Of a stretch of 43,944 bases of DNA, positions 1-43,944 are shown piece after piece. Below the pieces are notes generated by a model. It was not told where the DNA came from and made no database searches. It saw nothing but the letters and a program-made list of their open reading frames with translations. A program made the translations under genes and the position numbers. Positions within the stretch are counted from its first letter, which is position 1. Each line of letters opens with the position of its first letter. Source of the DNA: Clostridia bacterium (GTDB lineage: Bacteria; Bacillota; Clostridia; Oscillospirales; CAG-272); contig JAFXJH010000143.1 in the NCBI GenBank assembly GCA_017532425.1, positions 1-43,944 on the forward strand, given 5' to 3'.

Positions 1-1510
1 CGGTCAACGTATTCCATACCGAACTTTTCGGCAAGCATCTGGTCGATCTGAATCGTGATAAGGGTATCTTCCTTACCGTGAACGTTCTTTATCTGAATAT
101 CGAGCTTCGGTCCGTAGAATGCCGCTTCGCCGATACCGATCTTATAGGGAATCTCAAGGTGATCGAGTATTCTCGCCATCATACCCTGTGCTTCATCCCA
201 CTGCTCCTGAGTACCGATATACTTTTCACGGTCGGAAGGATCCCACTGCGAGAATCTGTAGGAAACGTCCTCGTAAAGTCCGAGAGTTTTGAGCATATAT
301 ATTGCAAGCTCAAGGCATCCTCTGAACTCGTCCTCGAGCTGCTCGGGAGTACACATAAGGTGTCCCTCGGAGATCGTGAACTGACGTACGCGGATAAGTC
401 CGTGCATTTCGCCCGAAGCTTCGTTTCTGAAGAGTGTGGAGGTTTCGTTATAGCGGAGAGGGAGGTCGCGGTAGGATCTTCCCTTACTCAGATATGCCTG
501 ATACTGGAAGGGGCAGGTCATAGGACGAAGTGCCATATTTCCTTGTCCTCGGGGTCGCCGAGCACGAACATTCCGTCAAGATAGTGATCCCAGTGTCCCG
601 AAACCTTGTAGAGATCGGATTTCGCCATATAGGGTGTCTTTGTGAGAAGCCATCCGCGCTTTTGCTCCTCGTCTTCAACGAATCTCTGAAGAGTCTGGAT
701 CATTCTCGCACCCTTGGGAAGCATTATCGGAAGACCCTGACCGATAAGATCGGAGGTCGTGAAGAGCTCAAGCTCTCTTCCAAGCTTATTATGGTCGCGC
801 TTCTTTGCATCTTCAACGCGCGCGATATATTCTTCCATATCAGCCTTATTCGGATATGCTATACCATAGATTCTCTGGAGCATCTTGTTTTCCGACTTAC
901 CTTCCCAATATGCACCCGTGCACTGTGTAAGCTTGAATGCCTTTACTGCGCCCGTGCTGAAAAGGTGAGGTCCTGCGCAAAGGTCAACGAAATCGCCCTG
1001 ACGGTAGAAGGAAATATCCTCGCCCTCGGGAATTCTTGCTATGAGAAGCACCTTATAAGGCTCGTTCTTCTCTTCCATAAGCTTTATCGCTTCATCTCTG
1101 GGAAGAAGGAATCTTTCTATCTTGAGGTTTTCCTTGACGATCTTCTTCATTTCTCCTTCGATCTTGGTGAGAATTTCGGGTGTGAAGGAAATATCGCTGT
1201 CGAAGTCGTAGTAGAATCCGTCGTCAACTGCAGGTCCTATTGTAAGCTTTGCTTCGGGATAGAGTCTCTTTACAGCCTGCGCCATAATGTGTGATGCCGT
1301 GTGACGGAAAACTGTCTTTCCCTCTGCATCGTCAAAAGTAAGCGGAATTATTTCAGCATCGGCGTTAAGGGGTGATGTAAGTTCTGAGACCTCGCCGTTT
1401 ACCTTTGCGGCGAGCACCTTGTTATTTGATGCTTCTGCGGCTCTGAGTGCCTCGTAAACTGTTACGGGTGCCTCAAGCTCGATCTCTTTGTCTAAAATCT
1501 TGAATTTCAT
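1..1510 (-). CDS. thrS: Threonyl-tRNA synthetase (3' part beyond window; one-base frameshift)
   Basis: Charges tRNA-Thr with threonine in the cytosol and hydrolyses mischarged Ser-tRNA. Seen from the N-terminus: a TGS domain (residues 1-60), the editing/SAD domain with HTASH near residue 71 and CAGPH near 180, then the start of the class II catalytic core. The ATG at 1510 follows an AAGGAGA ribosome site. The reading frame breaks near 533-534, where one C (G on the coding strand) is missing, giving a premature stop at 518 after ...EDKEIWHFVL. In the next frame the protein continues with RPMTCPFQYQAYLSKG and the core stays open to base 1, including the SGEMHGLIRVRQF region. The C-terminal catalytic part and anticodon-binding domain lie outside the window. 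Because thrS is normally essential and nothing else is damaged, I infer a sequencing or assembly indel, but a true mutation is possible. Confidence 0.93.
531..536 (-). other. Frameshift site in thrS
   Basis: The plus strand reads tgccat; restoring the conserved W-A-L-R-P-M-T-C-P sequence needs tgcccat. A single C missing from a short C run at 533-534 explains the break, and both flanks are otherwise normal thrS coding sequence. Confidence 0.85.
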
Positions 1511-1550
1511 TTCTTTCTCCTTATATATATTGATCTTTTATTATTTTTAA

Positions 1551-1590
1551 ATAAAAAACACACCTCGGACAAAAATTTGTCCGGGGTGTG
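1551..1590 (-). terminator. T-box-controlled intrinsic terminator upstream of thrS
   Basis: Arms at 1590-1576 and 1573-1559 form a 15-bp stem with one G-T pair. On the minus strand the stem is followed by a T6 run. It is the OFF structure of the T-box switch, about 50 nt before the thrS start codon. Confidence 0.93.
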
Positions 1591-1773
1591 GATAAAACGT
1601 ATTGATCCGCACGGTTCCACCCGAGCTTTAACTCATTTTATTAAGTTTTGCATAGCGCGCGGTGGTAGCGTAAAGCTTCCGACATCGTCTTTTCAGCTTC
1701 CGACGACTCTCTGTGGACGGCGAGTTTTTTACGTGTTTGTCCGTTTGCTTTTTCCGATTATTCGGAAAATACT
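1551..1773 (-). promoter_or_regulatory. T-box leader of thrS (threonine type)
   Basis: A tRNA-sensing leader that lets thrS transcription continue when uncharged tRNA-Thr is abundant. The conserved T-box GGGTGGAACCGT lies at 1622-1611 (minus). It is followed by a strong intrinsic terminator at 1590-1551. Upstream on the minus strand are a GAGAG segment and a GGAAG segment resembling the two sides of Stem I. The following GCTACCACC (about 1669-1661) contains ACC, a threonine codon and plausible specifier. The leader sits between a consensus promoter and thrS, as expected. I did not fold Stem I rigorously, so the exact specifier position is inferred. Confidence 0.9.
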
Positions 1774-1779
1774 GCATTT

Positions 1780-1808
1780 ATTATACGCCTAAATTTCGAT
1801 TTTGTCAA
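1780..1808 (-). promoter_or_regulatory. thrS promoter
   Basis: Minus-strand TTGACA (1808-1803) and TATAAT (1785-1780) are separated by 17 nt, a perfect sigma-A-type promoter. The predicted start near 1773 opens the T-box leader. Confidence 0.92.
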
Positions 1809-1889
1809 GAGGCAAGCAGAATTTGATTATAAAAAGTTTTGTCCTGTGTAAATATGGCGAAAACACGTTTGCAAGTTTTTTCTTTTCAG

Positions 1890-1961
1890 CGAAGTTTTTG
1901 AAGTTCTTAGAAACTTCTTTACAAAAAGTTTCTAAGAAGGTTCCAGGGACGGCGTCCTTGG
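1890..1961 (-). repeat. Composite hairpin repeat, copy 1; probable mutL terminator
   Basis: Two adjacent hairpins begin right after the mutL stop codon. Hairpin B is at 1943-1961 (CCAGGGACGGCGTCCTTGG on the plus strand). Hairpin A is at 1904-1938, with arms TTCTTAGAAACTT/AAGTTTCTAAGAA. On the minus strand these are followed by a CTTCAAAAACTTC motif at 1903-1891. The same B-A-tail order recurs on the opposite strand at 6959-7033. It probably ends the mutL transcript, although no long U run follows. Confidence 0.75.
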
Positions 1962-4046
1962 TTAAGTCCTGTTAAAGCGTTTCTCGAGCTCGCTTTCCGA
2001 AAGCTCAAAGGTGCAGGGACGACCGTGGGGGCAATATTTAATATCGGGGATCTGGAAAAGGCGCTCAACTATCCAAGCGTTGTTGGTATCGTTGTCCTCG
2101 ATACCCGCCTTCATAGCCGCCTTGCAGGATGCCTGATATAGAGCCTTTTCAAAAACGATGTCGCGGGTCACAACCTCGTTGCCCGTGCCCGAAGTGAGCT
2201 GATCTGCTATAACTATCAGCATATCCATAGCATCCCGAGCGTCTATTATAGAGGGAACGCGGCTGATAGATATCGATTTTTCAGCTTCGTTTATTTCAAA
2301 ATCAAATCCGAATGCCTTTATGTCATCCTCGTACTCGATGAGTGCGGAAAATTCCTCACTCCCGAAGGTGACCGTCTCGGGAATTATAAGCATCTGCGAA
2401 TGACTTTCGCTGCTGCCGAGAATTCTTCTCATATCCTCGAAAAGTATTCTCTCGTGTGCAGCGTGCTTGTCTATTACCATAACCTTACCGTCAAGCTCAA
2501 CGAATATGTAAGCGTGAAAGGCTGTTCCGAGAATTCTGTAAGATTTTTCTATCCTTCTCGTTACCTGCTCGGAGGTCATATCCGAAAGGCTGAAAAGGTA
2601 TTTGCTTTCCGAGTCATCTGCGCTTTCAGCGACCTCGGAGGGATTTTTCATAGGGTCATGACTGTCATCGAAAGCAGGTATTTTGCTTTGCTCCTCGGCA
2701 AACTCGTTTTCCTTCGGCGTTATTTTGTCGATATCGATATACGTGCTGCCGAAATCGGAAAAGTCGGACGCCGTGCCGAATGAAATATCAAGAAGTCCCT
2801 TAGCAGGCTCATTTTTCGGCATTTCCTGTGCGCTCTCCTGCGGTCTTTCGGGAGTATCGGGAACGTAATTTTTAGTTTCGTCCTTTTCTCTTTGCAGAGT
2901 CACGCTGTCGATATTTTCAAAAATAGATTTTTGCTCTGTCTTGGGCTTGCCCTCGGACGCTATTCGGTCGTATATTGGCACAAAAGCGTTAACAGCATCG
3001 TATTTCTCTGCTGTCACGTGCTTCGGCTGAAGCTGAACGTCGCTGTCCGGGTCAAGTCTGTGATTCAGAAGAGCGTTTTTCACCGCACAGTAAACCGCAT
3101 CGAATATCGAGCGATCGTTTGAGAATTTTACCTCAAGCTTTGTCGGATGCACGTTTACGTCGACAAACGCGGGATGAATGTAAATATAAAGTATTCCGCA
3201 TGGAAATTTGGAGCTTTCAAGGTATGAATCAAACGCCTGCTCAAGTGCCGCAGACACCGTTTTGCTCCTTATATATCTTCCGTTAAGGAAAAATATCTGA
3301 AAATTTCGGTTAGGGCGCACATTTTCGGGGAGTCCGATATATCCGCTCACCTCTATACCCTCGGTCATCGAGCGCACCTCTGCTATCTTCGAGGTAAACT
3401 CCTTGCCGAAAACAGCACGCAGCACGCTGATTATCTTACCGTCGCCCGGTGTTCTGAATTTCTGAACCGAGTCAGATATCACGCTTATCGATATATCGGG
3501 GCGTGAAAGTGCCTGCTTTTCTACGGCAGAAATTATCGCCATAGCCTCGGTTGCATCCTTTTTAAGAAATTTTCTTCTTGCGGGCACGTTGGAAAAGAGC
3601 TCCTCGACAATTATTGTCGTGCCGTTTCGTCCGCCGCTTTCCGCGATATCGGTGACCTGACCGAATTCGGATGTGAGTATCGTCCCGAAGTCGTCCTCTG
3701 GGCGCTTGGTCATTATTCGGACCTTCGACACGGAGGATATCGCCGCAAGCGCCTCTCCTCTGAAGCCGAGAGTCATTATCGAATCAAGGTCTGACGCCTT
3801 TGATATCTTACTCGTTGCGTGGCGCTTCAGAGCGATCGGAATATCCTCGCGCGCGATTCCGCATCCGTTGTCGGTAACGCGTATAAAGGTTATACCACCG
3901 TGCTTGATCTCCACGATTATTTCGCTTGCACCTGCGTCTATCGAGTTTTCCACAAGCTCCTTGACTGCCGACGCAGGGCGATCCACCACTTCTCCTGCGG
4001 CAATAAGGTTTGCCACCTGAAAGTCAAGCTGATTAATTATTCCCAT
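1962..4046 (-). CDS. mutL: DNA mismatch repair protein MutL
   Basis: ATP-dependent matchmaker and nicking endonuclease that acts after MutS finds a mismatch. The 694 residues show the GHKL ATPase at the N-terminus: ELVEN at residues 30-34, DNGCGI at 59-64, then GFRGEAL. A variable acidic linker covers roughly 350-480. The C-terminal dimerisation domain carries an endonuclease motif, DKHAAHE at 526-532, with ASCKAAMK near 639 and CPHGRPC at 672-678. These are metal-site motifs typical of bacteria lacking MutH. The gene lies 53 bp downstream of mutS in the same direction, so the two are probably co-transcribed. A GAAAGGA ribosome site precedes the ATG. Confidence 0.97.
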   Translation of the reverse strand: MGIINQLDFQVANLIAAGEVVDRPASAVKELVENSIDAGASEIIVEIKHGGITFIRVTDNGCGIAREDIPIALKRHATSKISKASDLDSIMTLGFRGEALAAISSVSKVRIMTKRPEDDFGTILTSEFGQVTDIAESGGRNGTTIIVEELFSNVPARRKFLKKDATEAMAIISAVEKQALSRPDISISVISDSVQKFRTPGDGKIISVLRAVFGKEFTSKIAEVRSMTEGIEVSGYIGLPENVRPNRNFQIFFLNGRYIRSKTVSAALEQAFDSYLESSKFPCGILYIYIHPAFVDVNVHPTKLEVKFSNDRSIFDAVYCAVKNALLNHRLDPDSDVQLQPKHVTAEKYDAVNAFVPIYDRIASEGKPKTEQKSIFENIDSVTLQREKDETKNYVPDTPERPQESAQEMPKNEPAKGLLDISFGTASDFSDFGSTYIDIDKITPKENEFAEEQSKIPAFDDSHDPMKNPSEVAESADDSESKYLFSLSDMTSEQVTRRIEKSYRILGTAFHAYIFVELDGKVMVIDKHAAHERILFEDMRRILGSSESHSQMLIIPETVTFGSEEFSALIEYEDDIKAFGFDFEINEAEKSISISRVPSIIDARDAMDMLIVIADQLTSGTGNEVVTRDIVFEKALYQASCKAAMKAGIEDNDTNNAWIVERLFQIPDIKYCPHGRPCTFELSESELEKRFNRT

Positions 4047-4099
4047 TTATGACAAATCCTTTCTCTGCCGTTACTGATTATTATTCCGATATGCCTTTG

Positions 4100-6685
4100 T
4101 CAAAGCATTTTCTTAAGTTCATACAAAAAGTTGAGTGCTTCTATCGGAGTAAGCGTTTCAACGTCTGTCTTTCTCAGCTTTTCTGCTATATCCTTTTCGA
4201 TATAATCGTCTATTGAGAAGGACTCTATACCGCGGTCGATATTCTTTTTATGAGTTTGTACCTTACCGCTTTCGGATTCAAGCTTTGCAAGTATTTCCTT
4301 TGCGTGCTTGACTATCTCGTTTGGCACTCCGGCAAGCTGTGCGACCTCTATACCGTAGCTGTCGTCAGCCGCGCCTCTTACTATCTTGCGCAGGAAAACG
4401 ATTCCCTTTTCCTTTTTACGCGCTGTTATCGAGTAGTTTACTATACCGTCATTTGTTGCCTCAAGCTCTGTAAGCTCGTGATAGTGTGTTGCAAAAAGTG
4501 TGCGCGCGCCTATCTTTTTGCCCGCAGTATACTCTGCTACCGCACGCGCTATACTCATTCCGTCGAACGTAGACGTGCCTCTGCCTATCTCATCGTATAT
4601 TATAAGACTTCTGCGCGTTGCGTTTTTAAGTATGTATGCGACCTCGCTCATTTCAAGCATAAAGGTAGACTGTCCGCGCGCAAGGTCATCCGATGCACCG
4701 ATTCGCGTAAAGAGCTTATCAACTATACCGATCCTTGCATCCTTTGCGGGCACAAACGAGCCTATCTGTGCCATTACGCATATAATAGCGACCTGACGCA
4801 TATAAGTCGATTTACCTGCCATATTCGGACCTGTTATCATAAGCAGACGTGATGATCCCGTATCGGTATACGTGTCATTCGGAACGAAAACCTCTCCGTC
4901 CGCAAGGAATTTCTCAACGACGGGATGTCTGCCGTCTTTTATATCGATAACCTCGCTTACGTCGACCTCGGGACAGGTATATCCATTCTCATACGCCACC
5001 TCTGCAAGCGAGCGGTACACGTCTGTTTCTGCAATAATATCTGCCGCATCCTGTATTCTCTTTACGTTTTCGGTAAGAAGCTCGCGAAGCTTTGTGAAAA
5101 GCTCAAATTCTATAGCGTTTATCTTATCGGTCGCGCCGAGAATAGTCGCTTCGAGCTGTTTAAGCTCATCGGTTATATATCTCTCGCCTGTCGAGAGAGT
5201 CTGCTTTCTTATATATCTTTCGGGTACGTCGGGAAGATTTGATTTCGAGACCTCGATATAATATCCGAACACGCGGTTATATCCGATCTTCATATTCTTG
5301 ATTCCCGTTTTCTCCTTTTCATCGGATTCAAGCTTATCAAGATATTTTTTACTGTTCTGAAGAATATCTCTCAGCTTATCAAGCTCGCCGTTTACTCCGT
5401 CTGCGATAAAGCCGCCTTCTCTTACCGAAAACGGCGGATTTTCGACTATCGAGCCGTCTATTACTCTGAATATATCGTCAAGCGTATCAAGACTGCCGTA
5501 CAGCCCTGAAAGCTTTGCCGATTTACAAAGAGCGAGCGTTTTCTTTATTTCCGGAAGACGGCCTATCGTATTTGCTATCGCGCGCATATCCTTTGCGTTT
5601 GCGCTTCCGTAAACGACCTTTGTCATAAGTCTTTCAAGGTCGAGCATACCGCGCAGATGCTCTGCGAGATCGTCTCTTATTATAAATTCGTCGAAAAGCT
5701 CTTGCACCGCACTCTGACGCTCAAGTATTGCGTTCGAATTTATCAGCGGCTGTTCTATCCACTTACGGAGCATTCTTGCGCCGAGTGAGGTATGCGTTTT
5801 ATCAAGCACCCAAAGAAGTGTTCCCTTTTTCTCCTTTGTACGCAGAGTTTCGCACAGCTCGAGGTTTCTACGCGTAGAGGCATCTATTTCAAGATACTGT
5901 CCGCACGAATATATTTCGGGCTTTCTGAAATAGGATATATCTATCTTCTGCGTTTCGGAGATATATGCACAAAGTGCTCCTATTGCCGAAACGATCGATA
6001 CCTCGCAGTCAGCTATTTCCTCCGGTGTCATCTTAAGTCCGCCCACAAGAAGCTTACGGCAAGCTGCCGGATCAAACGACTCCTTTTCGCTTGCGCTGAA
6101 AAAGATATTCATCTTATTTTTTATGATGGAATAGAGCTCTCCGCCCTCGTCAAGCGATGCGTTTGATATCAGCTCCTTCGGCATATAGACCGAAAGCTCG
6201 CTGACCAGTGTGCTCTTATAGTTTTTAACCACCGTCGCGCGCAGCTCACCCGTCGAAACGTCCGCAAAGCAAAGCGCCGCATCATTTCCGTTTATACATA
6301 TCGAGGCGAGATAGTTATTCTTTCCCTCTGAAAGCTGATTTGTATCTGTTACCGTTCCAGGTGTGATTATTCTGACTACCTCACGCTTCACGAGTCCTTT
6401 CGTTGTCGCGGGGTCCTCGGTCTGCTCGCATATTACGACCTTATAGCCTCTGTCAACCAGCTTACCTATGTAAATATCCGCGCTATGATATGGCACTCCG
6501 CACATAGGAGCGCGCTCAACGTCTCCGCAAAGCTTACCCGTCAGCGTCAGATCGAGCTCACGCGAAACCAGCTTTGCGTCATCATAAAACATTTCATAAA
6601 AGTCTCCGAGGCGGAAGAAAAGTATCGCGTCCTCGTGTTGACCCTTTATCTGCAGGTATTGCTGCATCATCGGCGAAAGTGCCAT
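4100..6685 (-). CDS. mutS: DNA mismatch repair protein MutS
   Basis: Recognises base mismatches and small loops in newly replicated DNA and recruits MutL. The 861-residue length is usual for MutS1. The mismatch-wedging motif F-Y-E is at residues 29-31. The ABC-type ATPase has Walker A GPNMAGKST at 619-626, an ST.FM.EM signature near 673, and Walker B LIIYDEIGRG at about 694-703, followed by THYHEL. The start at 6685 follows an AGGA ribosome site. Upstream lies a 362-bp gap of hairpin repeats that separates it from the ymcA-like gene; no clear promoter was found there. Confidence 0.98.
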   Translation of the reverse strand: MALSPMMQQYLQIKGQHEDAILFFRLGDFYEMFYDDAKLVSRELDLTLTGKLCGDVERAPMCGVPYHSADIYIGKLVDRGYKVVICEQTEDPATTKGLVKREVVRIITPGTVTDTNQLSEGKNNYLASICINGNDAALCFADVSTGELRATVVKNYKSTLVSELSVYMPKELISNASLDEGGELYSIIKNKMNIFFSASEKESFDPAACRKLLVGGLKMTPEEIADCEVSIVSAIGALCAYISETQKIDISYFRKPEIYSCGQYLEIDASTRRNLELCETLRTKEKKGTLLWVLDKTHTSLGARMLRKWIEQPLINSNAILERQSAVQELFDEFIIRDDLAEHLRGMLDLERLMTKVVYGSANAKDMRAIANTIGRLPEIKKTLALCKSAKLSGLYGSLDTLDDIFRVIDGSIVENPPFSVREGGFIADGVNGELDKLRDILQNSKKYLDKLESDEKEKTGIKNMKIGYNRVFGYYIEVSKSNLPDVPERYIRKQTLSTGERYITDELKQLEATILGATDKINAIEFELFTKLRELLTENVKRIQDAADIIAETDVYRSLAEVAYENGYTCPEVDVSEVIDIKDGRHPVVEKFLADGEVFVPNDTYTDTGSSRLLMITGPNMAGKSTYMRQVAIICVMAQIGSFVPAKDARIGIVDKLFTRIGASDDLARGQSTFMLEMSEVAYILKNATRRSLIIYDEIGRGTSTFDGMSIARAVAEYTAGKKIGARTLFATHYHELTELEATNDGIVNYSITARKKEKGIVFLRKIVRGAADDSYGIEVAQLAGVPNEIVKHAKEILAKLESESGKVQTHKKNIDRGIESFSIDDYIEKDIAEKLRKTDVETLTPIEALNFLYELKKML

Positions 6686-6703
6686 AATTTTAAATCCTAT
6701 TAT

Positions 6704-6735
6704 TTTGGGAAACTTTTTGAAAAAAGTTTCCCAAA
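6704..6735 (+). repeat. Composite hairpin repeat, copy 2 (hairpin A)
   Basis: A perfect inverted repeat with 15-nt arms (TTTGGGAAACTTTTT at 6704-6718; AAAAAGTTTCCCAAA at 6721-6735) and a 2-nt centre. It belongs to the same family as 1904-1938 and 6986-7015, sharing AACTTTTT/AAAAAGTT but with different paired outer bases. It lies within the 362-bp gap between the ymcA-like gene and mutS. Confidence 0.85.
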
Positions 6736-6739
6736 CCCT

Positions 6740-6904
6740 TCAAAAACTTTACTAAAAAATGATACTTAAATCGGAGGTGCAGTTTGCGGTTTTGCGTCAG
6801 CAAAATGCACACGGCTGTGTGCAAGCAAAACTGCCAAGCGACGGCGTTGCCGTCGGTTTAACCCTATCAAAAACTTTACTAAAAAATGATACTTAAATCG
6901 GAGG
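6740..6904 (+). repeat. Repeat copy 3 bounded by 38-bp direct repeats
   Basis: An identical 38-bp sequence occurs at 6740-6777 and 6867-6904, starting tcaaaaactttact and ending atcggagg. Between the copies are two perfect hairpins, TGCACACGGCTGTGTGCA at 6806-6823 and CGACGGCGTTGCCGTCG at 6839-6855. The arrangement suggests tandem insertion or duplication of a small non-coding element. No open frame is convincing here. Confidence 0.85.
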
Positions 6905-7033
6905 GCACAGTTCGCGATTTTCGTGAAACGAAAAGTCGAACGTCACTATGCAAACTGTCAAGGGACTCTGTCCCTTGCAACCCTGCCAAAGAACTTTTTG
7001 TAAAAAGTTCTTTGGAATCTCAAAAACTTTACT
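6905..7033 (+). repeat. Composite hairpin repeat, copy 4
   Basis: It starts after the second 38-bp repeat. It contains a stem around 6916-6936 (GATTTTCGT/ACGAAAAGTC), hairpin B at 6959-6977 (CAAGGGACTCTGTCCCTTG, perfect 8-bp arms), hairpin A at 6986-7015 (14-bp perfect arms, GT centre), and a third TCAAAAACTTTACT at 7020-7033. The order B, A, tail matches copy 1 on the other strand. Confidence 0.85.
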
Positions 7034-7047
7034 TAAACCGACAATTT

Positions 7048-7434
7048 TTAGTGGCAGCCGCCGCAGGTTGAGCAGTCGTGTGTGCATCCGCCCTCTTCTT
7101 CGCCGTTTGCCTGTCTTACTACCTCGCTGATAAGGTTGGAAATAAGATTATTATACGCTTCCTGTGCAGCCTCATATTCCTTATATATCTCGTGGTTAAT
7201 GATCTGGTCGTATATTTCGTTGAGACGCTTGTCTATTGCCGAAATAAGAGCCTCGTCCTTCACTTCAAGCGCACCGTGCTCCTCAAGCACCTTCTGCTGT
7301 ACCTGATATTCTGTAAATGCAGAGCGAAGCTCAGGGTTTTCGGCATATGCCTTTGCTGCGTTTTCAAGTCGCTGTCCTGCCTCAGACGATCTGATCCTCT
7401 GTCCGAGTATTGCTGCCATTTCGATAAGTTCCAT
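7048..7434 (-). CDS. ymcA: YmcA/YlbF-family protein with cysteine-rich C-terminus
   Basis: In Bacillus, YmcA and YlbF join YaaT in a complex that binds iron-sulfur clusters and tunes RNase Y cleavage, affecting sporulation and competence. This 128-residue protein is mostly helical, like the family (helices about 1-40, 45-65, 75-108). It ends in a cysteine-rich tail with C117, C121, C124, C127 and H128, suitable for a metal or Fe-S site. Placement 27 bp after miaB and before mutS-mutL matches the Bacillus order ymcB(miaB)-ymcA-cotE-mutS-mutL, without cotE. An AAGGAG site precedes the ATG. Family assignment is good; the choice between YmcA and YlbF rests on synteny. Confidence 0.85.
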   Translation of the reverse strand: MELIEMAAILGQRIRSSEAGQRLENAAKAYAENPELRSAFTEYQVQQKVLEEHGALEVKDEALISAIDKRLNEIYDQIINHEIYKEYEAAQEAYNNLISNLISEVVRQANGEEEGGCTHDCSTCGGCH

Positions 7435-7461
7435 TTTATTTTTCTCCTTAGTTTAACTTTT

Positions 7462-8883
7462 TTATTTTATAAGTTCACCCGAAAGCGAAAAGGTTTCCGC
7501 TTCGGTTATTTTTATATTTGCCCAGCTTCCGATAAGGCTATCCTCGCCCGTAAAATGCACGAGTCGATTTTTTTCATTTCTACCCGTCAGCTTATCGGGA
7601 TTTGTCTTACTTCTGCCCTCTACGAGCACCTTCTGTACCGTACCGAGATATACGTTATTTTTTCCGTTTGATATTGCATTCTGCTTTTCAAGCATACGCG
7701 CGAAGCGTTCCTTTTTGACCTTTTCGGGGATCTGATTTGTCATTACCGCCGCTTTCGTGCCCTTTCGCTTTGAATATATAAACGAATAAATATTATCGTA
7801 TCCGACTTTTTCGAGCATATCGAGTGTACCCTCGAAGTCCTCTTCGCTCTCGCCCGGGAATCCGACGATTATATCGGTGGTTATCGCGATATCTGGCATT
7901 TTTTCGCGCATATAATTTACAAGTCCGAGATAGGTTTCTCTGTCATAGTGACGGTTCATCTCGCGAAGTATTTTGTCGCTTCCCGACTGAAGCGGCAGGT
8001 GGAATGCCTTTGCTATCTTCGGATTTTTCGCCATCGTATCGATAAGCTTATGAGAAGCATCCTTCGGATGGCTCGTCATAAAGCGCACGATGAAATCGCC
8101 CTCTATCCTACAGATATCGTCAAGAAGGTCTGCAAAATCATACGCTTCTTCGAAATCCTTACCGTACGAGTTTACGTTCTGACCGAGAAGGGTTATTTCG
8201 CGGCAACCGCTGTCGGCAAGCTCCTTTATTTCGGAAAGTATCTCGTTTTTATCGCGGCTTCTCTCGCGCCCTCTTACATAAGGCACGACGCAGTAAGTAC
8301 AGAAGTTATTACATCCGTACATTATCGATACCCACGCCTTGAAGCTTGACTCTCTCTTAACGGGAAGTCCCTCTGCGATATTTCCGATATCGCCGCAGTC
8401 GAGATAATACTGTCTTTTCTGTTTTATCATACAGTTATACAGTATTTCGGGGAAGCGCCAATTCATACTCGTGCCGAAAAGGAAGTTTATATAGGGATAT
8501 TTATTTTTGATATCCTCTTTTCTGTGCTCCTGCGACACCATACAGCCGCCGACGCCTATGATGAGATGCTTTTTCTTCTCTTTAAGGTGCTTGAACTGAC
8601 CTGTAATAGAAAGAGCGCGAAGCTCTGCGTGCTCTCTTACCGCGCAGGTATTGACTATTATTATGTCTGCAAGAGCGCTATCATCTGTCGGCGTATAGCC
8701 CATACGCACGAGCATACCCATAATACGCTCGCTGTCCGCCTCATTCTGCTGACAGCCGAAGGTCTCTATATAGGCATAGTGGATCTCCTGCATACGCTCT
8801 GCAAGAAGAGCCTTAACCTTGTCCATATATTCATACTGCTCTTTTATTTTTTCGGGGGATATTACTATATTTTTTCTTTCCAT
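7462..8883 (-). CDS. miaB: tRNA-2-methylthio-N6-dimethylallyladenosine synthase MiaB
   Basis: Radical-SAM methylthiotransferase that converts i6A37 to ms2i6A37 in tRNAs reading UNN codons. The 473 residues show an N-terminal UPF0004 domain with cluster ligands C44, C80 and C114. The radical SAM motif CNNFCTYC supplies C191, C195 and C198. A C-terminal TRAM domain lies at about 405-470 (NVYLGTVQKVLVEGRS...). The YVRGRERSR stretch after the SAM motif is typical of the MiaB subgroup. It is 21 bp downstream of an unrelated membrane-protein gene, and no strong ribosome site or separate promoter was seen in that gap. Confidence 0.96.
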   Translation of the reverse strand: MERKNIVISPEKIKEQYEYMDKVKALLAERMQEIHYAYIETFGCQQNEADSERIMGMLVRMGYTPTDDSALADIIIVNTCAVREHAELRALSITGQFKHLKEKKKHLIIGVGGCMVSQEHRKEDIKNKYPYINFLFGTSMNWRFPEILYNCMIKQKRQYYLDCGDIGNIAEGLPVKRESSFKAWVSIMYGCNNFCTYCVVPYVRGRERSRDKNEILSEIKELADSGCREITLLGQNVNSYGKDFEEAYDFADLLDDICRIEGDFIVRFMTSHPKDASHKLIDTMAKNPKIAKAFHLPLQSGSDKILREMNRHYDRETYLGLVNYMREKMPDIAITTDIIVGFPGESEEDFEGTLDMLEKVGYDNIYSFIYSKRKGTKAAVMTNQIPEKVKKERFARMLEKQNAISNGKNNVYLGTVQKVLVEGRSKTNPDKLTGRNEKNRLVHFTGEDSLIGSWANIKITEAETFSLSGELIK

Positions 8884-8904
8884 TTAAGTACAAACACATT
8901 CCCT

Positions 8905-9966
8905 CTATTTGAAATTTTTATACTCTCTTCTTGATTTAAAAACAATGAAATTATACAATAGCACGGCAAAAATCACCGATATAATTATTGCGGCAAAATA
9001 GTTGGTCTTGGTTTGTTCTTCCGTTTTTGGAACGGACACGACTTTTTCTACTTCGATTTCGGTTTTTTGCGACGCACCCATCCTGCATTTACTACAAGGA
9101 CGAAGACCTTCTTTTTCAGCCTCGTATACAGTCGTCTCGTATGACTCAACATCATCGTTTCTTATGTATTGACAAGTTCTGCTATGGTAGCACACGCTTG
9201 TTGCGGTAACATAGCAACGATACGTATTAATAGTTTCAATCACAGTTTGCTTTTCGTAAGTCGTTACTTCTTCGGTTGTGGTGAATTGAGCCATTAAGCC
9301 AATCAAGGTTACTATAGACAAGAGAAGAGATATAACAAGCGCGCATATTCTTATCCCTTTATATTTTTCTTCTGCTTGTTTAAATTGCTTTTCTTTTTCT
9401 ATGCGATCAAGTACATTCTTTAGAGCAGAGTGATTTTTAAGACGTTTAAGTTCCGAGTTGTTGTGTTGTAAGCCTTGTTTAAGTTCCTTGATTCGGTTTT
9501 CCGACTCTATAATTTCATGCAAATGAAATTGATTCGTAGGTTTGCTGTCCATATATCTTTCAAGAGATTCAAGTTCGGCTTGTTGTGAAAGTATTTGACT
9601 ATAGGTTTCTTTATATTCCAAAAGAGCTTCTCGCTCTTTTTCTGTTATACATCTTGTTTCGGGTATTTCAATTATTGCCTCTTTGGCAGAAGCTTCGGCT
9701 TTAGAAACTTTTTCTTGAGTTTGTTTTGCAACGCGCTGATCCCATTTTTTACAGAGCCAAGGTGCCACAACCCAACACAAACCAATGATTCCTATAAGAT
9801 TATAAGATAAAAAATACAGAAGTTCACCAACAAATAGTCCAAAACTTGTTATATTTGAGAAGAATTTTAATTCATTGCCGATACGAGCGTTTCCTATGTA
9901 ACTTAACAACTGCAAAACAATTAACAAAATTCCAAAAGTAATGAATAATACGCTTAATTTTTTCAT
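8905..9966 (-). CDS. Unknown four-TM coiled-coil protein with Cys/His motif
   Basis: I do not recognise a named family for the whole protein (353 residues). Seen: hydrophobic segments at about 4-25, 42-70, 206-227 and 323-343. A charged, coiled-coil-like region covers 80-200. Between the last two membrane segments lies a motif with C259, H261, C265, C291 and C294. It matches the pattern CYHxxxC...AxxxGxxPCxxC, found near the ends of various bacterial secreted or nuclease-like proteins and a plausible metal site. The gene is visibly AT-richer than its neighbours, which hints at transfer. It has its own promoter and a GGAGG site 9-10 nt before the ATG, and may read through into miaB 21 bp downstream. 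Confidence 0.8.
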   Translation of the reverse strand: MKKLSVLFITFGILLIVLQLLSYIGNARIGNELKFFSNITSFGLFVGELLYFLSYNLIGIIGLCWVVAPWLCKKWDQRVAKQTQEKVSKAEASAKEAIIEIPETRCITEKEREALLEYKETYSQILSQQAELESLERYMDSKPTNQFHLHEIIESENRIKELKQGLQHNNSELKRLKNHSALKNVLDRIEKEKQFKQAEEKYKGIRICALVISLLLSIVTLIGLMAQFTTTEEVTTYEKQTVIETINTYRCYVTATSVCYHSRTCQYIRNDDVESYETTVYEAEKEGLRPCSKCRMGASQKTEIEVEKVVSVPKTEEQTKTNYFAAIIISVIFAVLLYNFIVFKSRREYKNFK

Positions 9967-10073
9967 TAATTATTACCTCCAGCACCTAAAATGTTAAAAA
10001 CATACTTTTCTTTAAAGTTATTACCCTTTAGTATTATCTCAGTTCCTGATTTCAGTAATTGTATATCTTATTT

Positions 10074-10102
10074 ATTATAGCAGAAAACTTCTTATTTTAC
10101 AA
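10074..10102 (-). promoter_or_regulatory. Promoter of the unknown membrane-protein gene
   Basis: Minus-strand TTGTAA (10102-10097) and TATAAT (10079-10074) are 17 nt apart. The leader would be about 100 nt, ending in GGAGG before the ATG at 9966. Confidence 0.75.
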
Positions 10103-10138
10103 GATAAATCGATATAAAAGTGCAAATTTTATTTATTT

Positions 10139-10930
10139 TCAACCGAGAAGCTCAGACAGGCTTCTGCCGTCCGCGCACAGATCGATACCTTTTAGTTTCG
10201 ATTCCTCGAATATCGGCATAAGCACCTCTGTGAGCTTTACCGCGTCGCACACTATCGTATCTGCAAGTCCGATTTTTGACATATGGGTTGCCCCGCGCTC
10301 TGCAAGAAGATCTGTGAATTTAACGAAGTTTGCCGACACGTCGGGAGTGCCCGGAGTATAGTGAGATCTTGACGGATGGCTATACGCTATGCCGTTTTTA
10401 TCTACGACCGTAAAGGGTATCTCTTCCGGCGTAAGTCTGTTCGGGATATCCACTCTTTCGTCGATAGAATGAATATAAGTATTTTTGTTATGACCAACGC
10501 CGACAAGAAGTATCTTGGCTTTTTCATCGTAGAGTCTTCCGAAGCAGCCGTTTATCGGTGTGGGAGTGTGACTTTCCGATTCGTTTTCTATATACTTTTC
10601 TGCTCTTTTGCCAAATGCCGCAAGAGAATGTGTCGGATGGAGAGAGCGGAATGCATCCTTATGAAAAGCCGCCACCGTAGGAAGGGTACCTATGCACGGC
10701 TCGGTTTTTCTTACGTCGAACACGGGAGAATTCTTATTGACGTTTGCCCAGGTATGCGTCGGAATAAGAAGGAGTCCATCCGAGAGATATTCGCGAAAAG
10801 CTTCTATAAGTCCCTCTGCCCTTCCTTCGACCTCGCCAACTGCTCTCAGAGATGAGTGTATCATAACGGTATCACTATGGGATATTCCCGCTTTTTCTAT
10901 CTGCTCAAGAAGAGTTCTGTAATCTGTCAT
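10139..10930 (-). CDS. AAC(3)-family N-acetyltransferase
   Basis: Belongs to the antibiotic N-acetyltransferase family (AAC(3)/YokD type), which transfers acetyl from acetyl-CoA to an amine; some members modify aminoglycosides at N3. The 263 residues show VMIHSSLRAVG near 23-33, LLIPTHTW near 54-61, HPTHSLAAFG near 99-108, a conserved GVGHNKNTYIHSIDE segment near 148-162, and HPSRSH near 184. Size and motif order fit. Sequence alone cannot say whether it confers resistance; many chromosomal relatives in Clostridia have unknown substrates. It has a private consensus promoter and a GAAAGGAAG ribosome site, and is divergent from rnf. Confidence 0.88.
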   Translation of the reverse strand: MTDYRTLLEQIEKAGISHSDTVMIHSSLRAVGEVEGRAEGLIEAFREYLSDGLLLIPTHTWANVNKNSPVFDVRKTEPCIGTLPTVAAFHKDAFRSLHPTHSLAAFGKRAEKYIENESESHTPTPINGCFGRLYDEKAKILLVGVGHNKNTYIHSIDERVDIPNRLTPEEIPFTVVDKNGIAYSHPSRSHYTPGTPDVSANFVKFTDLLAERGATHMSKIGLADTIVCDAVKLTEVLMPIFEESKLKGIDLCADGRSLSELLG

Positions 10931-10984
10931 ATCTTATCTTCCTTTCAAAATTATAGATATAAAATGAAAAACAAGCTACATAAA

Positions 10985-11013
10985 ATTATATCATTACTCG
11001 GCATTTTTGTCAA
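10985..11013 (-). promoter_or_regulatory. Promoter of the AAC(3)-family gene
   Basis: Minus-strand TTGACA (11013-11008) and TATAAT (10990-10985) with a 17-nt spacer give a perfect consensus. Predicted start is near 10978, about 48 nt before the ATG. Confidence 0.9.
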
Positions 11014-11065
11014 CATCGAAACTACAGCAAGGAGTAGAAATATTCCTATATACGGTAAGTTGTAC

Positions 11066-11077
11066 AAACGATCGTTT
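11066..11077. promoter_or_regulatory. Candidate operator palindrome AAACGATCGTTT
   Basis: A perfect 12-bp palindrome lies between the back-to-back promoters of the AAC(3)-family gene and the rnf operon. It resembles dyads bound by TetR-type repressors, but no regulator gene is adjacent, so a regulatory role is inference. Confidence 0.4.
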
Positions 11078-11138
11078 TTAAATATTAAATATATACAAAT
11101 ATATCTTTGATATCGACAATAAAAATATATCCAAAATG

Positions 11139-11167
11139 TTGACAGCGTAATATTTTTATGTTATAAT
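11139..11167 (+). promoter_or_regulatory. rnf operon promoter
   Basis: TTGACA (11139-11144) and TATAAT (11162-11167) with a 17-nt spacer. Predicted start near 11174 lies about 65 nt before the chosen rnfC start. Confidence 0.92.
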
Positions 11168-11239
11168 ACACAAAAATAATTTGAAAATTAGAGCATAATT
11201 GACAAAAATATAACAAAGATGAAAGGAATACGAGATAAT

Positions 11240-12574
11240 ATGTTTTCTTTAAAGCTTAAAAGAACATTGATGCCCGGAGGAACTTCCTTACCGCATTTCA
11301 AGGGCACGTCGGGTATCGCGCCCGTGCGTATGCCCGCTCCCGAATCAGTCATCATTCCGATGTCTATGCATATCGGCGCACCCGCACAGCTTGCCGTAAA
11401 GCTTGGTGACCACGTTGACGTCGGACAGCTTATCGCTTCTGCTCCGAGTTTTGTCAGCGCGCCCATCTACGCAAGTATTTCCGGAACTGTTAAGAAGATC
11501 GACACAGTTTTATCCAGCGCAGGCTCGACAATACAAGCAGTACACATCCAGTCCGACGGTCTTATGACTCCTTATGCAGAGCTTAAGGCTCCCGAGGTTA
11601 CAGACTACGCTTCATTTATTTCCGCTGTACGCGAAAGCGGTGCCGTAGGTCTCGGAGGCGCGGGCTTCCCTACCGCTGTAAAGCTTGACGTAAAGGACAC
11701 AAGCAGAATTTCCGAGATCGTCATAAACGGTGCGGAATGCGAGCCCTACATCACAAGCGACACACGCACTATGCTCGACCGTGTTGACGATATAAAATAC
11801 GGCATCGAGCTGCTCGAAAAATATCTCGATGCAAAGAAGATAATATTCGGTATAGAATCGAACAAACCCGAATGTATCGCGGAAATGAAGAAGCTTGCAG
11901 ACGAGGACCCGAGGATCGAGGTCGTTTCTCTTCCCTCGAGATATCCTCAGGGCGGTGAAAAGGTGCTCGTATACAATACGACGGGCAAGCTCATTCCCGA
12001 AGGAAAGCTGCCGATAGACGTCGGCTCTATCGTGCTCAACTGCACGACCCTTGCGTTTATAGCATCCTATATTAAAACGGGTATGCCCCTTGTTGAGAAA
12101 TGCGTTACCGTTGCAGGCGGAGCAGTTAAAGATCCTCAAAACGTTATAGTTCCCATCGGAACAAGACTTCGCGACGTATTCGACTTCTGCGGCGGATTTA
12201 TATGCGAGCCGAAGAAGATACTTTGGGGCGGTCCTATGATGGGTATAAGCGTACCCAACCTTGACGAAACGATACTCAAAAACACGAATGCAATTCTCGC
12301 TCTCACCGAAAAGGAATCTCCGACGGTCAAAACGACCTCGTGCATCCGTTGCGGAAGCTGTATAAACGCTTGCCCGCTTCACCTTGACCCGACAGCCTTT
12401 ACAAGGGCTTACAAAAACAAGGACGGTGCTCAGCTTGAGGCTCTTCACCTCGGTATGTGTATGGAATGCGGTTGCTGCTCGTTCGTATGCCCTGCAAAGC
12501 AGCCTCTCGTACAGCGCAACCGACTTGCAAAAACGGTTATGAAGCAGTATCAGGCATCCAAGCCGAAGAACTGA
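11240..12574 (+). CDS. rnfC: Rnf complex subunit RnfC
   Basis: Peripheral NADH/NAD+-binding, FMN- and Fe-S-containing subunit of the ion-pumping ferredoxin:NAD+ oxidoreductase. I chose the ATG at 11240 (444 residues) because GAAAGGA lies 12 nt upstream and MFSLKLKRTLMPGG matches family N-termini; the in-frame ATG at 11219 has no ribosome site. Seen: a barrel-sandwich-like N-terminal region, GLGGAGFPTAVKL (dinucleotide/FMN-binding), INGAECEPY, a SLBB-like segment, and two four-cysteine Fe-S motifs at C368/C371/C374/C378 and C407/C410/C413/C417. First gene of the operon. Confidence 0.96.
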   Translation: MFSLKLKRTLMPGGTSLPHFKGTSGIAPVRMPAPESVIIPMSMHIGAPAQLAVKLGDHVDVGQLIASAPSFVSAPIYASISGTVKKIDTVLSSAGSTIQAVHIQSDGLMTPYAELKAPEVTDYASFISAVRESGAVGLGGAGFPTAVKLDVKDTSRISEIVINGAECEPYITSDTRTMLDRVDDIKYGIELLEKYLDAKKIIFGIESNKPECIAEMKKLADEDPRIEVVSLPSRYPQGGEKVLVYNTTGKLIPEGKLPIDVGSIVLNCTTLAFIASYIKTGMPLVEKCVTVAGGAVKDPQNVIVPIGTRLRDVFDFCGGFICEPKKILWGGPMMGISVPNLDETILKNTNAILALTEKESPTVKTTSCIRCGSCINACPLHLDPTAFTRAYKNKDGAQLEALHLGMCMECGCCSFVCPAKQPLVQRNRLAKTVMKQYQASKPKN

Positions 12575-12609
12575 TATCCTTCACATTAACACAAGAAAGG
12601 ACTAAAATA

Positions 12610-13566
12610 ATGAATCAATTTACAGTCTCATCTTCGCCTCATATTACCGCGCACAAAACGACGCATACAGTAATGCGTGACGTTCTGATCGCTCTTATTC
12701 CCGCGTCGATAGCAGCAATAGTTATTTTCGGATGGTACAGTCTTGCGCTTATCGCAATTTCTGTCGCTTCTGCTGTTTTATCCGAATTTGTATTCAATCT
12801 TATTTGCAAAAAGGAACAGACTATATACGATCTTTCCGCCGCTGTTACGGGACTTATCCTCGCGCTTAACCTTCCGACCTCGGTTGCTCTCTGGCAGGCG
12901 GCTATCGGAGCTGTTATAGCTATAGTCGTAGTAAAGTGCCTCTTCGGCGGTATCGGACAGAATTTCGCCAACCCCGCGATAGTAGCACGAATCGTACTCT
13001 TCCTTTCGTTCAGCGATTCTATGGCGAAAAACCCGACGCCCACGTTTACGCTTGTAGACAGCGTTTCAGGTGCTACCCCTCTTGCAGTGCTTGGCGGTGC
13101 TGAAGGTACTCTTCCTTCCATGACACAGCTTCTCTTCGGTCTTTACGGCGGTGCTATCGGTGAGACCTGCTCAATAGCCCTACTTATCGGACTTGTTTAT
13201 CTCCTTTGCAGAAAGGTCATTACCTGGCATATTCCCGTGGCATTTGTAGCTACGGTAGCCATCCTTACTCTCGGTGCAAACCCGATATATCAGATATTCT
13301 CGGGCGGTCTTCTTATCGGTGCGATATTTATGGCAACCGACTACGTCACATCTCCCGCTACCCCTTGGGGAAAGATAATATTCGGTATCGGATGCGGTCT
13401 TATAACCGTGCTTATCCGTTTGTTCGGTAACTATCCCGAGGGCGTATCCTTTGGTATACTTCTTATGAACATACTTACTCCTTACATAGAAAAATGGACG
13501 GTAAGAAGACCTCTCGGTTCATTTTCCGCCAAAAAGAAGACAAAGAAAGAGGGTGAGGCAAAATGA
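12610..13566 (+). CDS. rnfD: Rnf complex subunit RnfD
   Basis: Integral membrane subunit with covalently bound FMN, part of the electron path across the membrane. The ATG at 12610 follows AAAGGA; longer upstream in-frame starts would overlap rnfC. The 318-residue protein has about nine hydrophobic helices. The flavinylation motif SGAT puts the FMN-bearing threonine at T156. IGQNFANPAIVARIVL near 115-130 and ATDYVTSPATPWGK are family signatures. The basic C-terminal tail ends in KKKTKKEGEAK. The stop overlaps the rnfG start by 4 bp, indicating translational coupling. Confidence 0.96.
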   Translation: MNQFTVSSSPHITAHKTTHTVMRDVLIALIPASIAAIVIFGWYSLALIAISVASAVLSEFVFNLICKKEQTIYDLSAAVTGLILALNLPTSVALWQAAIGAVIAIVVVKCLFGGIGQNFANPAIVARIVLFLSFSDSMAKNPTPTFTLVDSVSGATPLAVLGGAEGTLPSMTQLLFGLYGGAIGETCSIALLIGLVYLLCRKVITWHIPVAFVATVAILTLGANPIYQIFSGGLLIGAIFMATDYVTSPATPWGKIIFGIGCGLITVLIRLFGNYPEGVSFGILLMNILTPYIEKWTVRRPLGSFSAKKKTKKEGEAK

Positions 13567-14090
13567 AAGACTCTATTAAAAGTGTAGTTGTTATCACAGC
13601 GATCTGTCTTATTATTGCCGCGCTCCTCGGTGTTACGAACTTCTTTACAGCTCCCGTCATTGAAGCAGGCGAAAAACAGCGTGCAGCCGATCTTTGTATG
13701 GAGCTTCTTCCCGGAGCAAAAGATTTCGTCGAATTCAAGACCGATTCCTTATACGAGCTTCCTACGACGGTAACAGCAATATACAAGGAATCAAGCGGTC
13801 TCGGTTACGTTATTCAGATAACAACCAAGGGATACGAGCCCGGGCTCGTTATTATGTGCGGAATATCTGCCGACGGAAAGATAGTCCAGACCAAAACTCT
13901 TTCAAGCAACGAAACGGGCACTATCGGCGGAAAGACAGAAAAAGAAGAATATACTTCACAGTACATCGGTCTTGATTCCTCGTTTGCCGACAAGGTAGAC
14001 GGTGTTTCCGGTGCAACCATAACCTCAACTGCATATGAAAAAGCTATTGCAGATGCTTTTGCGGCGTTTGAAATAGTTTCCGCGCAATAA
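13563..14090 (+). CDS. rnfG: Rnf complex subunit RnfG
   Basis: Membrane-anchored subunit with a periplasm-facing FMN-binding domain. The 175 residues contain one N-terminal membrane helix (about 8-29). The FMN_bind domain ends in VDGVSGATITS, with T152 as the expected covalent FMN attachment point. The flavinyltransferase ApbE that would load FMN is not encoded in this window. It overlaps rnfD by 4 bp and is followed 20 bp later by rnfE. Confidence 0.95.
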   Translation: MKDSIKSVVVITAICLIIAALLGVTNFFTAPVIEAGEKQRAADLCMELLPGAKDFVEFKTDSLYELPTTVTAIYKESSGLGYVIQITTKGYEPGLVIMCGISADGKIVQTKTLSSNETGTIGGKTEKEEYTSQYIGLDSSFADKVDGVSGATITSTAYEKAIADAFAAFEIVSAQ

Positions 14091-14110
14091 AGAGAAAGGA
14101 GCTTAAATAA

Positions 14111-14836
14111 ATGTCAGGCAAAAAAAGTAAGCTTTCTATACTTATTAACGGTATAATACGTGAAAATCCCGTTCTCGTGCTCGTCCTCGGAACCTGTCCC
14201 ACGCTTGCCGTTACAACAAGCGTTACCGCCGCTATCGGTATGGGTATCGCCGCAACTGTCGTTCTTATCTGCTCCAACGTCGTTATTTCCGCTTTGAGAA
14301 ATGTTATTCCCGACAAGGTAAGAATCCCCTGCTACATCGTTCTTATCGCAGGATTTGTTACGATCGTTCAGCTCGTTATGCAGGCTTATCTATACTCGCT
14401 CTATCAGATGCTCGGCGTATACCTTTCACTTATCGTTGTAAACTGTATAATCCTCGGAAGAGCGGAAATGTTTGCACGAAACAATACTGTCGGCGCATCA
14501 TTCCTCGATGCTCTCGGAATGGGTATCGGATTTACGCTCGCTCTTCTTGCGATGTCGAGCATTCGTGAGATCTTCGGTGCGGGAACTATCTGCGGAGTTG
14601 CTATTCCCTTTATCAAGGAGCATTCACTCGGCATACTTACAATGGCTCCCGGCGGATTCTTCGTATTCGGATGTCTTATAGCTCTCGTTAACAAGCTGAC
14701 AAAGGGCAAGGGCGTAAAGCGCAAGGAATTCTCGTGTGACGTTTGTCCTTCCGCCGCTTTCTGTAAAAAGAAGGCCTTCGGTAGTCCCGACGAGGCGTGT
14801 GCAAACGCTCCCGAAAACAGTGCGTCAGAAAACTGA
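14111..14836 (+). CDS. rnfE: Rnf complex subunit RnfE with Cys-containing C-terminal tail
   Basis: Integral membrane subunit, homologous to RnfA and inserted in the opposite orientation. Together they hold an iron-sulfur centre in the membrane. The 241 residues have about six membrane helices. The paired cysteine motifs are GTCP (C29) and VNCIILGRAE (C112). The C-terminus extends beyond the usual length of roughly 200-210 residues. After a basic stretch (KGKGVKRKEF) it carries cysteines C209, C212, C218 and C230 in FSCDVCPSAAFCKKK. The role of this tail is unknown to me. GAAAGGAG precedes the start. Confidence 0.94.
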   Translation: MSGKKSKLSILINGIIRENPVLVLVLGTCPTLAVTTSVTAAIGMGIAATVVLICSNVVISALRNVIPDKVRIPCYIVLIAGFVTIVQLVMQAYLYSLYQMLGVYLSLIVVNCIILGRAEMFARNNTVGASFLDALGMGIGFTLALLAMSSIREIFGAGTICGVAIPFIKEHSLGILTMAPGGFFVFGCLIALVNKLTKGKGVKRKEFSCDVCPSAAFCKKKAFGSPDEACANAPENSASEN

Positions 14837-14881
14837 AAGCCGTTTTCTGCTACATTTTTAAGAAAGGTATGGTAATAACTG

Positions 14882-15490
14882 ATGTTTACACCGGAAATGT
14901 TAAAATCACTTGCTGTAATTCTTGTCAGCAGTGTTCTTGTAAACAACTACGTACTTAATAAATTCCTCGGAATATGCCCCTTCCTCGGAGTTTCCAAAAA
15001 GCTTGATCAGGCTACCGGAATGGGAATTGCCGTAATATTCGTAATGCTTGCCGCAACTGCCGCAACCTGGCCGATATACACCTACATTCTCGAGCCCAAC
15101 AAGCTCGCATATATGCAGACTATCGTATTTATCCTCGTTATTGCGGCTCTCGTTCAGTTCGTTGAGATCGTTCTTAAAAGATATATACCCTCGCTTCATA
15201 AGGCGCTCGGTGTTTATCTTCCCCTCATCACAACAAACTGTGCCGTTCTCGGCGTTGCAATAAATAACATAACCGACGAATACAGCTTTATCGAATCTAT
15301 GGTAAGCTCACTCGGCTGCGGTCTCGGATTCCTTCTTGCAATGGTGATTTTCTCGGGTGTTCGTTCCCGTCTTGAAAATGCCAATCCCCCCGAAGCCTTC
15401 AAGGGTCTTCCCATAACTCTCGTGTCCGCCGCTATCGTATCTCTTGCCTTCTTCGGATTCGCCGGAGTTGCAGAAAATCTTTTTGCATAA
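14882..15490 (+). CDS. rnfA: Rnf complex subunit RnfA
   Basis: Integral membrane partner of RnfE. The 202 residues form six predicted helices. The cysteine motifs LGICPFLG (C32) and TTNCAVLG (C120) match the ligands of the intramembrane Fe-S site. NNYVLNKFLGICPFLGVSKK at 21-40 is a strong family signature. It follows rnfE by 45 bp and precedes rnfB by 15 bp, completing the clostridial order C-D-G-E-A-B. Confidence 0.96.
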   Translation: MFTPEMLKSLAVILVSSVLVNNYVLNKFLGICPFLGVSKKLDQATGMGIAVIFVMLAATAATWPIYTYILEPNKLAYMQTIVFILVIAALVQFVEIVLKRYIPSLHKALGVYLPLITTNCAVLGVAINNITDEYSFIESMVSSLGCGLGFLLAMVIFSGVRSRLENANPPEAFKGLPITLVSAAIVSLAFFGFAGVAENLFA

Positions 15491-15505
15491 GGGAGGATCA
15501 GAACA

Positions 15506-16309
15506 ATGACAGAAATTATTTTTGCAATCGTTGTTGTAGCCGCAATCGGTCTTATTTGCGGACTCATCCTTGTTATTGCCTCCAAATTTATGGAAGTAAA
15601 AGAGGATACGCGAGTCACCGAGGTGCGCGAATGTCTTCCCGGCGCAAACTGCGGAGCCTGCGGATTCACCGGCTGTGACGGTTACGCCAAGGCACTTATA
15701 GAAAACGAAGGCACGCCCACAAATCTTTGTACCCCCGGCGGTGCAGAGGTTGCAAAGAAGATTTCCGAAAAGCTCGGCGTTGAATTTGCCGACGTTGAAA
15801 AGGCTGTCGCATACGTTCATTGTCACGGCGACTGCTCGGCAACCAAGGTAAAATACAACTACGAAGGAATCTCGACCTGTGCGGGAGCGAAAATGCTCTT
15901 CTCGGGCAATTGGGCTTGTACTCACAGCTGTATCGGACTCGGCGACTGTGCTCTTGCCTGCCCGAGCAACGCTATACTTATCCGCGACGGAATCGCGCAC
16001 GTAGACCCCCACAAATGCACGGGATGCGGTCTTTGCACAAAGACCTGCCCCAACTCTCTTATCACCCTCTACTCCGCTAAAAAGCAGGTAGTCGTTGCCT
16101 GCAACAGCACAGACAAGGGCGCTGTAACGAGAAACGTATGCACAAACGGCTGTATCGGCTGTAAAAAATGTGAAAAGACCTGTCCCTCCGGCGCGATAAG
16201 CGTTCAGGACAATCTTGCTCGAGTAGACTCCGAAAAATGTACGGCTTGCGGACTTTGTGCCGAGGCTTGCCCCATCGGATGCATCAAGATCGCCGATTTC
16301 ACAGCATAA
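15506..16309 (+). CDS. rnfB: Rnf complex subunit RnfB (ferredoxin-accepting)
   Basis: Polyferredoxin-like subunit that takes electrons from reduced ferredoxin. The 267 residues begin with one membrane helix (about 4-26). A four-cysteine cluster domain follows, with C43, C49, C52 and C57 (CLPGANCGACGFTGC). Further cysteine groups follow near 98-102 and 122-153. Ferredoxin-type CxxCxxCxxxCP motifs appear in the second half (CTGCGLCTKTCP, CIGCKKCEKTCP, CTACGLCAEACP). GGGAGGA precedes the ATG. This is the last Rnf subunit; two accessory-looking genes continue the transcript. Confidence 0.96.
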   Translation: MTEIIFAIVVVAAIGLICGLILVIASKFMEVKEDTRVTEVRECLPGANCGACGFTGCDGYAKALIENEGTPTNLCTPGGAEVAKKISEKLGVEFADVEKAVAYVHCHGDCSATKVKYNYEGISTCAGAKMLFSGNWACTHSCIGLGDCALACPSNAILIRDGIAHVDPHKCTGCGLCTKTCPNSLITLYSAKKQVVVACNSTDKGAVTRNVCTNGCIGCKKCEKTCPSGAISVQDNLARVDSEKCTACGLCAEACPIGCIKIADFTA

Positions 16310-16354
16310 AACCACAAATTCAATACCGTAAATACTAAAGGCGGTGACAAGGCT

Positions 16355-16777
16355 ATGCAAGAATCAAATAAAAGGATAATACGAAACGATATTATCGTGA
16401 TCTTGGTTGCTCTCGTCACCGCTCTTGTTTTTCTCTGCTTTAATCTGATACCGGCGCCAAATGCCTACGGCGAAAGAGCCATTATCTATCTTGAAAACGA
16501 TATGATCGGTGAATATTCTCTTTCCGAAGACATTTCTCTGCCGATCTATAACAAAAACGGCGATTTTCTTCTGAATTTTAATATAAAAGAGCGCGAGGTC
16601 TATGTCACCGATTCTCTTTGCAACGACCACAGCTGTGAGCGTATGGGACCTATATCCCGCTCGGGCGAGAGCATAATCTGTCTTATATCCAAGCTTGTAA
16701 TAAAGATAGAGGGTGCTGACAAGCAGGTCGATGCTGTCGCGTTCATATCATATGCGGAGGTGAAAAAGCTCGGGTGA
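16355..16777 (+). CDS. NusG domain II-containing membrane-anchored protein
   Basis: A 140-residue protein with one N-terminal membrane helix (about 13-32) followed by a small beta-rich domain of the NusG-II type, containing NDHSCERMGPISRSGESIICL. This family often accompanies rnf or ApbE-like genes and a Gx/HepS-I-like membrane gene in Clostridia; its biochemical role is not established. It overlaps the next gene by 4 bp and follows rnfB by 45 bp, so it probably belongs to the operon. C88 and C93 precede a later C103; whether they bind anything is unknown. Confidence 0.88.
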   Translation: MQESNKRIIRNDIIVILVALVTALVFLCFNLIPAPNAYGERAIIYLENDMIGEYSLSEDISLPIYNKNGDFLLNFNIKEREVYVTDSLCNDHSCERMGPISRSGESIICLISKLVIKIEGADKQVDAVAFISYAEVKKLG

Positions 16778-17271
16778 AGATCAGCAAAACAAAATATATT
16801 TCATATCTTGCAATGTTCACACTTGTAGCACTCGGACTTTCCTATCTTGAAGGTCTGATACCGCCGCTCACCTCGATACCCGGAATAAAGCTTGGTCTTG
16901 CCAATCTTGCGGTAATATTTGCGCTCTACAAATTCGGAGTAAAAAGTGCGTTTGTCGTATCGCTTATGCGTGTTTTCATTTCTTTTTTACTTTTCGGAAG
17001 CGTACTTTCGCTTGCGTACAGCTTCTCGGGCGCGCTTTTCAGTATTACGGTTATGGCTATAATGAAAAAGAGCGGAAAATTCTCCGAGATCGGTGTCAGC
17101 GTTGCGGGTGCAACCGCGCACAATATCGCGCAGATACTCGTTGCCGTGCTCATATTCTCTGTTTCGGAGATACTTTATTATCTTCCCGTACTTATGATAT
17201 CTGCCGTGATATCGGGAATATTTATCGGTATTACAGGTGCTGTGGCGGTGAGAAGGATCAAGATAAAGTAG
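16774..17271 (+). CDS. Gx transporter family / heptaprenyl diphosphate synthase component I-like membrane protein
   Basis: A hydrophobic protein of 165 residues with about five membrane helices. It starts at a GTG that overlaps the previous stop codon (GTGA), with GGAGG about 12 nt upstream. The N-terminal LEGLIPPLTSIPGIKLGLAN is a signature of the family annotated as Gx transporter or HepS component I. It resembles ECF-type substrate-binding membrane proteins, so transport of a small molecule is possible; the prenyl synthase name is historical. It ends the Rnf transcript just before a strong terminator. Confidence 0.88.
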   Translation: MKISKTKYISYLAMFTLVALGLSYLEGLIPPLTSIPGIKLGLANLAVIFALYKFGVKSAFVVSLMRVFISFLLFGSVLSLAYSFSGALFSITVMAIMKKSGKFSEIGVSVAGATAHNIAQILVAVLIFSVSEILYYLPVLMISAVISGIFIGITGAVAVRRIKIK

Positions 17272-17292
17272 CTTATTTCATAAAAACAAATT

Positions 17293-17333
17293 ATCCCACG
17301 AGGCTCATAGTCCCGTGGGATGTTTTGGTTTTA
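17293..17333. terminator. Bidirectional terminator between the rnf operon and the nitrilase gene
   Basis: Arms ATCCCACG (17293-17300) and CGTGGGAT (17314-17321) form a perfect 8-bp stem followed by gttttggtttt on the plus strand; the other side is AT-rich. It lies between two convergent operons and can serve both. Confidence 0.88.
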
Positions 17334-17340
17334 TAGGATA

Positions 17341-18252
17341 TTATTTTTCTTCTTTTTTCTCAAAATAACGGTTATAAAGCGGCGTTTCCTCGTTGGAAAG
17401 ATTTGCAAGGCGATAGGTATCCGGTCTGCGCTGACTGAAGCGTGTCTTTCTCATCGAATGTGACGGATAGAAATAGGTCGAGCCGTACTGCGGTGCAGGC
17501 TCTTTCTTAATATCTATATCTGCTGTGACCACGCAAGCCTTATCTCTCGGTGCAAGTGCAACGATATTTCCCATATTATCTACGACACAGCTCGGGTCAC
17601 AGAAGGATATAACGCCGTTTGGATGCATTCCCATCGCCGCCGCGATAGTTACGCTGTTTTCGTATGCTCTTGAAAGTCCGTAGATATTTTCCCATCCCCA
17701 AGTCGGACAGGCAATAAGATCCGCTCCGCCGAGAGCAAGCTCACGCGCCGCCTCGGGAAATTGAAGATCCCAGCAAACAAGCATACCGATATTTCCGATA
17801 TCGGTCTCAAAGACCTCAAATCGGTCACCCGGAGTAACGTTAAGCTCTTCGCCTGCCGGAAGATGAACCTTTTTGTGTATTCCAATGATCTTGCCGTCTC
17901 GACCGAAAAGTGTGGCGGTATTATAGGTCTTACCCTCAAGCGTCAAGAGAAGTCCGGCGACGATGTACATATTATACTTTTTTGCAGTTTCCGAAAAACG
18001 CTTAACGAGCGGTCCGTCAAGACCCTCGTATACTTCGGGATATCGAAAGCGTGTATCGCCAAATCCGACGATACTGTTTACGTTTTCAATAGTTACCGCG
18101 AGATCCGCACCCTCTTTGCCTGCCTGATCTAATAGTTCAAAGCAGTCGTCAAGAGTCCTTGCGGACATTTCTTTAAGCAGATCAAGCTCAGGCTTTTCTC
18201 TAACCATATCATAGTAATATCTTTTACCCTGCTGCAAAACTGAAATTTTCAT
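17341..18252 (-). CDS. Nitrilase/carbon-nitrogen hydrolase family protein
   Basis: Cytosolic C-N hydrolase with the nitrilase-fold Glu-Lys-Cys triad: E56 (TIENVNS), K128 (IHKKVHL) and C160 (LVCWDLQFPEAAREL). The 303 residues cover one domain. C-terminal residues 255-303 form a basic tail (SMRKTRFSQRRPDTYR). It is more like the amidohydrolase or N-carbamoyl-hydrolase branches than true nitrilases, but the substrate cannot be read from sequence. It is the last gene of the minus-strand housekeeping operon, 24 bp after rsmG. Confidence 0.9.
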   Translation of the reverse strand: MKISVLQQGKRYYYDMVREKPELDLLKEMSARTLDDCFELLDQAGKEGADLAVTIENVNSIVGFGDTRFRYPEVYEGLDGPLVKRFSETAKKYNMYIVAGLLLTLEGKTYNTATLFGRDGKIIGIHKKVHLPAGEELNVTPGDRFEVFETDIGNIGMLVCWDLQFPEAARELALGGADLIACPTWGWENIYGLSRAYENSVTIAAAMGMHPNGVISFCDPSCVVDNMGNIVALAPRDKACVVTADIDIKKEPAPQYGSTYFYPSHSMRKTRFSQRRPDTYRLANLSNEETPLYNRYFEKKEEK

Positions 18253-18276
18253 ATTGATATTCTCCTTTTTACTGTC

Positions 18277-18990
18277 TCAAAGCGGAGTCTTCTTTATCTT
18301 TGCGTATGCACGCGGATATTTTTGCGAAGTATTTTCGACTTTTTTTACAACTATAAGTGCTCTTGCGCCAAGCTCTTCTATTTCAATCTTTTCAAAGTTC
18401 TCGAGCTGTCCGCCGAGAAGCTTTATTCCTTTCTCCGCCTCATCGTATTCGATCTTTGCATCTGCGCCCTTCATAGCCACGAATATGCCGCCTTTTTTAA
18501 CGAATGGCAGGCATATCTCGTCAAGAATATTAAGTCTTGCGACCGCTCTTGAAACGCACACGTCGAATTTTTCGCGGTATTCGGGCATTTTTGAAGCGTC
18601 CTCTGCGCGCATTGGGAGGGTCTCAACCTTAAGTCCAAAAAGCTTTGCCATATCAGACACAAAGGTCAGCTTTTTTGCCGTTGAATCAAGCGCCGTGATC
18701 GAAATATCGGGACGTGCTATCGCAAGCGGAAGAGTGGGAAATCCGCCGCCGCAACCGACGTCGATCACTCTTGCGCCCTCTTTTATTTTGCCCTGCGCCA
18801 TAAGGCTGTCGGCAAAATGTCCGAGAATTACCTGTCTTTGCTCTGTAAGAGCGGTAAGATTCATAACCTTATTGGTCTCGACAAGTCTTTCGTAAAGTGT
18901 CTCAAAGCGCTCGGGAAAATCCCCTTCGGTATACTTTTCAAGTCTGAGGGAGGTGAATATTTCTGTAAATTCTTCTCTGAATGAAATCAT
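18277..18990 (-). CDS. rsmG: 16S rRNA (guanine-527-N7)-methyltransferase RsmG
   Basis: SAM-dependent methyltransferase that makes m7G527 in 16S rRNA; its loss gives low-level streptomycin resistance in several bacteria. The 237 residues have NLTALTE at 44-50 and the SAM-binding loop VIDVGCGGGFP at 75-85. CVSRAVARL near 142-150 is also a family motif. An AGGTGG site precedes the ATG. It lies between the CPBP protease and nitrilase genes with short gaps, so it is probably co-transcribed. Confidence 0.97.
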   Translation of the reverse strand: MISFREEFTEIFTSLRLEKYTEGDFPERFETLYERLVETNKVMNLTALTEQRQVILGHFADSLMAQGKIKEGARVIDVGCGGGFPTLPLAIARPDISITALDSTAKKLTFVSDMAKLFGLKVETLPMRAEDASKMPEYREKFDVCVSRAVARLNILDEICLPFVKKGGIFVAMKGADAKIEYDEAEKGIKLLGGQLENFEKIEIEELGARALIVVKKVENTSQKYPRAYAKIKKTPL

Positions 18991-19000
18991 TTATTACCAC

Positions 19001-19930
19001 CTATTTAAGTATGAAAACAGCCATTACCATAAACAGCATCGTACACACCAAGAACACGGGAGAGAGAAAGACCTCTGTTATCGCGTATATTCCGCGCGTT
19101 CTTCCCTTTTGTGCTTTTTCATTCTTTTTCATAACAGCGTCACCTACCGAATACTCCCAATATATTATCGATGCTTCTCTGAGAGACAAGGTAAGCGTAA
19201 GCAGGAAAAGCGAAACGAGGATGAAAAGCGAGAAGATCATACTTCCCGATCCCAATATTATTTGCGATATCAGCGGTATCGCATAAATGCTGAACAGATT
19301 ATTGGCAAGATGCAGTATTATGGTTATAAAAAGATTTTGTGTAACGTAATACGCCGAGCCGAGCACTATGCCGCAAAAGAAATAGGACAAAAATCCATTT
19401 ATGTCAAAATGAAGCATCGCAAATGCGAGCGACGAAAGTGTTATTGCGCAAAATTTTCCGTATCCGCTATACTCGTACAGAAGTATTCCTCTGAAAACAA
19501 ACTCCTCACATATTGCGGGAATCAGGCAAAGTGCAAGGAAAACGTATGAAAATCCGCTCTTTTCACTTATTGCCGAAAGCTCCTGACCCGTTGTCGAGAC
19601 CGAATATTCATTTCCGCCTATTGCGTACACCGCAAACTGTATAAGCATACTTCCTATAATAATAACGCCGAGTGTGTATATAAGAAAGAGCGTTTTTGAC
19701 GGGATCATTGCGCTTACGTTGATATTCGAAAAATATTTATCGTCCCGTGTACGTATGTAGAAAAGTGCGGGAAGCGCAAATATGACGACCTGCGCAACTA
19801 TCGTCTTCATAAATATTTCATCCACGCTCTTTCCTGCCGTCAGGTTGAAAATTCGCGTGATAATTGTCATTATAAAGACGAAAAGTATAAGCAAAGGGGC
19901 TATTCCCGAGCTTTTAAACTTCTTTGCCAA
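19001..19930 (-). CDS. CPBP family intramembrane glutamic endopeptidase
   Basis: A 309-residue multi-pass membrane protein of the CPBP (Abi/CAAX-protease-like) family. The catalytic motif EEFVFRG is at 142-148, with a later FAMLHFD motif supplying a histidine. About eight hydrophobic segments. It apparently starts at a TTG at 19930 with AGGTG upstream, and its first 17 nt overlap the end of the cyclo-ligase gene. Family members process prenylated or peptide substrates and some give immunity to bacteriocins; the substrate here is unknown. Confidence 0.9.
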   Translation of the reverse strand: MAKKFKSSGIAPLLILFVFIMTIITRIFNLTAGKSVDEIFMKTIVAQVVIFALPALFYIRTRDDKYFSNINVSAMIPSKTLFLIYTLGVIIIGSMLIQFAVYAIGGNEYSVSTTGQELSAISEKSGFSYVFLALCLIPAICEEFVFRGILLYEYSGYGKFCAITLSSLAFAMLHFDINGFLSYFFCGIVLGSAYYVTQNLFITIILHLANNLFSIYAIPLISQIILGSGSMIFSLFILVSLFLLTLTLSLREASIIYWEYSVGDAVMKKNEKAQKGRTRGIYAITEVFLSPVFLVCTMLFMVMAVFILK

Positions 19931-20507
19931 CGATCTTCACCTCTTTTTCGCTCACAAGAAGGTCCACCGCTATATCGTATCTTCCGTGCGGAAGCTTGTC
20001 TACAAGAAAATCCGAATATATAAGTCCGACCGATGAAACCGCGGGTGTGCTGAAATATCTGTCGTAAAATCCTTTACCATATCCGAGTCTGTAGCCCGAT
20101 TTATCGTAAGCAAGAGCGGGTATGATGACCGCACACGGTCCGCAAAGAGAATCGAGAGTGAAAAGCTCCGCGTCTGCAGATGGCTCCATTATTCCGAAGC
20201 GACCGGGCACAAGCTCGTCAAGCGAGCTTATATAGTGAAAATGCATTGTCGAGGTATTTGCCTCGCATCTCGGAAGCGCGACCCTTTTGCCTGCCGCGAG
20301 TGCTGTTTCTATCAGCTCTCTTATATCTATTTCATTTTTGAGCGGATAATACATAAGCAGTGTATGCGAATAGCGATAGGTTGCGAGAGTCATAAATCTA
20401 TCGATTATTTTTTTATCCAGCTTTTTCTTTTTTTCCCGATCTATATTTTCTCGTTTTTCGGCATAGATCTTACGAAGTGCGTTTTTTTCTTCTTTTATTT
20501 GATACAT
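19914..20507 (-). CDS. 5-formyltetrahydrofolate cyclo-ligase
   Basis: Converts 5-formyl-THF to 5,10-methenyl-THF using ATP, returning stored folate to one-carbon metabolism. The 197 residues show the basic N-terminal helix (KNALRKIYAEKRENI), a LMYYPLKNEIDIRELI segment near 52-67, and the C-terminal nucleotide/folate loop GYRLGYGKGFYDRYF. Length is normal for the family (YgfA/MTHFS type). It overlaps the CPBP gene by 17 nt and lies 18 bp after the DJ-1 gene. Confidence 0.95.
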   Translation of the reverse strand: MYQIKEEKNALRKIYAEKRENIDREKKKKLDKKIIDRFMTLATYRYSHTLLMYYPLKNEIDIRELIETALAAGKRVALPRCEANTSTMHFHYISSLDELVPGRFGIMEPSADAELFTLDSLCGPCAVIIPALAYDKSGYRLGYGKGFYDRYFSTPAVSSVGLIYSDFLVDKLPHGRYDIAVDLLVSEKEVKIVGKEV

Positions 20508-20525
20508 TACCTAATGCTCCGAACA

Positions 20526-21092
20526 TTATATAAATAGCGTTTGCTTAAATCTTATCGATTTTGCTATTTTGTTTGCAACCTCCCTCGAGCGAAGCTTTTC
20601 AACTATAGCAAACCCGAATTCGTTAGCCACACCCATTCCGGCGGCTGTTATAATATTATCGCTGACAGCGACTCTTGCTCTTTTCGGTATATTTGCGCCT
20701 ATAAGCTCTGCTTCAAATCCGGGATAGCAGACAGCCGTCTTCTCCGAAAGAAGTCCGAGTCTTCCGAGTATCATCGGAGCTGCGCATATTGCCGCTATCG
20801 GAAGCTTTCTGTTTGCCGCAAGAATGATCATATCGCGCAGAGGGCGGCAATCGTAAAGATTATTTGTGCCCGGCATTCCTCCCGGAAGCATAATAAGCTC
20901 AAGATCATCGCGACAAACCGAGATTTCTGTTATCTTTTTATCCGCTTTAAGCGTTATTCCGTGCGCGCCCTTTACTATCAGATCCTCTGATATCGAAACG
21001 AGCTCGACTTCTATACCTGCACGGCGCATAATATCTATCGGGCATATTGCCTCGGTCTCTTCAAAACCGTTTGCAAGAAAAACGTATACCAT
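20526..21092 (-). CDS. DJ-1/PfpI family protein (YajL/ThiJ-like)
   Basis: A 188-residue protein of the DJ-1 branch of the class I glutamine amidotransferase-like fold. The conserved nucleophile elbow AAICAAP places the reactive cysteine at C103. The supporting acidic residue lies in GFEETEA (E11/E12) and GGMPGTNNL at 71-79 is typical. Relatives are described as glyoxalase/deglycase-like or oxidative-stress sensors; exact activity is debated. A GGAGG site precedes the ATG. Confidence 0.93.
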   Translation of the reverse strand: MVYVFLANGFEETEAICPIDIMRRAGIEVELVSISEDLIVKGAHGITLKADKKITEISVCRDDLELIMLPGGMPGTNNLYDCRPLRDMIILAANRKLPIAAICAAPMILGRLGLLSEKTAVCYPGFEAELIGANIPKRARVAVSDNIITAAGMGVANEFGFAIVEKLRSREVANKIAKSIRFKQTLFI

Positions 21093-21122
21093 TTATATTT
21101 ACCTCCAAATTTAAGATCAAAA

Positions 21123-21662
21123 TCACTTTTTGATAAAGAAAAGTGATTTTTCCTTATCAAAGCATTTGATATCATCGTCCATAAGCTTTACAAGTGCGCT
21201 GACACGCCTACCGCTCTCTTTGCCCCCGACAAAAAGGCAGGGATCAACGAATCTGTCGTCTACATCCGCTTTTTCCTTATATCCGAGCTTATCGTACATA
21301 GCAAAGAGCTCGGGAGTTTCGGGCACGAGAAGGACGAAGCTTCCGCTTTCCGCTATTTCAAGAAGCTTTCTTGCCAAACCCTTGCCTCTGTACGGCTTAT
21401 CCACCGCAAGAGCGTATATATACTTGCCGAAAAAGTGCTTTTTATCATACAAAAGCTCGCAGTCTATCGCGTTTACGATCCCGACGACTTTTTCGCCGTC
21501 CTTTGCCACGAACGTGTTTTCCTTCATCGGAAAAGCATCATAAAAGCTATCGAGAAAATCATCGTCATCGCCGAAAATTTCCTGCCAGATGCGTTTTACC
21601 CCGATCGCTTCCTCGCTTTTCGTCACCCTTTTCAGCAGTGGCTCAAAGCTCATTTTATTCAT
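21123..21662 (-). CDS. GNAT family N-acetyltransferase
   Basis: A 179-residue acetyl-CoA-dependent N-acetyltransferase. The acetyl-CoA pyrophosphate loop is YRGKGLARKL at 91-100, after the beta-4 strand YIYALAVDKPY. The later ELFAMYDKLGYKEK is typical of motif B. The substrate is unknown. The start overlaps the end of spoIIIE/ftsK by 8 bp (an internal ATG nine bases later is also possible), so it is translationally coupled to it. Confidence 0.88.
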   Translation of the reverse strand: MNKMSFEPLLKRVTKSEEAIGVKRIWQEIFGDDDDFLDSFYDAFPMKENTFVAKDGEKVVGIVNAIDCELLYDKKHFFGKYIYALAVDKPYRGKGLARKLLEIAESGSFVLLVPETPELFAMYDKLGYKEKADVDDRFVDPCLFVGGKESGRRVSALVKLMDDDIKCFDKEKSLFFIKK

Positions 21663-24594
21663 CCCCCGAATATCCCGACGTATCTGCCATATTATGTCTT
21701 ATACGCATTTCGTAGTAATCCTGCTGTGAGATAAGAACCGTTCTCGGCTTCTGCCCGTCGGGTGCGCTTACTATTCCGCGCTGTTCCATTTCATCAATGA
21801 TCTTAGCGGCACGTCCGTAACCGAGCGAAAGCTTTCTCTGAATAAGCGACGTTGATATCTTACCCTCATCAACGGCAAGCTCGACCGCTTCAAAGAATTT
21901 CGAGTCAAGCTCAACGTCATCAGAGCCTCCTTCAGAGCCCGACGACGATCCGAATCCGCCGCCCTTCTTTTTCTTCTCTCCGCAAAGAGCTGCCTGCTCC
22001 TCGATCTCGTCTATAATATCCGAATCGAAGGAAGCCTCGCACTGATCCTTTATAAATTCAACAACTCTTTCAACCTCGTCGTCGCTTACAAACGCACCCT
22101 GAAGTCTGAGTGCCTTCATTTCCTGAACGGGTGCGTAAAGCATATCTCCTCGTCCGATCAGCTTTTCTGCTCCAGCCACGTCGATTATCGTTCTTGAGTC
22201 TGCGTTCGATGCAACCGTAAATGCAATTCGCGAGGGGATATTTGCCTTGATAAGGCCTGTAATAACGTCAACAGAGGGACGCTGTGTACCGAGTATCATA
22301 TGCATACCCGCCGCACGTGCCTTTGCCGCGAGTCTACAGATCGAATCCTCAACTTCGTCGCCTGCCTGCATCATAAGATCGGCAAGCTCGTCTATTACGA
22401 TGATAATATGCGGCAAATATTCCATATCGCCGTCGATATTCTGAGCAACTATCGCGTTATATCCCGCAAGATTTCTTACACCGTACTGCTCTATGAGAGA
22501 GAAACGGCGTTCCATTTCTATTACAGCCCAGGCAAGTGCACCCGCCGCCTTCTGCGGTGCATTAAGCACGGGAACGAGAAGGTGAGGAAGCTTATTGTAA
22601 ACGTTAAGCTCAACCTTCTTAGGGTCAACGAGTATAAGCTTGACCTCATCCGGCTTTGCTCTGTAAAGAAGGCTGACAAGCAGGCTGTTTATACATACCG
22701 ACTTACCCATACCGGTAGCACCCGCGATCAGCAGGTGAGGCATCTTCGCTATATCAAGAAGTACCGGCTCGCCCGCAATATTCACGCCAAGCGCGCAGGC
22801 AACCTTACTTTTTGCATTTCTGAACTGATCTGTATCTATAAGATTTCTGAGGAAAACGGTAGCTCTGCATCTGTTTGGAACCTCGATTCCGACAGCGACC
22901 TTACCGGGGATCGGCTCGATACGCACACCGCTTGTCTTCATATTAAGCGCGATATCGTCAACGAGTCCCGAAATAGAGCGCACCTTTACGCCCGCCTTGG
23001 GCGCAACCTCGTATCTTGTGATCGTAGGTCCGTGTGAGATATGAACTATCTCAACGTCTACCTTAAAGCTCTTAAGCACCTCTACAAGGCGTCTTGCGTT
23101 AGCCTCAAGCTCTTCGGGAGAGTCGCCCTCACCCGGTGCTTCACCGACGCTGAGAAGGTCGATGGGAGGAAGCTGATAGGGCTTTGTTTCGGGCACGTCA
23201 AGCTCGGGAAGAACGCTTTCACGCTCTACCTCCATTATTTCAATGGGGAGATCGTCAAATTCATTCGGCGTTATAGCTGAGGGCTCGGGAGTAATAGTCT
23301 CTGTCTTGACCGTCTTTTTTACCTCGTTGCCGTCTATATCATATTCCTTTTCGCTCGGCGGGAGGAATTCACCCGAAGGAAGCTCGTCCGGCTCATCGGG
23401 CTCGTCCGAGAATATCTTCTTTACGTCTTCCTCGCTTATTTCCTCGCCAAGTGTTTCCTTACCGACAACCTCTACGTCTTCTGCAGTTTTGTAATCCTCT
23501 ATTTCCTCCATATCCACGGGGGTTATTTCTATATTCTTCGAATTACGGGCATCTGTATTGGCAGAGCCTATGTTACCTTGATTTTTCTCGTGGGAATCGT
23601 AGTAGGAAATGTAATTTCCCTTTTCTGGAGCTCCGCTTGACTCCTCGGGAGCGCTCTCCTTTTCCGCTTTTTCTTTTTCCTTTTCGAGGCGTTCTTTTTC
23701 TGCTTTTTCAAGCTTTTCGCGCTCTGCTCTTTCTTTAGCTCGGCGTATTTCCTCTTCCTTTTCGGCAGCCTTACGCTCTTCTTCGAGTCTTGCGGCTTCG
23801 AGTGCCGCAGCCTCCTTGGCGGCTATGCGTCTCTCTTTAGCGCGGCTATATGCTATCACAGCGCGCTTATGTACCCATCTGAAGAATGCAAGCAGTACCC
23901 TGCCAAGTCTTGCGGGAGTTATCTCAAACATAAACATTATCGCCGTAAGGAGTATGACCGCCATTACTATAAGCGACACCGTCTTGAATCCCGAGTAAAG
24001 CAGTCCGCCGAAAAATCCGCCGATTATTCCGCCGCCGCTACGTCCCGAGATAAAATTCCAGTACACCTTAAGATCCCAGAATTTGACCGTTCTGTCAAAC
24101 GCGCCGAAAGTAAGTCCTACGACCTGTATAAACGACGAAAAGGACGCCATAAGCACCGCGCCTATCACGATCTTCGGGACAAGTATATTTTTTATAATGC
24201 TCTTTTTCCAGAAAAGTGCGTATGCAACGAAAACAAGCGGCACAAACCATGCTCCGTATCCGAAAAGTCCGTACAGAAGCTGACAGGTATAATATACTAT
24301 CGGTCCCGAGATTCCGTCAACTCCCTTTTTCATATTCGTGAGCAGAATACAAAACGCAAAGAATATTGCCAGAACTATCATAACGAATATCATAGCCTGA
24401 TTTCCGAGGCTATCGGGATTCGGTCTGTCTATACTTTCATTTTGTGCGCTCTCTCTCGGTGCGGGATTCTGCTTCACGGGAATATTTTTTCCGCGCGTAT
24501 CCTGCGCCTTCGAGGCACTCTCGTTTTGTTTATTCGGAGTCCGTTTTCTTTCTATTATATCCGGCTGATTTTCTTTAGTTTTTTTATTGGCCAT
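21655..24594 (-). CDS. ftsK: DNA translocase FtsK/SpoIIIE
   Basis: Membrane-anchored, ATP-driven double-stranded DNA pump that clears chromosome DNA from the division or sporulation septum. The 979 residues contain an unusually long N-terminal cytoplasmic part (1-70), four or so membrane helices between about 70 and 230, and a highly charged Lys/Glu/Ala coiled-coil linker (about 245-330). An acidic linker follows. The RecA-like motor has Walker A GATGMGKS and Walker B IIIVIDELADLMM. The C-terminal gamma winged helix (SLIQRKLSLGYGRAAKIIDEME) reads DNA polarity sequences. It is 42 bp after uppP. SpoIIIE and FtsK cannot be separated by sequence here. Confidence 0.96.
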   Translation of the reverse strand: MANKKTKENQPDIIERKRTPNKQNESASKAQDTRGKNIPVKQNPAPRESAQNESIDRPNPDSLGNQAMIFVMIVLAIFFAFCILLTNMKKGVDGISGPIVYYTCQLLYGLFGYGAWFVPLVFVAYALFWKKSIIKNILVPKIVIGAVLMASFSSFIQVVGLTFGAFDRTVKFWDLKVYWNFISGRSGGGIIGGFFGGLLYSGFKTVSLIVMAVILLTAIMFMFEITPARLGRVLLAFFRWVHKRAVIAYSRAKERRIAAKEAAALEAARLEEERKAAEKEEEIRRAKERAEREKLEKAEKERLEKEKEKAEKESAPEESSGAPEKGNYISYYDSHEKNQGNIGSANTDARNSKNIEITPVDMEEIEDYKTAEDVEVVGKETLGEEISEEDVKKIFSDEPDEPDELPSGEFLPPSEKEYDIDGNEVKKTVKTETITPEPSAITPNEFDDLPIEIMEVERESVLPELDVPETKPYQLPPIDLLSVGEAPGEGDSPEELEANARRLVEVLKSFKVDVEIVHISHGPTITRYEVAPKAGVKVRSISGLVDDIALNMKTSGVRIEPIPGKVAVGIEVPNRCRATVFLRNLIDTDQFRNAKSKVACALGVNIAGEPVLLDIAKMPHLLIAGATGMGKSVCINSLLVSLLYRAKPDEVKLILVDPKKVELNVYNKLPHLLVPVLNAPQKAAGALAWAVIEMERRFSLIEQYGVRNLAGYNAIVAQNIDGDMEYLPHIIIVIDELADLMMQAGDEVEDSICRLAAKARAAGMHMILGTQRPSVDVITGLIKANIPSRIAFTVASNADSRTIIDVAGAEKLIGRGDMLYAPVQEMKALRLQGAFVSDDEVERVVEFIKDQCEASFDSDIIDEIEEQAALCGEKKKKGGGFGSSSGSEGGSDDVELDSKFFEAVELAVDEGKISTSLIQRKLSLGYGRAAKIIDEMEQRGIVSAPDGQKPRTVLISQQDYYEMRIRHNMADTSGYSGDE

Positions 24595-24636
24595 TAAAGA
24601 TACAGTCCTTTCCTTTAAGATATTTATTAAAAAGCA

Positions 24637-25470
24637 TTAAGCAAAAAAGCTCCACACAACGGCAAGTGTACCTGCCGCAAAGCAGTAGTAGGAGAAAATT
24701 CTGAAATTTGATTTTCTTGATATATATCCGAGAAGCTTTATTGCGCATATTCCTACGATAGCAGATACCGCCGCGCCCGCCAGATATATTCCGAGGGTCT
24801 TTCCGTCGGGGATCTCGGCAAAGAAATCGGGCAGCTTCAGCACCGACGCACCGAGTATTGCGGGAATCGAAAGAAGAAATGAGAATCTGACCGCGTCCGG
24901 ACGCTCAAGACCGTTGAGAAGTCCGCCCGTTATGGTCGATCCCGATCTTGATATTCCGGGCAGAAGTGCTACCGCCTGACAAAGTCCTATAAGAAGCGCA
25001 TTCTTCGGCTTCATCTCATCAAGTGTTCTGTTTCCTCTTGAAAGCTTATCGGATATCATAAGCACGAGTCCGTTAAATATCAGAAGTGCTCCGACTATAA
25101 CAAGATATCCCGAAACCATATCGAGATAATCCTCGATAATTATCATCGGAACGAGCGGAAGTGTTCCTATAACTATGTAAATTACCAGCTTTTCGTGAAG
25201 GTCGTATTCGCTCATTTTGAAATTCCCGTGGAAGATCTTTCCGCAAAGCGAGAAAAAAGACCTTATAAGACCGAAAATGTCTTTATAATAAACGGCAAAT
25301 ACCGCGATCAGCGTACCGAGATGGAGAAGCACGTTGAAGGCTACCGCATCCATATTTTCGCCAAAGCCGAGTATATTCTGAAGTATCGCAAGATGACCCG
25401 AGCTTGACACGGGTAAAAACTCTGTAAGTCCCTGAATTATTCCGTAAAAAATTGCCTCCCAAATGCTCAT
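24637..25470 (-). CDS. uppP: Undecaprenyl-diphosphatase UppP (BacA)
   Basis: Integral membrane phosphatase that recycles undecaprenyl diphosphate to the monophosphate carrier used for peptidoglycan; overexpression gives bacitracin resistance. The 277 residues have the signature LTEFLPVSSSGH at 15-26 (catalytic E17 and H26) and the second motif LLPGISRSGSTI near 165. About eight hydrophobic segments. It opens the minus-strand operon that runs to the nitrilase gene. Confidence 0.97.
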   Translation of the reverse strand: MSIWEAIFYGIIQGLTEFLPVSSSGHLAILQNILGFGENMDAVAFNVLLHLGTLIAVFAVYYKDIFGLIRSFFSLCGKIFHGNFKMSEYDLHEKLVIYIVIGTLPLVPMIIIEDYLDMVSGYLVIVGALLIFNGLVLMISDKLSRGNRTLDEMKPKNALLIGLCQAVALLPGISRSGSTITGGLLNGLERPDAVRFSFLLSIPAILGASVLKLPDFFAEIPDGKTLGIYLAGAAVSAIVGICAIKLLGYISRKSNFRIFSYYCFAAGTLAVVWSFFA

Positions 25471-25516
25471 TCCTACCGTTATCTCCTCTCTGATTTTTCA
25501 TATTTTTATTTTTCGC

Positions 25517-25547
25517 CGTATGATATAGATATACATATTAATATTAT
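25517..25547 (-). promoter_or_regulatory. Possible uppP operon promoter
   Basis: On the minus strand a TTGTAA-like -35 and a TAATAT-like -10 about 17 nt apart fall in this AT-rich region, roughly 50-80 nt before the uppP ATG. Matches are imperfect and the exact coordinates are approximate. Confidence 0.35.
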
Positions 25548-25579
25548 CATATTACGCGCAAAATTACAATAGTAAGCTT

Positions 25580-25599
25580 AAACAAAATTAATTTTGTTT
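25580..25599. repeat. 20-bp perfect palindrome upstream of uppP
   Basis: AAACAAAATTAATTTTGTTT reads the same on both strands. It lies upstream of the possible uppP promoter and could be an operator or simply AT-rich symmetry. Confidence 0.6.
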
Positions 25600-25657
25600 T
25601 CTGTAAAATTCGCCGGTTTGAATATTTTTTCGACATATTTTGATTTATTTTCAGACC

Positions 25658-25712
25658 AAAGACCGCTCCTTTGTCAAACCTTCTGACAGGAGCGGTCTTT
25701 TTGTTTTTTATT
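25658..25712 (+). terminator. Strong hairpin terminator between mltG and uppP
   Basis: Arms AAAGACCGCTCCT (25658-25670) and AGGAGCGGTCTTT (25688-25700) are perfectly complementary, with an inner TGTCA/TGACA extension. The plus-strand 3' side is a T-rich run (tttttgtttttt), so it best fits plus-strand transcription; on the minus strand it follows mltG and may also end that transcript. Confidence 0.8.
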
Positions 25713-25731
25713 ATAGCATCAGCTTATAGCA

Positions 25732-27138
25732 TCAGCCTTCGTTGTCTCCGCCGTAAAGCCCCTGATCAACCTTCAAAAGCTGTTCGGGAGTCATGGAAAC
25801 GTATTTCTGATGCTGCGCGTAGGTGCTCGAATATACGTTGTATCCGTTAGACTTTGAAATGAAATAACAGAAATTACGCTCACTCGGATAGAGCGCAGCC
25901 TTTATCGCCGTAAGCGACGGGTTACATATCGGTCCCGGTGTAAAGAAGTGATTACCCTTACGTGTATTATAGAGCGAATCAACAAGCAAGTCCTCGGCTG
26001 TGAGCTCGGGATGTCTTGCTCCCTCTACGTGCCTGAAATAATACTGGAGAGTTGCGTCGCAGTCAAATCGCACAAAGCTATTATTTTTGAGTCTGTTGTG
26101 AAGTACAGCCGAAACAAACTCATAGTCTGCCGCATATTTAGCCTCGCTTTGAATTATAGAGGCAAGTATTATAGCTTCATCTACCGTGATTCCGAGTTGC
26201 TCGCATCTGTCTGCATATGCCTCGTTGAACTTTTTACCGAAGTTATTGAGCAGCTTCTTCAGCACCGAAACCTCGCTGCTTGTCGTATAGAAATAATACG
26301 TATCCGGATAGAGATAACCTTCAAGTCGGTAGAATCTTTCCTCGCTCATATTATCCTCAAGCGGCTTTAGAAACCAATAGTTAAGCTCCGCATTCTGAAT
26401 AGCGTCGACGAATCCTTCCCTCGTTCCTATTCCCTTTGATACGAAGAGGTCGATCACATCGTCTGTCGTAAATCCCTCGGGAATAGTGATGGTGATCGTT
26501 TCCCTCGGCGGTACGGGGTCAAGGCTTGAAAGTATTACGTCATAGTTATTATTTGCCGAGAAGGTGTGCGTGCCTTCTTTAAGAGTAAACTCACCTTCGT
26601 TTTTCAGCTTAACGTAAAGCTGGAAAAATCCGGGATAGCTTATAGCTCCCTTTTTATAAAGCAGATCTGCAAGCTCTTCAAGTGACATATTGGTATCTTC
26701 GATAGTTACCTCTACCGTAATATCGTCCTTGATAAAAGCAAACGCATCGTTTGCGCGTGTGATGATATAATGCGCAAGAACAACCGCAAGTACTATTATA
26801 ATTATGAGATAGCTGACCGTAAAGGCAAGGCTTCTTACGCCCGATCCGCGATCGTAGCGCACCTTATGCTTTACAACCTCTTTTACACGCACCTCGGAAT
26901 CTCCGTTTTTCTGCGATATCTTATCTACCGGAATATCAAAACCGAGCGGTGCATCTGTATTATCGGATCCGTACACCGAAACCGATTTTTCATCGCTTCC
27001 GAAAGACACCTTTTCTACCACGTTATCCTTGCGGGAGAATATTTCTTTTTTCTCTTCCGAGAGCGCAAGAGGAGCACGTGGCTTTGGAGATTTCTTCTTA
27101 GGATCATCATTTTTATTGATCATCTTATTTTTTGGCAT
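25732..27138 (-). CDS. mltG: Endolytic transglycosylase MltG
   Basis: Membrane-bound lytic transglycosylase that cleaves nascent glycan strands and sets their length. The 468 residues have a charged cytoplasmic N-terminus with low-complexity sequence, one membrane helix (about 104-127), a LysM-like region (KEGTHTFSANNNYDVILSSL) and the YceG/MltG catalytic domain. The catalytic glutamate is E332 in ASIIQSEAKY, followed by VSAVLHNRL and the conserved YNTRKGNHFFTPGPICNPS. An AAAGGA site lies 9 nt before the ATG. The stop codon lies in a 13-bp tandem duplication. Confidence 0.95.
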   Translation of the reverse strand: MPKNKMINKNDDPKKKSPKPRAPLALSEEKKEIFSRKDNVVEKVSFGSDEKSVSVYGSDNTDAPLGFDIPVDKISQKNGDSEVRVKEVVKHKVRYDRGSGVRSLAFTVSYLIIIIVLAVVLAHYIITRANDAFAFIKDDITVEVTIEDTNMSLEELADLLYKKGAISYPGFFQLYVKLKNEGEFTLKEGTHTFSANNNYDVILSSLDPVPPRETITITIPEGFTTDDVIDLFVSKGIGTREGFVDAIQNAELNYWFLKPLEDNMSEERFYRLEGYLYPDTYYFYTTSSEVSVLKKLLNNFGKKFNEAYADRCEQLGITVDEAIILASIIQSEAKYAADYEFVSAVLHNRLKNNSFVRFDCDATLQYYFRHVEGARHPELTAEDLLVDSLYNTRKGNHFFTPGPICNPSLTAIKAALYPSERNFCYFISKSNGYNVYSSTYAQHQKYVSMTPEQLLKVDQGLYGGDNEG

Positions 27139-27215
27139 AACTTTCTGTCCTTTCGGGATTTTACTCCCGGAAATATTCTATGTTACCTTACCGTTTTTAT
27201 ACTTAAGGCAAAATA

Positions 27216-28100
27216 TTATTTTGCTGCGTTTTTATATTCTTCGATCTTATCAACGACCTTTTTAGCCGAAGAATACATATATTTCAGCATTTCGGGCATA
27301 AATTCCTTCTGAATACCTGCAAATGCATTATCAGCTTCAAGAGTGAATACGCCCTTATAGTCGATATCGGCAAAAGCCTTTGCAACTGCGTCCCAGTCGA
27401 TCTTGCCCATACCTATAGCGATATGCTTATCCGAGATAAAATCATTATCGTGTACGTGGAGCGCGCCGAGGCGGTCGTGACCGAGAATTCTGATAGCATC
27501 CTGAGGATCTGTACCTACGAGTCCGCAGTGTCCGACATCAAGACAGCAGGTGAAGGTATCGCTGCTAAGCTCATCGAAATATTCTGTGAATCCGCCGTCG
27601 AAGCAGCATACCGAGGGAATGATCTTGCTTGTTCTCGGATAGCACTGGAACATATTCTCAAGGCATATTCTTATACCCGCCTTTTCCGCATACGGACGGA
27701 GAATATTATAATATTCCATATTAACGTCGTGGAGCATTTCCTTATTATCCTTATAGGAAACAAAGTGAAGCGGATGAACTATAAGTGTATCAACGCCGAG
27801 TATCTCGCAAATCTCGATAGTCTTTATAATTATCGGAACGATCTCTGTCTTATAGTTTACGCTCTTTTCATATGAGAAAACGAAGGGTGCGTGAGCCTGA
27901 TTATATCTCATACCGATAGAATCTGCGTAAGCTCTGAGATCCTTTGCAAATTCGATAGCGTTTTCACCGAGCTTTACTGTATCCATTGCACCAAAGAAGC
28001 TGAAATCCGCGCAATCGAATCCCGCTTCCTTTATCATTCTGAGTGCTTCCTTAGCGCCGAAAACGGATGTGAGTCTATCTGTCTGTGTTGAAATAAGCAT
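27216..28100 (-). CDS. Sugar phosphate isomerase/epimerase (TIM barrel), first of a pair
   Basis: An AP-endonuclease-2/xylose-isomerase-like TIM-barrel protein of 294 residues. I use the ATG at 28100; a further upstream TTG is in frame but has no ribosome site. Conserved acidic and histidine residues of the metal site are visible in RICLENMFQ, CCLDVGHCGL, GALHVHDND and VFTLEADN. Relatives act on inositol, tagatose/psicose or other sugar derivatives; the substrate here is unknown. It lies 77 bp upstream of mltG and 38 bp after a second family member. Confidence 0.88.
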   Translation of the reverse strand: MLISTQTDRLTSVFGAKEALRMIKEAGFDCADFSFFGAMDTVKLGENAIEFAKDLRAYADSIGMRYNQAHAPFVFSYEKSVNYKTEIVPIIIKTIEICEILGVDTLIVHPLHFVSYKDNKEMLHDVNMEYYNILRPYAEKAGIRICLENMFQCYPRTSKIIPSVCCFDGGFTEYFDELSSDTFTCCLDVGHCGLVGTDPQDAIRILGHDRLGALHVHDNDFISDKHIAIGMGKIDWDAVAKAFADIDYKGVFTLEADNAFAGIQKEFMPEMLKYMYSSAKKVVDKIEEYKNAAK

Positions 28101-28138
28101 TTTATTACCTGCTTTCTTTACTGTCAAATATCTTTATC

Positions 28139-28861
28139 TTACTTTTCAAGTGTTTTAAGGTGTTCAAAGCATATACGAGCCTCTTCGCTGCCAGAGGGTG
28201 TGAGAGTTTCGCTCTCAACTACCATAAGCATACCGAGCTCCTTAGCCTTTTCGTAAACTGCCGCTACGGGTGCCGTTCCCATACCGAGAGGCTTGCCCGC
28301 TCCGTTATCAAGACCGTCCTTGATATGTATGCAGTTCATTCTGTCCTTATACTTTTCAAGAAGCTCTACCGGATCTCTCTTTGCGTTATATGCCCAGTAT
28401 GTGTCTATTTCGAACATAACGTTTGTACGGCTTGCGATCTCATCGTGAATTATCTTTCCGTAAGCCGAGGGGAGAAATTCGTGCGAATGGTTATGATATC
28501 CGAGCGATATTCCTTCCTTCGCAAGCTTCACCTGAGCCTCGTTCATAACTGCAACAAACTCGTCCAGCTTTTCCTGTGTGGAAAGGTCTGCACCCGGAAC
28601 GATATAGTTCTTGTTGCCTATAGCCTTATGGTATGCAAGCGTTTCCTCAAAATTATCTCTGAGGTCTGTCCATGACGAGTGTGTTCCCGAAAGCTTGAGA
28701 CCGTATTTATCGAGCATAGCGTTTATTTCATCTGCGCTATGACCGAAAAATCCTGCAAACTCAACGTACTTATAGCCTATTGAAGCAACCGTTTCAAGTG
28801 CCTTGTCCATATTCTTTTCGGTAATATCTCTTAGTGAATACATCTGTATTGAATATTCCAT
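28139..28861 (-). CDS. Sugar phosphate isomerase/epimerase (TIM barrel), second of a pair
   Basis: A shorter (240-residue) TIM-barrel relative of its neighbour. Metal-site segments are LGYHNHSHEF, VMFEIDTYWAYNA, NCIHIKDGLDN and LMVVESET, resembling IolE/IolI-type proteins. Pairing of two such enzymes suggests successive steps on one sugar or cyclitol, but there is no kinase, dehydrogenase or transporter beside them to name the pathway. GGCGGAAAG precedes the ATG. Confidence 0.88.
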   Translation of the reverse strand: MEYSIQMYSLRDITEKNMDKALETVASIGYKYVEFAGFFGHSADEINAMLDKYGLKLSGTHSSWTDLRDNFEETLAYHKAIGNKNYIVPGADLSTQEKLDEFVAVMNEAQVKLAKEGISLGYHNHSHEFLPSAYGKIIHDEIASRTNVMFEIDTYWAYNAKRDPVELLEKYKDRMNCIHIKDGLDNGAGKPLGMGTAPVAAVYEKAKELGMLMVVESETLTPSGSEEARICFEHLKTLEK

Positions 28862-28897
28862 AATGCTTTCCGCCTTTCTTTTGCAGTCGGTTATATA

Positions 28898-30610
28898 TTA
28901 TTGTCCGTTCTGCTGAGATTTAAGATATTTTTCCATATCGCGCTGTCTTATTTCTGCGCGGCGAACCTTTCCGCTCGTTGTTTTGGGAAGGGATTCGACA
29001 TATTCTATAACTCTGGGGTATTTATACGGTGCCGTATTCTTCTTAACGTAGTTCTGGAGCTCGCGAGTAAGCTCAGGTGAGCCCTCGTAGCCCTTCTGAA
29101 GAACGATAGTAGCCTTTACGTTAAAGCCTCTTACCGGATCGGGAACTCCCGTGACCGCTACCTCAAGCACCGCAGGATGCTCGATAAGCACACTTTCTAT
29201 CTCGAACGGTCCGATTCTGTATCCCGACGACTTAATGATATCGTCATTTCTTCCGACGTAGTGGATATATCCGAGCTCATCCTTATACGCAGTATCTCCC
29301 GTATGGAAGAATCCGCCGTGATAAACCGACTTCGTTTCCTCTACGCTTCTGTTATAGCTGTGGCATATTCCAACGGGACGTGTTTCGTATTCTGTCTTTA
29401 TACAGATCTCGCCAACCTGTCCTACCGGGCAATCCACACCGTCGAGGTCAATGATATGAACGTCTATATGCGGAGAAGACTTACCGATAGCTCCAAGCAC
29501 AGGCTTCATATACGGATAGAATGTTCCTATTGCAACAGTGGTTTCGGTTTGACCGAAGCCCTCGTATATTTCAAGTCCGGTCTCTTCTTTCCACGTATTG
29601 TATATTTCGGGGTTAAGTGCTTCACCTGCCGTACAGCAGTGTACGAGCGATGAAAGATCATACTTTTTAACGTCATTCTGAAGAATGAATCTATACATTG
29701 TAGGAGGAACGCAGAACGTCGTGACCTTATATTTTTCAATAACCGAAAGGATATCCGCTCCGTTGAATTTTTCGAAATCGTATACCATTACAGCGCTTTC
29801 GCCGAACCACTGTCCGTACATCTTGCCCCAAAGGGACTTGAGCCATCCCGTATCCGAAACCGTGAAGTGAAGTCCGCCGTCCACCACTCTGTGCCAGAAC
29901 ACACCGGTCATAATATGACCGAGCGGGTATCTGAAATCGTGTGCAACCATTTTCGGATAGCTTGTCGTTCCCGATGAGAAGGAGAGCAGCATAAGGTCTG
30001 TCGCCTTGATAGCATTTTCACCCGTCGGACGTGTCCAGCCGGTCGGGTCTGTAGCTTCGAATTCCTTTTCGAAATCTCTCCAACCCTCGCCTGCGTCCTT
30101 ATGACCGATAACGAGCTTATGCTCGACCGTCGTACATTCTGCAGCGCCCTCGTCGTAATACTTCGTGCAGTCGCCGTGATCTGTAATAACGACCGCCTTT
30201 ATCTCCGCCTTATTACAGCGGTAAATATAGTCCTTAGCCATAAGCATATCGGTTGCCTGAACGGTTATCGCGCCCAGCTTATGCAGACCGAGTATGCAGA
30301 ACCAGAAGAGATAGTGTCTGCGAAGCACAAGAAGCACGCTGTCGCCCTTCTTTATTCCGAGAGATGCAAAATATTTTGCCGCTCTGTCCGATTCTCTTGA
30401 AATATCAGCAAACGAGAATATCTTCTCTGTTCCGTCGTTTCCGAGCCAGACCATCGCGGTCTTGTCCGGACTTTCCTTTGCAAGAACGTCGATAACGTCG
30501 TAAGCGAAGTTAAAATCGTCGTTATATGTAAATTTTATTGACGAGCGAAGCTCCTCAAAGGTTTTATAATCGTCTCTGTGTTTTCCTATAAATCTTTCGT
30601 ATATTGGCAT
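28898..30610 (-). CDS. AMP-forming acyl-CoA synthetase
   Basis: Adenylate-forming ligase that activates a carboxylic acid with ATP and CoA. The 570 residues have the P-loop-like FSSGTTSYPK at 211-220, YEGFGQTET near 340, HTGDTAYKDELGYIHYVGR near 438-456 and the catalytic lysine K548 in PKTTSGKVRR. It resembles the medium-chain acyl/acetyl-CoA synthetase group; the substrate is unknown. It directly follows an XRE-cupin regulator gene (44-bp gap), a pairing I know from many Clostridia and likely regulatory. Confidence 0.92.
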   Translation of the reverse strand: MPIYERFIGKHRDDYKTFEELRSSIKFTYNDDFNFAYDVIDVLAKESPDKTAMVWLGNDGTEKIFSFADISRESDRAAKYFASLGIKKGDSVLLVLRRHYLFWFCILGLHKLGAITVQATDMLMAKDYIYRCNKAEIKAVVITDHGDCTKYYDEGAAECTTVEHKLVIGHKDAGEGWRDFEKEFEATDPTGWTRPTGENAIKATDLMLLSFSSGTTSYPKMVAHDFRYPLGHIMTGVFWHRVVDGGLHFTVSDTGWLKSLWGKMYGQWFGESAVMVYDFEKFNGADILSVIEKYKVTTFCVPPTMYRFILQNDVKKYDLSSLVHCCTAGEALNPEIYNTWKEETGLEIYEGFGQTETTVAIGTFYPYMKPVLGAIGKSSPHIDVHIIDLDGVDCPVGQVGEICIKTEYETRPVGICHSYNRSVEETKSVYHGGFFHTGDTAYKDELGYIHYVGRNDDIIKSSGYRIGPFEIESVLIEHPAVLEVAVTGVPDPVRGFNVKATIVLQKGYEGSPELTRELQNYVKKNTAPYKYPRVIEYVESLPKTTSGKVRRAEIRQRDMEKYLKSQQNGQ

Positions 30611-30654
30611 TTTTTAATTTAGATCCTTTCCAAGTTATGTGTGCGCTCAGGACC

Positions 30655-31206
30655 TTATTTCATAACTATTGCAAGAAAACGCGCAGGCTTTCCGTCAAGT
30701 GCTTTTTCGGCATGGGGTACTCCCGAATCGAAGTAAACGCTGTCCCCTTCTTCAAGCTCGTAGGTGATCTCACCTATCTTGAAGAGCATTTTTCCCTCGA
30801 TGATGTAGTTGAACTCCTGTCCCTCATGTGCATTGAGTGCAGGAAGCTCCTCACGAGGCTCTACCGTTACGAGAAAAGGTTCCGCTTTTTTATTTCTGAA
30901 TGTGAAGGCAAGGTGCTTATAGTCATAAGCCTTATTTCTTGTGACCGCAAAGCCCTGACCCTTTTTAACCATCGAGCATACCGAAAGCTTAGGCGATTCG
31001 CCGCTCATAAGGTCAAGAATATCTACTCCGAGTATTTCGGCGCAGTTATACAAAAAGCTGAATGAGAAATCAAGCTCTCCATTCTCGTACGCAATATACT
31101 TTTCAACCGGAACTCCGAGCCGCTCTGCCATTGTGGCGGGCGTCATATCGCAAACATCGCGAAGTGTCGCAAGTCGGAGACCGATTTCTTTGATTTGTTC
31201 AGTCAT
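30655..31206 (-). CDS. XRE-type HTH regulator with C-terminal cupin domain
   Basis: A 183-residue transcription regulator. Residues about 5-62 form an XRE helix-turn-helix (TPATMAERLGVPVEKYIAYE). Residues about 105-183 form a cupin_2 barrel, with HEGQEFNYIIEGKMLF and GDSVYFDSGVPHAEKAL supplying metal- or ligand-binding residues. Such proteins sense a small molecule in the cupin pocket. The position just upstream of the acyl-CoA synthetase suggests it controls that gene. Confidence 0.9.
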   Translation of the reverse strand: MTEQIKEIGLRLATLRDVCDMTPATMAERLGVPVEKYIAYENGELDFSFSFLYNCAEILGVDILDLMSGESPKLSVCSMVKKGQGFAVTRNKAYDYKHLAFTFRNKKAEPFLVTVEPREELPALNAHEGQEFNYIIEGKMLFKIGEITYELEEGDSVYFDSGVPHAEKALDGKPARFLAIVMK

Positions 31207-31265
31207 ATCAGTATGGCCGTCCTTTCCGTTTCTATTTTTATAAAGCTGTATATCCTTCAGATACT

Positions 31266-31949
31266 TCAGTCGCCGTCAAGAAATCTTATTGCTCTTTCGG
31301 GAGAATCCTTGGCATTTCCCCAAGGCTCTTCCTCGTAGCGATAATCGTATTTCTTACAGAACCAGCTTACGTCAGCGCAAAGCTCCTCGAGATTCTTGTT
31401 AACGATATCTCCCGCCGATTCGGCAAATTCCTTAAATACCTTTTTGGTCATTTCCTTTTTGCCGCAAGCAAGCATATCTGCATAGTGATTCAGACAGAAA
31501 TATTTCTGTGCCTCGAATTTTTCTCTGAAGGTCATATCCGTTTCCCACATATAAACGACGTTGGAAACAAGGCGTGTGAAATTATCTCCCACTCTCTCGC
31601 AGACGTAGCAGGTATCCTTAAGCGAGTTAAGGCGAGCCACCGTCTTTTCGGGCGCAGAGCGTCTGCCTGCGATATCCTCGTAAAGCTCATTCAGATGGCT
31701 TTCGAGCATCAGGGCGAGCGGAAGGCGTTTGCCGTTTGTCAGCATTTTTTCAAAATGTGTAGGACAAAAGCCGAGACGGTTAGTCTTGATTCTGACGTCA
31801 GGTTCCATCATAGAAGCTCCGAGTATCAGCGAAAGCTCATCGCTTTCAAGCTTTTTATAAAGATTACAGAGCGGACAGCAGGTATCACCCTTCTCCATAC
31901 GCTTTTCAAATTCTTCATTTATCGGTATCGTATAAATAGTCTCAGCCAT
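31266..31949 (-). CDS. DUF6062-like protein with duplicated CxxC/CxxH motifs
   Basis: A cytosolic protein of 227 residues, function unknown to me. Two similar modules each have CxxC followed by CxxH: C25/C28 with C62/H65, and C114/C117 with C152/H155. Each set could hold one zinc ion. C24 adds an extra cysteine. Short aligned helical stretches around FCPTHFEKML and FCLNHYADML suggest an internal duplication. It resembles the family annotated DUF6062 in Clostridia. It lies 59 bp upstream of the XRE-cupin gene. Confidence 0.82.
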   Translation of the reverse strand: MAETIYTIPINEEFEKRMEKGDTCCPLCNLYKKLESDELSLILGASMMEPDVRIKTNRLGFCPTHFEKMLTNGKRLPLALMLESHLNELYEDIAGRRSAPEKTVARLNSLKDTCYVCERVGDNFTRLVSNVVYMWETDMTFREKFEAQKYFCLNHYADMLACGKKEMTKKVFKEFAESAGDIVNKNLEELCADVSWFCKKYDYRYEEEPWGNAKDSPERAIRFLDGD

Positions 31950-32004
31950 TATTCAAGGAACCGTCCTTTCACAAAAATATTTTACAGCCTTATTTTAACT
32001 TTGC

Positions 32005-32036
32005 CGGACATTTCCGCGCAAATACGGAAATGTCCG
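32005..32036. repeat. Perfect 12-bp stem hairpin between the UDPGP-type and DUF6062 genes
   Basis: CGGACATTTCCG (32005-32016) pairs exactly with CGGAAATGTCCG (32025-32036) over an 8-nt loop. It lies 28-60 bp past the UDPGP-type stop codon. No U run follows on the minus strand, so it may stabilise or partly terminate the transcript. Confidence 0.6.
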
Positions 32037-32063
32037 ACAAAATGATATTTAAAAATAAATTTA

Positions 32064-33290
32064 TCAGAGCTCTACGCCGTTGAGCTTAAGAAGCTCTCTT
32101 GCGCTTTCAACAGAGTCCACGCCTTCCTTATTCTTGATAGGAGCGAATTCCTTCTTTCTGTCAACCTCGAAGGAGAGGCAGGAATCAACCATATGGACCA
32201 TATCAAGGATAAGTGTTTCGAACTTATATCCATTAGGTGCTTCGGGCTTTACAAGCTCGCCGTTTTCATCGATGTAAGGGATCTTCTTTTCAACGATATG
32301 GAGAGGCATTCTCTTGTTCATATTGGACTTGAGAACCTCGATATTGAACATATAGTTAAGAATTACACCGAAGCTGTAGAGAAGCTCGCCGCGCTCGTCG
32401 CGGAGATTTATCATATCATCGGTAATTTCATAGTATTCAACGATGGAGGGCTTATTATCCTCAAGGCAAAGAACGCCGATCTTTTCCATCGGTTCAGCCT
32501 TACGAACGACCTTTGCGCCGCTCTGACGTCCGGATGCGATAGTTGCACCGACGAATGCGGGAGAGTTGATTCTCTGAAGAACGTTATCAACTGCAAATAT
32601 AGTCAGCCATTCAACGCCCTGCTTTTCAAGCTTTTCAACAAGGCCTGCCTTTTCAAGAGAAGTGAACCATCCGCCGTTTCCGTTAGGAGAAAGGGAGATT
32701 CTGTCCTTGCCTTCCATATAGATCTTTCCGTTATAGTCAACAGACGGAGCCATTTCCTGAACGAAGAAGTTTACGTAATCCTTGTTATATCCGAAATAGT
32801 TCATTTCCTCGAAGAAAGCGACAGTATCGTCGTTGTTCTTTTCACTTGTCATAATGCAAAGAGGCATCCAAGCGCCTGCCTGCTTAACAACGTCCATCAT
32901 ATTATTGATAAGACACTCGAAGATATAGAGAGGATGTGTAATACCTATATTATACATTCCCTTGGGCTTATCGCTGCCGAGACGTGTTCCCTGTCCGCCT
33001 GCAAGAAGTACTGCGCATACCTTGCCTGCCTTGATAGCTTCGATTCCCACCTTTTCAAACTCTTCCTTGCGTGCTTCGATCTCGTCGATCTCAAGTGCGC
33101 CGAGAGGAGCAAGAACGCCGCGATTTTCGATCTCGCTTCTGTTCTTAAGAATATCGAGAAGCTTCCAGTCGATGTTTTCGATCTGCTTTGCAAGGTTTGC
33201 CTTCGACTCCTCGCTGAGCTCGTCCCAATACTTAAGAAGATGTGTCTGTCCGTGATTTTCAAGAAGTTTGTAAAGTTCGTTATATGTCAT
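32064..33290 (-). CDS. UDPGP type 1 family nucleotidyltransferase
   Basis: Makes a UDP-sugar from UTP and a sugar-1-phosphate, either UDP-glucose or UDP-N-acetylhexosamine. The 408 residues match the eukaryotic-type (UDPGP type 1) fold rather than bacterial GalU. The nucleotide loop LAGGQGTRLG is at 96-105 and the KPKG lysines at 108-110, followed by MYNIGITHPLYIFE. Substrate choice cannot be decided by eye, although the LAGGQGTRLG form is typical of UDP-GlcNAc/GalNAc pyrophosphorylase-like members. It has its own promoter and a GGAGG ribosome site. Confidence 0.9.
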   Translation of the reverse strand: MTYNELYKLLENHGQTHLLKYWDELSEESKANLAKQIENIDWKLLDILKNRSEIENRGVLAPLGALEIDEIEARKEEFEKVGIEAIKAGKVCAVLLAGGQGTRLGSDKPKGMYNIGITHPLYIFECLINNMMDVVKQAGAWMPLCIMTSEKNNDDTVAFFEEMNYFGYNKDYVNFFVQEMAPSVDYNGKIYMEGKDRISLSPNGNGGWFTSLEKAGLVEKLEKQGVEWLTIFAVDNVLQRINSPAFVGATIASGRQSGAKVVRKAEPMEKIGVLCLEDNKPSIVEYYEITDDMINLRDERGELLYSFGVILNYMFNIEVLKSNMNKRMPLHIVEKKIPYIDENGELVKPEAPNGYKFETLILDMVHMVDSCLSFEVDRKKEFAPIKNKEGVDSVESARELLKLNGVEL

Positions 33291-33341
33291 TTTAGTTTAA
33301 CCTCCGGTCTGCCCGTTAAAATTTATACTTTTACATATCAA

Positions 33342-33370
33342 AGTATATCACAAATTTTCAAGATTGTAAA
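33342..33370 (-). promoter_or_regulatory. Promoter of the UDPGP-type gene
   Basis: Minus-strand TTTACA (33370-33365) and TATACT (33347-33342) with a 17-nt spacer. The leader is about 45 nt, ending in CCGGAGG before the ATG at 33290. Confidence 0.75.
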
Positions 33371-33466
33371 GAGAAATTTTCCATTATTATCAGGTTTTTT
33401 GTATGTATTTTTTAAACATTTTTTATACTTTTTGAAATGTGCCCGTTCACGCGGTGTTTTTTCGTC

Positions 33467-33501
33467 AAAAAACGCCGCTCAAGGCTTTTTCCTCGAGCGG
33501 C
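33467..33501 (-). terminator. Terminator of the surface-protein transcript
   Basis: GCCGCTC (33501-33495) and GAGCGGC (33480-33474) pair on the minus strand and are followed by GTTTTTTGA. It lies 13 bp after the stop of the 221-residue gene. Confidence 0.85.
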
Positions 33502-33513
33502 ACACCGTCTTAT

Positions 33514-34179
33514 TTATTTTGAATTTTCATTTACGTAGGTATACACCGCGCTCACCTTTGCGCCGTAAGCATCGGTATATTCAAGTGTCAGAGTCACGAT
33601 CTCACTGCTCTTTTCATTACACGAAAGCGTTATTTTCGCTCCGCTTACCGATTCTGTCGGCAGTCCGTTTTTAAGAACCGCCTCGAGTGAAAGGACCTCG
33701 TCCTTTGCCTCTGCGCTGAAGCTTTCAAAGTTATCCGTGTTTATTTCAAGGCTTGGGATCTTACTCGGAAGGACTCCGTTTTCCCATACGATCGCAGAAT
33801 CCTTAAGTTCTCCGACCTCATCGTCTCCTTTGGCGTAGAGCGTTCCGGTTATCTCTGAAATGAATTCATCCGACTCTCCCACAGCGTTCAGCCTATCGTA
33901 TTTGTACGAAAGCTCCGCGCTCTTTTTCCCGTCCGACTCTGTCACCGTGAGAGTATATTCACCCTTGAGAGTAATGCCGTCAAGGGTATATTCAATACGG
34001 CAGACGTATTTATTTGCTTCAACCTCGGAGAGCGTTTTCGATATCCTTTTTACCACATTTTTCGGAGAATTATGTACGGCTATACCGACAGCCACTCCTA
34101 TGCCGATCATCAACGCGAGCGCCAACATCACGGATGCCGATATTATAATGATCTTTTTGTTTTTTGTAATGAAATTCAT
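33514..34179 (-). CDS. Unknown membrane-anchored protein downstream of the surface protein
   Basis: No recognised family. The 221 residues begin with a positively charged N-terminus and one membrane helix (about 9-36). An extracytoplasmic, beta-strand-rich domain follows, with alternating charged and hydroxylated residues and one cysteine in the first half (C59) and one near C190. It is 12 bp downstream of the large surface protein, with GAGGGTG before the ATG, so the two are surely co-transcribed. It may be a partner or anchor for the surface protein; this is inference. Confidence 0.8.
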   Translation of the reverse strand: MNFITKNKKIIIISASVMLALALMIGIGVAVGIAVHNSPKNVVKRISKTLSEVEANKYVCRIEYTLDGITLKGEYTLTVTESDGKKSAELSYKYDRLNAVGESDEFISEITGTLYAKGDDEVGELKDSAIVWENGVLPSKIPSLEINTDNFESFSAEAKDEVLSLEAVLKNGLPTESVSGAKITLSCNEKSSEIVTLTLEYTDAYGAKVSAVYTYVNENSK

Positions 34180-34191
34180 AATATCACACCC

Positions 34192-37100
34192 TCATCGTAT
34201 GTGTCCGAGCAGCTTCTTCAGCACTGTCCAAAGAAGTGCGAAAAACGTAACGTAGCTTATACTGAAGCTGTTTACCGAGATGCTTGCCTCTACCGCACCG
34301 GCAAATCCTTCGTTTATCCTCTTGACTTCCGAATTGTATTTTTCGATCTCTTTGTCGAGAATCTCAAGAGAAGCGGCAACGCCCGCGTCCTTCAGATAAA
34401 CGTCCGATTTGATCTTATACGCCTCGGACATAGCCGAAAATCTTTCCTCGGGTGTTTTTGCCTGCGCTATCTTATCTACGGCAGCGATAAAGTCCTGCGG
34501 CAGATAAGCAAATCTGTATTTTTCGGTAAACTGTGCGGTATATTCGGCATTCTGAGTAGCCTTTTCGGGCAGAGTCGGTGACCACGCGCTGAAAATATAT
34601 TCGTAAAGCTCTGTGCCCTCATGTATCGGTGACTCGGGCGGGATTATATCATCACCGTAATGAAGCACAAGCTCAGCCAGCACGCTTCCGTCGTAATTTT
34701 TGAATATTATGCGGTAATCGATATACGTTGCCGTGTATTTTGCGGTAACAACGCTGTCCGCTCTTACCTTTTTGTATTCGCCGTCCCACGAGTCAAAGGC
34801 GTAATCGTACGTATTGTCCGACGCTCTGCTCGGAGTATCGGGCAACACCGCACTCTCTCCGTGAAGAACGTTCTGAGTGCTTATGAGAGTGCCGTCCCAA
34901 TCGTAAAAATACACTGTATACAGCGGTTTTCCGTCGCTGAAGACTGCGGTAAGCTCGGTGTCCGCGCTGATATTATCGAAAGGCTTATCCCATCCGACAA
35001 ACTCGCATATCTTACCCTTTTCGTGCTCGTGCTCGGGAGTTTTTCCCTTATATTCTGCAGAGCCGCCGTATTCGACCTCGACCATATAAAGTATCGTGCC
35101 GTCATAGTTTCTGAAAACAACGGTATAGCTTCTTACAGTCTCTTCAAAGACCGCCTCGAATACCATATCTCCGCTGACCGTGATATTTTCATAATATCCG
35201 CTCCATCCGAGAAATACGTAGTAAAATGCTTTATTTGCTTCCTTTACCGGAATACTCACCGGCAGATCTATTACGCTTCCGTAAGCAAGCTCTGTCGTAT
35301 AGAATTCCATACCCTCGCTCATAAACCTTACTGTGTATTTTTCAAGGTGGTAAACGACCGTTATCTCGGTGTCCTCGGTGATATTTCCGCTGACCACCGC
35401 GATCGAGGAAATGTATCCGTCGAGCGCCGGTGTTTCCACGCTGTATTCTGCCATATGATCCATATTTTCCACAACGTACGGAGGGTAGACCTCTTCTCCG
35501 TTTACATGGACATATTTTACTGTCAGAGTGTATTTTCTTGCGCTGTATGTAACCTTAAACGAGAGCTCCTCGCCATCGGCTGTTCCGCTTACGAGTGAAA
35601 TATCGGGAAGGTATCCGACTATCTCGGGAGAGGCTATCTCATATACGCTTCCGAAGGGGGTCTCCAATGTTTTTACTTCTATCGGAGTTCCGTCTGAATA
35701 AATATATTCTACCCTTATTTTGCATGTTATCGGGGTATATATTACGTTTATTTCGATATTATCGGTAACACTGCCCTCGATTGCGGTGGCACTTGCCGTA
35801 TAGCCGTTTACTATCGGAGAGTCCACGTGATACTCTGTCATATAGACAAGGTCTGAAAGCAGGTAGGGTTCGCAAACGGGGCTTCCGTCTTCATAGACAT
35901 AATTTATCTTTATCGTATACAGGGTAGGCACGTATATCACGTTTATCTCGACATCCTCATCGGACATAACTATCTCTACCTGCTTCATATCGGGGCGGTA
36001 TCCCGCAACCGTGGGAGAAGGTATGATATATTCTTTTCCGACCGAGGCAAGCTCGTCGATATAGCTTTCGCAGACCTTTTCTCCGTTCTCATAAAGATAA
36101 TTTATTACAAGCTTACGGTATTTTTCATAAAGCACTCTGTGCTTTACTCCGCCGATCGGCATTTTACCCGAAATACTCTGTTCATTTGCGAAAAATCCGT
36201 CTACTGTCTGGAAATCGACCGAGAAATCCCTTCCCCAACCGATCTCTGCAGTATATGTCGGTGCAAGCTGTTCGCCGAGAATATTTTCATAGGTTATCTC
36301 AAGCGTGAACTTGATATCCGACAGGTCTACCGTGATATAGCTGTCCTTTTCGGTGAATTTCGGAGCCTTTGCAACGCGGAAGGTCGCTTCCTTGCCGCTG
36401 ATCCTCATTCCGTAGATATATCCGCCGTCATAGCGGTATTTTTCGATCTCGGTAAGCTCTGCGGTCGTCGGGTCGTACGCATAGATCGCATCCGAGGTGC
36501 TTATTACAAGCGTGCCGAAATAGCTTCCGAGTCCCGCATACGTATCAAGATAATAGCTCGTCGTGCTTTCCCACATAAACCATAGTGCGGGGATTGATAC
36601 AAGGCGGTTATACGTATTATTTTCGAAATCTATCTGTCCGAGTACAAGAGAGATCTCCTGCGATCCGCTATCCTTTACAAGGAGATACCAGTCTTCTCCG
36701 AGAGGCGCAATATCAAGACACACGCCGAGCCCTTTAACAAAGAAATTATCGTAACCGTCATCGAAAACAAGGTCTGACTCCCACTCGTAATGTCCGCTTG
36801 CCTCGATAGCAGCGTTTCCGCACAGGAAATTCGTATAAATAACGTCATCGAATCTGTCAAAGTTGCCCTGCACCATAGCATCGTCCCAGGTTATGTCGAG
36901 GTGATACCATTTACCGTCTATTTCCACGCAGTTCCATACGTGATTCATACTGATGCTTGCCACCGCACCCGAATTTATTTCAAGTCGGTTAAAGAGCTCG
37001 ATAGCAAGAAGGGTGTACGCCTGACAAACGCCCACTTTCTTCTTGAGGAATCTGTAGGAATCGTATACGGTATTCTCTGTGAATTCTGTAAAATTCGGAT

Positions 37101-37710
37101 CGTATCTGAAGTTTTTGACGATATGATCGTGCACGAAAAGTACCTTTTCAAGATCGCTCCACGCAGGATCTATCTCCTTGACTATCTTCGAAACAAGCTC
37201 TTCGTATTCCTTTTTCTGAGAAGCAAGCTCATCGCCCGTAGCCATATACTGCGGTGCAACGCTGAGCACCCTTTCTCCGTCGGCGTAATAGCTGTACGTT
37301 GGCTTTACGTAAAAAAGCTCGGGATTTGAATTAAGTATCTTCGTAATCGTACTGTTCAGGTCTTCCTTTGTAACTACTCCATCAAGACCCTCAAAGCTTA
37401 TCTCGGCTTCTGCCCTTCTCAGCCCGTCAAGCAGCATATTGTAAAGAGGAGATTCCTGCGAGGTACGCTTATGTGAAGCAAAAACTATACGTTTTTCATT
37501 CTTTTCGTCCGAGTTATGCGCAAAACGGTCATAGCTGCAGCAGACCGAATCGTACGAAAGATCGCCAAACTGTATAGCGTCTATTTTTCCCGACTCGGGT
37601 GTACCCTTTACGGCATCGCTTTTCAAAGGAGCAAGAAAGGAAACGAGCACACAGAGCGTAAGCGCCAGGACGGCTACACCAAGCGTATATACGGCATATC
37701 GTTTTTTCAC
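34192..37710 (-). CDS. Large surface protein: transglutaminase-like domain plus MucBP-like and InlB-like repeats
   Basis: A 1172-residue secreted protein starting at a GTG at 37710. AAAGGAGG lies 7 nt upstream; an ATG at 37752 has no ribosome site and only about 15 nt of leader. A signal/anchor helix covers about 5-27. A transglutaminase-like domain (about 180-290) has a plausible Cys-His-Asp triad: C229 (VGVCQAYTLL), H257 (SMNHVWNCVE) and D272 (WYHLDITWDD). After a beta-rich middle, at least four MucBP-like repeats occupy about 532-788, with a divergent one before them. Four InlB/WxG-like repeats occupy about 792-1061. A C-terminal helical region ends in a hydrophobic segment (last 30 residues) and a short basic tail. 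No LPXTG motif is seen. Likely surface-bound, with peptide cross-linking, proteolytic or adhesive activity; function unproved. Confidence 0.87.
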   Translation of the reverse strand: MKKRYAVYTLGVAVLALTLCVLVSFLAPLKSDAVKGTPESGKIDAIQFGDLSYDSVCCSYDRFAHNSDEKNEKRIVFASHKRTSQESPLYNMLLDGLRRAEAEISFEGLDGVVTKEDLNSTITKILNSNPELFYVKPTYSYYADGERVLSVAPQYMATGDELASQKKEYEELVSKIVKEIDPAWSDLEKVLFVHDHIVKNFRYDPNFTEFTENTVYDSYRFLKKKVGVCQAYTLLAIELFNRLEINSGAVASISMNHVWNCVEIDGKWYHLDITWDDAMVQGNFDRFDDVIYTNFLCGNAAIEASGHYEWESDLVFDDGYDNFFVKGLGVCLDIAPLGEDWYLLVKDSGSQEISLVLGQIDFENNTYNRLVSIPALWFMWESTTSYYLDTYAGLGSYFGTLVISTSDAIYAYDPTTAELTEIEKYRYDGGYIYGMRISGKEATFRVAKAPKFTEKDSYITVDLSDIKFTLEITYENILGEQLAPTYTAEIGWGRDFSVDFQTVDGFFANEQSISGKMPIGGVKHRVLYEKYRKLVINYLYENGEKVCESYIDELASVGKEYIIPSPTVAGYRPDMKQVEIVMSDEDVEINVIYVPTLYTIKINYVYEDGSPVCEPYLLSDLVYMTEYHVDSPIVNGYTASATAIEGSVTDNIEINVIYTPITCKIRVEYIYSDGTPIEVKTLETPFGSVYEIASPEIVGYLPDISLVSGTADGEELSFKVTYSARKYTLTVKYVHVNGEEVYPPYVVENMDHMAEYSVETPALDGYISSIAVVSGNITEDTEITVVYHLEKYTVRFMSEGMEFYTTELAYGSVIDLPVSIPVKEANKAFYYVFLGWSGYYENITVSGDMVFEAVFEETVRSYTVVFRNYDGTILYMVEVEYGGSAEYKGKTPEHEHEKGKICEFVGWDKPFDNISADTELTAVFSDGKPLYTVYFYDWDGTLISTQNVLHGESAVLPDTPSRASDNTYDYAFDSWDGEYKKVRADSVVTAKYTATYIDYRIIFKNYDGSVLAELVLHYGDDIIPPESPIHEGTELYEYIFSAWSPTLPEKATQNAEYTAQFTEKYRFAYLPQDFIAAVDKIAQAKTPEERFSAMSEAYKIKSDVYLKDAGVAASLEILDKEIEKYNSEVKRINEGFAGAVEASISVNSFSISYVTFFALLWTVLKKLLGHIR

Positions 37711-37717
37711 AGCTTTT

Positions 37718-37725
37718 CCTCCTTT
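37718..37725 (-). promoter_or_regulatory. Ribosome binding site deciding the GTG start of the surface protein
   Basis: AAAGGAGG on the minus strand, 7 nt before the GTG at 37710, is a near-perfect Shine-Dalgarno sequence and favours GTG over the upstream ATG. Confidence 0.88.
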
Positions 37726-37755
37726 ACAGACATTAGCATAGGTCTTTTTCATATC

Positions 37756-37770
37756 GTAGACTTACTCTAC
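37756..37770. repeat. Short palindrome at the surface-gene transcription start
   Basis: GTAGA and TCTAC flank 5 nt (gtagacttactctac). It covers the predicted start site near 37767 and could be an operator or a 5' leader hairpin. Confidence 0.45.
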
Positions 37771-37773
37771 TCT

Positions 37774-37802
37774 ATAATATCACATATACACCCCTATGTC
37801 AA
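37774..37802 (-). promoter_or_regulatory. Promoter of the surface-protein transcript
   Basis: Minus-strand TTGACA (37802-37797) and TATTAT (37779-37774) with a 17-nt spacer. The leader to the GTG start is about 57 nt. Confidence 0.88.
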
Positions 37803-37842
37803 GTCAACTTACGCTTTCAAGAACATTTGTTACTTTATAACC

Positions 37843-37920
37843 GCTTTTTGTTCATAATTAAACGTCGAAAAATATATTTTTTGCTCAAATATTCGGATTC
37901 TCGTAATTATGAACAAAAGC
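37843..37920. repeat. Long interrupted inverted repeat between the divergent surface and glycogen units
   Basis: GCTTTTTGTTCATAATTA (37843-37860) and TAATTATGAACAAAAGC (37904-37920) are complementary apart from one extra T, with a 43-nt centre. The pair lies between two divergent promoters, 41 bp from the surface-gene -35 and about 90 bp from the glgB -35. The symmetry and placement suggest a regulator site or looping element; no other gene occupies this gap. Confidence 0.75.
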
Positions 37921-38008
37921 GTGACTTGAAATTTGTGCAATTTAACATTAAACATCGACAAAATCCGCAAAAAAAGCAGACACATTTGTAGAAAATTCAG
38001 TACAACTA

Positions 38009-38037
38009 TTGAAATATTTTAATACATATGTTATACT
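38009..38037 (+). promoter_or_regulatory. Glycogen operon promoter
   Basis: TTGAAA (38009-38014) and TATACT (38032-38037) are 17 nt apart. The predicted start near 38044 gives a leader of about 44 nt before the glgB ATG. Confidence 0.82.
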
Positions 38038-38087
38038 ATAAAAAACTTACTATGGGCTTGTGCGATTTTACTTGGGAGGGGTCATAT

Positions 38088-40076
38088 ATGAATAAAAAAT
38101 CATTAAAGAGCGTTCAGAAAAAAGATCCGAATCTGCCGAAGGAAGACCTCGCACATTATTATTTTCATCAGGGAACGAATTTTAACACCTACGATTATCT
38201 CGGCGTTCACAGAGTGACCGAAAAGGGCAAGAACGTCGGTTACGTTTTCAGAACCTGGGCGCCTGCCGCTCACGAGATATACGTGCTTGGCGATTTTAAC
38301 GCCTGGGAAAAGACTCACCCTATGAAGAGAATAACCGAAATGGGTGTATGGGAGTGCTTTGTCAAAACAGAGCTTTCACTTGAGGACACGCCCTACAAAT
38401 ACGTTATAATCTCCAAGGCAGGCGAGCATTACAAGGCGGATCCGTACGCCACCTACAGCGAAACGGGGCTCAAGACCGCCTCACTTATACACACCGAAAG
38501 TACCTTTGACTGGAAGGACGCTTCCTGGTTCAGACACAGAAAAAAGGCTATACAGAACGGATACTGGGACGTACCGCTCAACATCTACGAGATGCACCTT
38601 GCTTCGTGGAGAAAAAAGGAAGCGGACAATGATGACGACGAGGGATATTTCTCTTACCGCGAGATAGCCGATATGCTCGTTCCTTACGTCAAGGAAATGG
38701 GATATACCCACGTCGAGCTTCTCCCCATAACCGAATTCCCTTACTACGCATCGTGGGGATATCAGGTCACCGGATATTTTGCTCCGACGTCGCGCTTCGG
38801 AAATCCCGAGGATTTTAAATATTTTATAAACAAGCTGCATACAAATGGAATAGGCGTTATTCTTGACTGGGTGCCTGCACACTTCCCGAAAGACGAGCAC
38901 GGTCTTCGCGATTTCGACGGCTCACCTCTTTACGAGTATCAGGGCACAGACCGTATGGAGCACAAGGAGTGGGGCACACGCTGCTTTGACGTCGGCAGAA
39001 ACGAGGTACAGTGCTTCCTCATTTCAAGCGCGCTCTACTGGCTGAGAGAGTTTCACATCGACGGACTTCGTGTTGATGCCGTCGCTTCTATGCTCTATCT
39101 CGACTATGCAAGAGAGCCGGGCGAATGGATACCAAACGTCTACGGAACAAACGAAAATCTTGAGTCGCAGGCCTTTTTCAGAAAGCTCAACAAGACGATA
39201 TTCGCCGAGTTTCCCGATATACTTATGATAGCTGAAGAGTCAACTGCCTTCGGAAAGGTCACGAAGCCTGTCCATGAGGGCGGTCTCGGCTTCAACTTCA
39301 AGTGGAATATGGGCTGGTCGAACGATATGTTTGACTACGTAAAATGCGACCCATTCTTCCGCAAAAACATTCACGACAAGCTGACCTTCTCGCTCTGCTA
39401 CGCATTTTCGGAGAATTACATTCTTACCGTTTCGCACGACGAGGTCGTACACGGAAAGAAATCTCTTATAGACAAAATGTACGGCAGCTACGAGCAGAAA
39501 TTTGCGGGGATCCGTCTTTTCCTCGCGTATCAGATGGCTCATCCGGGCAAAAAAATGCTCTTTATGGGCTGTGAGTACGGTCAATTCCGCGAATGGGATT
39601 TCGCTACACAGCTCGAATGGTTTATGCTTGACTACGAAACACATTCGACTCTGCGTACCTTCACCTCAAAGCTTAATAATTTCTATCTGAAAACACCTCA
39701 GCTTTGGGAGGTCGATTTCACGTGGGACGGCTTTGACTGGATATATCCCGATATGCGCGACGAAAACCTCGTTGCATTCAGAAGATTTGATAAGGCCGGC
39801 AACGAGCTTATCGCCGTAATGAATTTCTCCGCCGCCGAAATAAGCGATCTTTCCATCCCGGCAAGATCGGAAAGCTACCGCGTCGCCTTCTCAACAGACA
39901 ACGAAAGCCTCGGAGGAAGCGGCATTTCAAGCAGCGGTATACTTCGTGCTGATGAATACAAAAACATTCACGTAAAGCTTGCACCTCTCAGCGGACTTAT
40001 GATTCTACCGAGACAGACAAAGAAACAAAAGACAGAACAGACAAACGTAAAAATTACCGAGGAGGTATTAATATAA
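38088..40076 (+). CDS. glgB: 1,4-alpha-glucan branching enzyme GlgB
   Basis: Adds alpha-1,6 branches to glycogen. I use the ATG at 38088, with GGGAGGGG 6 nt upstream (662 residues); an upstream in-frame ATG lies inside the promoter. Residues about 30-145 form a CBM48-type N-terminal module ([21 protein letters not shown]). The GH13 barrel follows, with nucleophile D330 ([10 protein letters not shown]), acid/base E383 (LMIAEEST) and D451 ([10 protein letters not shown]). A C-terminal beta domain completes it. It lies one base before glgC, so the two are co-translated. Confidence 0.97.
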
Positions 40077-40077
40077 A

Positions 40078-41304
40078 ATGAGCATGTACAAAAGCAAAGA
40101 ATGCGTAGCCATGTTACTTGCAGGAGGACAGGGCAGCCGTCTCTACACACTTACCGAGAAAACAGCCAAGCCTGCTGTTCTTTTCGGCGGAAAATACAGG
40201 ATAATTGACTTTCCTCTTTCAAACTGCGTAAACTCGGGTATAGATACCGTCGGAGTTCTTACGCAGTATCAGCCTCTCGTTCTTAACGAGTACATCGGTA
40301 ACGGTCAGCCTTGGGACCTCGACAGATCGGTCGGCGGCGTAATGGTCCTCCCTCCTTATCAGGGAAACAAGTCGGCAGACTGGTACAAGGGCACGGCAAA
40401 CGCTATCTATCAGAACCTCAACTTCCTTGACAGATACGATCCGAAGTACGTTCTTGTCCTTTCGGGTGACCATATCTACAAGATGGATTACAGCGCTATG
40501 CTCAGCTTCCACAAGGAAAAGGAAGCAGACTGCACTATCGCCGTTCTCGACGTTCCGCTTGAAGAAGCATCCCGCTTCGGTATTATGAACACAAGAGAAA
40601 ACGGTGAAATATTCGAATTTGAAGAGAAGCCCAAGCATCCGAAGAGCACAAACGCTTCGATGGGTATCTACATCTTCACATATGAAAAGCTGAGAAAGTA
40701 TCTTATCGACGACGAGGCTAATCCGAATTCCGAAAACGATTTCGGTAAGGATATCATTCCCTCCATGCTTTCGGGCGGAGAAAAGCTTTACGCTTATCCC
40801 TTCGAGGGCTACTGGAAGGACGTCGGAACTATCTCAAGCCTTTGGGAAGCAAATATGGATCTTCTCGGAGATCCCCCAAAGTTCAATATTCACGACAAGA
40901 GCTGGAGATTCTTCTCAAGAACACCCGCACAGCCTGCGCAGTATATCGGCAAGGGCGCGGTGCTCTCCTCTTCTCTTATCACAGAGGGTTGTGAGATCTA
41001 CGGAACTGTTGAAAACTCGGTAATATTCAGCGGCGTACACATCGCTCCCGGCGCGGTAGTACGTGACAGCGTTATCATGCGCGACGTTGACATCGCAGAG
41101 GGCGCTGTAGTTGAATATTCTATCGTAGACAGCAATGTTTCCATAGGCAAAAACGCAAAGATCGGTGCTCCCAAGGAAGAGGCAGACGGCATTGCCGTTA
41201 TCGGCGGTGGTCTTGACATCCCCGAAAATATGACCATAGAAAGCGGTCTTATGGTAAATCAGACAAAGCTTGAAGAATTACTTTCTGCGAAGGAGGACAA
41301 CTAA
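40078..41304 (+). CDS. glgC: Glucose-1-phosphate adenylyltransferase GlgC
   Basis: Makes ADP-glucose from glucose-1-phosphate and ATP, the committed step of bacterial glycogen synthesis. The 408 residues have the nucleotide loop AGGQGSRL at 15-22, KPAV at 31-34, and [11 protein letters not shown], then a left-handed beta-helix C-terminal domain with hexapeptide-like repeats. In Firmicutes GlgC works with GlgD, encoded next. The gene begins one base after the glgB stop, with AGGAGG in the glgB tail. Confidence 0.97.
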
Positions 41305-41305
41305 T

Positions 41306-42439
41306 ATGTCGGTTTCAGGAATTATTTTTGCAAATCTTCACGATCAGTATATACCCCAGCTCACAACGACAAGAACGCTTGCATCCGTTCCGTTTGCGTG
41401 CAGATACCGTCTTATTGACTTTGCTCTCTCCAACTTCGCAAACTCGGGTATTTCCGACGTTAACGTTATTACACAGACAAATTACCATTCCCTTATGGAT
41501 CATCTCGGATCGGGTAAGGACTGGGATCTTGCAAGAAGAGTCGGCGGACTCAAGCTTCTGCCTCCTTTCATCACGGCTTATTCCTCAAACGAATCGCAGA
41601 TATATTCCACACGTCTTAACGCTCTCAAAAATATCTCTATGCTCATAAACCGCTCGTCCGACGATTATATCGTCCTCGCTGACTGCGACGGTATATGCAA
41701 CATCGATATAAACGATCTCGTAGAGTCGCACGTAAAGAGCGGTGCAGACCTTACTATCGCCATCAAGAGAGTTTCTATCACTCCCGAAAAGGCAAAGCAC
41801 AACTCTATCGTTGTTTCAAGCCCCGACGGCGAGCTTCTCGATATGATCCGCGACCCCAAGAACATTTCGGGTGAGGTCGACATCAACATCAATATCTGGG
41901 TAGCTACACGTACCTATCTGCAGAGAATAATCGCAGAATCTATCGTAAGAGATTACGAAAGCTTCGCAAAGGACGTTATCGTCCGCAACATCGGCAAGCA
42001 CAATTACAGAGTTTACCGCTTCGACGGATATTACGAAAAGATCACCTCTATCGAGGATTATTTCGCTTGCAATATGAATCTTCTCAACGAAAAGTCTACG
42101 CGCGACGCGCTTTTCAACGTGCCCGGCAGACCTATCGTAACCAAGGTAAGAAACAGTACGCCTACAGAATATCTCCCCGGCTCGTCTGTTGAAAACTCTA
42201 TGATCGCTGACGGCTGCGTTATCGAAGGACACGTTGAGAACTCGATAATCTTCCGCGGTGTAAAGATCGGCAAGGGCTCTGTAGTAAAGAATTCTATTCT
42301 TTTCCAGGATACGCAGACCGGAAGAGGAGTAAGCCTCAACTGCGTTATTACCGACAAGAGCGTATTCATTCGTGACGGCGTAACTCTTTCGGGTCATCCG
42401 TCAATTCCCTTCTGCATAGAAAAGGAAAAGGTTCTCTGA
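41306..42439 (+). CDS. glgD: ADP-glucose pyrophosphorylase regulatory subunit GlgD
   Basis: Non-catalytic or weakly active partner of GlgC that raises its activity in Firmicutes. The ATG at 41306 follows AGGAGG by 9 nt and lies 1 bp after the glgC stop (377 residues). The N-terminal nucleotide loop is degenerate: where GlgC has GGQGSRL, this has IIFANLHDQYIPQL, which is typical of GlgD. The fold elements CRYRLIDFALSNFANSG and the C-terminal beta-helix are conserved. Confidence 0.95.
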   Translation: MSVSGIIFANLHDQYIPQLTTTRTLASVPFACRYRLIDFALSNFANSGISDVNVITQTNYHSLMDHLGSGKDWDLARRVGGLKLLPPFITAYSSNESQIYSTRLNALKNISMLINRSSDDYIVLADCDGICNIDINDLVESHVKSGADLTIAIKRVSITPEKAKHNSIVVSSPDGELLDMIRDPKNISGEVDININIWVATRTYLQRIIAESIVRDYESFAKDVIVRNIGKHNYRVYRFDGYYEKITSIEDYFACNMNLLNEKSTRDALFNVPGRPIVTKVRNSTPTEYLPGSSVENSMIADGCVIEGHVENSIIFRGVKIGKGSVVKNSILFQDTQTGRGVSLNCVITDKSVFIRDGVTLSGHPSIPFCIEKEKVL

Positions 42440-42475
42440 TAAATCAACATTAAAAACAAAGGTTTTATAACAGTT

Positions 42476-43897
42476 ATGGAAAATAAAAAGACAAAAATTC
42501 TTATAGTCGGTGCTGAAGCACTTCCCTTCGCCGCAACGGGCGGTCTCGGTGACGTTCTCGGCTCGCTTCCCGCAGCTCTTGCACGCGAGGCGTCCGATGC
42601 CGATATCCGCGTGGTTATGCCCCTTTACGCCAAGGTTGGCGCAGAGTACCGCGAAAAAATGACAAAGGTCGCAGAAATTACCGTTAAGCTCGCTTGGAGA
42701 AATCAGTACTGCGGCATATACAGCCTTGAAAAGGACGGCGTTATCTACTATTTCCTCGACAACGAATACTATTTTGACCGCGATGCTCTTTACGGATTCT
42801 TTGACGACGGCGAAAGATACGCGTTCTTCTCGCGCGCCGTTATGGATATGATCCCCGCTATAGATTTCTATCCCGACGTTCTCCACGCAAACGACTGGCA
42901 GAGCGCTCTTACCGTGGTATACAACAAGCTTTACTACAAATATCCCGGAATGAAGACTATCTACACGATACACAACATCGAGTATCAGGGCAAGTATGAC
43001 AAGTACATTCTCGGCGACGTATTCGCAATAGACAACAGCGATCTCTCGATCGTTGAATATGACGGCTGCATCAACCTCACAAAGGGTGCTATCGTTTGCT
43101 GCGACAGACTTACGACCGTAAGCAGCCGCTATGCCGACGAGATCAAGGACGCTTTCTTTGCGCACGGTCTTGAAAACATCATCAAAGCCAACGCAGAAAA
43201 GCTTTCGGGTATCGTAAACGGAATTGACTACGAATACTACAATCCTCTGAAGCTTGATGAAAAGTTCAGCGCAGGATACAGAACCTTCTCGGGCAAGGCA
43301 AAGAACAAGGCAGCTCTTCAGGAAATGCTCGGTCTTCCTACCGACACCGATGCTCCTATCGTATCTATGATCTCCCGTCTTGCTTCTCACAAGGGATTCG
43401 ACCTTGTAAAATGCGTTCTCGAGGAAGCACTTGACAATTCTGATATGCAGTTCGTTCTCCTCGGAACGGGTGAAAAGGAATTCGAATACTATTTCTGCGA
43501 GCTCGCAGCTAAATATCCTACCCGTGTTCGCGCTCTCTTTGAATTCAACAAGGAGCTCTCCAAAAAGATCTATGCCGGATCCGATATATTCCTTATGCCC
43601 TCGAAGAGCGAGCCCTGCGGACTTGCACAGATGATAGCCTGCTCCTACGCTACGGTACCGATCGTCAGAGCCGTCGGCGGACTCTATGACTCGATCAAAA
43701 GCTATCCTGCGCCCGACTCTAACGGCTTTACCTTTGATAATTATAACGCTCACGATTTCCTCTTTAAGATCTACGAGGCATTGGAGCTTTACGGCAACAC
43801 TTCGGAGTGGGATAAGCTCACGCTGAGAGCAATTAAATCCGACTTCACTTGGAGCAAATCTGCCTCGAAATATATGGAAATTTACTCTAAAATCTAG
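42476..43897 (+). CDS. glgA: Glycogen synthase GlgA (ADP-glucose type)
   Basis: GT5 glucosyltransferase that elongates alpha-1,4-glucan from ADP-glucose. The 473 residues have the N-terminal loop ATGGLGDVLGSLPAAL at 20-35, where the usual K of KTGGL is A20. HANDWQSALTVV, KTIYTIHNIEYQG and the C-terminal PSKSEPCGLAQMIACSYATVPIV with the catalytic glutamate are also seen. The enzyme is complete. It follows glgD by 36 bp in the same operon. Confidence 0.96.
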   Translation: MENKKTKILIVGAEALPFAATGGLGDVLGSLPAALAREASDADIRVVMPLYAKVGAEYREKMTKVAEITVKLAWRNQYCGIYSLEKDGVIYYFLDNEYYFDRDALYGFFDDGERYAFFSRAVMDMIPAIDFYPDVLHANDWQSALTVVYNKLYYKYPGMKTIYTIHNIEYQGKYDKYILGDVFAIDNSDLSIVEYDGCINLTKGAIVCCDRLTTVSSRYADEIKDAFFAHGLENIIKANAEKLSGIVNGIDYEYYNPLKLDEKFSAGYRTFSGKAKNKAALQEMLGLPTDTDAPIVSMISRLASHKGFDLVKCVLEEALDNSDMQFVLLGTGEKEFEYYFCELAAKYPTRVRALFEFNKELSKKIYAGSDIFLMPSKSEPCGLAQMIACSYATVPIVRAVGGLYDSIKSYPAPDSNGFTFDNYNAHDFLFKIYEALELYGNTSEWDKLTLRAIKSDFTWSKSASKYMEIYSKI

Positions 43898-43921
43898 TAT
43901 ATAAAAGTTTAGGAATACAAA

Positions 43922-43944
43922 ATGGCAGCAAACACTAACAATCA
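43922..43944 (+). CDS. Start of a further gene, cut by the window end
   Basis: An ATG at 43922 with TTTAGGAA about 7 nt upstream begins MAANTNN. It is 24 bp after glgA, so it is probably the next operon gene; glycogen phosphorylase is a common occupant of this slot, but eight codons cannot identify it. Confidence 0.45.

Follow-up and report, generated by a model that had tools for sequence, protein, structure and literature searches.

Many microbial members of the transglutaminase-like superfamily are thought to be proteases. In the rumen bacterium Ruminococcus flavefaciens, secreted transglutaminase-like proteins carrying dockerins were ranked by the authors of that study as putative proteases (PMC2930009). 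A solved structure is available for the transglutaminase-fold (TG-fold) protein TglA of Streptococcus pyogenes (PDB 9crn), on which our literature search found no paper. TG-fold enzymes with dockerins or repeat stalks were frequent in the Clostridia genomes that we searched, and we found no known substrate for these enzymes. Here, we analyze a two-gene locus in a stretch of DNA of 43,944 nucleotides from a gut bacterium of the Clostridia (the window), which an earlier note, made from the sequence alone, had described as a surface system of a giant transglutaminase-like protein and an anchored partner. We estimate a probability of about 0.6 that this operon builds a surface-displayed TG-fold cysteine enzyme and a partner dedicated to its anchoring or assembly.

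Results

Organization of the locus

Our genus sample comprised four genomes, i.e. the window genome and three metagenome-assembled genomes of Oscillospiraceae/Clostridia, namely SIG672, SIG665 and RGIG4151; of these, RGIG4151 originates from the colon of a roe deer. All window features given with coordinates below lie on the reverse strand. The gene for the large protein, a predicted secreted surface protein (34192-37710, stop codon included), is supported as an open reading frame by orthologues and by a clear ribosome-binding site (AAGGAGGAAAAGCTGTG) for the GTG start at 37710, giving a length of 1172 aa; an alternative upstream ATG would give 1186 aa. It is followed after a gap of 12 bp by the gene for the 221-aa membrane-anchored partner (33514-34179), which adjoins the large gene in all four genomes. 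A promoter of the form TTGACA-17-TATTAT with an extended -10 element (37774-37802; 11/12 consensus matches) precedes the pair and an intrinsic terminator with a 13-bp stem (33472-33503) lies 3' of the partner gene. By eye, a near-consensus promoter and a terminator also frame the pair in the other three genomes, where the sequence of the terminator stem differs. A two-gene operon with its own promoter and terminator, as proposed earlier, is therefore a recurring arrangement in the genus. Because the two genes overlap in SIG665, their translation may be coupled.

The pair is flanked by a divergent glgB, the gene for glycogen branching enzyme, on one side and by a UDPGP-type nucleotidyltransferase gene (32064-33290, reverse strand) on the other. 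The latter, 91-97% identical within the genus, did not turn up in any of the 35 further genera that we searched within the family and order, and was possibly acquired laterally. The glgB match in SIG665 (G002:C8:106333-108303) runs through two stop codons, perhaps reflecting a frameshift, an assembly error or alignment overshoot.

The predicted enzyme domain and a half-propeller behind it

The large protein starts with a signal peptide or N-terminal hydrophobic segment (aa 1-33, 37612-37710; hydropathy 2.51 at aa 9-27), for which the RGIG4151 orthologue has, by eye, a classic AYA cleavage site. Residues 78-328 (36727-37479) form a predicted TglA-like TG-fold enzyme domain, within which Pfam Transglut_core (PF01841) matched aa 177-272 (E 1.3e-9; 38.7 bits versus a curated cut-off of 23). 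A structural model of aa 30-530 had a pLDDT of 86.8, and the best fold match of aa 78-328 was 9crn, with a Z of 21.8 far above the next rows (rmsd 3.1 over 235 aa, 19% identity). A sequence profile search with hmmsearch also retrieved 9crn (E 8.7e-31), with the C, H and D of the large protein in register with those of 9crn. This alignment places the catalytic triad at C229 (37024-37026), H257 (36940-36942) and D272 (36895-36897), the residues named in the earlier note; each is invariant in 4/4 orthologues and in 29/29 aligned sequences. Conservation within the large protein peaks in the enzyme domain: across the four orthologues, 44% of its columns are invariant, as compared to 18-41% in the other domains and 4-7% at the ends. 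Based on the model and these alignments, we conclude that the large protein is a predicted TG-fold cysteine enzyme with an intact triad. Two more transglutaminase-like genes in the same genome (L055, G000:C94:1845-2156, and L056, G000:C51:37511-37873) have stronger Pfam scores than the gene in the window.

Structure prediction not only returned the TG fold but also revealed, behind the enzyme, a three-bladed half β-propeller that had been overlooked in the earlier reading (about aa 319-476, 36283-36756). Its 12 modeled strands are arranged in three four-stranded blades with a pLDDT mostly around 90, and its fold matches, at a Z of about 10-11, were kelch propellers as well as two three-blade fragments, PknD-345 and Pizza3. 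The alignment also covers the half-propeller region in a number of relatives, among them L039, L058, L059, L063, L066 and L068, so that enzyme and half-propeller look like one travelling module. One of these relatives, L058 (5616-9467, reverse strand), encodes a 1283-aa protein in which the TG domain and half-propeller are followed by MBG/YDG repeats, a C-terminal hydrophobic segment and a basic tail.

Predicted stalk repeats and the C-terminal end

Four MucBP repeats span aa 531-789 (35344-36120), as evidenced by alignment and by Pfam MucBP (PF06458), which matched in four stretches with 38.6 bits versus a cut-off of 23; Muc_B2 also matched, and MucBP matches are present in 4/4 orthologues. 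The earlier count of at least four such repeats thus holds, and a divergent fifth domain may precede them (about aa 477-530, 36121-36282), tentatively recognized from its pattern by eye and from modeled strands, with no detection by Pfam. Four further repeats of the List_Bact/Flg_new type, previously described as InlB-like, were delineated at aa 790-1063 (34522-35343) by internal alignment and hhalign. They stay below Pfam detection here, with no match to the InlB B-repeat (PF09479) in this large protein at E up to 5, but Flg_new was matched in 1/4 orthologues (E 4.9e-4) and hhalign gave a 98.5% profile match to the repeats of L065, in which Pfam finds Flg_new. Profile comparison thus supports relatedness, and the designation InlB-like and no closer one.

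The following region (aa 1064-1145, 34276-34521) reads as probably helical from its sequence. Among 59 genomes, the last 112 residues (aa 1061-1172) were found in the genus only, and we rejected the idea that this region is a widely used anchor module. The protein ends in a hydrophobic segment followed by basic residues (34195-34275) and, as already noted, has no LPXTG motif; a sortase is encoded in the same genome. The hydrophobic end claimed earlier does exist, but it is only weakly hydrophobic, averaging 1.54 over 19 aa, and, while present in 3/4 orthologues, is lost in SIG665. Because of this weak hydrophobicity and the absence from SIG665, membrane anchoring of the large protein by its predicted tail is not secure.

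The partner protein

The partner has a single N-terminal transmembrane segment (hydropathy 2.71), a predicted signal-anchor helix at about aa 8-36 (34072-34158) that is also a helix in the model, and we found neither a lipobox nor a clear cleavage site. In the model, generated from a four-sequence alignment and with a pLDDT of 66.8, the remaining part of the partner (about aa 39-221, 33517-34065) consists of one helix and 11 strands. The model gave fold matches to Csa1-type staphylococcal antigens (Z 8.8), LppX (7.6), LprG (7.5), and LolA and RseB (6-7), most of them below a Z of 8. Because one fold group recurs among the top rows, a LolA/LppX-like half-barrel is our best guess for this model. 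At the level of sequence, the earlier statement that the partner belongs to no known family stands, with no Pfam hit above cut-off and no PDB sequence hit (PF20187, PF24381 and ETRAMP were set aside with scores far below cut-off); at the level of predicted fold, it is qualified by the weak placement in the LolA/LppX/Csa1 half-barrel group.

Distribution, divergence and selection

The full-length large protein and the partner occur together and adjacent in 4/4 genus genomes and in 0/55 other relatives, so that the partner is present in every genome with the large protein. Outside the genus, a search of 295 genomes of the order for the partner gave no more than fragments of marginal significance (E 4e-4 to 1e-3). 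Inspection of the flanking ORFs at 21 other loci with TG genes showed no comparable small membrane protein, and we rejected the idea that it is a general companion of TG genes. Judged by these searches, the full architecture with its partner is restricted to one genus.

Fast change is common in surface proteins. Identity to the three orthologues is 65, 42 and 44% for the large protein, measured over its whole length, and 56, 33 and 31% for the partner. Because the neighboring UDPGP and glgB products are more alike across the same genomes (91-97% and 74-87% identical, respectively), the pair appears to diverge fast. Nonetheless, dN/dS between the window genome and SIG672 is 0.18 for the large protein and 0.15 for the partner, indicating that both genes are kept by purifying selection; in the remaining genome pairs, synonymous sites are saturated or nearly so. 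Orthologues and purifying selection rule out a chance ORF. A phage origin was rejected in that we found no relative among viral contigs.

Discussion

Based on the computed fold, intact triad, operon layout, co-inheritance and selection, we suggest the following model for the system. We infer that the large protein is exported, that the MucBP domains, four or five in number, and the four InlB-like ones together make up a stalk carrying the enzyme off the membrane, and that the C-terminal hydrophobic tail retains the protein at the membrane independently of sortase. The N-terminal half would be a TglA-like cysteine enzyme (C229-H257-D272) fused to the three-bladed half-propeller, which probably helps to hold the substrate or to pair two molecules. 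As to the substrate, we can only guess, with the prediction that amide bonds in extracellular proteins or peptides are the most likely target of the enzyme. The partner would be held by its N-terminal helix with the half-barrel beside the membrane and, as a further guess, most likely aids assembly or anchoring of the large protein.

By analogy, we give slightly better than even odds to a peptidase or isopeptidase and clearly lower odds to an enzyme that cross-links proteins, in view of the presumed protease role of many microbial members of the superfamily and of the ranking of the R. flavefaciens dockerin proteins. A C-H-D triad serves hydrolases and cross-linkers alike, and because both kinds use the same triad this preference is a prior rather than a test. 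In the cross-linking alternative, the enzyme would be a true acyl-transferase forming isopeptide bonds, either between surface proteins or between the cell and fibre or host protein, and the partner would serve as acceptor. The TG fold with its triad and the surface stalk agree with this explanation; yet the term cross-link was taken from the name transglutaminase and from nothing else, and the 27 positions invariant among the four partner sequences include no Gln, while the only Lys among them sit at the very start of the protein, on the cytoplasmic side. Overall, we regard cross-linking as rather unlikely. We regard it as still more improbable that the protein is primarily an adhesin whose repeats would attach to mucin glycans or to plant fibre, with the enzyme in an accessory role. 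The MucBP matches in 4/4 orthologues would fit an adhesin, but the enzyme domain is more conserved than the repeats, MucBP and InlB-type repeats often act as stalks, and the suggested attachment to mucin has no source other than the name MucBP.

It is also conceivable, if unlikely, that the partner acts independently as a half-barrel that binds a lipid or another hydrophobic ligand, and has no more than the operon in common with the large protein. The fold matches to LppX, LprG and LolA point in this direction, although they derive from a low-confidence model, and the partner adjoins the large gene in 4/4 genomes and gave no credible match elsewhere in our searches. A more specific version of our preferred reading of a displayed enzyme with a dedicated partner is that the half-barrel handles the large protein as a chaperone, inhibitor or membrane dock, making up a two-component, sortase-independent display system in a Gram-positive-type cell; we offer this as a speculation of low probability. 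Should the partner dock or regulate the enzyme, this would hint at a display route that bypasses sortase. The operon offers a compact test case: its enzyme has an intact triad, a solved structure to serve as template and a conserved half-propeller, and its partner is co-inherited.

How does the locus compare to known systems? The large protein resembles S. pyogenes TglA (9crn) in its transglutaminase-fold domain, N-terminal helical part and C-H-D triad; the 361-residue chain of 9crn, however, aligns to the enzyme domain alone, while here a half-propeller and a stalk follow. With the dockerin proteins of R. flavefaciens FD-1 (PMC2930009) and of the Clostridia loci L039, L059, L063, L068 and L070, it shares predicted secretion and a TG-like domain, and for several of the Clostridia relatives the alignment extends through the half-propeller region; the R. 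flavefaciens proteins were compared by description only. These proteins end in dockerins, whereas the large protein ends in MucBP/InlB-like repeats and a hydrophobic tail. Two ruminant-gut Ruminococcus MAGs have two tandem TG-fold genes (L045, 7758-9729; L046, 7761-10006), recalling a tandem set reported in R. flavefaciens. Because the enzyme half is joined elsewhere in Clostridia to dockerins in most cases, to choline-binding repeats in L041 and to MBG repeats in L058, varied surface or complex delivery appears to be the rule for it. As in MucBP and InlB B-repeat surface proteins, four MucBP and four InlB-like repeats are present, but here without LPXTG and with an N-terminal enzyme domain and a dedicated membrane partner. 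The low-confidence model of the partner, in turn, would resemble the LolA/LppX/LprG and staphylococcal Csa1 lipoproteins in its fold of a helix followed by 11 strands (best Z 8.8), and the partner differs from them in giving no sequence match and in having an uncleaved-looking helix instead of a lipobox as anchor. We conclude that the operon combines mostly known parts in a new way.
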